Below are positions 1-64,000 of a stretch of DNA of 64,000 nucleotides, piece after piece. The DNA is from Agromyces sp. 3263 (GTDB lineage: Bacteria; Actinomycetota; Actinomycetes; Actinomycetales; Microbacteriaceae), in the NCBI RefSeq assembly GCF_031456545.1, contig NZ_JAVDUV010000001.1, positions 868,001 through 932,000 on the forward strand. Reading direction: 5' to 3'. The notes under the pieces were generated by a model. That model saw only the letters and a list, made by a program, of their open reading frames with translations. It was not told the DNA's origin and did no database searches. Position numbers and translations under genes: made by a program. Each line of letters begins with the position of its first letter. Within the stretch, counting starts at the first letter, position 1.

Positions 1-1
1 C

Positions 2-481
2 AGGGCGGCCGAACCGCTGCTCCCGCTCGTCGACCGGCTCGTCGGCGAGGGCAGCAGCGTGGCCGTCGCCGGACCCGTGCACCGCTCCGGGGAGGTCGCC
101 GGCGCACGGGAACTCGCCGATCGCCTCCTCGGCGCCGCTGCACGCGGATCGAATCCCCGGATGCCGCGCATCGTCACCGCGGCCGGCGTCCGCCCCAGCC
201 TCGTGGTCCAGCGCGTCGCCGAGCTGTTCGCCGCATCCGACGAGCTGCGCGACCCGGCGATCGACTCGCTGCGAGCCACGGTGGCGACACGGCCGATCGC
301 CGACACCCTCCTCACCTGGCTCGAGTGCTTCGGCAACGTGGCGCAGACTGCGGAGCGTCTCGGCGTGCATCAGAACACGGTGCGACACCGTCTCGCACGA
401 GCGACCGATGCGCACGGCATGCACCTCGAGACGCCGGACGAGCGTCTCGCCGTATGGCTCCAGCTCCGCGCCAGCGCGTGA
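2..481 (+). CDS. PucR-family transcriptional regulator, C-terminal fragment
   Basis: The reading frame is open from the window edge to the TGA at 479-481, so about 159 C-terminal residues of a longer protein are visible. The last 60 residues form the helix-turn-helix typical of PucR-type activators: a TLLTWLECFGNVAQTAERL helix pair followed by GVHQNTVRHRLARA. PucR proteins usually sense purine or other catabolic signals through an N-terminal domain, which lies outside the window, so the ligand cannot be judged. A GTG at 59 is an internal codon, not the start. Family call is firm, target unknown. Confidence 0.8.
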   Translation, partial: RAAEPLLPLVDRLVGEGSSVAVAGPVHRSGEVAGARELADRLLGAAARGSNPRMPRIVTAAGVRPSLVVQRVAELFAASDELRDPAIDSLRATVATRPIADTLLTWLECFGNVAQTAERLGVHQNTVRHRLARATDAHGMHLETPDERLAVWLQLRASA

Positions 482-579
482 TCGCGAAGGGGTACGCTGA
501 TCAGGCTTCAGGCGCGCCCTGCCCGTGCCGCCAGCAGTCGGGAGACGCACGTGACGTTCCAACCGGTCGAGCGCCGCTG

Positions 580-900
580 ATGCCGGCTGAGACCGACGAC
601 CGGTCGATCCGTCGCATCGAGCTGACCCTGCACAAGCCGTGGTTCGCGCTCTACGGCGGCATTCGGCCCACCCTCGTCATCGCCGGACTCGGCCAGCCGG
701 CCCAGTGGGGCATCGGCACGTGGCAGGTACCGGCCGACGAGACCGTGACGATCGGGGTGTACCTGTTCAACCGCATGTGGCGCTTCGGCCGCGCCGAGAT
801 CGCGCTGGCGCCGACCGACCCGCCGGCGCTCCGATACCGCGCACCGGCGCTGCCGTTCCTCCGAGGTCGCGTCCGCGTGCACGGCGGGTCATCGCTGTAG
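580..900 (+). CDS. Conserved-looking hypothetical protein, 106 aa
   Basis: A 106-residue protein beginning at the ATG at 580 (MPAETDD). I do not recognise the family. It is rich in aromatic residues and beta-type segments (LTLHKPWFALYGGIRPTLVI, QWGIGTWQVP, VTIGVYLFNRMWRFGRAEI) with no clear signal peptide or membrane helix, suggesting a small soluble beta-rich fold. The frame continues open upstream of 580, but that stretch overlaps the PucR gene in another frame and has no protein-like composition. No good ribosome binding site is visible, so the start is uncertain. Confidence 0.5.
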   Translation: MPAETDDRSIRRIELTLHKPWFALYGGIRPTLVIAGLGQPAQWGIGTWQVPADETVTIGVYLFNRMWRFGRAEIALAPTDPPALRYRAPALPFLRGRVRVHGGSSL

Positions 901-976
901 TCGCCCTCGGCCGCGCCGAGCGCGCAACCCGTGACCAACGGCGTCGGCGGCCGTAGGATGACGCCTGAGGATCCCG

Positions 977-1432
977 ATGAAGTCATCGACCGCTGCGTTC
1001 TTCGACGAGCTGGGCCGGCGAGGGCATGAGCCCCTGCTGGAGCGGGTGCGTGCGACGGTGCGGTTCGACATCGGCGACGGGTCATCCGTCGACCATCGGG
1101 TCCTGCACCTCGACCGCGGCGACGTCCGCGTGACGTCGGAGGACGGCGAAGTGACCGCGGACTGCGTGGTCATCGTCGGCGAGGACCTCTTCGAGGAGAT
1201 CGTGGGCGGTCGCACCGGGGCGATGGCGGCGTTCCTGCGCGGGGCGCTCATCGTCGAGGGGGACCCAGAGGTGCTCGTGCTCGTACAGCGGCTGTTCCCG
1301 GGGCATCCCAGAGGTACGGCGCAGCCGGCGCGCGTGACCAGCGCCGAAGCCGCCGACCTGGGCGAGGCCGACCGGGCCAGCGCCGACATCGCCGGCCGCG
1401 AGGCATCCGGAACCGGAGCAGCGCCGCCATGA
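977..1432 (+). CDS. SCP2 sterol-binding domain protein
   Basis: A 151-residue protein resembling the SCP2 lipid/sterol-carrier fold: an alpha-beta sandwich with VRFDIGDG, a beta hairpin HRVLHLDRGDVRV, then DCVVIVGEDLFEEIVGGRTG and AFLRGALIVEGDPEVLVLVQRLF, the usual small-residue helix and final strand-helix pattern. In such proteins the domain binds a hydrophobic ligand in the cytoplasm; here the ligand is unknown. The stop codon overlaps the next start (ATGA at 1429-1432), so it is translationally coupled to the glucosidase that follows. The C-terminal 40 residues (after FPGHPRG) are low-complexity Ala/Glu/Asp. Confidence 0.7.
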   Translation: MKSSTAAFFDELGRRGHEPLLERVRATVRFDIGDGSSVDHRVLHLDRGDVRVTSEDGEVTADCVVIVGEDLFEEIVGGRTGAMAAFLRGALIVEGDPEVLVLVQRLFPGHPRGTAQPARVTSAEAADLGEADRASADIAGREASGTGAAPP

Positions 1433-3480
1433 CCGACGATCTCGTGCGCATCCTCGACGGCAACACGTTCGTGGTCAGCGACGGGCGCGGCGACATCGAG
1501 GCGTCGCCCACCGACCCGACGGGGTTCTTCTCGTTCGACACGCGGTTCCTCTCGCGATGGGTGCTCACCATCGGCGGCGAGCGCCTGACGTCGCTGTCGA
1601 CCGACGACCTGCACTACTTCGAGGCGAAGTTCTTCCTCGTCCCCGGCACGGGCACGGTGTACGTCGACGCGAACCTCACGGTCATCCGCCAGCGCGTCGT
1701 CGAGGGCGGATTCCGTGAGCAGCTGACGCTGCTGAACCATGACGAGCACGCGGTCGAGCTCGCGGTGCGCCTCGACGCCGGCAGCGACTTCGCCGACCTG
1801 TTCGAGGTGAAGGACGCGCTGCAGAAGAAGGGCACGACCGGGTCGCGGGTCGACGACGGCCGCCTCGTGCTGGCGTACCAGCGCGACACGTTCCTGCGCA
1901 CGACGACCATCTCGTCGACCGAGCCGGCCGAGGTCGACGAACACGGCCTCGGCTTCACGGTGCGGATCGAACCGCACGGCACGTGGAGCACCGAGCTGCG
2001 CGTCGTGCCGACCCTGCTCGGACCCGACGGGCTGCCGATCGTCCCCCGGCCGGCGCGTGGCGCACCGCCCCTGCGGAACATGCTGCAGGACCTCGACGAC
2101 TGGATCGGGCGCGCGCCGCGGCTGGTGTCCGACAACGACTCGCTCACCACGACGTACCACCGCAGCCTGGTCGACCTCGCGGCGCTGCGCTTCTCGCCGA
2201 TCATCGCGGGCTCCCGCAGCCTCCCGGCGGCCGGCCTCCCCTGGTTCATGACGATGTTCGGCCGCGACAGCATCCTCACGAGCCTGCAGACCCTGCCCTT
2301 CGAGTCCGACCTGGCGGCCACGACCCTGCGGGTGCTCGGCACGTGGCAGGGCACGCGCGTCGACGACTTCCGCGACGAGGATCCGGGTCGCATCCTGCAC
2401 GAGATGCGCTACGGCGAGATGACCGCCTTCGAGGAGCGCCCCCACTCCCCCTACTTCGGCAGCGCGGATGCGACGCCGTTGTTCGTCGTGCTCCTCGACG
2501 AGTACGAACGGTGGACCGGCGACGCCCAGCTCGTGCGCGACCTCGAGCAGGAGGCGCGCGCCGCGCTCGCCTGGATCGACACCTACGCCGACCTGCAGGG
2601 CAACGGCTACATCGCCTACCAGCGCCGCAACGTCGAGACCGGCCTCGAGAACCAGTGCTGGAAGGACTCGTGGGACTCGATCTCGTACCACGACGGACGT
2701 CTGCCGGGGTTCCCGCGCGCGACCTGCGAGCTGCAGGGCTACGCCTACGACGCGAAGCGGCGCGCGGCCCGCCTGGCCCGGCGGTTCTGGAACGATCCCG
2801 ACTTCGCCGATGAGCTCGAAGCGGATGCCGCAGCGCTGAGGTCGCGCTTCAACCGGGACTTCTGGGTCGAGGACGGGCAGTACTTCGCCCTCGCGCTCGA
2901 CCCCGACGGCGCGCAGGTCGACGTGCTGTCGTCGAACATCGGGCACCTGCTGTGGAGCGGCATCGTCGACGACGACAAGGCGCCCGCCATCGCCGGGCAC
3001 CTGCTCGGGCCGCGCCTCTTCTCGGGATGGGGCGTGCGCACGCTCGCGGAGGGCGAGGCGCGCTACAACCCGATCGGCTACCACGTGGGGACCGTGTGGC
3101 CCTTCGACAACTCGTTCATCGCGTGGGGCCTGCGCCGCTACGGCTTCAAGGCCGAGGCCGCCCGCATCGCGGCCGGCATCCTCGAGGCGGCCGAGTTCTT
3201 CGCCGGCCGGCTGCCCGAGGCGTTCGGCGGCTACGAGCGCGAACTGACGCGGTATCCGGTACAGTACCCCACCGCGTGCAGCCCCCAGGCGTGGTCGACG
3301 GGGGCGCCGCTGCTGCTGCTCCGCACGATGCTCGGCCTCGAGCCGATGGACGAGCACCTCGTCGTCGACCCCGCCGTGCCCGTCGGCATCGGCCGCATCG
3401 AGCTGCTCGACATCCCGGGCCGGTGGGGCCGCATCGACGCGTTCGGGCGCGGGCTCGTCGACGTGGGACGCGACGCCTGA
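1429..3480 (+). CDS. Amylo-alpha-1,6-glucosidase / glycogen debranching-type protein
   Basis: 683 residues with two parts. Residues 1-200 match the N-terminal beta-sandwich seen in bacterial glycogen-debranching proteins (LDGNTFVVSDGRGDI, GFFSFDTRFLSRWVLTIGGE). The rest is an (alpha/alpha)6 toroid: PWFMTMFGRDSILTSLQ near 273-289, GRILHEMRYGEM, WIDTYADLQGNGYIAYQRR, NQCWKDSWDSI and the late YHVGTVWPFDNSFIAWGLRRYGF. These mark amylo-alpha-1,6-glucosidase domains that release glucose from branched or trehalose-like oligosaccharides; the exact substrate cannot be read. It starts 4 bases inside the SCP2-like gene and is followed by a hairpin at 3484-3502. No partner glg gene is visible. Confidence 0.85.
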   Translation: MTDDLVRILDGNTFVVSDGRGDIEASPTDPTGFFSFDTRFLSRWVLTIGGERLTSLSTDDLHYFEAKFFLVPGTGTVYVDANLTVIRQRVVEGGFREQLTLLNHDEHAVELAVRLDAGSDFADLFEVKDALQKKGTTGSRVDDGRLVLAYQRDTFLRTTTISSTEPAEVDEHGLGFTVRIEPHGTWSTELRVVPTLLGPDGLPIVPRPARGAPPLRNMLQDLDDWIGRAPRLVSDNDSLTTTYHRSLVDLAALRFSPIIAGSRSLPAAGLPWFMTMFGRDSILTSLQTLPFESDLAATTLRVLGTWQGTRVDDFRDEDPGRILHEMRYGEMTAFEERPHSPYFGSADATPLFVVLLDEYERWTGDAQLVRDLEQEARAALAWIDTYADLQGNGYIAYQRRNVETGLENQCWKDSWDSISYHDGRLPGFPRATCELQGYAYDAKRRAARLARRFWNDPDFADELEADAAALRSRFNRDFWVEDGQYFALALDPDGAQVDVLSSNIGHLLWSGIVDDDKAPAIAGHLLGPRLFSGWGVRTLAEGEARYNPIGYHVGTVWPFDNSFIAWGLRRYGFKAEAARIAAGILEAAEFFAGRLPEAFGGYERELTRYPVQYPTACSPQAWSTGAPLLLLRTMLGLEPMDEHLVVDPAVPVGIGRIELLDIPGRWGRIDAFGRGLVDVGRDA

Positions 3481-3483
3481 ACC

Positions 3484-3502
3484 CGTGGCCTCAGAGGCCA
3501 CG
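3484..3502 (+). terminator. Hairpin just after the glucosidase stop
   Basis: CGTGGCCTC, one base, GAGGCCACG: a perfect 9-bp inverted repeat starting 3 bases past the stop codon. There is no T-run, so it is a terminator-like or mRNA 3'-end hairpin rather than a classical intrinsic terminator. Confidence 0.55.
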
Positions 3503-3547
3503 GCGTCGAGCCGAGCCAGCCACCGGCGGGTCGCGCCCGCGGGCGAA

Positions 3548-3605
3548 CGCATGAGAATCCGGTGGATGGCCGCCGTGGGGCGGCCGTCGGTCGGATTCTC
3601 ATGCG
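3548..3605. repeat. Long two-stem palindrome between convergent genes
   Basis: Outer arms CGCATGAGAATCCG (3548-3561) and CGGATTCTCATGCG (3592-3605) pair perfectly over 14 bp. Inside them GGCCGCC (3568-3574) and GGCGGCC (3579-3585) form a second stem. The element lies between the ends of the glucosidase and the ABC-F gene, so it could end transcription from both sides. A related structure is at 45961-46026. Confidence 0.65.
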
Positions 3606-3663
3606 AAATCGCGGTGCAGCGGATGCCGCGGCGCGGCCGCATCCGCGGGGCGCAGGCGATGCG

Positions 3664-5256
3664 TCAGAGCGCTCCGGTCGCCGCCGTCTCGCGCACGGTG
3701 GGCGTTCCGTCGAACACGAGCAGCCGGTCGGCGAGCTTGTCGACGAAGAAGCGGTCGTGGGAGACGACGATGACCGCGCCGGGGAAGTGCGTCAGCGCGC
3801 GCTCCATCACCTGGGTCGACGTGATGTCCAGGTGGTTCGTCGGCTCGTCGAGCACGATGACCGCCGCACCCGAGAGCAGGCACTGCGCGATCGCGACACG
3901 GGCGCGCTGGCCGCCCGAGAGGGTGCCGATCTTCTGCTGCAGGTCGGCCTCGGAGAACTGCAGCATCGCCAAGAACCGGTTCACGCTCTTCTTCGTGGCC
4001 GTGAACGCGAGCGAGTCGGGGTACGCGTTCACCGCGTGGCCGACGGTGTCGTCGAGGTCGAGCGCGGCGTACACCGCGTTGTACGACACGAACCGGGCGC
4101 CCTTCGCCCAACGCACGGTGCCCACATCGGGCTCGGTCTCGCCGGTGAGCACGTCGAGCAGCGTCGACTTGCCCGAGCCGTTCGAGCCGAGCACCGCGAC
4201 GCGGTCGCCGCGCTGCAGGTCGAACGACAGCCCCTCGAACAGCGGCGTGCCGTTGAAGCCCCTCGTCAGTCCGGTGACGGTCAGGAGGTCGTTCGAGACG
4301 CGCAGCCCCTCGTAGATCGACGTGATGATCTGGTCGATCGGGCGCGGCGCCTGCCGTTTCTTGATGTCGGCGAGCCGGCGCGCGACCGCGTTCGACGGGT
4401 TGCGGGCGGCCTCCCGACGTGCGGTGGACGCGGCCTGCTCGTAGGCGAGCAGCTCCTCCTCGTGCGCGAACTGGCGCTCGAGCATCTTCAGCCGCGACTG
4501 CTTCGCGTGCACGTACGCCGAGTAGTTTCCTTCATATTCCTGAAGTCGATGGTTCTCGATCTCGACGATGCGGTCGACGACGCCGTCGAGGAACTGCCGG
4601 TCGTGGGAGACCACGAGCACGGCGCCCGCGAAGCCGCCGAGCCACCCCTCGATCCAGCGCACGCCGTCGAGGTCGAGGAAGTTCGTCGGCTCGTCGAGCA
4701 GCAGCACGTCGGGCGCCTGCACGAGGATCTGCGCGAGGGCGGCGCGGTTGCGCCATCCGCCCGACAGACGGTCGACGGGCAGGTGCCGCCGCTCCTCGTC
4801 GAATCCGAGGCTCGTCAGCACGGTGTCGATGGTGTTCTCGTACGTCCAGCCGCCGACGTGGTCCATGCGCTCGAAGAGCTCGCCCTGCTCGACGAGCAAC
4901 GCCGTCATCGCGGCATCCGTCATCGGCTCGGCCAGCGCGAGCCCGATCTCATCGAGGCGCGCCTGGGTCTCGTGCACGGCGGTGAAGTGAGCGCTCAGCG
5001 TCTCGTACGTCGACTGCTCGCCGTCGAGCTCGGAGAACTGCGAGAAGTACCCGATCGTGGTGCCGAGGGTCACGTCGACGGTGCCGGAGGTGGGCTCGCG
5101 CCGCCCGAGGACGAGCTCGAGGAACGTCGTCTTGCCCGTGCCGTTCTTGCCGATGAGCCCGATGCGGTCGCCTCGCCGCAGCTTGAGGAAGGCCTCCCGC
5201 AGCACCGGCCGGCCGTCGAAGTCCATGGTCACGTCGTTCAGGCGGATCAGGCTCAC
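3664..5256 (-). CDS. ABC-F family ATPase
   Basis: 530 residues with two complete ATP-binding cassettes in one chain and no membrane segment, the layout of ABC-F proteins that act on the ribosome. Cassette 1: GKNGTGKT at 36-43, LSGGWRNRAALA, LLLDEPTNFLD, SHDRQFLD. A charged linker with the Arg-rich helix FAHEEELLAYEQAASTARR lies between. Cassette 2: GSNGSGKST near 355, LSGGQRARVAIA, VLDEPTNHLD, SHDRFFVD. Start is GTG (5254-5256) preceded by AAGGAC on its own strand. ABC-F members include housekeeping translation factors (EttA/Uup) and antibiotic-resistance proteins; the sequence alone does not decide which. Confidence 0.9.
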   Translation of the reverse strand: MSLIRLNDVTMDFDGRPVLREAFLKLRRGDRIGLIGKNGTGKTTFLELVLGRREPTSGTVDVTLGTTIGYFSQFSELDGEQSTYETLSAHFTAVHETQARLDEIGLALAEPMTDAAMTALLVEQGELFERMDHVGGWTYENTIDTVLTSLGFDEERRHLPVDRLSGGWRNRAALAQILVQAPDVLLLDEPTNFLDLDGVRWIEGWLGGFAGAVLVVSHDRQFLDGVVDRIVEIENHRLQEYEGNYSAYVHAKQSRLKMLERQFAHEEELLAYEQAASTARREAARNPSNAVARRLADIKKRQAPRPIDQIITSIYEGLRVSNDLLTVTGLTRGFNGTPLFEGLSFDLQRGDRVAVLGSNGSGKSTLLDVLTGETEPDVGTVRWAKGARFVSYNAVYAALDLDDTVGHAVNAYPDSLAFTATKKSVNRFLAMLQFSEADLQQKIGTLSGGQRARVAIAQCLLSGAAVIVLDEPTNHLDITSTQVMERALTHFPGAVIVVSHDRFFVDKLADRLLVFDGTPTVRETAATGAL

Positions 5257-5452
5257 GAAAGGTCCTTGCGTTCGGAGGAGGGGGGTGTGGCGCGCGGGTG
5301 CGGATGACGCGAACGGCCAACTTTACCGGGCGACATCGGCGGCCTCGCTGGATGCCGGCGACCGCACGCCCACCCGCATGCACCGGACGCCCATCCGGAG
5401 GACGTAGGGTCGATGCACCGCCATCGTCGCCTCTCGAGAGGAGCCGCCTGCC

Positions 5453-6742
5453 ATGAGCAGCGCCATCAGCAGCGAAACCGCCCTGGACGTCTTCGACCGT
5501 CGCGAGTCGGAGGTGCGCGGGTACGTCCGCGCGTTCCCGACCGTGTTCGACCGCGCCACCGGCTCCACCCTCGTCGACGCCGACGGCCGTGAGTACCTCG
5601 ACTTCTTCGCCGGCGCGGGCGTGCTCAACTACGGGCACAACAACCCGGCGTTCACACGGGCGCTCATCGAGTACCTCGAGCGCGACGGCATCATCCACGG
5701 GCTCGACATGGCCACCTCGGCGAAGCGGGCGTTCATCGAGGCGTTCGAGCAGCTCGTGCTCGCCCCCCGCGGACTCGACCACAAGCTGCAGTTCACCGGG
5801 CCCACCGGCGCCAACGCCGTCGAGGCCGCGCTCAAGGTCGCACGCCAGGCGACCGGGCGCTCAACGGTGGTCGCGTTCACGAACGCGTTCCACGGCCTCA
5901 GCCTCGGCGCGCTCGCCGCGACGGGCAACAGCCACTACCGCGGCGCCGCGGGCACCGGGCTCGACGACATCGTGCGACTGCCCTACGACGGCTACCTCGG
6001 CGCCGGCGTCGACACGCTCGACCTGTTCGAGAAGATGCTCGACGACCCGGGCTCGGGCCTCGACCTGCCGGCGGCGGTCATCGTCGAGGCCGTGCAGGGC
6101 GAGGGCGGCATCAACGTGGCGAGCGCCGCGTGGCTGCAGCGCCTCCGCGCGATCACGGCCGAGCGCGGCATCCTGCTCATCCTCGACGAGATCCAGGCCG
6201 GCGTCGGCCGCACCGGCGCGTTCTTCGCGTTCGAGGAGTCGGGGATCGTGCCCGACATCGTGACGATCTCGAAGTCCATCTCGGGCTCGGGGCTGCCGAT
6301 GTCGCTCGTGCTGCTACGACCCGAGGTCGACGTGTGGAAGCCCGGCCAGCACACCGGCACGTTCCGCGGCAACAACCTCGCCTTCGTGTCGGCGCGCGTC
6401 GCGCTCGAGACCTACTGGGCGGATGCCGCGTTCACCGACGCCGTCGCCGCGAAGTCCCGGATGCTGCGCACCGAGCTCGAGGCCATCGCCGCCGACCACC
6501 CCGCCCAGGCGTTCGTGGTGCGGGGCCGCGGCCTGATGTACGGCCTCGCCTGCGACGGCGACCGCACCCTGGCGGGACGCATCTCGAAGGAGGCGTTCAC
6601 GCGCGGCCTCGTGATCGAGACGTCGGGCGCCCACGACGAGGTGCTGAAGTTCCTCCCGTCGCTCACGATCACCGAGGACGAGCTGGGCCGCGGCCTCGCC
6701 ATCGTGCGCGAGAGTCTCGACGCGGCGCTCGCCGCCGGCTGA
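5453..6742 (+). CDS. ectB: Diaminobutyrate-2-oxoglutarate aminotransferase (EctB-like), no ectA/ectC nearby
   Basis: 429 residues, class-III PLP aminotransferase of the EctB type. The N-terminus RRESEVRGYVRAFPTVFDRA and YLDFFAGAGVLNYGHNNP is the EctB signature. PLP-site features: FTGPTGANAVEAALK, FHGLSLGALA, D245 in LILDEIQAGVGRTG and the Schiff-base K274 in ISKSISGSGLP. EctB converts aspartate semialdehyde to 2,4-diaminobutyrate for ectoine synthesis, but neither the acetyltransferase nor the synthase gene is adjacent; flanks are an ABC-F gene and unknown genes. A strong GAGAGGAG site precedes the ATG. It might feed another diaminobutyrate-using pathway or act with ect genes elsewhere. Confidence 0.85.
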   Translation: MSSAISSETALDVFDRRESEVRGYVRAFPTVFDRATGSTLVDADGREYLDFFAGAGVLNYGHNNPAFTRALIEYLERDGIIHGLDMATSAKRAFIEAFEQLVLAPRGLDHKLQFTGPTGANAVEAALKVARQATGRSTVVAFTNAFHGLSLGALAATGNSHYRGAAGTGLDDIVRLPYDGYLGAGVDTLDLFEKMLDDPGSGLDLPAAVIVEAVQGEGGINVASAAWLQRLRAITAERGILLILDEIQAGVGRTGAFFAFEESGIVPDIVTISKSISGSGLPMSLVLLRPEVDVWKPGQHTGTFRGNNLAFVSARVALETYWADAAFTDAVAAKSRMLRTELEAIAADHPAQAFVVRGRGLMYGLACDGDRTLAGRISKEAFTRGLVIETSGAHDEVLKFLPSLTITEDELGRGLAIVRESLDAALAAG

Positions 6743-6803
6743 GTCAGGCCGTTCGGCGAGCGGATGCCGCGGCATCCGGTGCTCGCGGCCGGCTGAGTCA
6801 GGC
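6735..6803. repeat. 15-bp direct repeat over both convergent stop codons, with hairpin between
   Basis: CCGGCTGAGTCAGGC occurs at 6735-6749 and again at 6789-6803. The first copy contains the ectB stop (TGA 6740-6742), the second the stop of the opposite-strand gene (TCA 6798-6800). Between them is a palindrome GGATGCCGCGGCATCC (6762-6777) flanked by GCGAGC/GCTCGC, able to fold as a bidirectional terminator-like hairpin (6756-6786). Confidence 0.7.
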
Positions 6804-7214
6804 GCCGCAGAGCCGGCGACGCACCCAGCCCGCCGCATCCGCCTGCGCCAGCTCACCCGAACGCACGAGCCGGACGAACTCGATCGCCTCGTCGCTGAGC
6901 CGTCCGTCTGCCGTGTCGGGCGCGTCCCGCAGCACCACGGTCGACAGCCAGCGGGTCATCCCGCCGCCCACGCGCGTCGCCACGGCGACCGTGCCGGCGA
7001 AGTGCCGCGCCTGCCCATCGGTCGCGTCGTCGAGCGACGGCCGGAAGCCTCGGCCGCGCAGGCGGTTGCTGCCGCCGCTCGCGGCATCCGTCAGCCAGAG
7101 CGGGCCGCGCCGCACGCCGCCCAACCGACCGAGCTCTGTCAGGAACCGCCGATTCGAGTGGCCGCGCCCCGCGAGGCGGTCGATCGATTCGGCGAGCGCG
7201 GCACAGGCATCCAT
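6798..7214 (-). CDS. Hypothetical protein, 138 aa
   Basis: A 138-residue soluble-looking protein that I do not recognise. It opens with MDACAALAESIDRLAGRGHS and has a central RHFAGTVAVATRVGGGMTRW strand pair, then LSTVVLRDAPDTADGRLSD and a helical C-terminus ending RRRLCGA. Codon use matches the neighbours. It converges on ectB and its stop codon lies inside a short direct repeat. Function is unknown. Confidence 0.6.
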   Translation of the reverse strand: MDACAALAESIDRLAGRGHSNRRFLTELGRLGGVRRGPLWLTDAASGGSNRLRGRGFRPSLDDATDGQARHFAGTVAVATRVGGGMTRWLSTVVLRDAPDTADGRLSDEAIEFVRLVRSGELAQADAAGWVRRRLCGA

Positions 7215-7291
7215 CCCTTCACTGTAGGAGCAGTCGATCGCGGTGCTGGGCGACCCCGCCGTACGCCGGCGACCCCTCGTAGGCTGGGAGC

Positions 7292-7885
7292 ATGCCCCGG
7301 TTGCAGGCGGACGCCGATCGCTCCCGGTGGGTGCCGGTCACCGAGTCCCTCGGACTCCGGGGCCGCCGGCATCGCCGGGCCGCGATCGGCATGCTGCTGC
7401 AGCAGGCGACGGGCGCGTTCGGAGCGCCGTCGCTGCCCGGCGGCGGCCTCAGCGCCTGGGCGATGAGCCAGGCCGTGCCGTTCCTCATGCGCCGGGCGGC
7501 CGGGCGCGTGCTCGCGTGGGTGTGGCGGGACGACCCCGAGCTGGTCGTCGTGGTCGCGCAGGTGCAGCAGGCCACGCCGCAGGTCCGGCTGGCTCGCTCA
7601 GCGATACCGAAGCGGCCCGAGGACACCGAGGCCTTCCAGGGCACGTACCTGGGGCGTGGCGAGAAGATGACCGTGCCGCTGCCCGCCGACGGTCGCACCC
7701 CGCCGTTCGCCACGTACACCTGGGATCTCGGGCCGCACCTCGTCAGCGTCACGGCCGTGTGCAGTGACCGGGAGCGGTTCGGTACCGTCATCGGCGACGT
7801 CGACGCGCTCGCCCGCGGCATCCGCGTCGTCGACGACCTCATGATCGGCGACGCACCCACGGTGCTGCGGATCGATCCGGCCTGA
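7292..7885 (+). CDS. Hypothetical protein, 197 aa
   Basis: A 197-residue protein of unknown family starting at ATG 7292. The first third is basic and helical (RGRRHRRAAIGMLLQQATGAF) with a hydrophobic run AWAMSQAVPFLMRRAAGRVLAWVW that could be membrane-associated. The C-terminal half is beta-rich (ELVVVVAQVQQATPQVRL, FATYTWDLGPHLVSVTAV, SDRERFGTVIGDVDALARGI) and looks like a self-contained soluble domain. It stands alone between a convergent-side unknown gene and a VOC-family gene. Confidence 0.6.
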   Translation: MPRLQADADRSRWVPVTESLGLRGRRHRRAAIGMLLQQATGAFGAPSLPGGGLSAWAMSQAVPFLMRRAAGRVLAWVWRDDPELVVVVAQVQQATPQVRLARSAIPKRPEDTEAFQGTYLGRGEKMTVPLPADGRTPPFATYTWDLGPHLVSVTAVCSDRERFGTVIGDVDALARGIRVVDDLMIGDAPTVLRIDPA

Positions 7886-8001
7886 TTCGCCGATCACGCG
7901 GCCGGTTCGGCGGCCCGCCGCCCCGAACGCGGGCCTCGCCGAGCCCTCGGCACGCGCGTACCCTTGGCGGCGAAGCGGGGGGCCGAACAAGGGAGTCACC
8001 G

Positions 8002-8469
8002 ATGGCCGAGCTCTCACCCATCCAGCCGTGCCTGTGGTTCGACCACCAGGCCCGTGAGGCGATGGAGTACTACGTCAGCGTGTTCCCGAACTCCCGCATC
8101 GACTCCATCGAGGAGTATCCCGACGAATCCCTCGACGAGCATTTCGCCGGCATGACCGGCAGGGTGCTGAGCGGACGCTTCACCCTCAACGGGGTGGAGT
8201 TCACCTGCCTCGACGGCGGACCGGTCTTCCGGTTCAACGAGTCGATCTCGTTCGTCGTGGCGTGCGCCGACCAGGCCGAGATCGACGACTACTGGTCGAA
8301 GCTGTCGCACGACCCCGAGTCGGAGCAGTGCGGCTGGTGTAAGGACCGGTTCGGCCTGAGCTGGCAGGTCGTCCCCGCGAACATGGGCGAACTGACGCGC
8401 CGGCCCGAGCAGATCCAGGTGATGATGCGGCAGAAGAAGATCGTGATCGCCGAGCTCGAGGACGCCTGA
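8002..8469 (+). CDS. VOC superfamily protein, PhnB/3-demethylubiquinone-methyltransferase-like fold
   Basis: 155 residues with the PhnB-like pattern of the vicinal-oxygen-chelate fold: QPCLWFDHQAREAMEYYVSV, the FPNSRIDSI turn, LNGVEFTCLDGGPVFRFNESIS, then CADQAEIDDYWSKL, CGWCKDRFGLSWQVVP and the C-terminal helix. Despite the historical methyltransferase label, no SAM motif is visible. Family members are usually small cytoplasmic proteins of uncertain activity. AAGGGAG precedes the ATG. Confidence 0.85.
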   Translation: MAELSPIQPCLWFDHQAREAMEYYVSVFPNSRIDSIEEYPDESLDEHFAGMTGRVLSGRFTLNGVEFTCLDGGPVFRFNESISFVVACADQAEIDDYWSKLSHDPESEQCGWCKDRFGLSWQVVPANMGELTRRPEQIQVMMRQKKIVIAELEDA

Positions 8470-8506
8470 GCCGGCCGCGGACGCCCGACTGGCCGGGCAC
8501 CCCGCC

Positions 8507-8764
8507 TCAACCGGGCAGCCGGCTGGCGGCGGCCCAGTCCTCGGGGTGTCGCGCCTGCTCACGCGTGAGCTCGGTGGCGCCGCCGCAGTTCGAGCAGACG
8601 ACCGCGTACTGACGCGCGAACGTGAAGGTCGGGATGAAGAACAGCCAGAGCCGGCTGCCGACCTCGACGACCCGTTGCGGCGCCGGCATCCGGCAGTACT
8701 CGCAGATGAAGCGCAACGTGGCGAGTTGCCGCTCGCGGGGGAACACCCCGATGAACAGGAACAT
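8507..8764 (-). CDS. Small zinc-ribbon protein
   Basis: 85 residues from ATG 8764 (MFLFIGVFPRERQ); the frame is open a little further upstream but this methionine begins the protein-like part. Two Cys pairs, CEYC and CSNC, are separated by about 38 residues that include the hydrophobic RLWLFFIPTFTF segment, the arrangement of small zinc-ribbon proteins. The zinc ribbon may be structural; no partner or reaction can be assigned. It converges on the VOC-family gene. Confidence 0.7.
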   Translation of the reverse strand: MFLFIGVFPRERQLATLRFICEYCRMPAPQRVVEVGSRLWLFFIPTFTFARQYAVVCSNCGGATELTREQARHPEDWAAASRLPG

Positions 8765-8851
8765 GCGTCGATCGTACGAACGGCCGGATGACGCGGCCAC
8801 GGGCTTGCGCCGACGTCGCGGCTGCGCAACGCGGCCCGGCCCGGCCCGGCC

Positions 8852-9163
8852 TCAGAGCCCCTCGGCGATCTCCTTGATCGCGGCGAGGCGGCGGTCCCAC
8901 TCGGCGCCGATCGCGTCGAGGCGTCGCGCGGTTGCGGTGAGCTCCGACCCGATCACGCGGTAGCGCACCTCGCGACCGACGCGCATTGGCTCGACCAGCC
9001 CGACCTCCTGCAGCACGGCGAGGTGCTTCGCGATCGCCTGGCGGGTGACGGGCAGGCGCCCGGCGAGGGCCGACGCCGACGCGTCGCCCTCGCCGAGTGC
9101 CGCCAGGATGCTCCACCGGGTCTCGTCGCCGAGTGCGGCGAACACGGGGACCAACGCCTGCAT
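8852..9163 (-). CDS. ArsR-family transcriptional regulator
   Basis: 103 residues, a single winged helix: VFAALGDETRWSILAAL, SASALAGRLPVTRQAIAKH as the helix-turn-helix, LAVLQEVGLVEPMRVGREVRY as the wing. No cysteine metal site is visible, so a metal sensor is unlikely. It is the third gene of a same-strand set (MFS, SRPBCC, ArsR). A GTG at 9169 overlaps the SRPBCC stop (GTGA) and could also be used; ATG 9163 is taken. It is the obvious candidate for binding the double operator at 10919-10969 in front of the operon. Confidence 0.85.
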   Translation of the reverse strand: MQALVPVFAALGDETRWSILAALGEGDASASALAGRLPVTRQAIAKHLAVLQEVGLVEPMRVGREVRYRVIGSELTATARRLDAIGAEWDRRLAAIKEIAEGL

Positions 9164-9165
9164 CG

Positions 9166-9645
9166 TCACGCCCCGCGCTCGAGGAGGGCGACGAGCTTGT
9201 CGAGCTCGTCGTTCCAGCCGCCGCGGTGGCTCTCCATGTTCGCGGCCGGGTCGGAGGTGGCCTCGAACCCGGTCTCGACCACGGTGAGCTGCGTGCCGTC
9301 GGCGGTGGGCTCGAGGGTGAACGTGAAGACGGTGGAGTGCTCGTCGACGTCGTCGGGCATGACGCCGCTCGCGTCGTCGTTGCCCCAGCGGTACGAGACG
9401 AGTCGCGGCTCGTCGAAGGCCTCGATGCGCAGCGGGACCGCGCCGTAGCCCTCGAACGTGAGGGTTCCGCGCGCGCCGACGCCGGCGCCGTCGATGACGG
9501 CCTTCCCGAACCACTGCGAGATGTGCTCGGGCTGCGTGACCGCCGACCAGACCTTCTCGATGGGGGCGGCGATGCGAATCGTGCGCCGGACGGTGAACTG
9601 GCCCTCGTCGACGACGGATGCCGGGTTGCTGGTCATGTGCTCCAT
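9166..9645 (-). CDS. SRPBCC (AHSA1-like) protein
   Basis: 159 residues of the START/AHSA1 fold: VRRTIRIAAPIEKVWSAVT, PEHISQWFGKA, the strand series GTLTFEGYGAVPLRIEAF, RLVSYRW, STVFTFTLEPTADGTQLTVVET and the closing helix HRGGWNDELDKLVALLE. These proteins bind hydrophobic ligands in a helix-grip pocket; no reaction can be assigned. It sits 40 bases after the MFS gene and its stop abuts the ArsR start, so the three are probably co-transcribed. AAAGGA precedes the ATG. Confidence 0.85.
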   Translation of the reverse strand: MEHMTSNPASVVDEGQFTVRRTIRIAAPIEKVWSAVTQPEHISQWFGKAVIDGAGVGARGTLTFEGYGAVPLRIEAFDEPRLVSYRWGNDDASGVMPDDVDEHSTVFTFTLEPTADGTQLTVVETGFEATSDPAANMESHRGGWNDELDKLVALLERGA

Positions 9646-9685
9646 GATGGTTCCTTTCGTGGGATTTCGTTGCGGGATTCCGCGG

Positions 9686-10897
9686 TCAGCGGCTGGTGAC
9701 GCCCTCGCTGTCGGGCACGGATGCCGCGACGGGGGCGGTGAGGAAGCTCGTCGCCCACGCGACCGCCACGGCGACGACGGCGATGCCGATGCCGGTGACC
9801 ACGGCGAGGACCACGCCCCCGCCGCTGATCGCCAGGCCGCCGGCCAGCGACCCGAACGCGATGCCGGCGTTGACGGCCGAGGCGGGCAGCGAGGACGCGA
9901 GCGGTGCTCCCGGCCCCGCGAGGGCGACGACCCGGTGCTGGATCGACGGGCCGGTCGCCATGCCGGAGAGCCCGATGCCTGCCACGGCCAGCGCGGCGAG
10001 CCATGGGTTCGCCCCCAACACGGCCAGCGCGACGAGCGAGATCGTCACGCCGATCGCGCCCACGATGAGCATGCGGGCGGCATCGGCATCGGCGAAGCGA
10101 CCGCCGCCGAACGAGCCGACCGCGGTGGCGACGCCGTACACGAGCAGGAACACCGACACGACCGGTCCCGAGACATCCGTCACCTGGTCGAGGAACGGCA
10201 CGAGATAGGTGATGGCCGCGAGCATGGCGGCGAAGGTGAGGAAGCTCACCGAGAGCACGGCGAGCACACGCGGGGCGAATGCGTGCCGGGCCTGCCCGAC
10301 GGCGCCGTGGCCGGGCGGCGTGGGCACCGAGGGCAGCACGACGATCGCGAGCACGAGCACGACGGCGCCGGCTGCCACGACGGCGCCGAATGAGGCCCGC
10401 CAGCCGACCGCCTGGCCGAGCAGCGTGCCGATCGGCAGCCCGAGCGCGCTCGACAGCGCGAAGCCCGAGATGATGACGGCCATCGCCCGGCCCGTGCGCT
10501 CCTTCGGGACGACCGAGGTCGCGGTCACCATGGCGGCGGCGATGAACAGTCCCTGCACGGCGCCGATCACGACCCGTGCCACGACGAACAGCGGGTAGTC
10601 GGCGAACAGGGCGGGAAGCAGGTTCGCGACGACGAACACGCCGGTCGCCGCGATGAGCACGGGCCGGCGATCGAATCGCGTGGTGAGGAAGGTGAGCACC
10701 GGGCCGCCGATCGCGAGCCCGAGCGCGTTGGCCGTGACGAGCACGCCCGCGGCGGGAACCGAGACGGTGAGATCGGCGCCGATGAGATCGATCATGCCCA
10801 CGACGAGCATCTCGGCGCAGCCCATCACGAACGCTCCGGCGAACAGGACGCCGAGCACCGCGGCCGGCCGGGTCTTCCCGTCTCGAGTGGTGTCCAT
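9686..10897 (-). CDS. MFS transporter, DHA1 drug-efflux type
   Basis: 403 residues with about 12 hydrophobic segments. Typical DHA1 features: first helix VLGVLFAGAFVMGCAEMLVVGMI, TRFDRRPVLI after helix 2 (motif A region), ARVVIGAVQGLF and the helix-5 SSALGLPIGTLLGQAVGWRASF (motif C region). Closest in style to chloramphenicol/arabinose-type exporters; substrate not inferable. A strong AGGAGA site precedes the ATG. Two copies of an 18-bp dyad lie in its promoter region. Likely first gene of the MFS-SRPBCC-ArsR operon. Confidence 0.85.
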   Translation of the reverse strand: MDTTRDGKTRPAAVLGVLFAGAFVMGCAEMLVVGMIDLIGADLTVSVPAAGVLVTANALGLAIGGPVLTFLTTRFDRRPVLIAATGVFVVANLLPALFADYPLFVVARVVIGAVQGLFIAAAMVTATSVVPKERTGRAMAVIISGFALSSALGLPIGTLLGQAVGWRASFGAVVAAGAVVLVLAIVVLPSVPTPPGHGAVGQARHAFAPRVLAVLSVSFLTFAAMLAAITYLVPFLDQVTDVSGPVVSVFLLVYGVATAVGSFGGGRFADADAARMLIVGAIGVTISLVALAVLGANPWLAALAVAGIGLSGMATGPSIQHRVVALAGPGAPLASSLPASAVNAGIAFGSLAGGLAISGGGVVLAVVTGIGIAVVAVAVAWATSFLTAPVAASVPDSEGVTSR

Positions 10898-10918
10898 GGT
10901 TTCTCCTGTTCGGCTGTC

Positions 10919-10936
10919 TGCAACCTAATGGTTGCA
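10919..10936. promoter_or_regulatory. Operator copy 1: TGCAAC-N6-GTTGCA
   Basis: TGCAACCTAATGGTTGCA is a perfect dyad (7-bp arms) 22 bases upstream of the MFS start codon. The same TGCAAC-N6-GTTGCA pattern recurs exactly 33 bp away. A half-site TGCAAC is at 10974-10979. Placement fits a repressor of the MFS-SRPBCC-ArsR operon. Confidence 0.75.
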
Positions 10937-10951
10937 TCTATCTCGGGTCGA

Positions 10952-10969
10952 TGCAACCTTTGAGTTGCA
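10952..10969. promoter_or_regulatory. Operator copy 2: TGCAAC-N6-GTTGCA
   Basis: TGCAACCTTTGAGTTGCA, same half-sites and same 6-base spacer as copy 1. Centre-to-centre distance is 33 bp, about three helical turns, so two dimers would sit on the same DNA face. Confidence 0.75.
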
Positions 10970-11069
10970 GTTCTGCAACGCTCCTTCCACACCGGAGCCG
11001 CCGCCGCAAGGCCCGTGAGCAAACCGCCCGTCCGGCGTAGCGTCGTGCCAACCCGAAGGAGCGAGCTCC

Positions 11070-12857
11070 ATGAGCAGTCCGACGACCCTCGTCGCCGACC
11101 GCTACCGGCTGGTCAAGCTGATCGGCTCGGGCGGCATGGGCGTCGTCTGGCATGCGTGGGACGAGCGGCTGCACCGCGACGTGGCCCTCAAGATGCTGCG
11201 CACCCAGCCCGACCTCAGCGACCGCGAACGCGAGGCCGCGACTGACCGGGCGATGCGAGAGGCGCGCATCACGGCCGGCTTGCACCATCCGCACGCGGTC
11301 ACCGTGTTCGACGTGGTCGAGCACGAGGGGCAGCCGTGCATCGTGATGCAGCTGGTGGAGTCGACGCCGCTGTCGGCGCTCCTCCGGGAGCGCGGCACCC
11401 TGAGCCCGCGGGAGACGGCGCGGATCGGCGCCGAGGTCGCCTCGGCCCTCGCGGCGGCCCACAAGCTGCGCATCGTGCACCGCGACGTGAAGCCGGGCAA
11501 CATCCTCATCACCGAGGACGGCTCGGCGATGATCAGCGACTTCGGCATCTCGCACGCCCTCGGCGACGCGACCATCACGGCCACCGGCATGGTGCACGGC
11601 ACCCCGGCCTTCCTCGCCCCCGAGGTGGCGCAGGGCAAGCCCACGAGCTTCGCCTCCGACGTGTTCTCGCTGGGGTCCACCATGTACACCATGCTCGAGG
11701 GCCGGCCGCCGTTCGGCGCCGACCCCAACCCGCTCGCGCTCCTGCACCGGGTCGCCCGTGGCGACTTCCCTGCCCCGCAGCGTGCCGGCGCCCTGGATCC
11801 GCTGCTGCGCAGCATGCTCGCGTCCGACCCGAGGCGACGCCCGAGCATGAAGACCGTCGCCGCCCGCCTCGCGGCCATGCACGAGGGCACAGCGGATGCC
11901 GCGGCATCCGAGCTGCCGACGGTGCCGTTCGCGGCGGGCGCGGCCCCGGGCGCGGGGGCGGGCGCGGCCGCGGGGGCATGGCCGGCGGATGCCGCGACCT
12001 CCATCGAGTCCACGACGGAACGGCTCGACGACGGATCCGAGCCGGACCCACCGACGGTGGCCGCGCCGACCGAGCGGCTGGGCGAGGCATCCGGCGCGGT
12101 TCGCGAGCCGGTTGACGCGGCAGGATCGCCCACCGCCACGACCGAGCGCCTGCAACCGGACCCTCCTCCCCCGGCATTGGCGTGGCTCCTGCAGCCGTCC
12201 ACCTCATCCGACGACGTCGCCGCCGGCCCCAAACCGCCGTCGCCCGACGCGGCGCCCGCGCACGCCGGGCAGGCCCCACGCCGCCGCGGGCTCGTGGTCG
12301 CCACCGTGGTGGTGCTCGGCCTGCTCGTCGCCGGCGGCGCGGTCGTCCTCGGCGCGCTGTTCTCGAACGCCGGCAACGTGGGGGCGGCGCCCGAGGCCGG
12401 CGGGTCATCCGCGCCCGCGACCGCGACCTCGTCCGCCACCCCGTCGCCCGAGCCCGCGCCGCAACCCGCACCCGCGCCGAGCCCCAGCGCGTCCGCCGAG
12501 CCGACGCCGACGCCGACGCCGCAGCCCGCGACCCCCGAGCAGCGGGTCGTCGACACCCTGACCGGCTACTACGCCCTCGTGCCCAGCGACCTGGACACCG
12601 CCTGGACGATGATGACGGCCGATTACCAGGAGAACCACGTCGGAGGGCGGGGCGCCTACGAGGACTTCTGGTCCACCGTCGCCGCCGTGCAGATCTCGGA
12701 CGTGACGGCGACCGCCCCTGACCAGGGCCAGGCGACGCTGACGTACACGTTCACCGACGGCAGCGTGGTGCAGGAGGTCACGGCGTACCGCTTCGTGGAC
12801 GAGGGCGGGACCCTGAAGATCGCCGCGACCGAGGTGCTCAGCAGCGTCGCGCTGTGA
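11070..12857 (+). CDS. Transmembrane Ser/Thr protein kinase (PknB-like) with extracellular NTF2-like domain
   Basis: 595 residues. The kinase domain (about 10-275) has the glycine loop GSGGMG (19-24), K41 in VALKML, HRDVKPGN (137-144, catalytic D139), DFG at 157-159 and a Thr-rich activation loop TITATGMVHGTPAFLAPE. A Pro/Ala/Thr-rich cytoplasmic linker (about 280-405) follows, then one membrane helix GLVVATVVVLGLLVAGGAVV near 407-432, a Pro/Ser spacer and an outside domain of about 100 residues (VVDTLTGYYALVPSDLDTAW to the end) resembling NTF2/SnoaL-like sensor domains. PASTA repeats are absent. GAAGGAG precedes the ATG. Substrates are unknown; the outer domain probably senses a wall or small-molecule signal (inference). 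Confidence 0.88.
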   Translation: MSSPTTLVADRYRLVKLIGSGGMGVVWHAWDERLHRDVALKMLRTQPDLSDREREAATDRAMREARITAGLHHPHAVTVFDVVEHEGQPCIVMQLVESTPLSALLRERGTLSPRETARIGAEVASALAAAHKLRIVHRDVKPGNILITEDGSAMISDFGISHALGDATITATGMVHGTPAFLAPEVAQGKPTSFASDVFSLGSTMYTMLEGRPPFGADPNPLALLHRVARGDFPAPQRAGALDPLLRSMLASDPRRRPSMKTVAARLAAMHEGTADAAASELPTVPFAAGAAPGAGAGAAAGAWPADAATSIESTTERLDDGSEPDPPTVAAPTERLGEASGAVREPVDAAGSPTATTERLQPDPPPPALAWLLQPSTSSDDVAAGPKPPSPDAAPAHAGQAPRRRGLVVATVVVLGLLVAGGAVVLGALFSNAGNVGAAPEAGGSSAPATATSSATPSPEPAPQPAPAPSPSASAEPTPTPTPQPATPEQRVVDTLTGYYALVPSDLDTAWTMMTADYQENHVGGRGAYEDFWSTVAAVQISDVTATAPDQGQATLTYTFTDGSVVQEVTAYRFVDEGGTLKIAATEVLSSVAL

Positions 12858-12875
12858 GCTGCCCCCGGCGGCCGG

Positions 12876-13541
12876 TCAGGCGCTCGTGTTCTGCAGGAAC
12901 GCGAGCACCGCGGCGACCCGCCGGTGCACGCCCGACTCGGGCAGGCGCAGCTTCGTGAAGATCGCGTTCACGTGCTTCTCGACCGTCGACGACGACAGGA
13001 ACAGCGCCTGTTCGATGCCCGCGTTGGTCTTGCCCGCCGCCATCTCCCGCAGCACCTCGAGCTCCCGCGGCGAGAGCGCCGCCAGCGGGCTCGACGCGCC
13101 GGCGGCGCTGCGCCGCCGCACCAGGGTGTCGACGATCTGCGGGTCGATCACCGAACCGCCGGTGCACACCTCCCGGAGCGCGTGCACGAGGTCCTCGAGG
13201 TCGCCGATCCGGTCCTTCAGCAGGTAGCCGAGTCCCGCCGAGCCGTCATCGAAGAGGGCCAGCGCGTAACTCTCGTCGGCGTGCTGCGACAGCACGACCA
13301 CGCCGGTCGCGGGCGAGGCGGCGCGGATCGCGTGTGCGGCCTCGATCCCCTCCATGTGGTGGCCGGGCGGCATCCGGATGTCGGTGAGCACGGCGTCGGG
13401 CGCGAGTCGCCGCACCGCGTCGAGCAGCTCGACGCCGTTGCCGACCGACGCGACCACGTCGACCTCGCCCGAGTCCTCGAGCAGGCGCCGGAGGCCCTCG
13501 CGCACGAGGTAGTTGTCCTCGGCGATGACGACGCGCAGCAC
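12876..13541 (-). CDS. NarL/LuxR-type response regulator
   Basis: 221 residues from GTG 13541 (MLRVVIAEDNYLVREGLRRL). Receiver domain with the acidic pair ED at 8-9, phosphoacceptor D54 in LTDIRMPPG, VVVLSQHA and the Lys in YLLKDRI. The LuxR helix-turn-helix is LSPRELEVLREMAAGKTNAG with SSSTVEKHVNAIFTKL. GTG codons at 13547 and 13565 are alternative starts; the chosen one gives the standard N-terminus and lies 7 bases after the kinase stop. It is paired with the upstream histidine kinase. Confidence 0.88.
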   Translation of the reverse strand: MLRVVIAEDNYLVREGLRRLLEDSGEVDVVASVGNGVELLDAVRRLAPDAVLTDIRMPPGHHMEGIEAAHAIRAASPATGVVVLSQHADESYALALFDDGSAGLGYLLKDRIGDLEDLVHALREVCTGGSVIDPQIVDTLVRRRSAAGASSPLAALSPRELEVLREMAAGKTNAGIEQALFLSSSTVEKHVNAIFTKLRLPESGVHRRVAAVLAFLQNTSA

Positions 13542-13548
13542 TCCCACG

Positions 13549-15636
13549 TCATCCAAGGCGATCACCGTCTGCTGTGGCGGGTGCGCCGGGGATCCCGTTC
13601 ACTGGCAGGTCCACCAGCACGGTCGTACCGGTTCCCGACGGCTCGGCCGTCGACACCTGCACCGTGCCGCGTAGGGCGGCCACACGGTCGCGGATGTTCG
13701 CCAGCCCCCCACCCGTGGCCGACGCCGGCGACACCGTACCGAGTCCGCGACCGTCGTCGGTGATCGCGATGCGCAGGTGCCCGTTCGATCGCGCGAGCGC
13801 CACCGAGGCGTGCGTCGCATCGGCGTGCTTCGCGGTGTTCGCAAGCGCCTCGCGCACCACGTAGTACGCGGTCGTCTCGACCTCGTCGGGATACCGCTCC
13901 GCCCGAACCGCAGCATCGGCCTCGACCGACAGCGGGATCGGATACCGCGCCACGCCCGACTCGACGGCCGCCACGAGGCCGTTGTCGCTCAGCACCGGCG
14001 GATGGATGCCCTGGGCGAGCTCGCGCAGGTCGGTGAGCGTCTCGCGTGCCTGGTCCTGCAGCTCCGCCAGCTCCGCCGGCGTCAGCTCGCCCCGCTGCAG
14101 GCGGTTGCGGGCGAGGCGCAGACCCGCGATCTGCGCGACCACGTTCTGCTGGATGCCGTCGTGCAGGTCGCGCTCGAGCCGCCGGCGCTCGTCGTCCTGC
14201 GCGGCCACGAGCCGCTCCCGCGACGCGGTGAGCTCGACGAGCTGCTCGGCGAGCAGGCTGGAGAGTCGCACGTTCGCGACGGATGCCGCGGCCTGGCTCG
14301 CGACGGTGCGCAGCAGCATCCGCTCGGCGTCGCTGTACTCGCCGCGGTGGCGGGGTCCGACCTCGATGCGGCCGAGCGTCTCGTCGGCGTGGACGAGGTC
14401 GGCCGACTCCGCCGACTCGCCGGCCACGTCGCCGACGGTGCCCGCGGGCGATTCGGCGAGCCCGCCGTCCGCTCCGACCAGTCGGATCCGCACCCACGAG
14501 GCGTCGAGCCCGTCGCGCACGCCGGCGGCCAGGTGCGCGACCAGGTCGCGGGGCTCGCCCGCCTGCTCGAGGCGCGCGCCCAGCTCGCTGAGCATCCCGA
14601 ACTGCCGCTCGCGATCGCCGAACAGGGCCAGGTGCAGGCGCCGTTGCATCCAGCTGCGGGCCGGAAGCAGCACGACCGCGAGGATCGTCGTGAGCAGGAT
14701 CGCCGGCACGGTTCGCAGCGGGGGCGTCAACAGCAGCGCGGGCGTCGCGACCCCGGCGGCGTAGACGACCGTGATGAGCAGATTCGACGATCGCTCGACG
14801 AGCGCGCCGCGCTCGCCCGGCCCGATGTCGAAGGCGCCGTACCGGAGGATGCCGTGGATCGCCGCGACCGGGATGGCGATCATCGACGCGTAGACCAGGA
14901 ACTCGATGCCCGGGACGCCCGGCGCGAACGTCCAGAGCACGAACGCGACCATCGCCGACCCCACGGCGAGGGCCATGACCCGGGTGCCCGCCCGCACCTC
15001 GGGCGACCCGAAGAGCGCACGGGACGCCAGGATTGTCACCCCGAGCGCGACGGCCGCCCACGACTGGACGACCAGGAAGAGCACGCCCGGGTACGCCCAC
15101 TCGAGCCATGGCACGGCATAGGGGTTGGGGATCGCGTCGCCGCTGATGCCGATGAACGGCGACATCACGACGTATGGGGAGGTGAGCAGCGTCAGCGGGC
15201 CCGCGAGCAACGGCGTCCAGAGGAACACGACCGCGATCCGCTGCCACCGGCGCTCCGGGACGCCCGAGGGGAAGGTGGCGAAGACGACCAGCAGCGTCGA
15301 CGTCGCCAGAGCATCGGCCGTCAGGCCGAGCACGTTGACGAGCGGGAACCACGGCTCCGCGAGGATCTCGAGGTTGCGGTGCAGGAAGGTCTCGTAGGCC
15401 GAGCCCACGAGCATCGCCGTTGCGCCGAGCGCGATGAGCACCGCGATCCGCGACGCCGACACCGTGAGCAGCCACATGCCGAACACGAACAGCGGCAGTG
15501 CGCCGAGGAGCGGCCAGGCGAGGCCGTGGTCCGAGTTGACGTCGGGGTCGAGGAACCCGCGGACGACGACGACGTAGACCAGCGCGGCGACCCCGATCGG
15601 GCCGAGCGTCGCGAGGCACACCCACCTGCGATCCAC
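13549..15636 (-). CDS. Membrane histidine kinase (HisKA_3 / NarX-DesK type) with GAF-like region
   Basis: 695 residues from GTG 15636 (MDRRWVCLATLGPIGVAALV), chosen because GGAGGAGG lies about 11 bases upstream and the longer frame is Arg/Pro-rich noise. Several hydrophobic segments fill the first 330 residues, then a GAF-like region (MLSELGARLEQAG to SSLLAEQLVEL). The dimerisation helix carries the phosphoacceptor H492 in ERDLHDGIQQNVVAQI. The ATPase has VREALANTAKHADA (N box) and DDGRGL with GGGLANIRDRVAAL. It is co-transcribed with the response regulator and faces the membrane-protein/multicopper-oxidase pair across a 199-bp divergent region. Confidence 0.88.
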   Translation of the reverse strand: MDRRWVCLATLGPIGVAALVYVVVVRGFLDPDVNSDHGLAWPLLGALPLFVFGMWLLTVSASRIAVLIALGATAMLVGSAYETFLHRNLEILAEPWFPLVNVLGLTADALATSTLLVVFATFPSGVPERRWQRIAVVFLWTPLLAGPLTLLTSPYVVMSPFIGISGDAIPNPYAVPWLEWAYPGVLFLVVQSWAAVALGVTILASRALFGSPEVRAGTRVMALAVGSAMVAFVLWTFAPGVPGIEFLVYASMIAIPVAAIHGILRYGAFDIGPGERGALVERSSNLLITVVYAAGVATPALLLTPPLRTVPAILLTTILAVVLLPARSWMQRRLHLALFGDRERQFGMLSELGARLEQAGEPRDLVAHLAAGVRDGLDASWVRIRLVGADGGLAESPAGTVGDVAGESAESADLVHADETLGRIEVGPRHRGEYSDAERMLLRTVASQAAASVANVRLSSLLAEQLVELTASRERLVAAQDDERRRLERDLHDGIQQNVVAQIAGLRLARNRLQRGELTPAELAELQDQARETLTDLRELAQGIHPPVLSDNGLVAAVESGVARYPIPLSVEADAAVRAERYPDEVETTAYYVVREALANTAKHADATHASVALARSNGHLRIAITDDGRGLGTVSPASATGGGLANIRDRVAALRGTVQVSTAEPSGTGTTVLVDLPVNGIPGAPATADGDRLG

Positions 15637-15685
15637 ACCCCCATGGTCCTCCTCCCGGGCGGCCGGCGGGAGAGGGGCATCCGCA

Positions 15686-15703
15686 CCAGCCCTTGGGGGC
15701 TGG
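15686..15703 (-). other. Small perfect hairpin in the divergent kinase/membrane-protein region
   Basis: CCAGCCC, TTGG, GGGCTGG: 7-bp stem with a 4-base loop, 50 bases upstream of the kinase start. It may be a protein site or an mRNA leader hairpin; nothing else in the 199-bp gap is distinctive. Confidence 0.35.
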
Positions 15704-15835
15704 CCTCCATCACCTGGGCGGTGCGCCGCCACGGGGCATCCGGCCTGCTGCGTTCCCGCGGGGCCACGGCTCCGCGAAGGTCGGGGTCGAGCGGATGCCA
15801 CGACGGCGCGCCGCACGAGACAGGGAGTGAAGCTC

Positions 15836-16306
15836 ATGCGCAGGATCTACGCAGGCCTGGCCTGGACCATCGCGGGCGCGGTCGTCGTGCAGGCCGCCGC
15901 CGTCGCCTTCGCGTTCGGCGGCATGCTCAACCTCGTGGCGGAGGGCGGCGTCGTCGACAAGGCGCTGCTGGAGAGCTTCCAGGCGGGAGGCGTCGGCGAG
16001 CTCGGGTTCGCGATCCACGGGATCGTCGGCGCGGGCCTCATCCCGCTGCTCGCGATCGCGTTGCTGGTCGTCTCGTTCTTCGTGCGCGTGCGCGGCGCGA
16101 AGCTCTGGGCCGCGATCACGCTCGGCCTCGTCGTGCTGCAGGTGACGCTCGGGTTCTCGATCGTCGGGGGGCCGTACCTCGGCCTCATCCACGGCGCCAA
16201 CGCACTGGCGGTCGTCGCCGCCGCGACGGTCGCGGCGCTCCGCGTCCGACGCCCCGCAGCACACGAGGGCGCCGAGGAGGCGACGACCGATGCCGTCGCG
16301 GCGTGA
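15836..16306 (+). CDS. Four-helix membrane protein (DUF6220-like)
   Basis: 156 residues from ATG 15836 (MRRIYAGLAWTIAG), with AGGGAG 9 bases upstream. Four hydrophobic helices: AWTIAGAVVVQAAAVAFAF, AIHGIVGAGLIPLLAIALLV, AAITLGLVVLQVTLGFSIV and LIHGANALAVVAAATVAAL. Two helices start with a His (FAIHG and LIHGA), a spacing that could bind haem or a metal, as in small cytochrome-b-like membrane proteins; this is inference. The last 17 bases overlap the multicopper oxidase gene, so the two are translationally coupled and probably work together at the membrane. Confidence 0.7.
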   Translation: MRRIYAGLAWTIAGAVVVQAAAVAFAFGGMLNLVAEGGVVDKALLESFQAGGVGELGFAIHGIVGAGLIPLLAIALLVVSFFVRVRGAKLWAAITLGLVVLQVTLGFSIVGGPYLGLIHGANALAVVAAATVAALRVRRPAAHEGAEEATTDAVAA

Positions 16307-17816
16307 GCTCGTCCGCAGGCTCGCGGTCGGCCTCGCGGTGACGACCGCGCTCGGCGCCGGCGCACTCGCCTGGAGCTCCACGCTGCTCGGCGAGTACTCG
16401 GTGATGGACATGGGGGCGGGGCACCGTGGGGCGGGCGCCCACGGGCACAGCGGCCACGCGGAGCACGCCGCCGGCGGGCCCGGTGCGTCCGCGGCATCCG
16501 GAAGCGGCGGCTCGACCGGCGAGGTCAGCGTCACCTCGCTGACGGCCGACCCCGACCGCCCGGCCGACGTGCGCGTCGAGCTCGTGGCCCGGCAGGAGTC
16601 GATCGACGTGCCGGGCGGCCGCACCGTCGAGGGGTACACCGTCAACGGCACCTCCCCCGGTCCCGAGATCCGAGCGCAGCAGGGCGACCTCGTCGAGGTC
16701 GTGTTCGTGAACGAGTCGGTGGCCGACGGGGCGACGCTGCACTGGCATGGCATCGACGTGCCGAACGCCGCCGACGGGGTCGCCGGCATCACGCAGGACG
16801 CGGTGCCGGTGGGCGGCCGCCACGTCTACCGGTTCGAGGCGTCGGATGCCGGCACGTACTGGTACCACTCGCACCAGGTCTCGCACGAGCAGGTCGTGGG
16901 CGGGCTCCTCGGCGCGGTCGTCATCGAGCCGGCCGAGCCGCCCGCCGTCGCGACCGAGGCCGACGTCACGGCACTCCTGCACGTGTACGGCGGCCAGCAC
17001 ACCCTGAACGGGCGCGTCGAGGACGCACACGTCGCCGCAGCGCCTGGCGACACCGTTCGCGTGCGCGTGATCAACAGCGACCAGGGCACCGCGTCCGTCT
17101 GGTCGGCGGCGCCGTACCGCGTGCTCGCCGTCGACGGCCACGACGTGAACGGCCCCGGCGAAGTGCGCGACCGCCGGCTCCTCATCCCGGCCGGCGGGCG
17201 AGCGGATGTCGCGGTGCGCGCACCCGCGGCGGGCGAGGTCGCGCGCCTGCAGGTGGGCGGCGCCCGCAGCGTCCTCGTCGGCGACCCCGGCGCATCCGCC
17301 CCGGCCGCGCGACAGCCGTCGGAGACGCTCGACCTCCTCGCCTACGGCGCATCCGCTCGCCTGTCGTTCGACCCGACGTCGCCGGACCGCGCCTACGACT
17401 ACGTGATCGCTCGTCGCTTCGGCCTCATCGACGGACGCCCCGGGAACTTCTGGACCATCAACGGGCGCATGTTCCCCGATGTGCCGATGTTCCACGTGCG
17501 CGAGGGCGACGTGGTCGTCATGCACCTGCGGAATGACTCGGGCGACGTGCACCCGATGCACCTGCACGGGCACCACGTCGTCGTGCTCGCCCGCGACGGG
17601 GTCGCGGCATCCGGAAGTCCGTGGATCGTGGACTCGCTCGACGTGCACCCCGGCGAACGGTACGACATCGCGTTCCTCGCCGACAACCCCGGGATCTGGA
17701 GCGACCACTGCCATACGCTCCCGCACGCCGTCGACGGACTCGTCGCGCACGTCATGTACGAGGGCGTGACGACGCCGTTCACGATCAACGGCGAGGCCGG
17801 CAACCGGCCCGAGTGA
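16290..17816 (+). CDS. Multicopper oxidase, exported
   Basis: 508 residues. The N-terminus MPSRRELVRRLAVGLAVTTA has a twin-arginine-like motif, which fits export of a folded copper enzyme. A His/Met-rich stretch follows (about 38-60; HGHSGHAEH). Copper ligands are all present: HWH at 151-153, HSH at 193-195, HPMHLH at 421-426 and HCHTLPH at 473-479, with Leu at the axial position of the type-1 site (484), typical of laccase-like enzymes. It would oxidise phenols or metal ions such as Cu(I) with oxygen outside the membrane. GAGGAGG precedes the start, inside the upstream gene. Confidence 0.9.
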   Translation: MPSRRELVRRLAVGLAVTTALGAGALAWSSTLLGEYSVMDMGAGHRGAGAHGHSGHAEHAAGGPGASAASGSGGSTGEVSVTSLTADPDRPADVRVELVARQESIDVPGGRTVEGYTVNGTSPGPEIRAQQGDLVEVVFVNESVADGATLHWHGIDVPNAADGVAGITQDAVPVGGRHVYRFEASDAGTYWYHSHQVSHEQVVGGLLGAVVIEPAEPPAVATEADVTALLHVYGGQHTLNGRVEDAHVAAAPGDTVRVRVINSDQGTASVWSAAPYRVLAVDGHDVNGPGEVRDRRLLIPAGGRADVAVRAPAAGEVARLQVGGARSVLVGDPGASAPAARQPSETLDLLAYGASARLSFDPTSPDRAYDYVIARRFGLIDGRPGNFWTINGRMFPDVPMFHVREGDVVVMHLRNDSGDVHPMHLHGHHVVVLARDGVAASGSPWIVDSLDVHPGERYDIAFLADNPGIWSDHCHTLPHAVDGLVAHVMYEGVTTPFTINGEAGNRPE

Positions 17817-17821
17817 GCGCG

Positions 17822-18235
17822 TCAGGCGTCGCCGGGACGGGCACCCGAGAGCCGTTCGACCGCCGATTCGATGTCGCCCGCGTCACGCTCGAGGTCCTCG
17901 ACGTAGAGGGTCCCGGCCACGATGAGGCCCTCGCGGACCTCGAACAGGGTGACCCCGCGCACGTCGAACGGCTGCCCGTCGGAGCGGGTGCCCGTCCACG
18001 CCCACTCGCACCATTCCAGGTCGCCGTCCTGCGTCGACCGGACGAGCTCCGCTCGGAAGTCGGGTATGCCCGAGAACATCGCTCGCCAGTTCGCGCGCAC
18101 CTGCTGCCTGCCCACGAAGGTCCGCCCGGGATGCGCAGGTTGCCGGCTGTCGTACTCAGGATGGAACAGGGCGACCATGGCATCGAGGTCGTGGAGATTC
18201 ATCGCGGCGACGAGCCTGCCGATGACGGCGTGCAT
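17822..18235 (-). CDS. SnoaL/NTF2-like protein
   Basis: 137 residues of the NTF2-like cone fold: MHAVIGRLVAAMNLHDLDAM, FHPEYDSRQPAHPGRTFVGR, the WRAMFSGIPDFRAELVRS helix-strand, EWCEWAWTGTRSDGQPF and VRGVTLFEVREGLIVAGTLY. These are pocket proteins, some catalytic (polyketide cyclase, hydrolase), many of unknown role. The start lies 2 bases after the stop of the upstream DDN-like gene (TAG-CC-ATG), so the pair is co-translated. Confidence 0.8.
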   Translation of the reverse strand: MHAVIGRLVAAMNLHDLDAMVALFHPEYDSRQPAHPGRTFVGRQQVRANWRAMFSGIPDFRAELVRSTQDGDLEWCEWAWTGTRSDGQPFDVRGVTLFEVREGLIVAGTLYVEDLERDAGDIESAVERLSGARPGDA

Positions 18236-18237
18236 GG

Positions 18238-18702
18238 CTATGCGCCGTTCTGGCGCGGCGTCAGCCGGATCACGGGGATCTCCCGGTCGGTGATGCGCTC
18301 GTACTTCGCGAAGCCGTCGGCGGCGGCGGTGATCTGCGCCCACGCCGCGGCGCGCTCGGCCCCGTGCAGCTGCTCGGGCACGACGTCGATCCGCTGCCCC
18401 GCGTACTCGATGCGCACCCGGTCGGGATGGGCGCGGATGTTCCCGTACCACGCGGGGTTCTTCGCCGCGCCTGACGCCGACGCGACGATGAACCTCGCGT
18501 CGCCGCCGGCGGGGAACCAGCGCACCGGGTTCATCCGCTCCTCGCCGGTCTTGCTCCCGACCGTGACCAGCACGAGCTTCGTGCCGCTGCGGTCTCCCCT
18601 ACGGCGAATGCGATCGACCATCATCCGGTTGCCCCACTGCTCGATCCGGCTGTGGCCTGGCTGGCGTGCTCCGCGCGTTCCGTTCGGGGTGTCGAAGGCC
18701 AT
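18238..18702 (-). CDS. Nitroreductase/deazaflavin-dependent oxidoreductase (DDN-like)
   Basis: 154 residues from ATG 18702, preceded by GAGGAGG. The family pattern is clear: a basic helix MMVDRIRRRG, GTKLVLVTVGSKTGEERMNPV, WFPAGGDARFIVASASGAAKNPAWYGNIRAHPDRV as the split-barrel core, then AWAQITAAADGFAKYE near the end. DDN-like proteins use F420 or flavin to reduce quinones or nitro compounds in actinobacteria. It is co-transcribed with the SnoaL-like gene. A related but shorter copy lies at 27082-27483. Confidence 0.82.
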   Translation of the reverse strand: MAFDTPNGTRGARQPGHSRIEQWGNRMMVDRIRRRGDRSGTKLVLVTVGSKTGEERMNPVRWFPAGGDARFIVASASGAAKNPAWYGNIRAHPDRVRIEYAGQRIDVVPEQLHGAERAAAWAQITAAADGFAKYERITDREIPVIRLTPRQNGA

Positions 18703-18748
18703 GACGTCGCCTCCTCGGGTGGCGATCCTCCCTCCAGTATCCCGCGGA

Positions 18749-19399
18749 TCAGCGAGGGCGCACCGGCTGGCGCAGCACCGTGCGCAGCTTCTCGGGAGCG
18801 GTGCGGCGTACGTCGCTGAGGTAGACCTCGTGGTGCGGGCCGTTGAAGGTGACGCCGTGCTGCGGCATCCACTCGTCGTGCAGATCTGCGAGCGTCGGCG
18901 CCTCATCGTCGTACGAGCCGACGTGCAGGATCTGGGCCGACGTGCCCTCGTGCAGGTGCAGCAGGCGGAGCCCGTCGAGTGCCGGATTCGCGTCGCCGCC
19001 GCCCTTCGCCGCCTTCGCGCGCGCCGCCTCGACGCCGGCGGCGACCGCCTGGTCGTCGATCCAGTCGGGCTGGGCGATCAGCATGGTCCAGTTCCACGAG
19101 GCCTTGTCGCGCGCGACGAACGCACGGGCGTCCTCGGCCCACCAGAGCCCTTCGAGCGGCGCGACGACGAGGTCGCGGCCGAGCGCGCGCCTGCTCGCGA
19201 ACTTCACCGCGTAGGCGACGCCGAACAACGCCTCGACCGCCCGGCGATAGACCGGGGCGGTGTTGGGATCGCCGTGGCCGTCGACCGCGAGGTAGCGCAT
19301 CGGCGGCACCTCGACCACGGCGAACCCCTTCGCCGAGGGGGCGTACAGCTCGCGATGGGCGCGCTTGACGTCGTACTTCGCCTCGGCCGGTTCGGTCAT
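18749..19399 (-). CDS. GyrI-like small-molecule-binding protein
   Basis: 216 residues. The sequence matches stand-alone GyrI-like proteins related to the AraC effector domain: FAVVEVPPMRYLAVDGHGDP, VYRRAVEALFGVAYAVKF, then LEGLWWAED, SWNWTMLIAQPDWID, RLLHLHEGTSAQILHVGSYD and LADLHDEWMPQHGVTF with HHEVYLSDVRR. Such proteins bind cationic or hydrophobic small molecules, and some hydrolyse esters. It is divergent from the FAD-oxidoreductase gene, with an inverted repeat between the two. The ribosome binding site is weak. Confidence 0.8.
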   Translation of the reverse strand: MTEPAEAKYDVKRAHRELYAPSAKGFAVVEVPPMRYLAVDGHGDPNTAPVYRRAVEALFGVAYAVKFASRRALGRDLVVAPLEGLWWAEDARAFVARDKASWNWTMLIAQPDWIDDQAVAAGVEAARAKAAKGGGDANPALDGLRLLHLHEGTSAQILHVGSYDDEAPTLADLHDEWMPQHGVTFNGPHHEVYLSDVRRTAPEKLRTVLRQPVRPR

Positions 19400-19421
19400 A
19401 CCCGGATCGTACGGGGGCGCC

Positions 19422-19473
19422 CCGACAGTGACGAACGGATGCCGCGGGCGGGTGCTCCCCTTCCGACTGTCGG
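19422..19473. promoter_or_regulatory. Inverted repeat in the GyrI-like/FAD-oxidoreductase divergent promoter
   Basis: CCGACAGT (19422-19429) and ACTGTCGG (19466-19473) are perfect complements 36 bases apart. The right copy is itself part of an 11-bp palindrome CCGACTGTCGG (19463-19473). The arrangement suggests a shared operator for the divergent pair; no regulator gene is adjacent. Confidence 0.45.
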
Positions 19474-19513
19474 TGCCCGGCGATACGTTGGGCGACGGAC
19501 CGAAGGGATGACG

Positions 19514-20881
19514 ATGACCGACTCCACGCACCTCGACCGACTCCGATCCGACCTGGGGGGCACGCTCGTGCTCGAGGGCGATCCCGACTACGACACGGCG
19601 CGACTGGCCTGGAACCTCGCCGTCGACCAGCGCCCGGCAGCGATCGCCACCCCGGCCGAGGTCGCCGACGTGCAGGCGATCGTGCGCGCGGCGCGCGCGG
19701 GCGGCTACGGCGTCACGACCCAGCCCAACGGCCACGGAGCCGACGGCGACCTCTCGGGCGTGGTCCTCATCCGCCCGTCGCGCTTCGACGAGATCACGGT
19801 CGACCTCGAGTCCCCGCTGCTGCGCGTCGGCGCCGGCGTCAACTGGGGCCGCGTGCTCGAGCGCCTCGACGGCACCGGGCTCGTCGCCCTCGCCGGGTCG
19901 AACCCCGAGGTCAACGTCGTGGGGCTCGCGCTGAACGGCGGGCAGTCGATGTTCAGCCGCCGCTACGGCCTCACCGCGCGCTCGATCATCGCCGTCGAGC
20001 TGGTGGATGCCGCCGGAGAGATCCGCCGCGTCACCGACGCCGACGACGCCGACCTGATCTGGGCGCTGCGCGGCGGGGGCGGCCTGTTCGGCGTGGTCAC
20101 CGCCATCGAGCTGTCGCTGTATCCCGGCGAGTCCCTCTTCGGCGGCAGCCTCGCCTTCCCGGCGCGCAACGCCGTCGACGTGCTCGCCGCCGCGTTCGAG
20201 CTGGCACGCGACATGCCCGAGCTCGGACTCGACATCGGCATGGCCCGGTTCCCCGACCTGCCGATGCTGCCGCCGCCACTGCGCGGCCAGACCCTCGCCA
20301 CCGTCGCCCTCGTGCACCTCGGCGACGAGGACACGGGGCGCTCCTACGCCGACCGGCTCATCGCGGTGGCCGAGCCGGTCGCGAACACGCTCACGCCGTT
20401 CACCATCGGTTCCCTCGCCGCCGTGGCCGCCGAGCCCGTCGACCCCATGCCGAGTGCCGATTTCGGCGGCTCGATCGACCGGCTCGACGAGGCGTTCGCG
20501 CGCGAGTTCGTCGACGCGTTCCTCGCCGGCGCCGACCTCGGCCTCATGCGGTGCAGCGTGCGCGCGCTCGGCGGTGCCATCGCGGATGAGCTCGGGGCCG
20601 AGTCCTCGGCGGTGGGCGCGGTGCACGCGGGCGGGTTCCTGAATTCGGGCGTGGTGCTGTTCGACCCGACCCTCGATCCCGGCCCCGCGCTGCAGCCGCT
20701 GCGCGACCTCGTCGAACGGCATCCGGGCGACCGCACGGTGCCGACCTTCCTCGGGCTCGGATCCACGCTCGCCGACGCCTACCCCGCCGACGTCGTCGAC
20801 CGGCTCGCGGCGGTCAAGCAGCGAGTCGATCCCGACGGAATCTTCCGCAGCAACCGGCCACTGACACGCGCGGCGGCGTGA
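19514..20881 (+). CDS. FAD-linked oxidase, PCMH/BBE-like
   Basis: 455 residues from ATG 19514; ATG 19508 is in the same frame, but the AAGGG site sits directly against it and is better spaced for 19514. The FAD-binding part has TPAEVADVQAIVRAARAGGY, QPNGHGADGDLSG (the His corresponds to the flavin-linking His of berberine-bridge-type oxidases), VGAGVNWGRVLERL, GLALNGGQSMFSRRYGLTA and WALRGGGGLFGVVTAIEL. The C-terminal substrate domain ends with DPDGIFRSNRPL, the usual berberine-bridge-type tail. It would oxidise an alcohol or sugar-like substrate with FAD. Its stop overlaps the next gene (GTGA). Confidence 0.85.
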   Translation: MTDSTHLDRLRSDLGGTLVLEGDPDYDTARLAWNLAVDQRPAAIATPAEVADVQAIVRAARAGGYGVTTQPNGHGADGDLSGVVLIRPSRFDEITVDLESPLLRVGAGVNWGRVLERLDGTGLVALAGSNPEVNVVGLALNGGQSMFSRRYGLTARSIIAVELVDAAGEIRRVTDADDADLIWALRGGGGLFGVVTAIELSLYPGESLFGGSLAFPARNAVDVLAAAFELARDMPELGLDIGMARFPDLPMLPPPLRGQTLATVALVHLGDEDTGRSYADRLIAVAEPVANTLTPFTIGSLAAVAAEPVDPMPSADFGGSIDRLDEAFAREFVDAFLAGADLGLMRCSVRALGGAIADELGAESSAVGAVHAGGFLNSGVVLFDPTLDPGPALQPLRDLVERHPGDRTVPTFLGLGSTLADAYPADVVDRLAAVKQRVDPDGIFRSNRPLTRAAA

Positions 20882-21390
20882 GCTCCCCCGGTCCGGCCGC
20901 ACCCGTGGGCGGCGCGTTCACCGAGACGGCACGGCTCGACGCGCCGACCGCGCGGGTGTTCGCCGCGTTCCGGGACGAGCCCATCCGTCGCAGGTGGTTC
21001 CGGCAGCCCGGCGATCGCGCACGTCAGACCTACGCGCTCGACTTCCGGGTGGGCGGCCGCGAGATCGCCACGACGGTCTTCGCCATGCCCGACCGGGAGG
21101 AGCACGTCGAGTACGCGTCGACGTTCATCGACCTCGTGCCCGACGAGCGCATCGTGCTGAGCTACAGCGTGCGCATCGACGACGTGCTGCGGTGGGCGGC
21201 GCTGCGCACCATCGGGCTCTCCGCCGATGGCGCCGGCACGCAGCTCGAGTGGACGGAGCAGTACCGCTTCTTCGCACTCACCGACATCCCGGCTCACGAC
21301 GTCGCTCACCTCGTTGGGAGCACGCGGCTGCAGTTGAACGGGCTGGCCGCCGCGTTGGCCGACGCCGCGCCCGCGGCATCCACGCCCTAG
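20878..21390 (+). CDS. SRPBCC family protein
   Basis: 170 residues from GTG 20878, overlapping the oxidase stop by 4 bases. Helix-grip pattern: FTETARLDAPTARVFAAFRD, IRRRWFRQPGD, YALDFRVGGREIATTVFAM, EHVEYASTFIDLVPDERIVL, LRTIGLSADGAGTQLEWTEQ and a final helix. It belongs with AHSA1-like ligand-binding proteins and may handle the product or substrate of the coupled FAD-oxidase (inference from coupling). Confidence 0.8.
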   Translation: MSSPGPAAPVGGAFTETARLDAPTARVFAAFRDEPIRRRWFRQPGDRARQTYALDFRVGGREIATTVFAMPDREEHVEYASTFIDLVPDERIVLSYSVRIDDVLRWAALRTIGLSADGAGTQLEWTEQYRFFALTDIPAHDVAHLVGSTRLQLNGLAAALADAAPAASTP

Positions 21391-21416
21391 GGGCTCGCGG
21401 CGATCCGCGCGAATGC

Positions 21417-21446
21417 GTCACAGCCGAGTCATCCGCCCGGTCTGAG
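21417..21446 (+). promoter_or_regulatory. SigJ-type promoter element before the alpha/beta hydrolase
   Basis: GTCACA (21417-21422), 16 bases, GGTCTGAG (21439-21446). The same two blocks with the same spacing precede sigJ (22347) and the NmrA-like gene (23677). ECF41 sigma factors are described as using a TGTCACA-like -35 and a CGTC-like -10, so this fits. Confidence 0.75.
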
Positions 21447-21500
21447 CTTGCAACACACCGCCCGTGGGGTCACGGGCGCCAGGTCGAGAAGGGACCCACC

Positions 21501-22238
21501 ATGTCAGGCCAGAATCCCACCGTCGTGCTCGTGCACGGCGCGTTCGCCGAGTCCGCCAGCTGGAACGGCGTCATCGAACGGCTCCACGCCGAGGGCGTCA
21601 CCTCCGTCGCGGCCGCCAATCCGCTGCGCCGCCTTGACGGCGATGCCGCATACGTGCGCGACGTCGTTGCCGCCGTCGAGGGGCCGGTCGTGCTCGTCGG
21701 CCACTCGTACGGCGGGCTCGTGATCAGCGAGGCCTCCGCGGACAACGACCAGGTCGCGGCACTCGTGTACGTGTCGGCATTCACGCCCGAGACCGGCGAC
21801 AGTGCGTTCTCGCTCTCGGCGAGCGCGCCGGGCTCGACCCTCGGCGATGCGCTCGACGCACACCCGATCGCGACCGGCGGCATCGAGTTCGTCATCCGGC
21901 GCGACCGATTCCACGAGCAGTTCGCCGCCGACGTCCCGGCGCAGGTCGCCGGCCTGATGGGCGCGACGCAGCGGCCCGTCACCGAGGCCGCGCTGAAGGA
22001 CGCCGTGCAGGCGACCGTGCCCGGCTGGAAGGACCGTCCGTCGTGGCACGTGTTCGGCAGCGAGGACCGCAACATCCCGGCCGCCGTGCTCCGCGCCGGA
22101 GCCGAGCGCGCCGGCTCCCGCAGCACGAACGAGCTCGCGGGCGCCTCGCATGCGACGAGCGTCTCGCAGCCCGAGGCCGTCGCCGAGACGATCCTCGAGG
22201 CCGTCCGCGCCGTCGCAGCCGAGCGCGCCGCCGCGTAG
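21501..22238 (+). CDS. Alpha/beta hydrolase
   Basis: 245 residues, a short single-domain hydrolase: VVLVHGAFAESASWNGVIERL (oxyanion region), nucleophile S69 in VGHSYGG, VYVSAFTPETGDS, and a C-terminal HVFGSEDRNIP (acid) with GASHATSVSQPEAV (His). This set is typical of the EstA/salicylate-esterase-like plant and bacterial group. GAAGGG precedes the ATG. A SigJ-type promoter starts 84 bases upstream, placing it in the same regulon as the neighbouring ECF41 gene. Confidence 0.88.
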   Translation: MSGQNPTVVLVHGAFAESASWNGVIERLHAEGVTSVAAANPLRRLDGDAAYVRDVVAAVEGPVVLVGHSYGGLVISEASADNDQVAALVYVSAFTPETGDSAFSLSASAPGSTLGDALDAHPIATGGIEFVIRRDRFHEQFAADVPAQVAGLMGATQRPVTEAALKDAVQATVPGWKDRPSWHVFGSEDRNIPAAVLRAGAERAGSRSTNELAGASHATSVSQPEAVAETILEAVRAVAAERAAA

Positions 22239-22277
22239 TCCGCCGCCGAGCCCGTCCGCGGCGGTGCAGGCCGGTTC

Positions 22278-22311
22278 GGGCGCGCGGGATCCCGCATCGG
22301 GTCTCGCGCCC
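22278..22311 (+). terminator. Terminator-like hairpin after the hydrolase
   Basis: GGGCGCG (22278-22284) pairs with CGCGCCC (22305-22311), and inside it CGGGATCCCG adds secondary pairing. It lies 40 bases after the hydrolase stop and before the sigJ promoter. No T-run. Confidence 0.45.
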
Positions 22312-22346
22312 CCGCGGCATCCGGTGCAGAATCTTCCCCGGATGCC

Positions 22347-22376
22347 GTCACATCCGCGCGCGCCATCCGGTCTCAG
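22347..22376 (+). promoter_or_regulatory. SigJ-type promoter element before sigJ (autoregulation)
   Basis: GTCACA (22347-22352), 16 bases, GGTCTCAG (22369-22376), 49 bases before the sigJ ATG. Matches the elements at 21417 and 23677 in sequence and spacing. Confidence 0.78.
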
Positions 22377-22424
22377 CTGTCAGGGGGCGGATGCGGCCCC
22401 ATCCGCCGACGGGACAGGACCGAC

Positions 22425-23303
22425 ATGGATGCGAACCTCGACGACGCGCTCGACGTCTTCACCGCGGTGCGACCGCGCCTCTTCGGCATCGCCTACCGCA
22501 TGCTCGGCAGTGCGTCGGAGGCCGAGGACCTCGTGCAGGATGCCTGGCTGCGCTGGCAGGGCACCGACCGATCGGTCGTGCAGGACCCGCCCGCGTTCCT
22601 CGCCACGACGACGACGCGCCTCGCGATCAACGCGCTGCAGTCCGCACGCGCCCGCCGCGAGACCTACATCGGCCCGTGGCTGCCCGAGCCGGTCGACACC
22701 AGCGCCGATCCCACCCTCGGCGCCGAACGTGCCGAGGCGCTCGGCTTCGCCGTGCTGGTGATGCTGGAACGGCTCACGCCCACCGAGCGGGCCGCCTACG
22801 TGCTGCGCGAGGCGTTCGCCTACCCCTACGACCAGATCTGCGAGATCGTGCAGGTCTCCGAACCCGCCGCCCGTCAACTCGTGAGCCGCGCCCGCAAGCA
22901 CCTCGCGGGCGAACGACGGCGCGAGGTCACCCAGGCCGAGCAGCGCCGCCTGCTCGACGCGTTCCTCGCGGCCGCACGCACCGGCGACCTCGAGGAGCTC
23001 GAGCACCTGTTCGCCGAGGACGTCGTGTCCTACTCCGACGGCGGCGGCGTCGTGCGGGCGTCGAAGTTCCCGGTGATCGGGCGCGAGCGGGTCGCGAAGT
23101 TCATCCGTGCGTTCCACACGCACTTCTGGGAGGGCGTCACCACGAGCCCCGTCGAGACGAACGGCCAGCCCTCGGTCCTCCTCTCGAGGGAGGGCGTGAC
23201 GTTCGCGGTGGTCACCGTCGTCGCCGCGGCGAACGGCATCGAACAGGTGCTCTGGATGATGAACCCCGAGAAGCTCGCCGCGGTGAGCCCCCGTGCGTCA
23301 TGA
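22425..23303 (+). CDS. sigJ: ECF41-family RNA polymerase sigma factor (SigJ)
   Basis: 292 residues. Region 2: FGIAYRMLGSASEAEDLVQD (20-39). The linker carries WLPEP (85-89), an ECF41 hallmark. Region 4 runs through LTPTERAAYVLREAFAYPYD and SEPAARQLVSRARKHL (117-160). The fused NTF2-like regulatory domain follows (about 172-292) with DGGG at 205-208 and NPEKL at 280-284, the counterpart of the NPDKL motif. ECF41 factors have no separate anti-sigma factor; this tail controls them. The gene has its own matching promoter upstream and the next gene overlaps its end by 11 bases. Confidence 0.92.
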   Translation: MDANLDDALDVFTAVRPRLFGIAYRMLGSASEAEDLVQDAWLRWQGTDRSVVQDPPAFLATTTTRLAINALQSARARRETYIGPWLPEPVDTSADPTLGAERAEALGFAVLVMLERLTPTERAAYVLREAFAYPYDQICEIVQVSEPAARQLVSRARKHLAGERRREVTQAEQRRLLDAFLAAARTGDLEELEHLFAEDVVSYSDGGGVVRASKFPVIGRERVAKFIRAFHTHFWEGVTTSPVETNGQPSVLLSREGVTFAVVTVVAAANGIEQVLWMMNPEKLAAVSPRAS

Positions 23304-23643
23304 CGTCTGCGCCGCCCGCCTCCGCGCCGCCCTGCAGCAGGGCGACGAGCTGGCGCTGGCGAGCGTGCTGAACCCCGAGATCCGCCTCTCCATCGATGCC
23401 GGCGACGAGACGGGGGGTGAGGTACACGGCCGCGCCCGCGTCATCCGCGTGCTGCGGGAACGACTGGCGAACCGGGCGGATGCCGCGATCGACGCCGTGC
23501 ACGTGAACGGCGCCCCCGCGCTTGCATTGCGGCGCACCGACGGGCAGGTGCTCGGTGTGCTCTCCTTCGACCTCGGCGGCGGCACCATCGAGCGGCTGTG
23601 GCTGACGACGTCCGCCGGCAAGCTCTCGCACTGGAATCGATGA
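23293..23643 (+). CDS. Stand-alone NTF2-like protein resembling the SigJ regulatory tail
   Basis: 116 residues from GTG 23293, overlapping the last 11 bases of sigJ. The fold matches the C-terminal domain of ECF41 factors: LRAALQQGDELALASVLNPE, HGRARVIRVLRERLAN, VHVNGAPALALRRTDGQVLG, VLSFDLGGGTIERLWLTTSA and a final GKLSHW that echoes the KL motif of SigJ-type tails. It could modulate SigJ in trans or bind the same ligand; this is inference from position and resemblance. The start could be a later codon, but the overlap supports coupling. Confidence 0.65.
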   Translation: MRHDVCAARLRAALQQGDELALASVLNPEIRLSIDAGDETGGEVHGRARVIRVLRERLANRADAAIDAVHVNGAPALALRRTDGQVLGVLSFDLGGGTIERLWLTTSAGKLSHWNR

Positions 23644-23676
23644 ACGCGGCGGCTCGATGCGTCTTCGGCTCATTCC

Positions 23677-23706
23677 GTCACAGATCGGTCGGCGACCCGG
23701 TCAGAG
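23677..23706 (+). promoter_or_regulatory. SigJ-type promoter element before the NmrA-like gene
   Basis: GTCACA (23677-23682), 16 bases, GGTCAGAG (23699-23706), 50 bases before the ATG at 23756. Third copy of the motif within 2.3 kb. Confidence 0.78.
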
Positions 23707-23755
23707 CTTGATGACGGCAGCGGAGACACCGCGGCCCTGACGGAAGGCACCAGTC

Positions 23756-24517
23756 ATGAAGATCGTCGTCATCGGAGGCACGGGCCTCATCGGCTCCAAG
23801 GTCGTCGAGCACCTCGCCGAGTACGGTCACGAAGCCGTCCCGGCGTCGCCGAACTCGGGCGTCAACACCATCACGGGCGAGGGCCTCGCCGACGTGCTCG
23901 CCGGCGCGAACGTCGTCGTGGACGTCTCGAACTCCCCGTCGTTCGCCGACGACGACGTGGTCGCGTTCTTCACCACGTCGACGAACAACCTGCTCGACGC
24001 CGCGCGCGAGGCCGGAGTGACGCACCACGTCGCCCTGTCGGTCGTCGGTGCCGACCGCCTGCCGAACAGCGGCTACCTGCGTGCGAAGGTCGCCCAGGAG
24101 AAGCTGATCGAGGAGTCGGGGCTGCCCTTCTCCATCGTGCGCGCGACCCAGTTCTACGAGTTCGTCGGGCGCATCGCCGACGAGGCCACCGTCGACGGCA
24201 CGGCCCGGCTCAGTACGGGGCTGATGCAGCCGATGGCGGCCGCGGACGTCTCGGCCGCCGTCGCACGCGTCGCCGCCGGTGAACCCGTCAACGGCACCGT
24301 CGAGATCGGCGGCCCCAAGCGCGTCGGCCAGGACGAGCTCGTTCGCACCGCGCTCGCAGCGAAGGGCGACCCTCGCAGGGTGGTCGGCGACCCCGAGGCG
24401 CACTACTTCGGCACCCGGCTCGAGGGCACCGAGCTCGTTCCCGGCCCCGACGCGCAGCTGTCGACGACGACGTTCGCCGAATGGCTGGCTGCGCAGCCGG
24501 CCGCGGTGCAGGGATAG
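23756..24517 (+). CDS. NmrA-like NAD(P)-binding (SDR-a) protein
   Basis: 253 residues. Rossmann start MKIVVIGGTGLIGSKVVEHL, then GANVVVDVSNSPSF, STNNLLDAAREAGVTHHVAL, a LRAKVAQEKLIEESGLPFSI segment typical of atypical SDR/NmrA proteins, and QPMAAADVSAAVARVAAGEP with NGTVEIGGPKR. The classical YxxxK is missing, as usual for NmrA-like members, which act as redox sensors or reductases. Epimerase/reductase genes of this type are known ECF41 partners, and a matching promoter is present. GGAAGG precedes the ATG. Confidence 0.85.
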   Translation: MKIVVIGGTGLIGSKVVEHLAEYGHEAVPASPNSGVNTITGEGLADVLAGANVVVDVSNSPSFADDDVVAFFTTSTNNLLDAAREAGVTHHVALSVVGADRLPNSGYLRAKVAQEKLIEESGLPFSIVRATQFYEFVGRIADEATVDGTARLSTGLMQPMAAADVSAAVARVAAGEPVNGTVEIGGPKRVGQDELVRTALAAKGDPRRVVGDPEAHYFGTRLEGTELVPGPDAQLSTTTFAEWLAAQPAAVQG

Positions 24518-24558
24518 GTGCCGCGGCGGCGGCACGCGGCATCCGCTGATCGGATCGG

Positions 24559-25926
24559 CTAGGCCGGGTCGGGCTGCCGCCAGCCCTCGGGTCCGTCGGA
24601 CCCCGCCGGGTACTCGTCGAGCGGCACCCGACCGGCCCGCCAGGCGGCGAGCACGGGCTCGACGATGCGCCAGCACTCCTCGGCGACGTCACCCCTGATC
24701 GAGAGGGTCGGGTCGTCGCCGAGGATGCCCTTCAGCACCTCGCCGTAGGGCAGCAGGGCTCCCGGCACCTGCTGGGCCACGAGCGTGGTCTGCTCGAGCG
24801 CGAACGGATCGCCGCCGCCGTTCATCGTCAGTCCGATCTCAACCTCGCCGGAGCTCAGGTCGAGCTCGATCCAGTCGGAACGGGGCGTGCCCTCGAGGCC
24901 CTCGATCGGCGCGGCAGGGCGGAACACCGCACGGGCGATCTTGCGCGCGCGCCCGAGGCCCTTCCCGGAACGCAGCAGGAACGGCACCCCGCGCCAGCGA
25001 TCGGTGTCGATCCCGACCACGACCTGGGCGAGCGTCTCCGTGCCGCGCTGCGGATCGACGCCGGGCTCCTCGGCGTACGCGGGCAGGGAGCGCCCGTCGA
25101 TCTCGCCGGCGCCGTAGCGGGCCCGCCTGCTGGAGGCCACCGGATCGTCGTCCCAGACGGCGGTCCGGCGCAGCACCGCCGCGATCGCATCGCGCAGCTC
25201 CACCTCGTCGATCCGTTCGATGGGCTCCATGGCGACGAGCGCGAGGACGGCGAGCAGGTGGCTCTGGATCATGTCGACGAGCGCCCCAGAGCCGTCGTAG
25301 TAGCCGGCGCGGCCCTCGAGTCCGAGCGTCTCGTCGTAGACGATGTCGACGCGCTCGATCGCGCCCCGGTGCCACACCGGCTCGATCATGCGGTTCGCGA
25401 ACCGCGTGCCGAGGAGGTTCAGTACGGTCGCCCGGCCGAGGAAGTGGTCGATGCGGAAGACCTGGCGCTCGGGCACGATGCGGGTCAGCAGCTCGTTGAG
25501 TTCGTGGGCGCTGTCGCGATCCGAGCCGAAGGGCTTCTCGAGGGCGAGCCGCAGCCCGTCGGGCACGTCGAGGTGCTCGAGCACGAGGCAGACCCGCGCG
25601 GTCACCGCGGGCGGAAGCGCGAAGTACACGACGGGCGTGTGCGAGCACGCGGCGAGCAGGCCGGCGAGCGCGTCCGCGTCGGTCGCGTCTGCCCGCAGGT
25701 ACCGCGTCGACTCGAGCAGCCGCGAGCGCCGCGGCTCCGGCACCGCCTCGACGGCATCGGCGACGAGGTCCCGCCACTCCTGCTCGGTGCGCTCGGTCAG
25801 CCCCGAGCCGATCACCTCGAGGTCCGTCTCATGCGCCGCGAGAAGCGTGCCGAGCCCCGGCAGCAGCAGGCGTCTCGTGAGGTCGCCATCGGCCCCGAGG
25901 ATGAGCAGCGTCGCCGGATCCGTCAT
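24559..25926 (-). CDS. Glucose-6-phosphate dehydrogenase-like protein (divergent paralogue)
   Basis: 455 residues from ATG 25926 with GGGAGG upstream. Nucleotide-binding loop GADGDLTRR (11-19, in place of the usual GASGDLAKR), LALEKPFG (EKP conserved), RIDHFLGRATVLNLL at 158-172, GYYDGSGALVDMIQSHLLAVL, RWRGVPFLLRSGKGL. The canonical RIDHYLGK is changed: the substrate-contacting Lys is Arg165 here. Slightly shorter than the common 480-510 residues. It is not next to gnd, tal or opcA, so it is probably not the main pentose-phosphate enzyme; activity and cofactor preference are open. Confidence 0.82.
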   Translation of the reverse strand: MTDPATLLILGADGDLTRRLLLPGLGTLLAAHETDLEVIGSGLTERTEQEWRDLVADAVEAVPEPRRSRLLESTRYLRADATDADALAGLLAACSHTPVVYFALPPAVTARVCLVLEHLDVPDGLRLALEKPFGSDRDSAHELNELLTRIVPERQVFRIDHFLGRATVLNLLGTRFANRMIEPVWHRGAIERVDIVYDETLGLEGRAGYYDGSGALVDMIQSHLLAVLALVAMEPIERIDEVELRDAIAAVLRRTAVWDDDPVASSRRARYGAGEIDGRSLPAYAEEPGVDPQRGTETLAQVVVGIDTDRWRGVPFLLRSGKGLGRARKIARAVFRPAAPIEGLEGTPRSDWIELDLSSGEVEIGLTMNGGGDPFALEQTTLVAQQVPGALLPYGEVLKGILGDDPTLSIRGDVAEECWRIVEPVLAAWRAGRVPLDEYPAGSDGPEGWRQPDPA

Positions 25927-26031
25927 GCGTGCCTCCCGTGGGACGCGCGTCACACGAGGGCGCGCCTGCAGCCACGGTAGGCGCGATCAGGGCCGGCGCG
26001 CCACGTCGGCGGCGGGGTTGACACGGGCTGC

Positions 26032-26907
26032 TCAGCGGGTGAGCGCCGCCTCCTCGTCGAGCCAGCCCAGCTTGTCGGGGTTCGCAACGGAGTACAGGCG
26101 TGCGATCCGCCCGTCCGCGATGTCCATGCTGACCGCGCCGACCAGCTCCCCGGCGACCTCGACGCGCACGCCCGGCTGGCCGTTGACCCAGATCGGACGA
26201 GCCGTGAACGGCCGGTCGAGCTTCGAGAGCCCGCCCATGAGGTACCGCGCCATCTTGTCGGCGCCGACGATGGGCCGGCGAGCGGCCCCGCGCACCACTC
26301 CGCCGCCATCGGCGACGGACACCACGTCGGGCGCGAGCACGTCCATGAGCCCCTGCACGTCGCCGGAGCTCACGGCCGCGATGAATCTCGCCACGACGGC
26401 CTCCTGCTCGGTCCGGTCCACGGTCACCCGCGGACGGCGCGCTGCGACGTGGTCCTTCGCGCGGTGCGCGATCTGCCGCACGGCGGCGGGCGTCTTGTCG
26501 ACCGCCTTGGCGATCTCGTCGTAGGGCACGTCGAACACCTCGCGCAGCACGAACACCGCGCGTTCGGTGGGTGCGAGCGTCTCGAGCACGGTGAGCATCG
26601 CCATCGAAACGCTCTCGGCGAGCTCGACGTCGTCGGCGACATCCGGACTCGTGAGCAGCGGCTCGGGCAGCCACTCGCCGACGTACTCCTCGCGGCGCCG
26701 CGACACGGTGCGCAGGTGGTTCAGCGCCTGGCGGGTGACGATCCGCACGAGGTAGGCGCGTGGTTCGCGCACCTCGCCCCGGTCGACGTCCTTCCATCGC
26801 AGCCAGGACTCCTGCAGCACGTCCTCGGCGTCGGCCGCGGAGCCGAGCAGCTCGTAGGCGACGGTGAAGAGCAGGCCGCGATGCGTCACGAACGGGTCTT
26901 CGCTCAT
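26032..26907 (-). CDS. Second ECF41-family sigma factor (SigJ-type)
   Basis: 291 residues from ATG 26907 (MSEDPFVTHRGLLF). Region 2: YELLGSAADAEDVLQESWLRW; WLPEP at 79-83; region 4: LAPTERAVFVLREVFDVPYD with TPAAVRQIAHRAKDHV; NTF2-like tail from about 168 with DGGG at 200-203 and a perfect NPDKL at 276-280. It is a paralogue of the SigJ encoded 3 kb away. A TGTCACA-N16-TGTC element sits about 125 bases upstream of its start, so it too may be autoregulated. The DDN-like gene upstream is on the same strand. Confidence 0.92.
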   Translation of the reverse strand: MSEDPFVTHRGLLFTVAYELLGSAADAEDVLQESWLRWKDVDRGEVREPRAYLVRIVTRQALNHLRTVSRRREEYVGEWLPEPLLTSPDVADDVELAESVSMAMLTVLETLAPTERAVFVLREVFDVPYDEIAKAVDKTPAAVRQIAHRAKDHVAARRPRVTVDRTEQEAVVARFIAAVSSGDVQGLMDVLAPDVVSVADGGGVVRGAARRPIVGADKMARYLMGGLSKLDRPFTARPIWVNGQPGVRVEVAGELVGAVSMDIADGRIARLYSVANPDKLGWLDEEAALTR

Positions 26908-27031
26908 GCGGGCGAGCCTACTTCGGCCGGGCGAGGGGCGATCGGGGCAGGGCCAGGGCTCCGCCAGCCCGTTGGTGCGTTGGTCATGTGTCCTCCGATG
27001 TTGGTGCACGAGTTCGTACCGTCGCCATGGA

Positions 27032-27058
27032 GACACCGGCCGCACGCCGGTTGTGACA
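27032..27058 (-). promoter_or_regulatory. Candidate ECF41 promoter before the second sigma factor
   Basis: Read on the minus strand: TGTCACA (27058-27052), 16 bases, TGTC (27035-27032). The -35 block is the perfect ECF41 heptamer and spacing equals the three plus-strand copies; the -10 block differs in its first base. The leader to the start codon is about 125 bases. Confidence 0.5.
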
Positions 27059-27081
27059 TCGGGGCAGGAGCGGGAGACCCG

Positions 27082-27483
27082 TCAGCCCCGCCGTAGCACG
27101 ATCGCCGCCGGGAACCGGGCGATCACCGGCCGGTACCGCGGCTCCGCCAGGGCGGCCGCCTCCTCCGCGCCGACGATGCGGGGCGCCGTCGCCCGGTGGA
27201 GGGTGCCCTTCCACTGGAGCACCGCGCCATCCTCGGCGAGCACGTTCCGCGCCCAGTTCGTGCCGGTGCCCCATGGCAGTCCGATGAGGAACACGTCGTC
27301 GGCCACGGTGGGCACGAGGGCGATGGGGGTCGCGTAGTACGTGCCACTGCGGCGCCCGCGATGGTGGATGATCCCCCAGAGCGGCATCCAGCGGCGCCCG
27401 GCGAGCGCCATCGCGAACGGCGCCGACATCCGCAGCGCCCATCGTGGCGGACCACCCGCCCGCCGCGCCGGCTCGGCCATCAT
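27082..27483 (-). CDS. Small DDN/nitroreductase-like protein
   Basis: 133 residues starting with two ATGs (27483, 27480). Core resembles DDN-like split barrels: WGIIHHRGRRSGTYYATPIA, DDVFLIGLPWGTGTNWARNV, AVLQWKGTLHRATAPRIVGA and YRPVIARFPAAIVLRRG. It is shorter than the 154-residue copy at 18238 and lacks its C-terminal helix. Probably binds F420 or flavin, or has lost activity. It lies directly upstream of the second ECF41 gene on the same strand, with the sigma promoter in the gap. Confidence 0.72.
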   Translation of the reverse strand: MMAEPARRAGGPPRWALRMSAPFAMALAGRRWMPLWGIIHHRGRRSGTYYATPIALVPTVADDVFLIGLPWGTGTNWARNVLAEDGAVLQWKGTLHRATAPRIVGAEEAAALAEPRYRPVIARFPAAIVLRRG

Positions 27484-27510
27484 GTCGCCGCCGCCCGAGT
27501 CCGGCCGCCG

Positions 27511-27873
27511 TCAGCTCGGCAGCTCGACGGTGTACGACACGATCTCGGTGACGCGCCCGTCGACGAAGTCGTAGATGTCGCACGAGGCCACAACGGAGAC
27601 GTCGCCGTCGGCCTCCGTGTAGCGGGCGAGCGTGTCGACGACGACGCTGTCCTCGCCGACGACGCTCCGGAACCGCTGGAACTCCGTCGTCACGTCGGCG
27701 AGGTACTCGGCCGTCTTCTCGCACGTCTTCTTCACCGCCTTCCGGCCCATCACGGGGTCGGTGCCGACGAGCGTCCACACGATGTCATCGGCGAGGTGCG
27801 GCAGTGCGACCTCGAAGCGATGGCTGGAGAAGGCGCGGGCGATCTGCTCGGTGGTGAGGTCGGTGTGCTCCAT
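27511..27873 (-). CDS. SnoaL-like/NTF2-fold protein
   Basis: 120 residues from ATG 27873 (AAAGGG upstream). NTF2-like pattern: TEQIARAFSSHRFEVALPHL, DDIVWTLVGTDPVMGRKAV, VTTEFQRFRSVVGEDSVVVD, ADGDVSVVASCDIYDFVDGR and VTEIVSYTVEL. Likely a small-ligand-binding protein. It lies 27 bases upstream of the DDN-like gene and may be the first gene of a SnoaL-DDN-sigma set. Confidence 0.78.
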   Translation of the reverse strand: MEHTDLTTEQIARAFSSHRFEVALPHLADDIVWTLVGTDPVMGRKAVKKTCEKTAEYLADVTTEFQRFRSVVGEDSVVVDTLARYTEADGDVSVVASCDIYDFVDGRVTEIVSYTVELPS

Positions 27874-28011
27874 GTGCCGTGCCCTTTCGCGCGGCCTCCC
27901 GCGCCTCGCCGGTTTGCGGATGCGATCAGGCTCCTCCGGGCGACCGCCGTCGTCAAGGGCGCATCCGGGACCGACTGGAAGAATGACGCCATCGGCGGCG
28001 TTGCCCTCAGC

Positions 28012-29040
28012 ATGAGAGCGATCGCATATTCGCAGACCGGTGACTCGTCCGTCCTCGCCCTCGTGGAGCGTGAGCTCCCCGAGCCGGGCGCACGCGAGGT
28101 GCGCGTCCGCATCGTCGTGTCGGGCGTGAACCCCACCGACTGGAAGGCCCGTGCCGGTGGCCGGCCCGGCACGCCGACCCCGTTCCCCGAGGTGGTGCCG
28201 AACCAGGACGGCGCGGGCGTCGTCGACGCGGTGGGCGCCGACGTGACGCACCTCGAGGTGGGCGACCGGGTATGGGTGCTCCTCGCCGCGCACGCCCGGC
28301 CGACCGGCACCGCACAGGAGTACGCGGTGCTTCCTGCAGAGCGGGTCGTCAGGCTCCCGGATGCCGCGAGCTTCGACATCGGGGCCTCGCTCGGCGTTCC
28401 CGCCATCACCGCGCACCGTGCCCTCACCGTCGCCGACGGCGGCCCGACCCGGCTCGCACCGGGCGCCCTCGACGGACGCACGGTGCTCGTCGCCGGCGGA
28501 GCCGGTGCCGTCGGACACGCGGCGATCCAGCTCGCCCGCTGGGCGGGCGCGCGGGTGATCACCACGGTCAGCTCGCCCGAGAAGGCCGCGCTCGCCACCG
28601 CGGCCGGGGCCCACCACGTGGTGAACTACCGCGAGGGCGATGCCGCTGAGGCGATCCGCGGCATCGCGCCCGACGGGATCGACCAGGTCGTCGAGGTCTC
28701 CCCCGCGCGCAACGCCGAGCTGAACGCGCGGGTGCTCGCCAACCACGGCACCGTCGCGGTCTACGCGACCGACGGCGGCGCCGAGATGACGCTCGACGTG
28801 CGTCACCACTTCGCGCTCAACGTGCGCTACCAGTTCATGCTGCTCTACACGGTGGGCGACGCGGCACTGGCGGCCGCCGCCGAGGACCTCGACCGGGCGC
28901 TCGCCGACGGCGCGCTCGACGTGGGTGAGGCGGCGGGCCTGCCGCTGACCAGGTTCCCACTCGAGCGCACCGCCGACGCGCACGACGCGGTCGAGGCGGG
29001 CACGGTCGGCAAGGTGCTCATCGACGTCGCCGATGCCTGA
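28012..29040 (+). CDS. NADPH:quinone reductase-like zinc-free MDR oxidoreductase
   Basis: 342 residues of the medium-chain dehydrogenase/reductase family. GroES-like part: RVRIVVSGVNPTDWKARAG, VVPNQDGAGVVDAVGADVTH, VGDRVWVLL. The LGVPAITAHRAL helix leads to the Rossmann motif VLVAGGAGAVGHAAIQLARW. No catalytic or structural Cys zinc ligands are visible, so it belongs with quinone reductases/enone reductases using NADPH. Divergent from the SnoaL-like gene with 138 bases between; no SigJ-type element is visible there. Confidence 0.87.
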   Translation: MRAIAYSQTGDSSVLALVERELPEPGAREVRVRIVVSGVNPTDWKARAGGRPGTPTPFPEVVPNQDGAGVVDAVGADVTHLEVGDRVWVLLAAHARPTGTAQEYAVLPAERVVRLPDAASFDIGASLGVPAITAHRALTVADGGPTRLAPGALDGRTVLVAGGAGAVGHAAIQLARWAGARVITTVSSPEKAALATAAGAHHVVNYREGDAAEAIRGIAPDGIDQVVEVSPARNAELNARVLANHGTVAVYATDGGAEMTLDVRHHFALNVRYQFMLLYTVGDAALAAAAEDLDRALADGALDVGEAAGLPLTRFPLERTADAHDAVEAGTVGKVLIDVADA

Positions 29041-29077
29041 CCCAAGCCGGCGGTGAGCCCGCGATAGGCTCGCCGCC

Positions 29078-29449
29078 GTGCCCGCCGCGATCGCCCTGAC
29101 CGTCATCCTCGCCCTGCTCGCCGTCTTCCAGCTCGCGCTCGTGCTCGGCGCGCCGCTCGGGCGCTTCGCGTGGGGCGGCACCCACCAGGTGCTCCCCCCG
29201 CGACTCCGCGTCGGCAGCGCCGCGTCGATCGTGATCTACGCGGTGATCGCCGTGCTCGCCCTCGACCGCGTGGGCGCGATCGATCTCGTGCCCGACGTGG
29301 TGTCGACGGTTGGCATGTGGGTCGTCGTCGCCTACTTCGTGCTCGGCATCCCGCTCAATGCGATGTCGCGAAGCCGCCCCGAGCGCGTCACGATGACGCC
29401 GGTCGTCGCGGTGCTGGCGGTACTCAGCCTCATCGTCGCGCTGTCCTGA
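29078..29449 (+). CDS. Small integral membrane protein, 123 aa
   Basis: 123 residues from GTG 29078. Four hydrophobic segments: ALTVILALLAVFQLALVLGA, AASIVIYAVIAVLALDRV, GMWVVVAYFVLGIPLNAM and VVAVLAVLSLIVALS. A conserved-looking GAPLGRFAWGGTHQVLPPRL loop follows helix 1; I recall no firm family function. The last bases CTGTCCTGA are repeated 16 bases further on, duplicating the stop codon. Confidence 0.65.
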   Translation: MPAAIALTVILALLAVFQLALVLGAPLGRFAWGGTHQVLPPRLRVGSAASIVIYAVIAVLALDRVGAIDLVPDVVSTVGMWVVVAYFVLGIPLNAMSRSRPERVTMTPVVAVLAVLSLIVALS

Positions 29450-29483
29450 CCGTGGCCTGTCCTGAGCCGTCGCCCGGTCAGGT

Positions 29484-29963
29484 TCAGTCCGCGAGCCGCG
29501 TGTGCACCATCCGCCAGTTGATCGGCGCCCAGGTCGCACCGCCATCGAACGAGAAGTCCTGTTCCCACACGGGATGCTCCGTCGCCGTCTCGATCCAGTG
29601 GAACCTCGCGAGGAAGGTGATGCCGTCGCGCTCCCCGGGGCCGACGAACGTGCCGACCCCGTCGTGGAAGCGCCCACGCACCGGATCGTCGAGGACGCCC
29701 GGGTTGGCGACGGAGGCCCACCAGATGGCCCACTCGTCGGCCTCGGGCGAGTAGAGGCGGAGGGTGAAGCCGTTGAACGCCGTGCCGTCGTCGAGCGTGC
29801 CGACGGTCTCATCAGCCGTGCCGAGTCCGCCGAGGATCGGGGCGACGTCGGAGCTCGATTCGAACGTGGTCCAGGTCGTGCACCCCGGGTCGAACGGATC
29901 AGCCAGCCGCTCGTGCCGCACAGACCATCGGCCGAGGATGAAGTCGAAGTCCGAGGCGCTCAT
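29484..29963 (-). CDS. DUF1579-like protein
   Basis: 159 residues with the pattern of DUF1579-type beta-barrel proteins: FDFILGRWSVRHERLADPFD, CTTWTTFESSSDVAPILGGL, AFNGFTLRLYSPEADEWAIW, GRFHDGVGTFVGPGERDGIT and FHWIETATEHPVWEQDFSFDG. Function of the family is unknown. Starts at ATG 29963. Confidence 0.7.
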   Translation of the reverse strand: MSASDFDFILGRWSVRHERLADPFDPGCTTWTTFESSSDVAPILGGLGTADETVGTLDDGTAFNGFTLRLYSPEADEWAIWWASVANPGVLDDPVRGRFHDGVGTFVGPGERDGITFLARFHWIETATEHPVWEQDFSFDGGATWAPINWRMVHTRLAD

Positions 29964-30049
29964 GCCGTCACGCTAGGGCGCCCCTCCGACACTCGCCGCG
30001 GCGACGCCGGAGCGTGATGCCGCGCGCGAGGCCGGGGTGGCGCCGCCGC

Positions 30050-30526
30050 TCAGGCGTGCTGGTCGGGCTCGCCCTCCTCGGGCTCGACGGCCCACGACGG
30101 CGGCTCGTCCTTGCCCGTCTCCTCGGCCTTCTCCGCGTCGTCGGCGGTCGGCTGCACGGCGCCGGCCGCGTGGTGCACGGGGGCGTACACCGTGTAGAGC
30201 CGCAGCGGCACGTCACCGGTGTTCTCGACGTCGTGCCACGTGCCCGCGGGCACCTGGATGCTCCAGCCGTCGCCGACGTCCTCCTGGAAGCTCAGGTCGT
30301 CCTTGGACGGCCCCATCTTCACGCGGCCCCGCCCCGCGTCGAGCCGTAGGAACTGGTCCGTCTCGGGGTGCGACTCGAGGCCGATCGACTCGCCGACCGG
30401 AATGGACATGAGCGTGACCTGCAGGTACTTCCCGGTCCAGGCGACGGTGCGGTAGTTCGCGTTCTGCCTCGTCGCGGTCTCGATGTCGAAGGCGTTCGGC
30501 TCGGGCCCGTTGTCGGTGATGTCCAT
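30050..30526 (-). CDS. Cupin-domain protein
   Basis: 158 residues from ATG 30526. Cupin motifs: LESHPETDQFLRLDAGRGRV (motif 1 with His/Glu ligands) and WSIQVPAGTWHDVENTGDVP (motif 2, His). LRLYTVYAPVHHAAG follows, then an acidic C-terminal tail (DDAEKAEETGKDEPPSWAVEP) that is likely disordered. These metal-binding barrels include sugar isomerases and dioxygenases; close relatives are uncharacterised mannose-6-P-isomerase-like cupins. GGAAGGGG lies upstream. Confidence 0.82.
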   Translation of the reverse strand: MDITDNGPEPNAFDIETATRQNANYRTVAWTGKYLQVTLMSIPVGESIGLESHPETDQFLRLDAGRGRVKMGPSKDDLSFQEDVGDGWSIQVPAGTWHDVENTGDVPLRLYTVYAPVHHAAGAVQPTADDAEKAEETGKDEPPSWAVEPEEGEPDQHA

Positions 30527-30655
30527 GGTGTCGCTTCCCCTTCCCACGATGGTCGGTCGACGGATGCCGCGTGGCGGCGTTCCTCCTCGAGGCTAGCCAC
30601 CGCCGCCCCCGGCGTGCAGGGGTTGCGCGGCCGGCCCGTGTGGTGGAAGGCGCCG

Positions 30656-31384
30656 TCAGCCCAGTCGCAGCCACGGCCCGTGGCCGGGCAGGAGGACCTC
30701 GACCGGCAGCTCGTCGAGCACCGTGGCCATCGACGCGTGTGCGACCGGGTCGTCGTGATTGAACATGGATGCCAGCACATGCGGCCCGTGCTCCCGAGAC
30801 GTCGGATGTCCCGTGACGATGCCGTCGCCGCTGACGAGCACGCCGTGGTCGGGCAGCCAGTACATGAGGTGGCCCGGCGTGTGCCCGGGCGTCAGGACCG
30901 GAATGACCCGGTGCCCGCTGAAGCGGTGCTCGCGACCGGGCTCGATCGGGCGCGGGTCGGGCACCCCCACGTCGGCGAGGCCGCCCGCCGCGATCGCGCG
31001 CGCCGTCCATGCCATGACCGACGGCCGCCAGAGGCTCGGCAACAGGTCCTGCACGCCCACCTGGTGCGTCACCTCGCGCGTCACGTTGGGCAGCTCGTCG
31101 GCCGACGCCAGCACCGCGGCATCCGGCCACTCGGCCAGCAGCCCGCGGACCGCGCCGATGTGGTCGCTGTGCCCGTGCGTGATGAGCACGGTGGTGAGCT
31201 CGCCGCCGACGTCGTCGAGCACGCGGGAGACGCGTCGCAGGTCGCTCGGGTAGCCGGCGTCGATGAGCGTGAGCGTGCCGTCGCCGGACAGCACGGTCCA
31301 GTTCACGAGCGGCGTCTGCACGAAGTGGATGCCGGGTGCGATGACCTCGACGTTCGGGTGCGTTCGCCCAGCGGTGCGCATCAT
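30656..31384 (-). CDS. Metallo-beta-lactamase-fold hydrolase
   Basis: 242 residues starting with two ATGs (31384, 31381). Metal-binding motif THGHSDHIG (H70, H72, D74, H75), GHTPGHLMYW (third-motif His), VLVSGDGIV (bridging Asp) and LLPGHGPWL. Glyoxalase II/quorum-lactonase-like subgroup; substrate unknown. The long frame upstream is an overlap with the lipoprotein gene and is not part of it. Only 11 bases separate it from the lipoprotein stop, so they may be co-transcribed. Confidence 0.87.
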   Translation of the reverse strand: MMRTAGRTHPNVEVIAPGIHFVQTPLVNWTVLSGDGTLTLIDAGYPSDLRRVSRVLDDVGGELTTVLITHGHSDHIGAVRGLLAEWPDAAVLASADELPNVTREVTHQVGVQDLLPSLWRPSVMAWTARAIAAGGLADVGVPDPRPIEPGREHRFSGHRVIPVLTPGHTPGHLMYWLPDHGVLVSGDGIVTGHPTSREHGPHVLASMFNHDDPVAHASMATVLDELPVEVLLPGHGPWLRLG

Positions 31385-31395
31385 GGTCGTGACGG

Positions 31396-32496
31396 TCAGG
31401 AGGTCTGGGACACGATCGCCTGGGCGACCGCCGGCGCGGCCGCCCCCTCGATGGCGTAGAGGGAGTCGCCGATGGCGAGGTACGCGATCGCGGCCCGGTT
31501 CTCCGCCCCGTTTCCCACGGCACGGGCGTCGGCCGGAGCATCCGCCAACTCGAACGGCGTGAACGCCAGGTTCACGTCCGACGCCGACCACCGATCGAAG
31601 AGGGACGCGAAGCCCCGGGCGGTCGTGATCACGAGCACGGGCTTCCCGTCGACCCGGACGTCGCAGGTGAAGGTGCGGGCGGCGGCGGCGACCGCCTCCT
31701 CGAAGGAGCCGGGTGCGGCGGCATCCGGCTCGCTCGCGACGATCTCGACCGCCGAACCCTCGGGCACCCCGAGGGCGTCCTGGATGCCCGTCGCGTCCAG
31801 GTCGCCGGCGCAGAGCGCGTCGCCCTGCCGCACGGCGACCGCGGGCCAGGTGAGGCGCGAGGCATCCGCCTCCTGCAGCACCGGCAATGCCGCCTCGCCG
31901 ACCTGTGCGAGCCGGTCCATCATCGTCTCGGCGCCGAGCCCCGCGAACCGGCCGCCAGTCGAGGTGAGCGCGGCCGCGCTGAGCGTGGCCTGCATCCATC
32001 CGCCGGCCACCGGCGCCGAGAGGCGCCATCCCGCGTCGCCTCCGGCAACGGAGGCCTCGGTGCCGTCGATCGGGCGCGTCATGGTCGACGGCCCGTCGCC
32101 CATGGCGAGCGGCACCCACTGCGCGCCCGCGCCGGGCAGCAGCTCGACGGTCAGGTAGGCCCAGTCGCTCGGCGCGTTGTACTCGGGCATTCCGGCGCCC
32201 ACCCGCCAGGAGCAGGCGAGTCCGCCGGCCCCGGTGAGCAGCGCCTGGTCGAAGGCCACCGACTCCTTCACCGCCGCGACGGGCTCGACGGCGACCCCGT
32301 CAGCACCCTCGAGGGCAGCGGCGACGACCTCGGCCGGCACGAGCTCGTCACAGGTGAGCGGGCCGGATGCCACGGGCTCGGGCGTCGGTGACACCGACGG
32401 GCTCGACGTGGGAGCCGCCACCGGGGTGGCGAGGCATCCGGTGAGGGAGAAGAGGACCAGGCAGGCCGTGGCGGCGACGGCGGCGTTCAGGCGCAC
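31396..32496 (-). CDS. Lipoprotein of unknown function
   Basis: 366 residues from GTG 32496. Lipobox LTGC with Cys21 after a hydrophobic segment (AAVAATACLVLFSLTG), then a Ser/Pro/Thr spacer. The mature part contains LTCDELVPAEVVAAALEG, an internal Cys pair (ACSW, ALCAGDLDATGIQDALG) and a second similar half (TFTCDVRVDGKPVLVITT), suggesting two related domains each starting with a Cys-containing segment, like mycobacterial/actinobacterial septum or wall lipoproteins of unknown role. No enzymatic motif. Confidence 0.75.
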   Translation of the reverse strand: MRLNAAVAATACLVLFSLTGCLATPVAAPTSSPSVSPTPEPVASGPLTCDELVPAEVVAAALEGADGVAVEPVAAVKESVAFDQALLTGAGGLACSWRVGAGMPEYNAPSDWAYLTVELLPGAGAQWVPLAMGDGPSTMTRPIDGTEASVAGGDAGWRLSAPVAGGWMQATLSAAALTSTGGRFAGLGAETMMDRLAQVGEAALPVLQEADASRLTWPAVAVRQGDALCAGDLDATGIQDALGVPEGSAVEIVASEPDAAAPGSFEEAVAAAARTFTCDVRVDGKPVLVITTARGFASLFDRWSASDVNLAFTPFELADAPADARAVGNGAENRAAIAYLAIGDSLYAIEGAAAPAVAQAIVSQTS

Positions 32497-32596
32497 GGCA
32501 CGAACCTAGCGCCTCCGCCGCGTCGGCGACCAGCGAACGACGTGCGACTCGCCGCACCACGCCGCGCCCCCGCCGCCGCCGCGCCGCAGCTGCCGG

Positions 32597-32642
32597 CTCG
32601 GTCGGGCGCCACCCTCGAACTCGGTCAGGCGCCACCCTCGAA
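32597..32642 (-). repeat. 23-bp tandem repeat at the Nudix gene end; outer copy has a mutated stop
   Basis: Two adjacent 23-bp units (32597-32619 and 32620-32642) differ at one base. The inner unit encodes the last Nudix residues plus the TGA stop; the outer unit carries CGA at the same place. It is a duplicated gene end. Confidence 0.8.
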
Positions 32643-33095
32643 GCGGGCGTCGCCCTCGGCCAGGGCGACGGCGATGCGGGTCCGCTGCTCCTCCGACAGG
32701 TCGCCGAGGTCGTCGAGACGTCGCCATCCCACCTCGGTCATCTCGCCGTCGGCCGGATAGGGCTCGCCCTCGAGCCACGTGCAGCGGAACGTGAGGTCGA
32801 GGTAGTCCGCCTGGTCGCCGTTGTCGTAGGTGATCCGCGGGATCTGGTGCACCCACGCCAGGCGGTCCGCCCGGATGCGCACGCCCGCTTCCTCGAGCGC
32901 CTCGCGGCACGCGGCATCCGCCGGCTCCTCACCCGGGTCGACGATGCCGGTGATGGGGGTCAGCGCGCCGTTGTCGGAGCGGCGGCCCAGCAGCACCTCG
33001 TCGCCACGGACGATGACCGCGGTCACGCCGACGAACGAGAGCGGACGGGTGCCGAGGTGCCGGCGCAGTTCGAGCACGAAGTCGGGAGTGGCCAT
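32625..33095 (-). CDS. NUDIX hydrolase
   Basis: 156 residues from ATG 33095. The Nudix box is intact: GIVDPGEEP then CREALEEAGV (G-x5-E-x7-REuxEExGu). It starts MATPDFVLELRRHLGTRPLS and FVGVTAVIVRGDEVLLGRRS, and ends at FEGGA. This sub-type with DYLDLTFRCTWLEGEPYPAD resembles pyrophosphohydrolases of unknown nucleotide substrate. Its 3' end is duplicated downstream (32597-32642). Confidence 0.9.
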   Translation of the reverse strand: MATPDFVLELRRHLGTRPLSFVGVTAVIVRGDEVLLGRRSDNGALTPITGIVDPGEEPADAACREALEEAGVRIRADRLAWVHQIPRITYDNGDQADYLDLTFRCTWLEGEPYPADGEMTEVGWRRLDDLGDLSEEQRTRIAVALAEGDARFEGGA

Positions 33096-33105
33096 GCAGG
33101 CCACG

Positions 33106-33741
33106 CTACCGAGTGAGGTGCATCAGCTGCTCGGCCACGAGCACGACCGCGAGCAGCACCATCGCCGCGCCCGAGACGCGCGAGACCACGCGCATGGCCG
33201 ACGGCCGTGCACGGATCACGGCCTTGGCGCCGACGCCCACGACGGAGTAGACCAGTGCGCAGCTGCCCACGAAGATGAGGCCGAGCACCGCGAGCTGCAC
33301 CGGGATCGGCCAGTCGCCCGCGGCATCCGTGAACTGCGGCAGCAGCACGACGAGCACGAGCAGGCCCTTGGGGTTGAGTCCGCTCACGCCGACCCCCTGG
33401 GCCAGCCGTCGCCACGCCCTCGACGCACGCTGCGGGCCCGGCTCCCCGGCCGTCGCCGCGGCGGGCGGGTGCAGCAGGATGCGCACGCCGAGGTACGACA
33501 GGTAGCCCGCCGCTGCCAGGGTGAGGATCACGAGCGCCCACGGCAGCGCCGCCAGCGTCGCGCCCACCCCCACCGCCACCGCGGCCACCGCGACGAGATA
33601 GCCGAGGAGGATGCCGCCGAGCGCGGGCACGATCGTGCGATCACTCGTGCCGGCGGCGATGATGTAGGCCCAGTCGGGCCCGGGCACGAGCACCATGAAC
33701 GTCATCATCGCCCAGCAGGCGAGCAGCAGTTGCACGTCCAT
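33106..33741 (-). CDS. LysE-family amino-acid exporter
   Basis: 211 residues, six hydrophobic helices. Signature VPGPDWAYIIAAGTSDR after helix 1, GYLVAVAAVAVGVGATLAAL, GYLSYLGVRILLHPP, GVGVSGLNPKGLLVLVVLLP, all typical of the RhtB/LysE group that exports amino acids or derivatives. It is divergent from an Lrp/AsnC gene with 105 bp between, the classical regulator/exporter pair. Confidence 0.9.
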   Translation of the reverse strand: MDVQLLLACWAMMTFMVLVPGPDWAYIIAAGTSDRTIVPALGGILLGYLVAVAAVAVGVGATLAALPWALVILTLAAAGYLSYLGVRILLHPPAAATAGEPGPQRASRAWRRLAQGVGVSGLNPKGLLVLVVLLPQFTDAAGDWPIPVQLAVLGLIFVGSCALVYSVVGVGAKAVIRARPSAMRVVSRVSGAAMVLLAVVLVAEQLMHLTR

Positions 33742-33754
33742 CGCGTCCCCGATC

Positions 33755-33810
33755 GTCGTTCCGATACGACGAACGTACGGAAGATCGGCTGGAAGGTGGT
33801 TCCAACTTCC
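33755..33810. promoter_or_regulatory. Dyads in the LysE/Lrp divergent promoter
   Basis: Two imperfect dyads: GTCGT (33755-33759) with ACGAC (33766-33770), and GGAAG (33791-33795) with CTTCC (33806-33810), the latter embedded in a nearly palindromic 20-mer. Both lie between the two start codons and are plausible Lrp sites. Confidence 0.45.
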
Positions 33811-33846
33811 TCCGCTACGGCGCCCAGCTGTGGAAGAATCCACCCC

Positions 33847-34299
33847 ATGGACGCCGTCGACCGGAGAATCCTTGCCGAGTTGCAGCACGACGGTCGACTG
33901 AGCCTCACCGACCTCGCCGAGCGGGTGCAGCTCAGCATGTCGCCGACGCACCGGCGGCTGCGGGCGCTGGAGGAGTCGGGGGCGATCACCGGCTACCGGG
34001 CGGTGATCGATCCCGAGGTCGTCGGGCTCGGCTTCGGCGCGCTCGTGTTCGTCACCATGGACCAGGCGAACCGCGCGACCATCCCCGCGTTCGATGCCGC
34101 CGTCGCCGAGATCCCCGAGGTGATCCAGGCGCTGCGGCTGTTCGGCGATCCCGACTACCTGCTGCGCGTGGCCGTGCCCGACCTTCCCGCGTACCAGCGC
34201 CTGTGGGACGAACGCCTCTCGGCGCTCCCCGGGGTGCGGCGCGTCGAGTCGACCCTCGTCATGAAGACGATCGTCGACGACCGCTCGCTGCCGATCTAG
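33847..34299 (+). CDS. Lrp/AsnC-family regulator
   Basis: 150 residues from ATG 33847 (MDAVDRRILAELQHDGRLSL). Helix-turn-helix TDLAERVQLSMSPTHRRLRA, then the ligand-binding RAM domain: GFGALVFVTMDQANRATIPA, VIQALRLFGDPDYLLRVAVP and LPGVRRVESTLVMKTIV. Lrp-type proteins sense amino acids and commonly control a divergent LysE exporter, the arrangement here. The frame upstream of 33847 overlaps other genes and is not part of it. Confidence 0.9.
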   Translation: MDAVDRRILAELQHDGRLSLTDLAERVQLSMSPTHRRLRALEESGAITGYRAVIDPEVVGLGFGALVFVTMDQANRATIPAFDAAVAEIPEVIQALRLFGDPDYLLRVAVPDLPAYQRLWDERLSALPGVRRVESTLVMKTIVDDRSLPI

Positions 34300-34330
34300 C
34301 GGCCGGCGCCACGCAGGAGGTCGGGCGAGC

Positions 34331-36346
34331 TCACTCGGGTCGGACGACCGCCACCCCCTGCGACGGCAGCACGAGGCCCGCAGCGCCCGACCCCGTGAGC
34401 AGGTCGGTGCCCTCGACGACGAGTTCGACCTCGTCGGCGCCGTGGTTGATGGCGAACACGAGGCCGCCACGTCGCACGACCTCGACCCGGCCGCCGTGCG
34501 CGACCGACGAGGGCAGCTCGATGCCGGCCTCGTCGACGATCCGGGTGACCAGCCGGCCGAGCGCCTCGGCTTCGGGCAGCGTGGCGACGTACCAGGCCGC
34601 GCCTCCCCCGCCGGCGGCACCGCGACGTGTGACGGCAGGCCACCCGGCGAGCGCGCCCTCGGCGAACGTCGCCTCCGTCGCGGCATCCTCGACCCGCACG
34701 TACTCGGCCCAGACGGCACCGGATGCCGCGCCGCCGAGCACGTCGCCGTCGAGGGCGACCGGCGGTGCCGCTCCCCCGCCGACGGCCCGGAGGTCGGGTG
34801 CGGCCGGAGGCGCGAACTCCTCGATCCACACCCCGAGCGTGCGCCGCAGCGGCTCGCCGAGGTAGCCGCCGAGCCGCACGTGCAGGTGCTCGTCGGTGAT
34901 GCCCGTGCCGAAACCGACGACGAGCGTGCCCCCAGCCTCCGCGAACGCCGCCAGGTTCTCGAGCTGCGCGTCGGTCGCGACGAAGTGGGTCGGTGCGACG
35001 ACGAGCCGGTAGCCCGACAGGTCGGCGTCGGCTCGCACGAAGTCGACGGTCAGCCCGAGCGAGGTGAGGGCGTGATGCCACGCGAACAGGGTCTCGAGGT
35101 AGGAGACCGAGGTCGGCGAGGCCGGCTGCTCCACGGCCCACCAGCTGTCCCAGTCGAGGGCGATCGCGACCTGCGTGGGCACGCGGCTGCCCTCGAGACC
35201 GACCTCGGGCCCCGACAGCCGCTGCAGCTCACCGCCGAGCTGCTCGATCTCGCGCCACACCCTCGTGTCGGTGCCGCCGTGCGGCACCATCCCCGAGTGG
35301 AACTTCTCCGAGCCCGCGGCCGACTGCCGCCACTGGAAGAAGAGGATGCCGTCGGCTCCGCGTCCGACCGCCTGGTACGACCACGCGCGCATCTGCCCGG
35401 GCGCCTTCGCCGCGTTCTGGGGGCGCCAGTTCACCGCGCCCGGCGACTGCTCCATCAGGATCCACGGCGCCCCGTCGCCGAGCGAGCGCATGAGGTCGCG
35501 CACCATGGCGGCATACGGCACCGAGATCGGGTCGGCCGGATCGGGGTAGGTGTCGTCCGAGACGAGGTCGACCTCGCGCGCCCACTTCCAGTAGTCGACG
35601 GGCTTGAAGAACCCCATGAAGTTCGTGGTGACCGGCATCTCGGATGCCGCCCGGATCACCTCGACCTCGGAGCGGTAGCAGGCGAGCAGCTCGTCGCTCG
35701 AGAACCGGTCGAAGTCGAGCAACTGCGTCGGGTTGCGGAAGCTCGGCGCGGCGCGCGGCGGCTCGACCTCGTCGAACCCGTCGTAGCGCTGCGACCAGAA
35801 CGCCGTGCCCCAGGCGCGATTGAGCCCGTCGATCGATCCGTACTTCGCCTCGAGCCAGGTGCGGAACGCCGCGGCCGACACCTCGCAGTAGCAGTGGCTG
35901 ACGTGGCATCCGTACTCGTTGTTCACGTGCCAGAGCTCGAGGGCCGGATGCTGCGCGTACCGCTCCACGAGTCGCGTCACGAGCTGTCGCGCGCGCTCCC
36001 GGTAGACGGGTGAGCTCGGGCAGTACTGCTGCCGGCTGCCCACCGCGAGCCGCACCCCCTGCTCGGTGACGGGCAGGGTCTCGGGATGCCGCTTCGCGAG
36101 CCACGGCGGCGGCGACGCGGTCGCCGTGGCCAGGTCGACCCGGATGCCCCCGTCGTGCAGGGTGTCGAGCACGTCGTCGAGCCAGGCGAAGTCGTACTCT
36201 CCCGGACGAGGCTCGAGCCGGGCCCAGGAGAAGACGCCCACCGTGGCGAGGGTGATGCCGCCGCGCTGCATGAGGGTGACGTCCTCATCCCACACCTCGC
36301 GCGGCCACTGCTCGGGGTTGTAGTCGCCGCCGTACCAGATCGTCAT
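34331..36346 (-). CDS. GH42 beta-galactosidase
   Basis: 671 residues, GH42: YGGDYNPEQWPREVW at the start, catalytic acid/base E144 in WHVNNEYG and nucleophile E299 in WILMEQSPGAVNW. Cysteines near the active site (C110, C147, C152, C154) match the zinc-cluster positions of this family. The barrel is followed by trimerisation (LVVAPTHFVAT) and C-terminal beta domains. Cytoplasmic, no signal peptide. Last gene of the five-gene galactoside operon, 7 bases after the permease. Confidence 0.92.
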   Translation of the reverse strand: MTIWYGGDYNPEQWPREVWDEDVTLMQRGGITLATVGVFSWARLEPRPGEYDFAWLDDVLDTLHDGGIRVDLATATASPPPWLAKRHPETLPVTEQGVRLAVGSRQQYCPSSPVYRERARQLVTRLVERYAQHPALELWHVNNEYGCHVSHCYCEVSAAAFRTWLEAKYGSIDGLNRAWGTAFWSQRYDGFDEVEPPRAAPSFRNPTQLLDFDRFSSDELLACYRSEVEVIRAASEMPVTTNFMGFFKPVDYWKWAREVDLVSDDTYPDPADPISVPYAAMVRDLMRSLGDGAPWILMEQSPGAVNWRPQNAAKAPGQMRAWSYQAVGRGADGILFFQWRQSAAGSEKFHSGMVPHGGTDTRVWREIEQLGGELQRLSGPEVGLEGSRVPTQVAIALDWDSWWAVEQPASPTSVSYLETLFAWHHALTSLGLTVDFVRADADLSGYRLVVAPTHFVATDAQLENLAAFAEAGGTLVVGFGTGITDEHLHVRLGGYLGEPLRRTLGVWIEEFAPPAAPDLRAVGGGAAPPVALDGDVLGGAASGAVWAEYVRVEDAATEATFAEGALAGWPAVTRRGAAGGGGAAWYVATLPEAEALGRLVTRIVDEAGIELPSSVAHGGRVEVVRRGGLVFAINHGADEVELVVEGTDLLTGSGAAGLVLPSQGVAVVRPE

Positions 36347-36353
36347 CGGTCCA

Positions 36354-37280
36354 TCATCCCTTCACGCCGCCGGTGGCGAGCCCCGACTGCCAGTACCGCT
36401 GCAGGAAGAGGAACGCGAGCACGAGCGGCACGATCGACACCAGCGATCCGGTGATCACGGTGGAGAACAGCGCCTGCGAGCCGCCGCCCGCGTTCGCCGC
36501 CGACTGCAGCTGCGCAAGCCCCACCGTGATCGGGTAGAGGTCGGAGCTGTTCAGCATGATGAGCGGCAGGAAGTAGTTGTTCCACGTCGCCACGAGCGAG
36601 AAGAGGAACACGGTGACGAGGCCGGGGCCGAGCAGCCGCAGTCCCACCTGCCAGAAGATGCGGAACTCGCCCGCACCGTCGACGCGCGCCGCCTCGATGA
36701 GCCCGTCGGGGATGGCATCGGCGGCGTAGACCCGCATGAGGTAGACCCCGAACGGACTCACCAGCGACGGCACGATGACCGCCCACGGGGTATCCGTCAG
36801 CCCCGCCGCCGAGAAGAGCAGGTAGGTCGGCAGCGCGAGCGCGGTGAGCGGGATCATGATCGCGCCCAGCGTCGCGCTGAACAGCGCCTTCTTGCCGGGG
36901 AACTCGTACTTCGCGAACGCGTAGCCGGCCATGGTGGCGAGCAGGGTCGCGCCCGCTGCCGCCGAGACCGAGTACGCGAACGTGTTGACGAGCCAGCGAA
37001 GGAAGATGCCGTCGCGCACCGTGAACAGGGTCTGCAGGTTCTCCCACAGCGAGAAGTCGCCGCCGAACCACAGCCCGAACGTCGAGAACAGCGACGCGTT
37101 GTCCTTGGTGGAGGAGACGAACAGCCACCAGAGCGGCAGCACGAAGTAGAGCACGCAGAGCCAGAGCAGCACCGTGAGGAGGGTGCTGCGGCGGCGCTCG
37201 GGAGCGAAGTGCCGGGCGGCGCGGCGGGAGCCGGCGGCGTCGCCGACCGTGACGGCCGCGCGGGTCTCGGTGGAGGTCAT
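36354..37280 (-). CDS. Carbohydrate ABC transporter permease 2 (MalG-type)
   Basis: 308 residues, six membrane helices with the EAA loop EAARVDGAGEFRIFWQVGLR and PLLWWLF-type N-terminal helix (LCVLYFVLPLWWLFVSSTKD). It ends LQRYWQSGLATGGVKG, the conserved tail of MalG-like permeases. ATG at 37278-37280 overlaps the stop of permease 1 (ATGA). It forms the inner-membrane channel with that protein; no ATPase gene is in the operon, so a shared MsmK-like ATPase elsewhere is expected. Confidence 0.92.
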   Translation of the reverse strand: MTSTETRAAVTVGDAAGSRRAARHFAPERRRSTLLTVLLWLCVLYFVLPLWWLFVSSTKDNASLFSTFGLWFGGDFSLWENLQTLFTVRDGIFLRWLVNTFAYSVSAAAGATLLATMAGYAFAKYEFPGKKALFSATLGAIMIPLTALALPTYLLFSAAGLTDTPWAVIVPSLVSPFGVYLMRVYAADAIPDGLIEAARVDGAGEFRIFWQVGLRLLGPGLVTVFLFSLVATWNNYFLPLIMLNSSDLYPITVGLAQLQSAANAGGGSQALFSTVITGSLVSIVPLVLAFLFLQRYWQSGLATGGVKG

Positions 37281-38233
37281 GGCATGCTCCGTTCGCGTCG
37301 CTCACGGCGTTGCGTGCCGAGCTGCACGAGGTACGAGATCACCGCGATGACGAGGCCCAGCAGGAACGCGACGGCCGCCGCGTAGTTCAGCTCCTGGTTG
37401 ATGAACGCCAGGTTGTAGGCGTAGTAGTTCGGCGTGTACGAGTTCGTGATCACGTCGGGCGCGATCGTGTTCAGCAGGCTCGGCTCGGCGAAGAGCTGGA
37501 ACGAGCCGATGACCGAGAAGATCACGGTCAACAGGATCGCGGGGCGGATCGCCGGGATCTTCACGCTCCACGCGAGACGGAACTGTCCCGCGCCGTCGAT
37601 CTCGGCCGCCTCGTAGAGCTCGGCGGGAATCGACCGCAGGGCGGCGTACATGATGATCATGTTGTAGCCGACGAACTCCCACGTGACGATGTTCATCATC
37701 GAGCCGAGCATGTTCTCGGCCGAGAGGAACTCGGGCGTTCCGAAGCCGAGGGCGCGCGACATCTGGGCGAGCGGGCCGAAGTCGGGGCCGTAGAGGTAGC
37801 CCCACATGAGGGTGGCGACGACCGCGGGAACCGCGTAGGGCATGTAGATCAGCAGCCGGATCGCCTTCGACCCGCGGGCACGGAAGCTGTCGAGGGCGAG
37901 CGCGAAGAACAGCGCGAGGCCGAGCATGATCGGCACCTGCACGATGAAGAACAGGCCGACGCGCCCGAGGCCGCCGAGGAAGGCGGGATCGGTGAGGGCG
38001 CGCACGTAGTTGCCGAGGCCGTTGAAGACCTCGCCGCCGATGAGCTTGCTCTCGAAGAGGCTCAGGTAGCCCGAGTAGACGAGCGGCACGACCAGCATCG
38101 TGATGAACACGATGAAGAACGGCAGCAGGAACAGGTACGCGGCTCGGTACTGCTTGCGCTTCGCGGTGCTCGTGCGGCGCTTCGGCGGTGGCACGGACGG
38201 GCGCTCCGCGGTGAGCGCCGGGGAGGTCGACAT
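37277..38233 (-). CDS. Carbohydrate ABC transporter permease 1 (MalF-type)
   Basis: 318 residues from ATG 38233 with GAAGGAG upstream. Helices: YLFLLPFFIVFITMLVVPLV, GLFFIVQVPIMLGLALFFAL, LIYMPYAVPAVVATLMWGYL, and the EAA loop EAAEIDGAGQFRLAWSVKIP. The N-terminal 45 residues are a basic/Pro-rich cytoplasmic extension. Typical CUT1 oligosaccharide permease. Partner of the downstream MalG-type gene with 4-base overlap. Confidence 0.92.
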   Translation of the reverse strand: MSTSPALTAERPSVPPPKRRTSTAKRKQYRAAYLFLLPFFIVFITMLVVPLVYSGYLSLFESKLIGGEVFNGLGNYVRALTDPAFLGGLGRVGLFFIVQVPIMLGLALFFALALDSFRARGSKAIRLLIYMPYAVPAVVATLMWGYLYGPDFGPLAQMSRALGFGTPEFLSAENMLGSMMNIVTWEFVGYNMIIMYAALRSIPAELYEAAEIDGAGQFRLAWSVKIPAIRPAILLTVIFSVIGSFQLFAEPSLLNTIAPDVITNSYTPNYYAYNLAFINQELNYAAAVAFLLGLVIAVISYLVQLGTQRRERRERSMP

Positions 38234-38316
38234 GACGGGCTCCTTCTCGTGGTGGATGGACGACGGGGTGGGGACGCCCGCCCGCACGTGGCCTGCGGTG
38301 GCGGGCTGAACGGCCG

Positions 38317-38329
38317 GCGGGCGCCCCGC
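38317..38329 (-). terminator. GC-rich hairpin between binding-protein and permease genes
   Basis: GCGGG, CGC, CCCGC in the 100-base gap after the binding-protein stop. Such hairpins often stabilise or attenuate transcripts so that binding protein exceeds permease; here short and without T-run. Confidence 0.35.
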
Positions 38330-38333
38330 GGGC

Positions 38334-39683
38334 TCACTCGACGGTGAAGCCCTGGTCCTTCGCGTACTTCACGAGCTGGTCCTGCCACGTGTCGAGCGCG
38401 GCCGAGATGTCACCCTTGTCGGCGATCACCGTGCCCATCGTCTCCTCGTAGCTGGAGTACACGTAGTCCATGAACGGCAGCCACTCGAAGTCCGTGTCGA
38501 CCGTCGTCGAGATGTCGGCGAAGAGCTTGTTGACCTCCTGGCCGCCGTAGAACTCCGACTGCTGGTCGACGAACGCGGGGTCCTCGAGCACCGAGACCTG
38601 CGGCGGGAACAGGAACTGCTCCGTCGCGAGCTTCATCGCCGACTCCTCGTCGTTGTTGATGAACTTCGCGAGCTCGTAGGCGGCGATGGGGTTCTTCGTC
38701 GACGCGAGCACCGCGTCGGACGAGCCGCCCCAGTTGCCCGAGACCTCCTCGCCGTCCGTCCACTGCGGCAGCGGCGCGGCGCGCCAGAGGCCCGACGTGT
38801 TCTCGGCGGTGCCCTGCAGGAAGATCGGACCCCACGCGGCCGTCAGCCAGCCGGCGTACTTGCCGTTGGCCAGGCCCTGGTACCAGGTGTCGTTGAAGTC
38901 GACGTCGGTCGAGATGAGGTCGGCCTGGATCAGCTGCGTCCAGTAGTCCGCGACCTGCTTCGCCTCGTCGCTGTTGACGTCGATCTTCACGGTCTCCTCG
39001 CCGTCGTAGCCGAACGGCTTGACGCCCGCCTGCCAGAAGAAGCCGATCATCTGGCCGGCCTGGGTGGCGCCGAGATTGGAGATGTACGAGCCCGTGGCAT
39101 CCTTCACGGCCTTGGCGGCGGTGGCGTACTCGTCGTAGGTCGCGGGCGGCTCGGTGATGCCGGCCGCAGCCAGGATGTCCTCCCGGTAGAGGTTGCCCAT
39201 GGGGCCGACATCCTGCGGGATCGCCCACACCTCGTCGGCGGGCGAGACCTGGTTCCACGCCCAGTCGACGTAGTCGTCGGCCAGGTCGTCGGCGCCGTAC
39301 GGCGTGAGGTCGAGCAGCGACTCGGGCAGCACGAACGAGGGGATGTACTGGTACTCGATCTGTGCGACATCCGGTGCGCCCTCGCCTGCCTCGATGGCGC
39401 TGCGCAGCTTCTGGTAGTGCGGCAGGCCCTGGCCGACGTTCTCGACCTTGACGTCGATCGCGGGGTACTTCTCCTCGAAGAGCTTGACCTCGTTCTCGAT
39501 GTCGGGCACCCACGTCCAGAAGGTGAGCTTCGTGGGCGTCTCCATCGCCTTGTCGATGTCGTCCTGGCTGACCGGACCCTGGTCGGATCCGCCTCCGCCG
39601 CTGGGGCTGCATCCCGACATGACGAGTGCGATCGAGGCGGCGCCGGTCACCAGCGCCAGTGCGGTCTTGCGTGCCTTCTTCAT
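38334..39683 (-). CDS. Sugar ABC transporter substrate-binding lipoprotein
   Basis: 449 residues. Signal peptide with lipobox: MKKARKTALALVTGAASIAL then VMSGC with Cys25, followed by a Ser/Gly spacer. Family-1 extracellular solute-binding features: TKLTFWTWVPDIENEVKLFE, APDVAQIEYQYIPSFV, DVGPMGNLYREDILAAAGIT and WLTAAWGPIFLQGTAENTSG. Proteins of this type bind oligosaccharides; the flanking GH42 enzymes point to galactosides. It would hand sugar to the two permeases encoded downstream. Confidence 0.93.
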   Translation of the reverse strand: MKKARKTALALVTGAASIALVMSGCSPSGGGGSDQGPVSQDDIDKAMETPTKLTFWTWVPDIENEVKLFEEKYPAIDVKVENVGQGLPHYQKLRSAIEAGEGAPDVAQIEYQYIPSFVLPESLLDLTPYGADDLADDYVDWAWNQVSPADEVWAIPQDVGPMGNLYREDILAAAGITEPPATYDEYATAAKAVKDATGSYISNLGATQAGQMIGFFWQAGVKPFGYDGEETVKIDVNSDEAKQVADYWTQLIQADLISTDVDFNDTWYQGLANGKYAGWLTAAWGPIFLQGTAENTSGLWRAAPLPQWTDGEEVSGNWGGSSDAVLASTKNPIAAYELAKFINNDEESAMKLATEQFLFPPQVSVLEDPAFVDQQSEFYGGQEVNKLFADISTTVDTDFEWLPFMDYVYSSYEETMGTVIADKGDISAALDTWQDQLVKYAKDQGFTVE

Positions 39684-39729
39684 GATGACTCTCTCTGTGG
39701 TTGGGTCGGATCAGGCGATCCCTTGGTGC

Positions 39730-41844
39730 TCACTCGCCGACGAAGGTCCGCGTCGACCAGGCCGGCAGTGAGACATCGGTGCCCGTCGGGAGCTGGTCTC
39801 CGGTGACGGGGTCGGTGACGGATGCCGCGAGCGTGACGGCCTGCGGCTCCCATCCCCAGTTGAAGACGAACCAGGCGCGGCGGCCGTCCGGCAGGGCGCC
39901 CGATGCGATGGTCACGGGCCTGCCGCCGGCCGGCGCGAGCTCGGCGAGCTCGCCGGCGATCGGCGACGGCACCGCCCAGCGCACGAGGTCGGCCGCCAGC
40001 GCTGGCGACGGCACCGTGCCGACGACGGTGATGCGCCCCGACCCGTGCCCGTTCGTCGTGACCGCCGGGAAGTCGCCGAAGCGCGGGTGGTCGTAGCGCG
40101 CGAGCGTCTCGGCGCCGTCGGCGATGAGGCCGTCGGCCCAGCGCCGGGCGACCGCGTCGTCGGATGCCGCGAGCGACCCGCTCCCGCTGACCGGCACGTC
40201 GTGGCGCAGGTTGGAGAACTCCTCGTACCGCACGCCCGCCGCCTCGCGCAGCCGCGCCGGGGCGACCTCGACCCGTGCCCGGGCCTCCTCGTCGCCGTAG
40301 CCGGTGCGGATGCCGAGGATGAGGTGCCCGCCTGCGGCGGCGTAGTCGCGCAGCAGGTCGAGATCCGCGTCGGATGCCACGTACAGCGCCGGCGCGACGA
40401 GCACCGGGAACCGGGCGGCGAGCTCCTCAGCGCCGAGGGCGAGCGCCTGCGACACGTGCAGGATGCGCGACTGCGCGCCCGCGTCGATGACGCCGCGATG
40501 GAACGCGTCGACGATGTGCTGGTACGACGTCCGGTCGGGCCGCCCGTCGGCCGTTGCGAGCGGCGGGAAGAACTCGAGCGCGAAGCGGCTGTCGTTCGAC
40601 CAGAGGATCGCGACGTCGGCGTCGGGTTCGTAGCCGTCGAGCGCCGTGCCGATCGCCTGCAGGTCGGCGCCGACCTCGGCGAGCTCGCGGTAGACCCGGC
40701 CGGGTTCGAGGCTGTGCGGCAGCACGCCGCCCCAGTAGGTCTCGGTGCCGTAGGGCAGGGTGTGCCAGTGCCAGTACTCGATCATCGACGCGCCCCGCGA
40801 GATGAACGCGAAGGCGGCCTGCTTCAGCTGGCCCGGGTAGGGCGGCAGGTTGAAGTCCGATCCGCCGATCGACTGGGCGTCGGTCTCGGTCACGAGGAAC
40901 CGCGCCTGTTTCGACGAGTACATGCGGTCGGCTTGGCGCAGCATCGCGGCGACTCCCGACGTGGTCCACGGCGTGACGGGGTCGAGGTCGAGCGTGGCGT
41001 CGAGGTGGTCCTGCATGGCGTAGTAGGGGTTGCCCGCGGTGACGTCGAGCGCCTCCACGAGCTGCTCGTCGGCGAGGGCCGGACGCGGGTAGGCGATGCA
41101 GGTGGTCACGAACTGGCCGGGCTGCGCGTACTCGCGCACGATGCCCGCCTGCCAGGCGATGAACTCGGTCGTGAGGTCGGCCTGGTAGCGCCGCCACGCG
41201 AGGTCGTACTGGGGCAGGGTGTTGCCGTCGGGGGTCCACAGGTCGGACCAGTCCGACAGCCGGTGCGACCAGTAGGTGAGGCCCCACTCGCGGTTGAGCG
41301 TCTCGACCTCGCCGTACTGCGCCTTCAGCCGGCGCACGAACCGCTGGAAGGAGCCGCGATTGTGGAAGAGCTCCATGCCGGGTTCGTTGTCGAGCTGATA
41401 GCCGATGACGGCGGGGTGGTCGGCGTAGCGGGCGACAACCGCGCGGATGACCCGCTCGGCGTGGAACAGGAACGCCGGGTGCGAGTAGTCGACCTCCTGG
41501 CGGGCGCCCCACGGCACCCGCTCTCCCGTGCGGCGCTCGGCGGCGATCTCGGGATAGGCGGTCTGCAGCCACGGCGGCACCGCGTAGGTGGGCGTGCCGA
41601 GGATGACCCGGATGCCGCGGGCATGCGCGCCGTCGAGGACGGGCTGCAGCCAGTCGAGGTCGAACTCGCCGTCGCGCGGCTCCCACGTCGACCACACGGA
41701 CTCGCCGACCCGGATGACCGTGAAGCCGGCATCGCTCATCAGCTCGAGGTCGAGCTCGGTGCGCTCGTCGCGGTGGTACTCGGCGTAGTACGCGGCACCG
41801 AAGAGGACTCCGCTGGGCAGGTGGGCGGGGTTCGAGTGATCCAT
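39730..41844 (-). CDS. GH42 beta-galactosidase (first gene of operon)
   Basis: 704 residues from ATG 41844; the longer frame runs through the LacI operators and is not used. GH42 features: FGAAYYAEYHRDERTELDLE, ETVWS-like VGESVWSTWEPRDG, acid/base E154 in YQLDNEPGMELF, nucleophile E320 in FLVTETDAQSIGG, and EYWHWHTLPYGTETYWGG. Sequence differs strongly from the second GH42 at the other end of the operon, so substrate preference (e.g. linkage type or oligosaccharide length) probably differs. No signal peptide; acts on imported sugar. GGAG lies about 10 bases before the ATG. Confidence 0.92.
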   Translation of the reverse strand: MDHSNPAHLPSGVLFGAAYYAEYHRDERTELDLELMSDAGFTVIRVGESVWSTWEPRDGEFDLDWLQPVLDGAHARGIRVILGTPTYAVPPWLQTAYPEIAAERRTGERVPWGARQEVDYSHPAFLFHAERVIRAVVARYADHPAVIGYQLDNEPGMELFHNRGSFQRFVRRLKAQYGEVETLNREWGLTYWSHRLSDWSDLWTPDGNTLPQYDLAWRRYQADLTTEFIAWQAGIVREYAQPGQFVTTCIAYPRPALADEQLVEALDVTAGNPYYAMQDHLDATLDLDPVTPWTTSGVAAMLRQADRMYSSKQARFLVTETDAQSIGGSDFNLPPYPGQLKQAAFAFISRGASMIEYWHWHTLPYGTETYWGGVLPHSLEPGRVYRELAEVGADLQAIGTALDGYEPDADVAILWSNDSRFALEFFPPLATADGRPDRTSYQHIVDAFHRGVIDAGAQSRILHVSQALALGAEELAARFPVLVAPALYVASDADLDLLRDYAAAGGHLILGIRTGYGDEEARARVEVAPARLREAAGVRYEEFSNLRHDVPVSGSGSLAASDDAVARRWADGLIADGAETLARYDHPRFGDFPAVTTNGHGSGRITVVGTVPSPALAADLVRWAVPSPIAGELAELAPAGGRPVTIASGALPDGRRAWFVFNWGWEPQAVTLAASVTDPVTGDQLPTGTDVSLPAWSTRTFVGE

Positions 41845-41890
41845 CGAGTCGTACTCCGTTGTCGGCCGAGCAGGGTGGGTGAGTGTCGAG

Positions 41891-41906
41891 ATGTTTTCGA
41901 CAACAT
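41891..41906. promoter_or_regulatory. LacI-type operator 1
   Basis: ATGTTTTCGACAACAT: inverted ATGTT/AACAT with a central CG, the classical LacI-family shape, 47 bases before the GH42 start. Confidence 0.8.
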
Positions 41907-41921
41907 CATGTCGAGACCAGA

Positions 41922-41937
41922 ATGTTGCCGATAACAT
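41922..41937. promoter_or_regulatory. LacI-type operator 2
   Basis: ATGTTGCCGATAACAT: same half-sites and 6-base spacer with central CG as operator 1, exactly 31 bp away (three helical turns), favouring cooperative binding. Confidence 0.8.
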
Positions 41938-42013
41938 CGGATGTCAAGAGCACATCTGGAATTCGTTGGATCGGAGCATCGTGGGAGCGCGACCACCCGA
42001 GAGGAGCCCGCAC

Positions 42014-43030
42014 GTGGAGCCCAGCGGCAGGCCGGCGACCATCTACGACGTCGCCCAGGCGGCCGGCGTCTCGCACCAGACCGTCAGCCGGTTCCTCAAG
42101 GGGTTCACCGGCATCCGGCCCGAGACCCGGCAGCGCGTCGAGCGCGCCCTGGACGAGCTCGGCTACCGGCCCAACCTCACTGCGCGAAGCCTCAAGTCGG
42201 GCCGCTCCCACCGCATCGGCGCGCTCACGCACGAGGTGTCGCACGTCGGCCCGAGCCGCATCGCGCAGGGCGCGAGCGTCGCCGCCCGGGAGGCGGGATA
42301 CGTGCTCGACCTGGTGTCGCTCGACGTGGAGGACCCTCGCGCGATCGAGGAGTCGCTCGAGCTCATGGCGCAGTTCGACCTCGCCGGCGTCCTCGCCCTC
42401 TCTTCCACCGACGCGATGACGCGGGCGTTCGAGGCCACGCGGTTCCGTGTGCCCGTGCTCATCGCGGTCGCCTCCGACGACGACGGACGCCGCACCGATC
42501 CCGCCGCGGTGCACCTGCATGAACTCGTGGGCCACCTCGCAGGCCTGGGGCACCGCCGCCTCGTGCACATCGCCGGGCCCGCGGAGTGGCCCGCCTCGCG
42601 GCTGCGCCTCCGCGCGTACGATGACGCGGTGCGCGACCTGGGCCTGGCTTCGGTGGGGGTGCTGTCGGGCGACTGGTCGGCCCGCTCGGGCTACGACGCG
42701 ATCATGGCCCTGCCGGAGCTGCCCGAGGCCACCGCCTACCTGGCCGCCAACGACCAGACGGCGCTCGGCGCGATGCTCGCGCTCAAGGAGCGCGGCCTCC
42801 GTATCCCCGACGACGTCAGCGTCGTCGGCATCGACGACGTCGCCGATGCCGCGTTCTTCGACCCGCCGCTCACGACCCTCCACCTCGAGTTCGAGGCGCA
42901 GGGCCGGGCCTCGGTGCTGCAGCTCATCGGGAGCATCGAGGGCGTCGATGGCTCACGGCCCGACCTCCCGACGCCGCACCTGGTCGTGCGAGGGTCGTCA
43001 GGGCCGGCGCCGGCGTCCACGCGGCCCTGA
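42014..43030 (+). CDS. LacI-family repressor of the galactoside operon
   Basis: 338 residues from GTG 42014, with GAGAGGAG 8 bases upstream; the open frame before it crosses the operators. DNA-binding domain: ATIYDVAQAAGVSHQTVSRF and hinge GYRPNLTARSLKSGRS. Periplasmic-binding-like core with VSLDVEDPRAIEESLELMAQ, GVLALSSTDAM, LVHIAGPAEWPASRLRLRAY, ATAYLAANDQTALGAMLALK, SVVGIDDVADAAFFDPPLTT. Divergent from the GH42-ABC-GH42 operon, with two operators in the shared region. The inducer is probably galactose, a galactoside or an isomer such as allolactose. Confidence 0.93.
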   Translation: MEPSGRPATIYDVAQAAGVSHQTVSRFLKGFTGIRPETRQRVERALDELGYRPNLTARSLKSGRSHRIGALTHEVSHVGPSRIAQGASVAAREAGYVLDLVSLDVEDPRAIEESLELMAQFDLAGVLALSSTDAMTRAFEATRFRVPVLIAVASDDDGRRTDPAAVHLHELVGHLAGLGHRRLVHIAGPAEWPASRLRLRAYDDAVRDLGLASVGVLSGDWSARSGYDAIMALPELPEATAYLAANDQTALGAMLALKERGLRIPDDVSVVGIDDVADAAFFDPPLTTLHLEFEAQGRASVLQLIGSIEGVDGSRPDLPTPHLVVRGSSGPAPASTRP

Positions 43031-43092
43031 GCCCGCGGCATCCGACTCACCGACAGCCGCCGGCCGCCGGCCCTCCCGCCTCGCGTGCTCCA

Positions 43093-44184
43093 TCACGGCT
43101 GCGTCGTGTGCGCGGCGAGGAAGGCGAGCGTCTCGGCGAGCGCCACCTGCGCCTCCTCGAAGTCGAGGTGGAACTGGTACTCGTGCGGCAGCGCCGGCTG
43201 GTGGTCGGCCGCCCAGAACAGCTCCGTCGTCTCCACGCCGGCGTCGGCGAGCGCGTCGCTCATCGGCACGGATTGGATCCAGGTGAGCGCGTCGCCGTTG
43301 CCGCCGCTGATGAAGGTGGGCGGGAAGTCGTCGGTGACGAACTCGATGGTCGACATGGTGGTGCCGGCATAGCTGCTCGACCAGTCCTTCGTGCCGGTGT
43401 ACGCCCAGAGCGCCACCTTGAACCCCCACTGGCCGATGCCGTTCAGCTCCGCCATCGCCCGCAGGTCGTAGACGCCGCAGTTCAGGATGGCGCCCACGAG
43501 CTGATCAGGTTCGAGGGCGGGGTCGAGGCCGAGCAGGTGCGCGTACTTGTCGTTCGTGGTGAGCACCGCCAGCTGGCTGGCGAGCTGCGCCCCTGCGGAG
43601 TCGCCGGCGAGCACGAGCTGGTCGGGGTCGACACCGAGCTCCTCGGCGTGCTCGACGACGTAGGCGAGGGAGTCGTTGAGCTCCTGCAGGGCGGTGGGAT
43701 AGGTCGCCTCGGGCGCGATCGTGTAGTCCAGCCCGATCGTCGTGTAGCCGTGGCTCGCGAGGATCCGCAGGTACGGGTCGACGTTCTCCTTCGCCCCTGA
43801 GATCCAGGCGCCGCCGTGCACCCAGACAACGGTCGGGTGCGGCCCCGGGGCATCCGTCGGCGTGAAGACGTCGAGCAGGGTGTCGGCGCCGCCGGGGTCG
43901 CCCGCGCCATCCGTGGGCACGTCGAGCCGCGCGTCCACACCGGTCTCGGGTACGAACGGCTCCATCTCGGCCACCGTGTCGGCAGCACCGCGCTCGAAGA
44001 CGGCCCGGATCGCGAGCGACGCGGGCCACGGCGTGCTCGAGAGTACGAGCGAGACCGCGACGACGACGAACGCCGCGATCAGCGCGGCGAGCGTCCACCT
44101 GCGAGCCCTCGCCGAGAGCCCGGGTCGGCGGTCGAGCAGCGGGTCGGATGCCGCGGCGCGCGGGTTTCGGCGATCGGTGGTCAC
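43093..44184 (-). CDS. Membrane-anchored alpha/beta hydrolase (BD-FAE/HSL-like)
   Basis: 363 residues from GTG 44184. One N-terminal membrane helix (about 31-50, TLAALIAAFVVVAVSLVL) suggests an anchored protein with an outside catalytic domain. Oxyanion motif HGGAW at 123-127, nucleophile S196 in LAGDSAGAQ, later FISGGNGDALT (acid) and AADHQPALPHEYQF (His). Esterases of this group act on acyl or acetyl esters, possibly on carbohydrates. Converges on the LacI gene. Confidence 0.87.
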   Translation of the reverse strand: MTTDRRNPRAAASDPLLDRRPGLSARARRWTLAALIAAFVVVAVSLVLSSTPWPASLAIRAVFERGAADTVAEMEPFVPETGVDARLDVPTDGAGDPGGADTLLDVFTPTDAPGPHPTVVWVHGGAWISGAKENVDPYLRILASHGYTTIGLDYTIAPEATYPTALQELNDSLAYVVEHAEELGVDPDQLVLAGDSAGAQLASQLAVLTTNDKYAHLLGLDPALEPDQLVGAILNCGVYDLRAMAELNGIGQWGFKVALWAYTGTKDWSSSYAGTTMSTIEFVTDDFPPTFISGGNGDALTWIQSVPMSDALADAGVETTELFWAADHQPALPHEYQFHLDFEEAQVALAETLAFLAAHTTQP

Positions 44185-44249
44185 GCCTCATCGTTGCAGC
44201 GTCCCGTGCCCGTCGGGACGGGACGCGCCGCCGCGGCATCCGTCGCCCG

Positions 44250-45044
44250 TCAGTCGACGAGCGCCCCGGCCGTCACGTTCACGATCACGCCGGTCATCGA
44301 GCGGGCCCGGTCGGATGCCACGAACGCGAAGTACTCGCCGACCTCGTCGAGCGTCGGCAGGCGCCCGAGGAGCGTGGTGCTCGCGAGGGCCGCGAACCAC
44401 TCGTCGCGGGTGATCCCGCCCGCGTCGGCCATGCGGCCGAACATCTCCCCCGTGTACGAGCGGTCGTACGCGTCGGCCATCGCGTGCGGCCGCACGCACA
44501 CGACGCGCACGCCGGCCGGGCCGAGCTCGCCGGCCAGGGCCCGCGAGAACCCCTCGAGGCCGGCGCTCTGCGCGGCGTTGCCGATCAGGCCGTTGCCCGT
44601 CAGCCGGGCGCCCGGCGTGGAGACCGTGAGGATCACGCCGCTCCCCTGCCGCACCATGTGGCGGGCCGCCGCCTTCGCGGTCACGAAGTTGGTGCGCAGG
44701 TACCCCGTCACGGGGTGCAGGTAGGCGTCGAGGCTCGTGTCGGCGATGGGCAGGCCCTGCACGTGGTCGAAGCCGACCGTGTTCAGGGCGATGTCGATGC
44801 GGCCCGCGGCATCCGCCACCTCATCGGCATGCCGGTCGACGGCGTCCTGGTCCATGGCGTCGACCACGGCGATGTCGACGGATGCCCCCTCGGCACGTGC
44901 CGCGGATGCCGCCGCCTCGAGCCGCGGCAGGCTCCGCCCGGCGAGGAACAGCCTCGCGCCCTCCCGGGCGAAGGCCTTCGCCGTCGCCGCGCCGATCGAT
45001 CCGCCACCGCCGTGGATCACGGCCACCTTGTCCTCGAGCAGCAT
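44250..45044 (-). CDS. SDR-fold oxidoreductase lacking the catalytic Tyr-x3-Lys
   Basis: 264 residues. Rossmann loop is GGGGSIGAATAKAFA (11-25) and NTVG (88-91) matches the SDR NAG motif. Ser142 stands in LTVSTPGARLTGNG, but no Tyr or Lys follows at the usual +13/+17: the stretch reads GNGLIGNAAQSAGLEGF. The active pair is therefore missing, although the fold and the C-terminal NVTAGALVD are intact. Start ATG 45044 overlaps the SRPBCC stop (TGATG); GTG 45047 is an alternative. Last gene of the ArsR-SRPBCC-SDR operon. Confidence 0.85.
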   Translation of the reverse strand: MLLEDKVAVIHGGGGSIGAATAKAFAREGARLFLAGRSLPRLEAAASAARAEGASVDIAVVDAMDQDAVDRHADEVADAAGRIDIALNTVGFDHVQGLPIADTSLDAYLHPVTGYLRTNFVTAKAAARHMVRQGSGVILTVSTPGARLTGNGLIGNAAQSAGLEGFSRALAGELGPAGVRVVCVRPHAMADAYDRSYTGEMFGRMADAGGITRDEWFAALASTTLLGRLPTLDEVGEYFAFVASDRARSMTGVIVNVTAGALVD

Positions 45045-45478
45045 CACGCCGCCTCCTCTGCTTCCATGGTCTGTTCGTACCGGCCGAGGATCTCGGTCCA
45101 GCCGGCTTCGTGCTTGGCCGCCGCCTCGGCGTCGGTCAGCCTCGTGTGGTGCACCTGCACGACGGTCGCCTCGCCGTCGGGCTCGAACGTCACGTGCACG
45201 ACCGAGTCGACGTGGTGCGTGTGCTCGGATCGCCAGGTGAACTCGAGCTTCCGGGGTCGGTCGATCAACCGGTAGACGCCTGAGTGCGTGATGGTGCCGA
45301 AGCGGTCGCGCATCGTGATCGAGAACGCGCCGCCCTCGCGCGGGTCGGCGACGACGACCGATGGCTCGCCGGTGTCGTCGCGGCGCATCCACACCGCGAG
45401 GCTCGCGGGGTCGAGCCAGGCGTCGAAGAGCCGGTCGGCGGATGCCGCGATGCGGCGTCGTACGGTCACGGCCGTCAT
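45044..45478 (-). CDS. SRPBCC (AHSA1-like) protein
   Basis: 144 residues. VRRRIAASADRLFDAWLDPA, LAVWMRRDDTGEPSVVVADP, GAFSITMRDRFGTITHSGVY, KLEFTWRSEHT, VVHVTFEPDGEATVVQVHHT and the closing helix AKHEAGWTEILGRYEQTM define the AHSA1-type helix-grip fold. Its ATG overlaps the ArsR stop (ATGA) and its stop overlaps the SDR start, so all three genes are coupled. ArsR/SRPBCC pairs are frequent in actinobacteria but rarely characterised. Confidence 0.87.
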   Translation of the reverse strand: MTAVTVRRRIAASADRLFDAWLDPASLAVWMRRDDTGEPSVVVADPREGGAFSITMRDRFGTITHSGVYRLIDRPRKLEFTWRSEHTHHVDSVVHVTFEPDGEATVVQVHHTRLTDAEAAAKHEAGWTEILGRYEQTMEAEEAA

Positions 45479-45894
45479 CGCGGGCTGCCGTCGTCGGTGG
45501 CGGTGGCGGTGGCGGCGTCGCTGCCGTCGTCGGTGCGGGTGGCGCTGCCGTCGTCGGTGCCGGCGTCGCTGCCCGCGTCGTCCTGCAGCACGAACGCCTC
45601 GAGGGCGGCGAGCCGCTGCTCCCAGAACTCGCGGTAGCGCTGCATCCAGGCGACGGCCTCGGCGAGCCCCTCGCCCCGGAGCGAGAGCACGTGGTCGCGG
45701 CCGCGCACGGTGCGCTGCACCAGCTCGGCACGTTCGAGCACCTTGATGTGCTTGCTCGTCGAGTTGAGCGAGATCGGGAAGGCGCTGGCGACCTCGGTGA
45801 CCCGCGCGTCGGAGACGAGCAGCCGGTCGAGGATCGCCCGCCTCGTCGGGTCGGCCACCGCGCTCAGCACGGCGTCCATCTGATATTCACCCAT
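45475..45894 (-). CDS. ArsR-family autoregulator with repetitive acidic tail
   Basis: 139 residues from ATG 45894 (MGEYQMDAVLSAVADPTRRA). Winged helix: ILDRLLVSDARVTEVASAFP, SLNSTSKHIKVLERAELVQR, GRDHVLSLRGEGLAEAVAW. No metal-binding Cys pair. The last 30 residues are a repeat of TDDGS/SDA units encoded by three CTGCCGTCGTCGGT copies (45485, 45521, 45545). A 24-bp palindrome covers its own start codon, so repression would be direct. First gene of the ArsR-SRPBCC-SDR operon. Confidence 0.88.
   Translation of the reverse strand: MGEYQMDAVLSAVADPTRRAILDRLLVSDARVTEVASAFPISLNSTSKHIKVLERAELVQRTVRGRDHVLSLRGEGLAEAVAWMQRYREFWEQRLAALEAFVLQDDAGSDAGTDDGSATRTDDGSDAATATATDDGSPR
45485..45558 (-). repeat. 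In-frame minisatellite at the ArsR 3' end
   Basis: CTGCCGTCGTCGGT at 45485, 45521 and 45545 (steps of 36 and 24 bases, all multiples of 3), mixed with GGTGGC units. It encodes the TDDGS-type tail and could change length without a frameshift. Confidence 0.7.
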
Positions 45895-45906
45895 ACGGGT
45901 GAATAT
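45883..45906. promoter_or_regulatory. Palindromic ArsR operator over the ArsR start codon
   Basis: ATATTCACCC, 4 bases, GGGTGAATAT: perfect 10-bp arms. The ArsR start codon (45892-45894) lies partly in the arm and partly in the spacer. A dimer bound here would block both transcription and translation start of the operon. Confidence 0.8.
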
Positions 45907-45960
45907 ACGCCCGCGCGCGTCGGACGTCAATCGTTCCGCACGCACCGCCGCCGCCCCATG

Positions 45961-46026
45961 CCGGAATCCCGCTCCCGCGGTGGAATCCCGAGCGGCGGGG
46001 ATTCTCTTGCGGGAACGGGATTCCGG
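45961..46026 (-). terminator. Three-stem hairpin after the subtilase gene
   Basis: CCGGAATCCCG (45961-45971) pairs with CGGGATTCCGG (46016-46026), CCCGC with GCGGG inside, and GAATCCC (45983-45989) with GGGATTC (45998-46004) at the tip. It starts 11 bases past the subtilase stop and ends before the ArsR promoter. Shares the GGATTCTC core with the element at 3548-3605. Confidence 0.7.
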
Positions 46027-46037
46027 CGGACGACGCC

Positions 46038-49000
46038 CTAGGCGCGACCCCCGCGACGACGCCGGATCCCGGATGCCAGCAGCATGCCGCCGAGGACCAC
46101 CACGAGTGCTGCGAGGGCGAGTGCACCCCCCAGTTCCACGCCGGTGTGCGCCAGGTCGGAGCCGCCGCCGGCTGCGGGCGTCGAGGGCGATCCCGGCGCT
46201 CCGCCGGCCGAGCCGTCGTCGTCGCCCGGACCCGTCGGCCCACCCGGCTCCTCATCCTCGACCGGAGCCAGCTGCGTCAGGGACACCGGCGTCGTGAAGA
46301 TCACGCGGTGCGCCGAGATGTGGATGTCTGGCGTGAGCACCTCGTACTTCGCGCGCACCCAGAATGCGGCATCCTCCTCGACCTGGATGGTTCGCGACTC
46401 GACAGGCCCGGGCTCGAGCACCTGGTCGTGCGGCACCTGCTCCCAGTGGAACCTCCCCTGGTAGATGTCCCAGCCGTAGCCCACCGAGAAGTCGAACCCG
46501 CGGCTGTACGCCGGATACCGGTTGCTGAACGTCAGCGTGATCGGCGTCTCCGCGGTCTCTGCGGCTTCTGCGGCCTCGGCCGCGTGAGGGGCCCGCGCCG
46601 ACGAGGCATCCGTCGCCGACATGGTCGCCCAGAAGTCGTTCGAGATCTTCGGCTCGCTGGCGCACCGTTCCGACCCGTGGTTCGCGTACGCGCCGAGCAC
46701 CTCGCCGTCGAGCAGGAACTCGACGCCCGTCATGGCGGTCAGGTCGTACGTGCCGGTGATGACCGGCTTGTCGATCCAGACCGTGGCGAAGACGAGCGGA
46801 CCGTTGCACATCTTGTAGCGCATCGTCGCCTGGGTGATGTCGCCCGTCGAGTTCTCGTACACGAGGTCCATCGCGTTCTCGTTCTCGGGATTCTGGGTCA
46901 TGGTCACCGCGGACGGGGCGGTCTCGGCGATCGTGAAGGCGTACTCGCGCTGCTGGGTCAGCGAGCCGTCACCCGCGATCGCCCAGACCCGCGCCGTGTA
47001 GTCGCCGGGCACGACCGGCACCGCCGACGACCGGCGGCTGTCGGCGTCGAACATCGGGTCGACCGACAGCTCGAGGGTCTCGTCGAGCGCGATCGCCCCG
47101 CCGTCGCTTTCGATGACGATGCGAACCGGGCCGATGCCGCCGAACGTGATCTCGGCTCCCGCGGTCGCGCTCCCGTCGGCACCGTAGTCGGCGAAGTCCC
47201 ACAGGTCGTAGATGACGAGGCTCGCGACGTGCAGTTCCGCCTCCGCGTGACCCCGGTCGGACTCGATCCGCACGACATGCGAGCCCTCGGCGGCATCCGC
47301 CGGCACGTTCAGGTATCGGGCCACCTCGCCGCCGTTCCCGGCACGGCCGACTGCCACGGGCTCGCCGTCGAGCGAGATCGAGTACTCCGCTGCCGGTGCG
47401 AGCCCGACCGCCTCGACGCTGAACCCCTTGCCGGGCCGCACCCACTCGGGCGCCACGGTGACGGCGAGGTCTTCGTCGCCCACCGTCGGCTCGCCGGGCG
47501 TCGAGACGACGAGGTTCGTCACGCGATTGGTGTCACCGAAGTGGACCCGGCCGAGATACCGCGATCCGGGGGCGAGCCCCGACCACGACACGTCGACGGA
47601 TGCCGCTTCACCGAGCTTCATCGGCAACACGGCGGGATCCGCGGTGAGGTCGCCGACGTTCGCGTCGCCACCGAGGAAGTAGCTCGTCAGCTCGTAGTCG
47701 AGGTCGCCCTCGCCGGCGAAGAAGTCGACCTCCAGGACGTAGCGACCGCTCGAGGCCAGCGGCACGACGATCTGCTCGTCGGCCTTCGGCGTCGTGGCCT
47801 CGCGACTGAGCCAGCTGCTGCCGTACGGGTCGAGCTGGTAGAGGCGCAGGTCGAGGTCGGCGGCATCATCGGCCGCATCGAGGTCGAACCGCGCGGAGGT
47901 CGTGCCCTCGGGGATCATGATTACCTGGCGGTCGCGCGCGCCGCCCTCGGTGCCACGGCCTCGCAGGACGTGGCCCTGGACGAGGCCGTCGACCGCGATC
48001 GGGACGTCGAGCGTGTCGCCGGCCGAGACCGGGATCTCCAGCGAACCGTCGGTCCCTGCTCCGGCGGCCTCGGCGGGAACGCTGAGGACGACCGGCCGCA
48101 CGGCGAGCGGCGTCGTGACGGTGCCGTCGGCCCCGACCCAGCGCAGCGTGCCGGTGGTGAAGGCGTCGAGGGGGGCATCCGTCCGCCGGAACGTCACGGT
48201 GTACGACACCGCCTCGCCCGCCGCTGCGAAGTCGAGCACCGACGGCGAAACGGTGACCTCGACCCCCGGCATGTCCACCGGCTGCGCCTCGTAGTGCCCG
48301 GGCGCGGTCGCCGTGACCGTGCGGGTCACCGTCTCGACGCCGGCAAGGGCGCCGACGGAGATCGACGCGAGGTTGAGGTTCGAGGGATCGACGGGTTCCA
48401 CGCCCACATCCACGAGCCCGAGGCCCTGGACGTATCCGTACCAGTCATCGACGTCGTTGAGGTAGAGGAATCCGGGTTCGAAGTACCGCCCGGGGTCGAC
48501 GTGGCCGGCGCCCTGGAGGAACGGGTCGTCGACCGGCTGGCCTGCGCGGTCGACGGTGTCGTACGCGGTCGTCATGAGGGCCGACTTCACCTCCGCGGGC
48601 GACGCGTTCGGCCGTTCACCGAGATACAGCGCCGCGAGCCCGGCGACGTGCGGCGAGGCCATCGACGTGCCCGACAGGAGCTGGAAGCGGGGAGCCTCGC
48701 CCTCGGCGTTCGCCGCATCCGCGAGGATCGCGACGCCGGGCGCCGCGAGGTCGGGCTTCAGCACGTCGCCGCCGTCGGCGAGGATGGGCCCGCGCGACGA
48801 GAAGCCCGCGACCTGCGGCGCCGGGGCGGAGGGCCCGCCGGTCGTGTTGCCGTCCTCGAGGGTCACGGTCGCCCCAGCCGTCGCGGCATAGCCGCTGACC
48901 GCGTCGTAGGCCTCCGCGTCGAGGTGCACCGTCGGAACCGAGTGGGTGTCGAGGTCGATCGAGTTGGGCCCGGGGTTCACGAGCACCATGCCGATGCCCC

Positions 49001-50543
49001 CGACGCGGGCCACCTCGGCCGACTTCGCCACGCGGTCCACCACGCCTCGCTCGCAGAGCACGATGGCGCCGGTCGTGCGCGCGGGGTCGAGGGTGCCCGG
49101 TCCGCAGAGCCGCGGCTCCTCGGCGCCTTCGACGCCGCTGACGGATGCCGCGACGAGCGGCCCGGCGAGCGACCCGCCGGCCGGCACCGTGATCGACCCG
49201 CCCAGGAAGGTTCGTCCGTCACCAAGGCGAACACTCGCCTCGTAGCTCGGGATCGTGGATGCCGCGACCGTGGTGATCCACGGCGCCGCGTTGTCGGCGG
49301 TGGAGGCCTCGGGCCCGTCGTTGCCGGCCGAGGCGGCCACGAAGATGCCCGCGGCCGCGGCGCGCAGGAACGCCTGGTCGGTGAGGGAGACGGTCGTGAT
49401 CGCCGCACCGCCGCCGATCGAGTAGTTGATCACGTCGACGCCATCGAAGACCGCGGCGTCGATCGCGGCGAGGAGGTCGCCGGTGGCGCATCCATCGTCC
49501 TGAGGAGTGGGACCCGACCAGCAGGCCTTGTACACCGCGAGCTTGGCGGCGGGCGCGACGCCCGAGATCTCGCCGAGCTCGCGCCCGGCGACCTCGGCCG
49601 GCACGCCGTGGTCGCCGACGGCCGTGCTCGCCGTGTGCGAGCCGTGGCCGTTGCCGTCGCGGGGCGAGACGTATTCGGCGCGGTCGGCGCCGATCGAGGC
49701 CTCCTCGAAGTTATCGAGGAAGTAGCGTGCGCCGATGAGCTTCGTCGAGCAGTCGTCGGCGGTGAACTGCTCACCGGTGACGCAGGCGCCGCGGAACCGC
49801 GTGCCGTCGGCCTTGTCGAAGACGATCGACTCGCCATCGCGATACGGCTCGGCGCCGGGTGCATCACCGAGCGGCTCGCCCGCGAACGACGGGTTCTCGG
49901 GTGCGACGCCCGAGTCGATGATGCCGACCACGACCCCCTCGCCGGCCGACTCGACGCCGCCCGTGGCGTCCCACACGCCGCCCTCGCCGCCGAGGCCGAG
50001 GAAGTCGGTCGAGGGCACGGCCGCCTGCAGGTGCAGGAGCTCGTCCTTCACGACCGCGAGGACCCGCGAGTCGGCGGCGAGCGCGGCGGCCTGGTCGGCG
50101 GTCAGCGTGCTGCTGAAGCCGTTGGTCGCGAGGGTGTACGAGCTGGTGATGTCGGCCCCGACCGATTCCGCCACCGCCTCCTGCTCCTCGCTGAGGTGGT
50201 CGGCGTAGGCGACCGCTCGCTTCGAGCGAGCGGCGAGCTCCTCCCCCTCCGGTGCGCGCGTCGCCGAGAACGAGCCCGTGCCCCCGGCGTACGTGGCGAC
50301 CGCCTCGTCGCGGAGGGTGACGATGTAGCGCCCGTCCTCGAACGGGGCACCGTCCTTCGCCGTCGCCTCGACCGCGGTCGGCGGTGCGGTGAGGGGTGCG
50401 ATCGGAGTGGCTGTGTCGTCGGCCGCGGCGGCCGACGCAGGCCAGAAGGCGGTGCCGAGCGTGAGGAACAGGGCGGCGGCGGTGAGGGTCGCGGTCGAGC
50501 GACGCCCTCCCGTCACGATGGCGGAGCGGGTGCGTGTGGTCAC
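46038..50543 (-). CDS. Large wall-anchored subtilisin-like protease (S8, Vpr-type)
   Basis: 1501 residues from GTG 50543 (AAGGA upstream). Signal region TAAALFLTLGTAFWPASAAA, then an inhibitor-I9-like propeptide (RYIVTLRDEAVATYAGG). Catalytic triad D210 in GIIDSGV, H300 in GHGSHTA, S627 in SGTSMASP; a PA domain is inserted between (LVAASVSGVEG to GGIGMVLVN). About 800 residues of Fn3-/beta-sandwich modules follow. The C-terminus is LAHTG, a hydrophobic helix LALAALVVVLGGMLLASGI and RRRRGGRA, an LAxTG sorting signal for a class-E-type sortase. Expected on the cell wall, degrading protein outside. An 18-bp palindrome lies 90 bases upstream. Confidence 0.92.
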   Translation of the reverse strand: MTTRTRSAIVTGGRRSTATLTAAALFLTLGTAFWPASAAAADDTATPIAPLTAPPTAVEATAKDGAPFEDGRYIVTLRDEAVATYAGGTGSFSATRAPEGEELAARSKRAVAYADHLSEEQEAVAESVGADITSSYTLATNGFSSTLTADQAAALAADSRVLAVVKDELLHLQAAVPSTDFLGLGGEGGVWDATGGVESAGEGVVVGIIDSGVAPENPSFAGEPLGDAPGAEPYRDGESIVFDKADGTRFRGACVTGEQFTADDCSTKLIGARYFLDNFEEASIGADRAEYVSPRDGNGHGSHTASTAVGDHGVPAEVAGRELGEISGVAPAAKLAVYKACWSGPTPQDDGCATGDLLAAIDAAVFDGVDVINYSIGGGAAITTVSLTDQAFLRAAAAGIFVAASAGNDGPEASTADNAAPWITTVAASTIPSYEASVRLGDGRTFLGGSITVPAGGSLAGPLVAASVSGVEGAEEPRLCGPGTLDPARTTGAIVLCERGVVDRVAKSAEVARVGGIGMVLVNPGPNSIDLDTHSVPTVHLDAEAYDAVSGYAATAGATVTLEDGNTTGGPSAPAPQVAGFSSRGPILADGGDVLKPDLAAPGVAILADAANAEGEAPRFQLLSGTSMASPHVAGLAALYLGERPNASPAEVKSALMTTAYDTVDRAGQPVDDPFLQGAGHVDPGRYFEPGFLYLNDVDDWYGYVQGLGLVDVGVEPVDPSNLNLASISVGALAGVETVTRTVTATAPGHYEAQPVDMPGVEVTVSPSVLDFAAAGEAVSYTVTFRRTDAPLDAFTTGTLRWVGADGTVTTPLAVRPVVLSVPAEAAGAGTDGSLEIPVSAGDTLDVPIAVDGLVQGHVLRGRGTEGGARDRQVIMIPEGTTSARFDLDAADDAADLDLRLYQLDPYGSSWLSREATTPKADEQIVVPLASSGRYVLEVDFFAGEGDLDYELTSYFLGGDANVGDLTADPAVLPMKLGEAASVDVSWSGLAPGSRYLGRVHFGDTNRVTNLVVSTPGEPTVGDEDLAVTVAPEWVRPGKGFSVEAVGLAPAAEYSISLDGEPVAVGRAGNGGEVARYLNVPADAAEGSHVVRIESDRGHAEAELHVASLVIYDLWDFADYGADGSATAGAEITFGGIGPVRIVIESDGGAIALDETLELSVDPMFDADSRRSSAVPVVPGDYTARVWAIAGDGSLTQQREYAFTIAETAPSAVTMTQNPENENAMDLVYENSTGDITQATMRYKMCNGPLVFATVWIDKPVITGTYDLTAMTGVEFLLDGEVLGAYANHGSERCASEPKISNDFWATMSATDASSARAPHAAEAAEAAETAETPITLTFSNRYPAYSRGFDFSVGYGWDIYQGRFHWEQVPHDQVLEPGPVESRTIQVEEDAAFWVRAKYEVLTPDIHISAHRVIFTTPVSLTQLAPVEDEEPGGPTGPGDDDGSAGGAPGSPSTPAAGGGSDLAHTGVELGGALALAALVVVLGGMLLASGIRRRRGGRA

Positions 50544-50632
50544 GAGGATCCTTGCTGGGAACGGATACCGGGGCGTCGTGCCATTCGACGGCCGACGATC
50601 GTCCCATTGTGTGCGAGCCGAACCTCGCCTCG

Positions 50633-50650
50633 TTGGCCGATATCGGCCAA
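50633..50650. promoter_or_regulatory. Perfect 18-bp palindrome upstream of the subtilase
   Basis: TTGGCCGATATCGGCCAA reads identically on both strands. It lies 90 bases upstream of the protease start and 54 bases after the end of the LuxR-HTH gene, the right place for a repressor or activator site. Confidence 0.65.
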
Positions 50651-50704
50651 AGACCGGAGGTGGCCACGGCACGAAACGTGACCGTTACACGCGCGGTCGG
50701 AATG

Positions 50705-51715
50705 TCAGAGCCAGCCCCGCCTCGCGGCTTCGACGCCCGCTTGGAACCGGTTGCCCGCACCGAGTTCGGCGAGCAGTTCCTGGCTGCGCCGACGAAGCGT
50801 GCGGGGCGACATCCCGAGCTGCCTCGCGATCGCGTCGTCCTTCATCCCGACGGCCATGAGCGTGAGGATCGACCGTTCCTCGAGCGAAGGTCGCCTCCCG
50901 AGCTCCTCGGCCATCGTGGAGCCGGATGCCCCGCTCGCGACCTGCTCCTTCGCCTCGGGCAAGGGCATCGCTCGAGCCCAGTGGAACTCGAAGAGCTCGC
51001 GGAGGGCGCGCACGAGCGGCGGCGCGTGCGTGATGAGTGCGTCGATGCGGCCCGGCTCGAGGCTCAGCGACACGAGCGCGATCTCATCGTCGACGATCGC
51101 GAGCTTCACCGGAAGGTCGTCGGTGATGCGCGACTGCTCGCCCTGCTCCGCCAGGCGTTCGACCTCCTCCCACGTCGCTCCCTGGTCGAAGCTCTCGATC
51201 GTGTAGACCGCGCGCCAGTCGACTCCGCGCGCGAGCACCGATGCCTCGAACGGGTCGAATGACGCGGAGACGTAGGGCGGTCGGTCGAACGCGAGGAACT
51301 CACGCCGCGCCTGATGCTGCAGCCTCGCGTACCAGCCGGCGACCGTGTCCGGATCGGTCAGGACGACCGTCTGGTGCGAGGCGGCATCGCCGGGCGTCGC
51401 CGCGTCGAAGTACTCGACGAGCATCGGGATAGCCTCGCGGATGCGAAGGGCCTGGTCGCTGAGCCGATCGATGATCGCTCGCAGGGCATATCGCGGATCG
51501 ACGGCCGCGTACTCCGGGGGTTCCCCCTCGAGACGTGACACCAGTCCGAGTTGCCGGAGGTTCTCGAGGCGCTCGAAGGCGATCGGTTCGTCGAGCTCGA
51601 ACTGGCCTGCGATTGCGGCGACGCTCACTCGCCCGGTCATGAGCACGTGCACGTAGAGTCGCTCGCTCGCGGCACTCAACCCGGCGAGGTCGAGGAACGG
51701 CAGGTCGTCGGCCAC
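50705..51715 (-). CDS. LuxR-HTH regulator with TrmB-like N-terminal winged helix
   Basis: 336 residues from GTG 51715. N-terminus ASERLYVHVLMTGRVSVAAI resembles TrmB-type winged helices (FERLENLRQLGLVSR). A middle region of about 170 residues (PDTVAGWYARLQHQARREFL to HAPPLVRALRELF) would sense a signal. The C-terminus has a LuxR-type helix-turn-helix: LEERSILTLMAVGMKDDAIA and RQLGMSPRTLRRRSQELLAE. Such two-HTH regulators are common in actinobacteria with unknown ligands. Upstream of, and possibly regulator of, the protease. Confidence 0.82.
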   Translation of the reverse strand: MADDLPFLDLAGLSAASERLYVHVLMTGRVSVAAIAGQFELDEPIAFERLENLRQLGLVSRLEGEPPEYAAVDPRYALRAIIDRLSDQALRIREAIPMLVEYFDAATPGDAASHQTVVLTDPDTVAGWYARLQHQARREFLAFDRPPYVSASFDPFEASVLARGVDWRAVYTIESFDQGATWEEVERLAEQGEQSRITDDLPVKLAIVDDEIALVSLSLEPGRIDALITHAPPLVRALRELFEFHWARAMPLPEAKEQVASGASGSTMAEELGRRPSLEERSILTLMAVGMKDDAIARQLGMSPRTLRRRSQELLAELGAGNRFQAGVEAARRGWL

Positions 51716-51776
51716 GTGGTCAGCGTACCGAGCCCGTCCCGGTGCCGTTGTCGGAGGCCGATGGCAGGGTGGCGGC

Positions 51777-52352
51777 ATGGCGATCGAGGTGCGTCCGGCG
51801 ACGGCGTTCGACGACGTGAAGACGATGGTGGGCCCGAAGCGGCCCGACGCCAACGTGTGCTGGTGCCTGAGCTATCGACTGACCTCATCCAAGGAGAACC
51901 TCTCCCTGACGGGGCCGGCGCGCGGCGAGCGCGTCCGCGAGCTCTGCCGGCTGGATCCGCCGCCCGGCGTGCTCGCCTACGACGGCGACGACGTCGTGGG
52001 GTGGGCGGGCGTGCACCCGCGCGCCGATACGAGCTTCGCGCGGAACCGCAAGATCCCGCACGTCGACGACCTCGACGTCTGGACGGTCTGGTGCATCCGC
52101 GTCCGTCCGGGTCACCGCGGCCGCGGCATCTCGCACGCGCTGCTGGCCGGCGCGGTGGAGTTCGCCGGCGACCACGGCGCCCCCGCCATCGAGGGCTACC
52201 CGCTCGACAATCGAGGGAAGAAGATCGACCTGACGATGGCCTACGCCGGCACGCGGGCGCTCTTCGAGCGGGCCGGGTTCACGAAGGCCGCCGACACCGA
52301 GTCGGTGCTGAACGGGTTCCCGCGCGTGCTCATGAGACTCGACCTGCGCTGA
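51777..52352 (+). CDS. GNAT acetyltransferase
   Basis: 191 residues from ATG 51777. GNAT core: AIEVRPATAFDDVKTMVGPK, DDVVGWAGVHPRADTSF, DLDVWTVWCIRVRPGHRGRG (acetyl-CoA loop RPGHRGRGI), SHALLAGAVEFAGDHGAPAI, YAGTRALFERAGFTKA. NVCWCLSYRLTS is a Cys-containing N-terminal segment seen in some actinobacterial GNATs. Acceptor unknown. Divergent from the LuxR-HTH gene with 61 bases between. Confidence 0.87.
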   Translation: MAIEVRPATAFDDVKTMVGPKRPDANVCWCLSYRLTSSKENLSLTGPARGERVRELCRLDPPPGVLAYDGDDVVGWAGVHPRADTSFARNRKIPHVDDLDVWTVWCIRVRPGHRGRGISHALLAGAVEFAGDHGAPAIEGYPLDNRGKKIDLTMAYAGTRALFERAGFTKAADTESVLNGFPRVLMRLDLR

Positions 52353-52366
52353 TTCCTGCGCGCGTT

Positions 52367-52404
52367 CGAGTGGCCCACCCGATCACGAGTGGCCCACCCG
52401 ATCA
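52367..52404 (-). repeat. 19-bp perfect tandem repeat at the GNAT2 stop
   Basis: CGAGTGGCCCACCCGATCA occurs twice back to back (52367-52385, 52386-52404). On the minus strand each unit begins with TGA; the inner one is the stop codon of the gene ending at 52402. Gene end duplicated. Confidence 0.85.
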
Positions 52405-52908
52405 GAGGAAGAGCTTGAAGCCCACGTGCGAGGCCGCGAAGCCGAGCCGGTCGTAGAACCGGTGCGCGTCCTCGCGCCGTGCATCCGAGGTGAGCTGCAC
52501 GAGCGCGGCGCCCCGCGCGCGGGCGTCCTCGATCGCCCACCGCATCATGGCGCTTCCCAGCCCTTGGCCACGCACGGAATCCGCGACCCGCACCGCCTCG
52601 ACCTGCATCCTGGTCGCACCGCCGCGCGCGAGCCCCGGGATGAGCGTGAGCTGCATCGTGCCGACGACCTCGCCCGCGGCATCCTCGACGGTGACGAGCG
52701 CCTGCGCCGGATCGCCGTCGATCGCATCGAACGCGGCCTCGTAGGCGCCCCGCCGCTCGGGCGAGGTGCTGTCGTCGTTCGCCCGCAGCGCGTCGGCCGC
52801 GAGGAGCCCGATCAGGGCTGGGAGGTCGTCGCGGCGGGCTCGGCGGAGCGCGAAGGGCACCCCGGCCACGTCGAGCGTGACGGGAGCGGTGAGGGCGGCA
52901 GCTGGCAT
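52402..52908 (-). CDS. GNAT acetyltransferase 2
   Basis: 168 residues from ATG 52908 with GGAGG 1-2 bases upstream; a TTG 9 bases further up is the alternative. Core: FALRRARRDDLPALIGLLAA, LVTVEDAAGEVVGTMQLTLI, GATRMQVEAVRVADSVRGQG (VRGQGLGSAMMRWAIE acetyl-CoA loop), LVQLTSDARREDAHRFYDRL and GFAASHVGFKLFL. Converges on the first GNAT. Acceptor unknown. Confidence 0.85.
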   Translation of the reverse strand: MPAAALTAPVTLDVAGVPFALRRARRDDLPALIGLLAADALRANDDSTSPERRGAYEAAFDAIDGDPAQALVTVEDAAGEVVGTMQLTLIPGLARGGATRMQVEAVRVADSVRGQGLGSAMMRWAIEDARARGAALVQLTSDARREDAHRFYDRLGFAASHVGFKLFL

Positions 52909-53034
52909 GCCCTCCAACCTGCCACAACCGCCGCGTCGCCGAGGATCCCGCCGCGACCGCTCATCGCAGGATCCGGTCCGCTCGCCGCAGGGGGCTTCCG
53001 CAGGTCCGCATCCGTGCGCTACCGTCGGAAACCC

Positions 53035-53050
53035 GACCGAACGATCGGTC
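53035..53050. promoter_or_regulatory. TetR-like operator before the MHS carrier
   Basis: GACCGA, ACGA, TCGGTC: perfect 6-bp arms. It sits about 72 bases before the MFS start in the divergent gap with the second GNAT. ACCGA/TCGGT-type dyads are typical of TetR repressors, but no tetR gene is in the window. Confidence 0.55.
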
Positions 53051-53121
53051 AGGAACTACAGCGCTCCCACCCCGTGCGCTCCCTCCCCTACCGAGACCCA
53101 CGCCAGAACAACGGAGTTCGC

Positions 53122-54444
53122 ATGACGTCAACCGTCCCCGAAGAAGCCCAGCGCACCGGCCGCATGCCGGCCGAGGAGCGCAAGGTCCTCGCCGGCACGC
53201 TCGTCGGCACCTCGATCGAGTGGTACGACTTCTTCATCTACGCGCAGGCGGCCGGCCTGGTGCTCGCCCCGCTCTTCCTCGCCCCCGTCGCGGAGACGAG
53301 CCCGGGCCTCGCCCAGGTGCTCGCCTTCGCGACGATCGGCATCTCGTTCCTCTTCCGGCCGCTCGGCGCGATCGTGGCCGGCTACCTCGGCGACCGGCTC
53401 GGCCGCAAGAAGATGCTCGTCTTCACGCTCGTGCTGATGGGCCTGTCGACCGCGCTCATCGGGCTCCTGCCGACGTATGCCGCGATCGGCATCGCCGCCC
53501 CGATCCTGCTGATCCTGCTCCGCATCCTGCAGGGCTTCTCCGCGGGCGGCGAGTGGGGTGGCGCGGCGCTCATGGCGGTCGAGCACGCCCCGACCTCGCG
53601 CCGCGGCTACTTCGGCGCGTTCCCGCAGATCGGCGTGCCCGTCGGCATGATCCTGGCCACGTCGACGCTCTTCGTGATCACGTCGCTGCTCACCCCCGAG
53701 CAGTTCACGACGTGGGGCTGGCGCATCCCGTTCCTGCTGTCGATCGTCCTGATCGCCGTCGGCTACGTCATCCGCCGCGCGGTCGAGGAGAGCCCGATCT
53801 TCCAGGACCTGCAGCGCCGCAAGAAGGAGTCGGCGACGCCGCTGCGCCAGCTGTTCCGCCACAACACGAAGTCCGTCATCCTCACCGCCGTCATCTTCAT
53901 CGGCAACAACGCCGCCGGCTACCTGCTGATCGCGTTCTTCGCCACCTACGCGGTGACGGTGCTCGGCATGGACCGACCGACCGTCCTCCTCGCCACCACG
54001 CTCGCGTCGTTCGGCTGGCTGGTCTTCACCCTGTGGGGCGGCCATGTCTCCGACCGCCTCGGGCGCGTGCGCACCTTCCAGATCGGCTACGCGTTCCTCG
54101 CACTGTGGGCCGTGCCCATGTGGTTCCTCATCGACACCGGCGACATCGTCTGGTACTTCGTCGCGCTGTTCGTGATGACGTTCGGCCTCGGCCTCTCCTA
54201 CGGACCGCAGGCGTCCCTATACGCCGAGATGTTCCCGGCGAACGTCCGCTACTCGGGCGTCTCGATCGGCTACGCGCTGGGCGCCATCCTCGGCGGCGCG
54301 TTCGCCCCGATGATCGCCGAGGCGCTCATGAGCTCGACCGGCCAGTCGTGGACGATCGGCGTCTACATCGCGCTGGCGGCCCTGATCTCGCTCGTCGGCG
54401 TCTCCCTCGTGAAGGAGCCGAAGGGCATCGACCTGCACGCCTAG
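53122..54444 (+). CDS. MFS metabolite:H+ symporter (MHS family, ProP/ShiA-like)
   Basis: 440 residues. MHS features: AGTLVGTSIEWYDFFIYAQA (first helix with the EWYDF motif), FLFRPLGAIVAGYLGDRLGR with DRLGRKKML, LQGFSAGGEWGGAALMAVEH (EGGGA-type motif), WGWRIPFLLS, VIRRAVEESPIFQDL (EESPxF), and LYAEMFPANVRYSGVSIGYA. Imports organic acids, osmolytes or aromatics with protons; substrate not decided. A strong hairpin follows the stop. Confidence 0.9.
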   Translation: MTSTVPEEAQRTGRMPAEERKVLAGTLVGTSIEWYDFFIYAQAAGLVLAPLFLAPVAETSPGLAQVLAFATIGISFLFRPLGAIVAGYLGDRLGRKKMLVFTLVLMGLSTALIGLLPTYAAIGIAAPILLILLRILQGFSAGGEWGGAALMAVEHAPTSRRGYFGAFPQIGVPVGMILATSTLFVITSLLTPEQFTTWGWRIPFLLSIVLIAVGYVIRRAVEESPIFQDLQRRKKESATPLRQLFRHNTKSVILTAVIFIGNNAAGYLLIAFFATYAVTVLGMDRPTVLLATTLASFGWLVFTLWGGHVSDRLGRVRTFQIGYAFLALWAVPMWFLIDTGDIVWYFVALFVMTFGLGLSYGPQASLYAEMFPANVRYSGVSIGYALGAILGGAFAPMIAEALMSSTGQSWTIGVYIALAALISLVGVSLVKEPKGIDLHA

Positions 54445-54474
54445 GTCGCGGTCGCCCGGCGGGGTCCACGCGAT

Positions 54475-54507
54475 GAAGGGGGGCGGATGCCGCATCCGCC
54501 CCCTTTC
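54475..54507 (+). terminator. Strong hairpin after the MHS carrier
   Basis: GAAGGGGGGCGGATGC pairs with the CATCCGCCCCCTTTC arm over about 15 bp including one wobble, 31 bases after the stop. The arms end in GAAG/TTTC, giving a weak T-run in transcription direction. Likely intrinsic-type terminator. Confidence 0.7.
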
Positions 54508-54571
54508 ACGTGCGTCCGCACGCCGGCGTCAACGGGTGGCCGCTGTCGGCGGCATCCGGGACCATGGGGCC

Positions 54572-55522
54572 ATGGACGTCACCGACTGGCTGCTCGACGC
54601 CGACCCCTCCATCCGTTGGCAGGCCATGCGCGACCTGCTCGACGAACCGGCCGACCGGGTCGCCGCCGAGCGGGCACGCGTGGCCCGTGACGGCTGGGGC
54701 CGGGCGCTGCTCGACCTGCAGGATGAGCGCGGCTACTGGGGCGGCGACGAATACGGCGAGGACGGCGACCGCCGAGGCACGCACTGGGTGCTGTTCAACC
54801 TGCTGCGGCTGGGTGCCTCCCCCGACGACCGCGAGGTGCGTTCCGCGATCGAACGGGTTCGTGACGGCGTGGTGTGGAAGTACCACGACGGCCTGCCCTA
54901 CTTCCACGGCGAGGTCGAGGAGTGCGTGAACGGTGGCGTGCTCGCGCTCGCGGCCTACTTCGGCGAGCTGGGGGCGGGCAGCGATCGCATCGTGGCGCGA
55001 CTGCTCGACGAGCAGCTCGACGACGGCGGCTGGAACTGCGATCGCGCCGAAGGCTCGGTGCGTTCCTCGTTCGACTCCACCATCTGCGTGCTCGAAGGCC
55101 TGCTCGGCTATCAGCGCGCCGTGACCGACCCGCCAGCGGCCATCGCCGAGGCCCGGCGCCGCGGCGAGGAGTACCTGCTCGAGCGGAGCCTGTTCCGCCG
55201 GCGGTCCACCGGCGAGGTCGTGAAGCAGCGCTACCTCAACTTCGCGTTCCCGCCCTACTGGACCTACGACGTGCTGCGCGCGCTCGACTACTTCCGCGAC
55301 GCCGGCGGCCGCCCCGACGCGCGCCTCGGCGAGGCGATCGACGTGGTGCGCGCGCAACGCCGCGACGACGGGCGCTGGCCGGCGGGCCGGCCGTGGCGGG
55401 GCGAGGTGTTCTTCGCGCTCGACGTACCTGAGGGCGAGCCGAGCCGGTGGAACACGCTCAGGGCGCTGCGCGTGCTGCGCTGGGTCGAGGGCGACGCCTC
55501 GCCGGGCGCTGCGGCCGGCTAG
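54572..55522 (+). CDS. Terpene-cyclase/prenyltransferase-like alpha-toroid protein
   Basis: 316 residues from ATG 54572 (MDVTDWLLDADPSIRWQAMR). Repeated helix pairs with QDERGYWGG, LDDGGWNCDRAEG and RRDDGRWPAGR loops match the squalene-cyclase/protein-prenyltransferase alpha-alpha toroid (QW-like repeats), plus SSFDSTICVLEGLLGY. The DxDD acid motif of squalene cyclases is not seen, so it may bind lipid or be a non-cyclising relative. Function unknown. Its stop codon shares CTAG with the stop of a 40-codon gene on the other strand. Confidence 0.75.
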   Translation: MDVTDWLLDADPSIRWQAMRDLLDEPADRVAAERARVARDGWGRALLDLQDERGYWGGDEYGEDGDRRGTHWVLFNLLRLGASPDDREVRSAIERVRDGVVWKYHDGLPYFHGEVEECVNGGVLALAAYFGELGAGSDRIVARLLDEQLDDGGWNCDRAEGSVRSSFDSTICVLEGLLGYQRAVTDPPAAIAEARRRGEEYLLERSLFRRRSTGEVVKQRYLNFAFPPYWTYDVLRALDYFRDAGGRPDARLGEAIDVVRAQRRDDGRWPAGRPWRGEVFFALDVPEGEPSRWNTLRALRVLRWVEGDASPGAAAG

Positions 55523-55641
55523 GCGGGAAGGCCCTCGAGTTCGCCCATCGCGGTCGCGAACTCGCCGCCGAACGGGTCGTCGTCGACGAATTCCAGCTCA
55601 TTGCGATCCATGATGTGTACCCCGATCCGCACGTCCGGCAT
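55519..55641 (-). CDS. Putative 40-aa acidic microprotein
   Basis: A 40-codon frame from ATG 55641 to TAG 55519, too short for standard calling. It reads MPDVRIGVHIMDRNELEF then an acidic DDDPFGGEFATAMGELEG end. Third codon positions are G/C in 34 of 40 codons, matching the neighbours, and the competing frames here look random. It ends tail-to-tail with the toroid gene (shared CTAG at 55519-55522). No clear ribosome site; a CTCGA-N5-TCGAG dyad lies immediately before the ATG. An internal ATG (residue 11) could also be the start. Confidence 0.5.
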   Translation of the reverse strand: MPDVRIGVHIMDRNELEFVDDDPFGGEFATAMGELEGLPA

Positions 55642-55643
55642 GA

Positions 55644-55684
55644 CTCGATTTGTTCGAGACGCCACGTTATGCCTGAAGGCATGC
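55644..55684. promoter_or_regulatory. Dyads upstream of the microprotein
   Basis: CTCGA-TTTGT-TCGAG (55644-55658) directly precedes the start codon. TGCCTGAAGGCA (55673-55684) is a second small dyad. The stretch is more AT-rich than its surroundings, as promoters usually are. Confidence 0.4.
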
Positions 55685-55728
55685 GACCGCCAGCCCCCCG
55701 AACCGGGGGAAAGCGTCGCTCGCGGCGG

Positions 55729-56616
55729 TCACGTCGTGGTTCGGCGCTCGAGCCGCGCGATGCGCGCCCTGGCGTTCTGCTCGCTCGGTGACATCCGGCC
55801 CAGCACCCGCGTGCCGATGACGAGGAACACCCGCGTCAGCGTGATTGCCGGCCACCACGGCCGGCGCAGGCCGAGCAGCTCGCGGTAGCGCGGGTCGAGT
55901 GAGGCGACGGCACCGCCGAAGAGGACCGGGTAGAGCCGCCCGGTGAGCCCGGGCAGGCCCGGCCGGCGGATGAATCGCACCGCGGCGGCGACCCGCTCGT
56001 CGGGTTTCGCGTCGGCGAGGAACGCCGTGAGCTCGGCGTGCAGCTGCGCCACGCTCGTGGGCGGGTCGGTCACGCCCATGAGCCGGCCTGCCTGCGCCCA
56101 CTCGCGCACGTAGGCGTCGAGCCCGCCGGGCACCGGCCGCCCCCAGATGCGGTGCGCGCCGATGAACGCCTCCGTGAAGGCGTCATGCACCCAGCGCAGC
56201 AGATCCTCGTCGTTGGCCGAGTACTCGCGCTCCGCCCCTCGAGCGTCGACGTACGTGCCGGTCACGCGTTCGTGCAGCCTGCTCACCCGAGCGGATGCCG
56301 CGGTCGCCGCTCGCCGGTCGCCGAAGGTCGTCATGGCGACCCACCGCACGGTGCCGTCGAGTCGTCCGAGCGGGTCCTCGCCGTAACGCGAGTGGTCATG
56401 GACGCCGGCCATCGCCCCCGGATGCAGCGTCTGCAGCAGCAGGGCGCGGATGCCGGCGACGAGGGTCGGCAGCGCGCCGTTCACGGCCCAGACGGCGCTG
56501 CCCGGCCCGAAGAACCCGGCGTCGTCGCCCTCAGCGAGTGAGCGGGTCCACGCCGGCCCCTTCGCGCGGCGGCTGCGCACGGGCTTCCAGCGCGGCGCGG
56601 TCCCACCGTGGTCCAT
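55729..56616 (-). CDS. Oxygenase MpaB-family / DUF2236 protein
   Basis: 295 residues from ATG 56616. DUF2236 pattern: FFGPGSAVWAVNGALPTLVA, ALLLQTLHPGAMAGVHDHSR, DPLGRLDGTVRWVAMTTFGD, YSANDEDLLRWVHDAFTEAF, PVPGGLDAYVREWAQAGRLM, and a late PWWPAITLTRVFLVIGTRVL. Members include latex-clearing protein and MpaB-type haem oxygenases; the paired His in LHPGAMAGVHDH and WVHDAF are the likely metal ligands. Cytoplasmic or membrane-associated. Substrate unknown. Confidence 0.83.
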   Translation of the reverse strand: MDHGGTAPRWKPVRSRRAKGPAWTRSLAEGDDAGFFGPGSAVWAVNGALPTLVAGIRALLLQTLHPGAMAGVHDHSRYGEDPLGRLDGTVRWVAMTTFGDRRAATAASARVSRLHERVTGTYVDARGAEREYSANDEDLLRWVHDAFTEAFIGAHRIWGRPVPGGLDAYVREWAQAGRLMGVTDPPTSVAQLHAELTAFLADAKPDERVAAAVRFIRRPGLPGLTGRLYPVLFGGAVASLDPRYRELLGLRRPWWPAITLTRVFLVIGTRVLGRMSPSEQNARARIARLERRTTT

Positions 56617-56693
56617 GTTCGACCGTACCCCGCTCGGGCAGGGCGCATCCTGCGGATCTGCCGCGAACCGAGCGCGCGCGCCATCATGGAGCG

Positions 56694-57581
56694 ATGAGCG
56701 AGTCACCGCGACGAATTCGCCGCGAATCCCCCAGCGATCGCCGTGGCGAGCTGCTGGCGGCCGCGCGCGACGAGGCGGCCGGACGTCGTCCGGCCGACCT
56801 GCTGCACCAGTGGTCGACGGATGCCACGGTCGGCCCGAGTCCCGTCGACCTCCGCACGACCGTGGCCTACGACACGCTCGCGCTCGATGCTGCCCGCGAC
56901 TACGAGGCGCTGCTGCTCTCGCCGGTGGCCCCGCTCGGCGCGGCATCCGTCGTCGCTCCGACCTCGCAGGACCGCACGCTCTCGACCATCCGCGCATCCG
57001 AGGTGGTCTCCGACCCGACGAACGTGCTGGCGCTCGAGGCCGCGCGCCGGCTGCAGGTCGACCCGCGGCAGGAGGTGCGGCTCTGCGCGACGCACCAGGT
57101 CCTCCGCATGCAGCCGGTCGCCGGCGGCGAGGGGCACACCCGGCACTTCCGTCTCTTCGTGCTGGCCGACGCCGGCGCCGGGCTCGCCGACGACGGCTTC
57201 GAGGTCGCCGCCGTGGCCGCGCAGCTCGCCGTCCACCGCCGCATGCTCGACGCCGCGGCATCCGCCCGCGGCCTCGACTGGGAGCGTCCCCTCGCCATCG
57301 TGCGCACCGACGGGACCCTCCCGGCGCTCGGCAAGCGCGTCACAGCCGCGATCGCCGCGTCGCAGCCGGACGTCGAGGTGCGCGCCGAGACACTGGCGTC
57401 GACCTACTACCACGGGCTTCGCCTCGGCTTCGGCGTGCACGACCGCGCTGGGGCATTCCGCGAGGTGGTCGACCTCGGCGTGTTCGACTGGGTGGCGCAG
57501 CTCACCAGCAACCGGCGCCACCGCTACGTGGCGAGCGCGATCGGCATCCAGCTGCTGCCGCTGCTGTTCGGCGGGAGATGA
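56694..57581 (+). CDS. Unknown conserved-looking protein, 295 aa
   Basis: 295 residues from ATG 56694 (GGAG upstream). I do not recognise the family. It starts with a basic helix SPRRIRRESPSDRRGELLAA, then RRPADLLHQWSTDATVGPSP, VAPTSQDRTLSTIRASEVVS, LCATHQVLRMQPVAGGEGHT, FRLFVLADAGAGLADDGFEV and YYHGLRLGFGVHDRAGAFRE. Mixed alpha/beta, no signal peptide or membrane helix. The end overlaps the CHY zinc-finger gene by 4 bases (ATGA), so they are co-translated. Confidence 0.6.
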   Translation: MSESPRRIRRESPSDRRGELLAAARDEAAGRRPADLLHQWSTDATVGPSPVDLRTTVAYDTLALDAARDYEALLLSPVAPLGAASVVAPTSQDRTLSTIRASEVVSDPTNVLALEAARRLQVDPRQEVRLCATHQVLRMQPVAGGEGHTRHFRLFVLADAGAGLADDGFEVAAVAAQLAVHRRMLDAAASARGLDWERPLAIVRTDGTLPALGKRVTAAIAASQPDVEVRAETLASTYYHGLRLGFGVHDRAGAFREVVDLGVFDWVAQLTSNRRHRYVASAIGIQLLPLLFGGR

Positions 57582-57967
57582 TGGATGGCGTGACCCAGCC
57601 CGAACGCCACGACGCCGGCGATGCCCGCACCCCCGGCCGACCGCACGTGCTCGGTCCGGTCGTCGACGACATGACCCGCTGCGTCCACTACCGCACCGAG
57701 GTCGACATCGTGGCGATCAGGTTCGCGTGCTGCGGCGAGTACTACCCCTGCCACCGCTGCCACCAGGAGACCGCCGACCACGAGGCGACGCAGTGGCCGA
57801 TCGACGAGCGCGACCGCGAGGCGGTGCTCTGCGGCGCCTGCGGCACCGAGCTCACGATCGACGCCTACCTCGGCGCCACCGAGTGCCCGAACTGCCACGC
57901 GCCGTTCAACGAGCGCTGCGCGCTCCACACCCACCTGTACTTCGAGACGGAGCCGGCCGAAGGCTGA
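57578..57967 (+). CDS. CHY zinc-finger protein
   Basis: 129 residues from ATG 57578; GTG 57590 is a possible later start. CHY-finger pattern: CVHYRTEVDIVAIRFACCGE, YPCHRCHQETADHEATQW, AVLCGACGTELTIDAYLGA, ECPNCHAPFNERCALH. At least eight Cys/His ligands fit two or three zinc sites. Bacterial CHY proteins are small and of unknown role; eukaryotic relatives handle redox-linked import. Coupled to the unknown gene upstream. Confidence 0.88.
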   Translation: MMDGVTQPERHDAGDARTPGRPHVLGPVVDDMTRCVHYRTEVDIVAIRFACCGEYYPCHRCHQETADHEATQWPIDERDREAVLCGACGTELTIDAYLGATECPNCHAPFNERCALHTHLYFETEPAEG

Positions 57968-57989
57968 TCGCTGCCGCGGCCGTCGCACC

Positions 57990-59021
57990 TCAGCCCAGCC
58001 GGGCGCCCACCCGATCCGCCCGGAACTGGCCGGCCAGCACGAGCACGGCGATCACGACGGCGAAGACGCCGCACGCGATGAGCCCGACCGGGCCAGCCAG
58101 CCACGCCGGCGGGATCGGGGAGCCGGCGGCGACGAACAGGGCGGCGAGGCCCGCGGACGCGTTGAACGCGCCATGCCCGAACACCGCGGGCCACACCGAT
58201 CCGGTGCGCAGGCGGCTCCACCCGAGGAGCACGCCGAACAGCATGCCGGCGAACGTCATGAGCAGCACGCCCCACGCGTCGGTCAGGCCGTAGTTGTAGC
58301 CGAGCAGGATGAGCGGCGTGTGCCAGAAGCCCCAGAACGCACCCGACAGCAGCAGCGCAGGCCACACGCCGAGCGGCCGGAGCGCGGGCAGCAACCAGCC
58401 GCGCCACCCCACCTCCTCGCCGAACGCGAGCGGCGCGTTGAGCACGGCGCCCAGCGGGATCATCGCCAGCTGCATCGCGACCATCAGCCCGATCGGGGGC
58501 ATCGGCGAATCGGCCGGCAGGGTCGCCGCGAGTTGCTCGGCGAACCCCGAGAACCCGACCAGGTCGAACTGCGCGAACCCCAGCACGCCCACCACCACGA
58601 GTCCCGCCGCGACCAGCACGGGCATCGCGAAGATCGTCGCCACGGTCACGCCGAGGGTGCGGCCCACCGGCCGCAGGGGCCACATGCCGAGCTCGCGCAG
58701 GATGCCGCGGGCGCCCCGCCTGCCGCGACGGCGGCGTTCGACGAGCAGCGCCGCGACGGTGCCCACCGCGGGCGTGAACATCATGGCCGCCGCGATCAGG
58801 GGCAGCAGCGGGTCGGCCATGCCCTGGGCACGGAGCCAGAGCGGCAGCGCGACGAGCCAGGCCAGCCCACACGCGGTGACCGCGAAGACGGCGACCGCGG
58901 CCCAGTCCACGCGCGAGGGCACGTCGTCCGTCTCCGCGCCCGGCGGCGCCCCGATCGGGGCCGGCGCGAGGTCGCCGTCGGGGTGGAGATCGGTCCCGGA
59001 GTCACGGCGGTCATCGGTCAC
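57990..59021 (-). CDS. CPBP-family intramembrane metalloprotease
   Basis: 343 residues from GTG 59021 (GTG 59027 also possible). After a Pro/Asp-rich N-terminus there are about eight hydrophobic helices. CPBP/CAAX protease motifs: FGEEVGWRGWLLPAL (double Glu), FWGFWHTPLILLGYN (His) and VFGHGAFNASAGL (His/Asn). These enzymes cleave prenylated or bacteriocin-type peptides in the membrane, or act in resistance. Same strand as MarR, 143 bases downstream of it. Confidence 0.87.
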   Translation of the reverse strand: MTDDRRDSGTDLHPDGDLAPAPIGAPPGAETDDVPSRVDWAAVAVFAVTACGLAWLVALPLWLRAQGMADPLLPLIAAAMMFTPAVGTVAALLVERRRRGRRGARGILRELGMWPLRPVGRTLGVTVATIFAMPVLVAAGLVVVGVLGFAQFDLVGFSGFAEQLAATLPADSPMPPIGLMVAMQLAMIPLGAVLNAPLAFGEEVGWRGWLLPALRPLGVWPALLLSGAFWGFWHTPLILLGYNYGLTDAWGVLLMTFAGMLFGVLLGWSRLRTGSVWPAVFGHGAFNASAGLAALFVAAGSPIPPAWLAGPVGLIACGVFAVVIAVLVLAGQFRADRVGARLG

Positions 59022-59164
59022 GAGCACGACGCTACGCCGCCGACGAGCCCGTGGGATCCGTCGCACGACGGAGGTCGATCCGCCATGCGGCGGGGACGCC
59101 GAGCACACCTGGGCCCGGTTCAGCCGCGAGCCGGTGTCCGCCGCATCCGGCGACCGGGCCGCCG

Positions 59165-59671
59165 TCAACCGGCGTCGCGCACGAGGCGGCGCAGCAGCCC
59201 GGCGAGTGTCGCCTGCTCGTCACGACTCAGGCCGCGCAGCGCCTCGCCTTCGCGACCGGCGAGCTCGCGCATGGCCTCGTCGACGTGGGTGGCACCGTCG
59301 TCGGTGAGGCGCACGAGCACGCTCCGGGCATCGTTCGGGTTCGGGCGGCGCTCGACGAGTCCACGCCGGGTGAGGTTGTCGAGGCGATTCGTCATCGCCG
59401 CGCTGCCGATCATCGTCGCGGCGATGAGCTGGCCGGGGCTGAGTTCGTGCGGCGGCTCCTCGCGCCGGAGCGCGGCGAGCACGTCGAACTCCCACGCCGC
59501 GAGCCCGGCCGCGCTGAAGGCCTCGGCGCGCAGGTGCGCCAGCCGGTTCGCCGCCCGCCGCAATCGCGACATCACGTCGAGGGGGGTCAAGTCGACCCCG
59601 GGAAGCCGGCGCGACCACGCGTCGATGATCAGGTCGACGTCGTCGTCGCGATCGCTCGCCGTGGGGCCCAT
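59165..59671 (-). CDS. MarR-family regulator
   Basis: 168 residues from ATG 59671. Winged helix: LDVMSRLRRAANRLAHLRAE, EFDVLAALRREEPPHELSPG, QLIAATMIGSAAMTNRLDNL, TRRGLVERRPNPNDARSVLV (wing) and LTDDGATHVDEAMRELA. It lies 36 bases after the FMN-reductase gene on the same strand; the two probably form one unit and MarR may control it. Ligand likely an aromatic or oxidant. Confidence 0.9.
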   Translation of the reverse strand: MGPTASDRDDDVDLIIDAWSRRLPGVDLTPLDVMSRLRRAANRLAHLRAEAFSAAGLAAWEFDVLAALRREEPPHELSPGQLIAATMIGSAAMTNRLDNLTRRGLVERRPNPNDARSVLVRLTDDGATHVDEAMRELAGREGEALRGLSRDEQATLAGLLRRLVRDAG

Positions 59672-59707
59672 ACCTTCGAACGTACCTCGCTCGCGAGTCG
59701 CGTCGGC

Positions 59708-60277
59708 CTATTGCCGCGGCAGTACGGTCAGCACGCGCTGGATGTGCTCGCGGAACTCCGCCATGAATCCCGTCAGGAACTCCTGCGTACCGGCGTTGCG
59801 GATCTCGCCGTCGTCGCCGAAGGTCTCGGGCGAGTACTGGATGTACGCCTCGGGCGCCGTCATCTGCCGGGCGTTGCAGAAGCTCAGCACCGCACGGAGG
59901 CTCTGCTGCGCGAGCGCCGTGCCGATCGACCCGACCGATGCCCCGACCACCGCGGCCGGGATGTGGTCGAACGAGTTCTGGCCCCACGGTCGCGACGCCC
60001 AGTCGATCGCGTTCTTCAGGGCGCCCGGGATCGACCGGTTGTACTCGGGCGTCACGAAGAGCACGGCGTCGGATGCCGCGATCGCCTCCTTGAGCGCCAG
60101 GGCCTGCGGCGGGTAGTCGTCGTCGTAGTCCTGGCTGTACAGCGGCAGGTTCCCGATCGGGATCTCGGTGAAGGCGAGGTCGTCGGGTGCGACCCGGATC
60201 AACGCCTTCGAGAGGATCCGGTTGACGGACGTCGACGACAGGCTGCCGACGAAATAGCCGACCTGGTATGCGGGCAT
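59708..60277 (-). CDS. NADPH-dependent FMN reductase
   Basis: 189 residues from ATG 60277 (GAGGAG upstream). Flavodoxin-like: YQVGYFVGSLSSTSVNRILS (phosphate loop GSLSSTSVN), FTEIPIGNLPLYSQDYDDDY, AVLFVTPEYNRSIPGALKNA and IDWASRPWGQNSFDHIPAAV with ASVGSIGTALAQQSL. Belongs to the ChrR/azoreductase-like group that reduces quinones, chromate or azo dyes using NAD(P)H. Co-transcribed with MarR. Confidence 0.92.
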   Translation of the reverse strand: MPAYQVGYFVGSLSSTSVNRILSKALIRVAPDDLAFTEIPIGNLPLYSQDYDDDYPPQALALKEAIAASDAVLFVTPEYNRSIPGALKNAIDWASRPWGQNSFDHIPAAVVGASVGSIGTALAQQSLRAVLSFCNARQMTAPEAYIQYSPETFGDDGEIRNAGTQEFLTGFMAEFREHIQRVLTVLPRQ

Positions 60278-60379
60278 GATGCACTCCTCACTCGAGCGCC
60301 TCACGCTACGCCCGGGATGCTCGCGGCACGAGGGGTTGCGGAGTCGCCACGCGGGCGTCGAGGCTCGGTGCGGGTGCCC

Positions 60380-60405
60380 GGTGCCGAGTTTCGGGTGTCG
60401 GCACC
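60380..60405. promoter_or_regulatory. Inverted repeat before the carboxylesterase
   Basis: GGTGCCGA (60380-60387) and TCGGCACC (60398-60405), 10 bases apart, about 31 bases before the carboxylesterase start in the gap divergent from the FMN reductase. An overlapping pair CGGGTGCC/GGCACCCG (60371/60400) adds alternative pairing. Candidate MarR or other regulator site. Confidence 0.45.
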
Positions 60406-60436
60406 CGAACCTACGATGGACCGCGGAGGCAGACCC

Positions 60437-61849
60437 ATGAGCGAGCAGGCCCTGAACGCGCATCCCATCGATGACGGCGCCGACGGCATGCGCCCGGGCG
60501 AGCACTCCTGGCCCGGCGACCTCACCACCGTCGACACTCGCTTCGGCGTCTTCGCGGCCGTCGACGACGGCGAGGTCACCCGCATCCGCAACATCCGCTA
60601 CGCCGTCGCCGAGCGCTTCGCGCCGCCGGTGCCGGTCGAGCCCGACCCGCGCGAGGCATCCGCCCGCCAGTACCAGCGGCTCGGATGCCCGCAGCCGCCC
60701 GCCTCGAGCGACGGCCTCTTCGGCGGCACGATGCGCGGCGTCGAGTTCGACGAGGACTGCCTGCGGCTCTCGATCACGCGCCCCGCCGACTGGGCCGGCG
60801 AGGCGCTGCCGGTCATGGTGTGGGTGCACGGCGGCTCCTACGTGTCGGGTGCGGGCGACGTCGGCGGCTACGATCCCGCGGCGCTCGTGCGCGAGCAGCG
60901 CGTCGTCGTGGTCACGATCACCTACCGGCTCGGCGTGCTGGGCTTCCTCGGCGGCGGCGACCCGGGCGCGCGGCCGGCCAACCTCGGGCTGCTCGACCTC
61001 GTCGAGGCCCTGCGCTGGGTCCGTTTCCGCATCGACGCGTTCGGCGGCGACCCCGGGCGGGTGACGGTCTTCGGCCAGTCGGCGGGCGCGGATGCGATCG
61101 CGCACCTGCTCGTGGCATCCGGGGCCGAGGGGCTCGTGAACCGGGCGATCGTGCAGAGCGCGCCGTTCGGCATCCGGCAACGACGGCGTCGCCTGCAGGA
61201 GCGCATGCGGCGGGCGGCGGGTCCGCTGGCTCCCGATGCCGCGCTCGACGAGCTGTTCGCCGCGCAGGACCGGGCGGCGCGCGCGGCGGCGGGGTTCGGA
61301 CTGCGCTCGGGCATGCCGTTCAGCCCCCAGTACGGGCACGCCCCGCTGCCGCTGGAGCGCGAGGTGGCCGCCGGCTGGCGGCGGCGAGCGCCCGAGCTCG
61401 AGGTGCTCGTGACCTCGACCACCGAGGAGGCCGCCTTCTTCCTCGAGCTCGCGCCGAAGCTGAAGTCGCTCACGTCGAGGCGGGTGATCGGGCCGCCGAC
61501 CCGGTTCGCGCTCGTGCGCCTCGTGACGAGCGCCGTGTACACGCGGGGTGCCCGGCGCTTCGCGCGGTTGCTCGCCCGCGGTGGCGGCCGGGTGCAGGTC
61601 GCCCGATTCGACGGGCGGCCCGAGGGCAGTCGCATCGGCTCGGCTCACGCCATCGAGCTCGCGCTGCTGTTCCCCAATGCGGTCGCGTGGGCGCCGGCGA
61701 GGCTGCTCGCGCCGCACGGCGCCGAGTCGCTCGTCGAGGCGGGCGCACCGCTGCGTGCCGCGTGGGGCGAGTTCGCTCGCACGGGGCGCATCGTCGAGCG
61801 GCACGTGCGACTCGGTCGAGGCTGGCGCGGCGGACTGCGGGTGCGCTGA
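60437..61849 (+). CDS. Carboxylesterase family B protein
   Basis: 470 residues, cytoplasmic (no signal peptide). Type-B carboxylesterase features: RIRNIRYAVAERFAPPVPVE, LPVMVWVHGGSYVSGAGDVG (oxyanion), YRLGVLGFLGG, LGLLDLVEALRWVRFRIDAF and nucleophile S215 in VTVFGQSAGADAIAHLLV. Acid in STTEEAAFFLE and His in IGSAHAIELALLFP. Shorter than the usual 500+ residues. GGAGG lies before the ATG. Hydrolyses esters; substrate not decided. Its end lies in a 19-20-bp repeat. Confidence 0.88.
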   Translation: MSEQALNAHPIDDGADGMRPGEHSWPGDLTTVDTRFGVFAAVDDGEVTRIRNIRYAVAERFAPPVPVEPDPREASARQYQRLGCPQPPASSDGLFGGTMRGVEFDEDCLRLSITRPADWAGEALPVMVWVHGGSYVSGAGDVGGYDPAALVREQRVVVVTITYRLGVLGFLGGGDPGARPANLGLLDLVEALRWVRFRIDAFGGDPGRVTVFGQSAGADAIAHLLVASGAEGLVNRAIVQSAPFGIRQRRRRLQERMRRAAGPLAPDAALDELFAAQDRAARAAAGFGLRSGMPFSPQYGHAPLPLEREVAAGWRRRAPELEVLVTSTTEEAAFFLELAPKLKSLTSRRVIGPPTRFALVRLVTSAVYTRGARRFARLLARGGGRVQVARFDGRPEGSRIGSAHAIELALLFPNAVAWAPARLLAPHGAESLVEAGAPLRAAWGEFARTGRIVERHVRLGRGWRGGLRVR

Positions 61850-61897
61850 CCCCGACGTCGGTGCGCCGACCCGACGAGGGTGCGCCGACCCGACGAT
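61840..61897. repeat. Three near-identical 19-20-bp units across two convergent stops
   Basis: GGTGCGCTGACCCCGACGTC (61840-61859), GGTGCGCCGACCCGACGAG (61860-61878) and GGTGCGCCGACCCGACGAT (61879-61897). The first holds the carboxylesterase TGA; the last ends in the T that begins the TCA (stop) of the aldo/keto reductase. Confidence 0.8.
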
Positions 61898-62814
61898 CAG
61901 CCGCCCGCGGTCAGCTCCGCGACCTCGGCCCACAGCTCGTCGGGAATCACGGCCTCGCGATTCGCGACGAGCTCGCGCACCCGGTCGGGATGCGAGACCC
62001 CGACGAGGGTCGACGTGATTCGCGCGTCGCGTGTCGAGAACTGCAGGGCGACGGCGGCCAGGTCGACCCCGTACGAGTCGCAGAGCGCCCGGAGCCGCTC
62101 GGTGCGTGCCATGACCTCGGGGTCGGGCTCGCGGTACTGGTACCGCGGCTTCTGGTCGAGCGGCTTGGCGAGCAGGCCGCTGGCATAGGGGGCGGCGTTG
62201 AGGTAGGTCATGCCCAGCTCGACCACCTTGGTGATGAGGGGGCTCGCCGACTGGTCGAGCAGCGTGAACCGGTTGTGGTTGAGCAGCACGTCGAACACGC
62301 CCAGGTCGACGTACTGTTCCATCGCCTCGAGGTCACCGCCGGCAACGCCGATCGCGGTGACCAGCCCCTCCTCCTTGAGCTGTCGCATGCCCTCGAGCGC
62401 CCCACCCGGGGCCGTGATCTCCTCGAACGCGAACCGCTCGGGGTCGTGCAGGTGGAACAGGTCGACCCGCTCCACGCCGAGCCGCTCGCAGCTCTCCTCG
62501 AACGACCGGCGCACGCGCGCGGCCGAGAAGTCCCGGCCGTCGGGGTCCGCCTTGGTGGCCAGCACGAACCCGTCGGGAAGTCCGCCGGCCCGCTCGATCG
62601 CGACGCCGATGCGCCGCTCGCTCTCCCCCTTGCCGTACTCGTTCGACGTGTCGAGGAAGTTGATCGGGGTCTCGAAGACGGCCTCGACCGTGGCGATGGC
62701 CCGGTCCTCGTCGACCCCGTAGCCGTACGTCTGCGGCATGCCGCCGAGGGGACTCGTGCCGACGCAGAGATCGGACACGGTGATGCCGGTCGTGCCGACG
62801 GGGTTGAACTCCAT
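61897..62814 (-). CDS. Aldo/keto reductase
   Basis: 305 residues from ATG 62814, with a perfect AGGAGG. Barrel with the AKR tetrad: D and Y in NFLDTSNEYGKGESE, K in FVLATKADPDG, H in DLFHLHDPERF. Also GVAGGDLEAMEQYVDLGVFD and YLNAAPYASGLLAKPL. It would reduce aldehydes, ketones or sugars with NADPH. Lies 43 bases after the ECF42 sigma gene on the same strand, so it may belong to that sigma unit. Confidence 0.9.
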   Translation of the reverse strand: MEFNPVGTTGITVSDLCVGTSPLGGMPQTYGYGVDEDRAIATVEAVFETPINFLDTSNEYGKGESERRIGVAIERAGGLPDGFVLATKADPDGRDFSAARVRRSFEESCERLGVERVDLFHLHDPERFAFEEITAPGGALEGMRQLKEEGLVTAIGVAGGDLEAMEQYVDLGVFDVLLNHNRFTLLDQSASPLITKVVELGMTYLNAAPYASGLLAKPLDQKPRYQYREPDPEVMARTERLRALCDSYGVDLAAVALQFSTRDARITSTLVGVSHPDRVRELVANREAVIPDELWAEVAELTAGG

Positions 62815-62857
62815 GGTTCCTCCTGGCGAGAAGTCCTCGAGCACTGCTGGGTCCTCC

Positions 62858-64000
62858 TCATTCTCGACCGGACGACCCCAGTTCGTCGCGTCGGCGTGAC
62901 AGGTGGGCCCGTTCGGCGGTGTTGCCGGCGAGCGCGATCGCCCGGTCGTAGGCGGTGCGCGCCTCCGCTCGACGCCCGAGCCGGCGCAGGAGCTCCGCAC
63001 GCGTGGCGTGGAACGCGTGATAGCCGTCGAGCGCGTCTGCCACCCGGTCGACGGCCCTCAACGCGACATCCGGCCCCTCGAGCTCGCCGACCGCGATGGC
63101 ACGGTTGAGGGCGACGATCGGCGAGGCATCCAGTCGCTGCAGCTGGTCGTACAGGGCGACGACCTGCGACCAGTCGGTGTCGCGGGCGTCGCAGGCATCG
63201 GTGTGCACCGCGTTGATCGCCGCCAGCAGCTGGTAGCGACCGGGAGCCGCGCCCGAATCCAGGCGCTCGCGCACCAGCCGGTGCCCCTCCTCGATCAGCG
63301 CGGCATCCCACAGCCGGCGGTCCTGCTCCGCAAGCGGCACGAGTTCGCCTGCGGCAGAGAGGCGAGCCGGGCGGCGTGCCTCCGTCAGCAGCATCAGCGC
63401 CAGCAGGCCGACCACCTCGCCGTCGTCGGGGAGCAGTTCACGGATCAGCCGCGTCAGCCGGATCGCCTCGGCCGTCAGGTCGGCACGCACCGGGTCGGTG
63501 TCGGGGCCGGTCGCGAGGTATCCCTCGTTGAAGACGAGGAACAGCACGGCGAGCACGCCGGTGATGCGCGCTGGGAGATCCCGTGCCGACGGCACCCGGT
63601 AGGGGATGCCGGCGGCGGCGATCTTGCCCTTGGCCCGGGTGAGGCGCTGCGCCATGGTGCGCTCCTGCACGAGGAATCCCTCGGCGATCTGCGGCACGGT
63701 GAGGCCGCCGACCAGGCGGAGCGTCAGCGCGATCCGTGCCTCCATCGCCAGGGCCGGGTGGCAGCACGTGAAGACCAACCGGAGCCGGTCGTCATCGATG
63801 ACGCCGAGCGGTTCGGGCGGGTCGTGGTCGGTCAGCATCAGTGCCTCCCGGTGCTTGTCGGCACGCTTGTGCTCGCGCCGGATCCGATCGATCGCCTTGC
63901 GATTGGCGGTCGTGGTGAGCCACGCGCCGGGGTTCGGCGGCACGCCGTCGGCCGGCCACCGCTCGACGGCGGTCGCGAACGCCTCGGCCGACGACTCCTC
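62858..64000 (-). CDS. ECF42-family sigma factor, 5' end outside window
   Basis: 380 residues visible, open to the window edge. Conserved ECF42 start region: AFATAVERWPADGVPPNPGA and WLTTTANRKAIDRIRREHK. Region 4: FTCCHPALAMEARIALTLRL, VPQIAEGFLVQERTMAQRLT, RAKGKI. The long C-terminal TPR-like extension of this family follows: LLALMLLTEARRPARLSAAG, YQLLAAINAVHTDA, NRAIAVGELEGPDVALRAVD. ECF42 genes usually neighbour DGPF/YCII proteins; these would lie outside the window. Gives a likely unit with the aldo/keto reductase. Confidence 0.92.
   Translation of the reverse strand, partial: EESSAEAFATAVERWPADGVPPNPGAWLTTTANRKAIDRIRREHKRADKHREALMLTDHDPPEPLGVIDDDRLRLVFTCCHPALAMEARIALTLRLVGGLTVPQIAEGFLVQERTMAQRLTRAKGKIAAAGIPYRVPSARDLPARITGVLAVLFLVFNEGYLATGPDTDPVRADLTAEAIRLTRLIRELLPDDGEVVGLLALMLLTEARRPARLSAAGELVPLAEQDRRLWDAALIEEGHRLVRERLDSGAAPGRYQLLAAINAVHTDACDARDTDWSQVVALYDQLQRLDASPIVALNRAIAVGELEGPDVALRAVDRVADALDGYHAFHATRAELLRRLGRRAEARTAYDRAIALAGNTAERAHLSRRRDELGSSGRE

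Follow-up and report, generated by a model that had tools for sequence, protein, structure and literature searches.

The new element in the locus described here is a detached SigJ regulatory domain, a free SnoaL protein encoded beside sigJ in a window of 64,000 nucleotides (the whole stretch of DNA analyzed) from Agromyces sp. 3263. The surrounding genes constitute a well-supported candidate for an ECF41 regulon. We propose a joint explanation, which on balance we judge just probable: SigJ would control a regulon that includes its own gene, and the free SnoaL protein would be the remnant of a duplicate sigma factor, most likely acting in trans. Taken separately, the SigJ regulon is very probable, and a trans role of the free SnoaL on SigJ is somewhat favored. 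The features concerned are the following.

21417..21446, + strand: candidate SigJ-type promoter 1, exact GTCACA-N16-GGTC-N2-AG before the hydrolase gene; the same hydrolase type is preceded by the motif in relatives
21501..22238, + strand: alpha/beta hydrolase, 245 aa (Pfam Abhydrolase_6, 77 bits)
22347..22376, + strand: candidate SigJ-type promoter 2, exact motif before sigJ; 25 sigJ contexts in the genus
22425..23303, + strand: sigJ (SigJ1), ECF41 sigma factor, 292 aa (TIGR02957, PRK09636; Pfam sigma2, sigma4 and SnoaL_2)
23293..23643, + strand: free SnoaL protein, 116 aa, GTG start, between sigJ and the reductase gene; matches part of PRK09636; not in the initial annotation
23677..23706, + strand: candidate SigJ-type promoter 3, exact motif before the NmrA-like gene; 25 contexts of that gene type in the genus
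23756..24517, + strand: NmrA-like/NAD(P)-binding reductase (the "COE" gene), 253 aa (Pfam NAD_binding_10, 47 bits; NmrA, 36 bits)

The initial annotation had pointed to a motif repeated with identical spacing before the hydrolase, sigJ and reductase genes, and had suggested a genome-wide search for it. A scan of both strands bears the repeat out: the window's only matches to GTCACA-N16-GGTC-N2-AG are the three that start at 21417, 22347 and 23677, against 0.03 expected from 100 dinucleotide shuffles. All three lie on the + strand with identical N16 spacing, and they begin 78-84 bp and end 48-54 bp upstream of the start codons (21501, 22425 and 23756). It is the exact motif that carries the signal, because GTCACA-N16-GGTC with one mismatch is no commoner in the window than chance (5 matches versus 5.9 expected). 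In the whole genome (4.07 Mb), GTCACA-N16-GGTC is matched six times and the reversed pattern is not matched at all. Of the matches outside the window, one is without the AG and has its end 59 bp from a distal NmrA-like gene (255 aa) downstream; of the remaining two, one lies within a gene and the other is intergenic without a clear target. By motif, the window genome thus has three putative SigJ promoters and one possible distal promoter.

The assignment of SigJ1 itself draws on several concordant features. It scores above the cut-off with both TIGR02957 (347 bits) and PRK09636 (289 bits, full-length match); Sigma70_r2 (54 bits) and r4_2 (50 bits) of Pfam mark the ECF sigma2 and sigma4 domains, and the C-terminal SnoaL_2 match (26.7 bits) lies slightly below the cut-off of 27. 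Its best PDB sequence match is SigJ (5xe7; E 1.6e-46), aligned up to residue 238 of the 292. The linker reads GPWLPEP, and the C-terminal SnoaL domain has MMNPEKL, that is, NPEKL where ECF41 has NPDKL. The features of ECF41 seen here are hence the sigma2/sigma4 pair, the SnoaL extension, WLPEP together with an NPDKL-like end, the -35 and spacer, and an NmrA/NAD_binding_10 neighbor. At the three sites GTCACA-N16 is preceded by C instead of the T of TGTCACA, and the -10 is GGTC throughout, unlike the majority type. The consensus described for ECF41 is TGTCACA-n16-CGTC, with CGTC as the majority -10 and TGTT also mapped (Wecke 2012, PMC3426412).

The motif was followed through 60 genomes of the same genus (Agromyces), 30 of which carry a SigJ1 ortholog (at least 76% identity). 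The full motif is matched 107 times: 104 matches fall in the 30 SigJ1-bearing genomes, none of which is without a match, and three in the 30 others (one apiece in G010, G045 and G049). The reversed motif is matched once in all 60. The match in G049 counts against the association, as it precedes an NmrA gene in a genome where a SigJ1 ortholog was not detected. For target analysis the 107 matches yielded 104 distinct contexts of 45 bases, in 96 of which a called ORF starts on the same strand within 200 bp downstream (median, 53 bp past the -10). This proportion is only approximate because the crude ORF caller erred on at least one gene (a motif that the overlapping L044 places before a hydrolase is swallowed by a 600-aa ORF in L166), and three of the 96 also fall inside a called ORF. 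The targets comprise 25 sigJ genes, 25 NmrA genes and 20 hydrolases of the types found in the window, 7 and 6 members of two further hydrolase types, two genes for a protein of about 150 aa and 11 single cases, which include at least four NmrA-like genes similar to the distal one of the window genome.

The low expectation in the window, the co-occurrence with sigJ and the placement before start codons rule out a chance or genic repeat. The annotation had noted that the motif would lose its meaning if equally common inside genes; of the eight contexts without a start, two are antisense inside genes, two are on the same strand inside a called ORF (one of them probably mis-called), and four are neither. 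Since the motif tracks sigJ and mostly precedes starts, the proposal that sigJ is an ECF41 factor with a regulon of its own is reinforced, and the promoter-like copy before sigJ suggests autoregulation. The hydrolase, previously offered as an extra member, recurs in relatives (the 20 contexts above), which carry further hydrolases under the same motif. The description as a three-gene regulon is too small in that a fourth gene (23293-23643) belongs to the sigJ unit and a distal NmrA-like gene may have to be added.

That fourth gene starts 11 nt before the end of sigJ. Its product matches positions 173-290 of PRK09636 (E 7e-11, under the model's full-length cut-off), and its family profile finds the best PDB sequence match in the C-terminal regulatory domain of SigJ (residues 179-297; E 2e-10). 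All 30 Agromyces sigJ orthologs are directly followed by this gene (L020, L034 and L038, from the same genomes as L003, L051 and L075, were counted once), as is the sigJ of Leifsonia sp. Leaf264 (L080). Among loci of other genera it is present after sigJ in 26 of 69, including Kribbella, Microbacterium, Paractinoplanes, Herbiconiux and Cellulosimicrobium. The protein ends in a K-L-x-x-W tail that is nearly invariant. In the strict sense invariance holds for the 53 aligned sequences only (42 of 56 locus copies and 11 database relatives), because the L075 copy, one of the 14 outside the alignment, has R in place of K110. The NPxKL signature occurs in 19 of the 26 other-genus copies; the window protein has SAGKL, and NP.KL is found in 0 of 31 Agromyces-type copies.

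The relatives of this locus include a series of forms that bear on its origin. With a broader model, 80 named loci divide into 37 with a free copy only, six with a SnoaL ORF plus a sigma hit and 37 with none; L112, one of the six, is an alternate-frame artifact and has a free copy. Apparent sigma remnants in Kribbella (L099, L112 and L115) were likewise discarded, their sigma hits being alternate-frame readings that overlap the main sigma. In Arthrobacter (L137), Cryobacterium (L110) and Herbiconiux ginsengi (L102), the place of the free SnoaL after sigJ is taken by a second sigma-like protein of about 288-300 aa. These score 136-181 bits with the sigma-core profile built here, versus 279-289 for the main sigmas; Pfam detects sigma4 only weakly in them and sigma2 not at all, and their sigma2 is altered in the AEDxVQ stretch, which serves core binding. 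In Actinophytocola (L105) and Actinoplanes (L111), a partial sigma2 is fused straight to a SnoaL domain, without sigma4. A database search with the free SnoaL profile gave 266 relatives; at least 14 of the 120 listed are 208-224 aa long, and five of these 14 have an annotated sigma2 domain. In a tree, 57 free proteins and five second-protein domains fall into one clade of 63 (support 0.92), apart from the other 149 C-termini of main sigmas; the 63rd member, L112_166, is a Kribbella free SnoaL inside a longer ORF.

This series of intermediates reads most simply as descent by loss of sigma domains, the free SnoaL probably being what a tandem duplicate sigma left behind after losing sigma2 and sigma4; the direction is taken from the degenerate sigma2, not from an outgroup. 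A fuller order of events, in which the duplicate would have lost its conserved sigma2 residues first and sigma4 and sigma2 afterward, leaving the control domain as a trans subunit of SigJ, is plausible at a little under an even chance.

Alternatively, the regulon may be just as described and the free SnoaL a co-transcribed enzyme or small-molecule binder, akin to ketosteroid isomerases, that makes no contact with SigJ. We regard this as unlikely. The NTF2/SnoaL fold is common to many isomerases and cyclases, the remaining genes of the regulon encode enzymes, and the dN/dS of the free SnoaL is moderate. For the AF2 model of the protein (mean pLDDT 94), a second look at the Foldseek matches gave the SnoaL domain of SigG1 as the top structural match; by E-value, ordinary NTF2-like proteins outrank both sigma factors (SigG1 is 11th and SigJ 15th), so that the fold alone would also fit an enzyme or ligand carrier. 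What speaks for a regulatory protein is that its nearest sequence relative of solved structure is the regulatory domain of SigJ itself, that it shares a clade with the C-termini of the degenerate second sigma proteins, and that its tail is so strongly conserved.

The free SnoaL could also be a functionless, decaying leftover of the duplicate, which we consider rather improbable. It does evolve faster than sigJ: the median dN/dS is 0.58 versus 0.24 for sigJ (433 usable of 435 pairs), and mean pairwise identity is about 51%, whereas the sigma core and the C-terminus of sigJ reach 83% and 72%, respectively. The sigma domains are already gone, the Agromyces copies are without NP.KL, and many loci are without the ORF. 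Decay is nevertheless hard to reconcile with an ORF that is intact in all 30 Agromyces orthologs and in 29 of them begins 8-14 nt before sigJ ends, with a dN/dS above 1 in only four of the 433 usable pairs (429 are not above 1), with a confidently predicted fold and with retention across several genera. The faster change of the free SnoaL compared with sigJ, and its absence from many loci, leave both relic and enzyme a share of the probability; we nonetheless prefer a detached SigJ partner.

A different issue is whether another ECF41-like paralog or other regulator reads the motif instead of SigJ, which is very unlikely. At least four ECF41-like sigmas of the window genome do have GTCACA-N16-NGTC motifs nearby; against this, GGTC-type motifs track SigJ1 (104 versus three matches), and the other motif-bearing paralog clusters have CGTC (15 of 15) or TGTC. 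To survey these letters, motifs were sought within 350 bp of 167 distinct ECF41-like sigma ORFs collected from the fetched loci, with GTCACA fixed and spacers of 15-17; the spacer is N16 in 136 of 136 motifs found. The SigJ1 clade, defined by tree cluster, comprises 103 full-length sigmas, of which 31 showed no motif in the searched stretch; its 112 motifs are 97 GGTC, 13 TGTC, one AGTC, one GGTT and no CGTC, so that GGTC/TGTC accounts for 110 of 112. All 15 motifs of three other Agromyces paralog clusters (16 sigmas) read CGTC. The second-SigJ clade (23 sigmas) has two TGTC motifs, the other 21 sigmas being without one in the stretch searched, and for a cluster of six paralogs and a few others no motif was found in that stretch. 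TGTCACA-N16-TGTCTCC has 20 matches in 19 of the 60 genomes; for 16 of these, a sigma of the second-SigJ type follows within 0.8 kb downstream, in most cases at a distance greater than the 350 bp of the original search. In 99 Agromyces motifs the GGTC is followed by N-N-A(0.89)-G(0.97)-C/T-T(0.82).

The annotation had suggested that the GGTC -10 may be a lineage-specific variant. This is rejected, because the mostly actinobacterial SigJ clade uses GGTC/TGTC across genera, while three paralog clusters of the genus use CGTC. Among the groups with a motif, then, the -10 seems to vary from one to the next on a -35 and spacer that stay the same. At sigma residue 69, N accompanies G or T as the first -10 base in 79 counts and D accompanies C in 15, while T occurs once with A and once with G; we raise only as a hypothesis that this residue reads the base, the link being confounded with descent because few clades are involved. 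An NDH-2 gene was dropped as a conserved target in the genus, as GTCACA-N16-KGTCTTA occurs in only seven of 60 genomes. The NDH-2 context of this variant is seen in the window genome and in G055, the two examined of the seven.

Least credible of all is an occasional single SigJ-SnoaL fusion made by frameshifting at the overlap, for although 29 of 30 Agromyces loci keep one relative frame, with offsets of -8, -11 or -14 nt, a gap of 12-121 nt lies between the two ORFs in 23 of 26 loci of other genera.

Taking the preferred reading, we propose that SigJ would direct RNA polymerase to GTCACA-N16-GGTC-N2-AG promoters and thereby transcribe its own gene, the alpha/beta hydrolase, the NmrA-like reductase and perhaps the distal NmrA-like gene, with its fused SnoaL domain restraining it in cis. 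The free SnoaL, being encoded in the same unit and having a conserved K-L-x-x-W end, is placed to pair with SigJ or to compete for its linker: it may act by pairing with the SnoaL domain of SigJ or, alternatively, its tail may dock on or compete for WLPEP. It would be an inhibitor or a ligand-sensing partner produced whenever SigJ is, and we favor negative feedback. Work on ECF41 provides a setting for such contacts: removal of the extension end raised activity about 20-fold in B. licheniformis and 120-fold in R. sphaeroides, and removal of the whole extension abolished it; inactive dimers formed via the extension were called "attractive" by the authors, as a completely hypothetical idea (PMC3426412). 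Contact between the NPDKL of the extension and the WLPEP linker has been reported or predicted (PMC7730460).

According to the published description, ECF41 factors have no obvious anti-sigma partner and are controlled by the domain fused to them (PMC3426412). In the literature searched we found no description of a free SnoaL partner of an ECF41 factor, though an earlier mention may exist. If the proposal is true, ECF41 control would involve two proteins in a number of Actinobacteria, and four or more ECF41-like paralogs of one genome would be insulated by different -10 letters on a common -35 and spacer. The recurrent free domain and the apparent intermediates of its descent would make ECF41 switching testable with two small proteins, and the paralog-specific -10 letters would offer a natural promoter set, with common -35 and spacer, for testing the recognition of the first -10 base by ECF sigma2.

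Among known systems, the ECF41 factors Ecf41Bli and Ecf41Rsp (Wecke 2012, PMC3426412) resemble SigJ1 in the order sigma2-WLPEP linker-sigma4-extension, in TGTCACA-type -35 elements with a 16-bp spacer before the sigma and neighbor genes, and in an oxidoreductase/epimerase-type neighbor. ECF41 factors typically have an extension of about 100 aa, a spacer of 16 +/- 1 and a carboxymuconolactone decarboxylase, oxidoreductase or epimerase gene as neighbor; Wecke 2012 also mentions hypothetical genes between sigma and neighbor. SigJ1 differs from the factors described there in its -10 (GGTC versus CGTC), in having several putative promoters, as judged by motif, versus the single target that is given as the general case, and in the co-encoded second, free SnoaL protein. 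The SigG1-RsfG pair (ECF56, Streptomyces tsukubaensis; PMC7730460) likewise combines a SnoaL-bearing ECF sigma with a small, co-transcribed downstream protein, which binds and antagonizes SigG1, and so offers a parallel for the proposed role of the free SnoaL. SigG1 is described as lacking NPDKL, whereas SigJ1 has NPEKL and scores above the SigJ/TIGR02957 cut-off, which sets it apart from the ECF56 type. RsfG is reported to be without Pfam domains (PMC7730460).

The nearest solved sequence to both SigJ1 and the free SnoaL profile is SigJ of Mycobacterium tuberculosis (PDB 5xe7). Degenerate or partial sigma factors that serve as regulatory partners are known from the sigma-like domain of PhyR and the split sigma SigO-RsoA, and the second protein of L102 gives a sub-threshold PhyR hit. 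Unlike PhyR and SigO-RsoA, the free SnoaL would have lost its sigma domains and retained the regulatory domain.

Besides SigJ1, the window encodes a further sigma factor of the same type, preceded by a promoter-like motif of its own:

26032-26907, minus strand: second SigJ-type ECF41 sigma
27029-27058, minus strand: promoter-like motif TGTCACA-N16-TGTCTCC of this sigma

In a pattern search, this motif returned 20 matches, distributed over 19 of the 60 genus genomes. In the window, the stretch between the motif and the sigma gene holds a short leader ORF (about 27 codons); in the one relative examined (G031, locus L164), this position is occupied by a gene for a 198-aa protein. Five Agromyces genomes (loci L160, L161, L162, L163, and L164) encode SigJ-like proteins of about 193-219 aa that lack the SnoaL domain. 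In four of these genomes (G004, G047, G050, and G001), such short genes have large genes nearby that resemble, by eye, BTAD/AfsR-type regulators, and SigJ-type motifs stand before genes in the vicinity.

Related motifs also precede genes elsewhere in this genome (G000):

Contig C1, 2319769-2319797 (L011, L168, L242): GTCACA-N16-TGTCTTA before an NDH-2-like gene
Contig C1, about 782.1-783.0 kb (L001/L167): distal NmrA-like gene, with TGTCACA-N16-CGGTC, lacking the AG, ahead of it

A sigJ homolog is directly followed by an NDH-2-like gene in five Actinoplanes/Paractinoplanes loci, and the two lie near each other in one Streptomyces locus. The full motif, including the AG, is present before similar NmrA-like genes in some relatives.

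In Herbiconiux sp. VKM Ac-1786 (L095), the gene of a SigJ-clade sigma is itself preceded by a motif with an AGTC -10, and the counts of residues against -10 bases imply threonine instead of asparagine at residue 69 of this sigma, which might be a natural specificity change. Among the listed relatives of the free SnoaL protein, P0025, P0037, P0072, and P0090 appear to be misannotated, their public names being "siderophore-interacting protein" or "RNA polymerase sigma-70 factor."

The genome also carries two further ECF41-like sigmas:

Contig C2, 247498-247557 (L012, L013): ECF41-like sigma with divergent NmrA/epimerase-like gene and CGTC -10 motif
Contig C2, 930360-930385 (L019): ECF41-like sigma, likewise with divergent NmrA/epimerase-like gene and CGTC -10 motif

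Both loci are arranged in the way described for ECF41.
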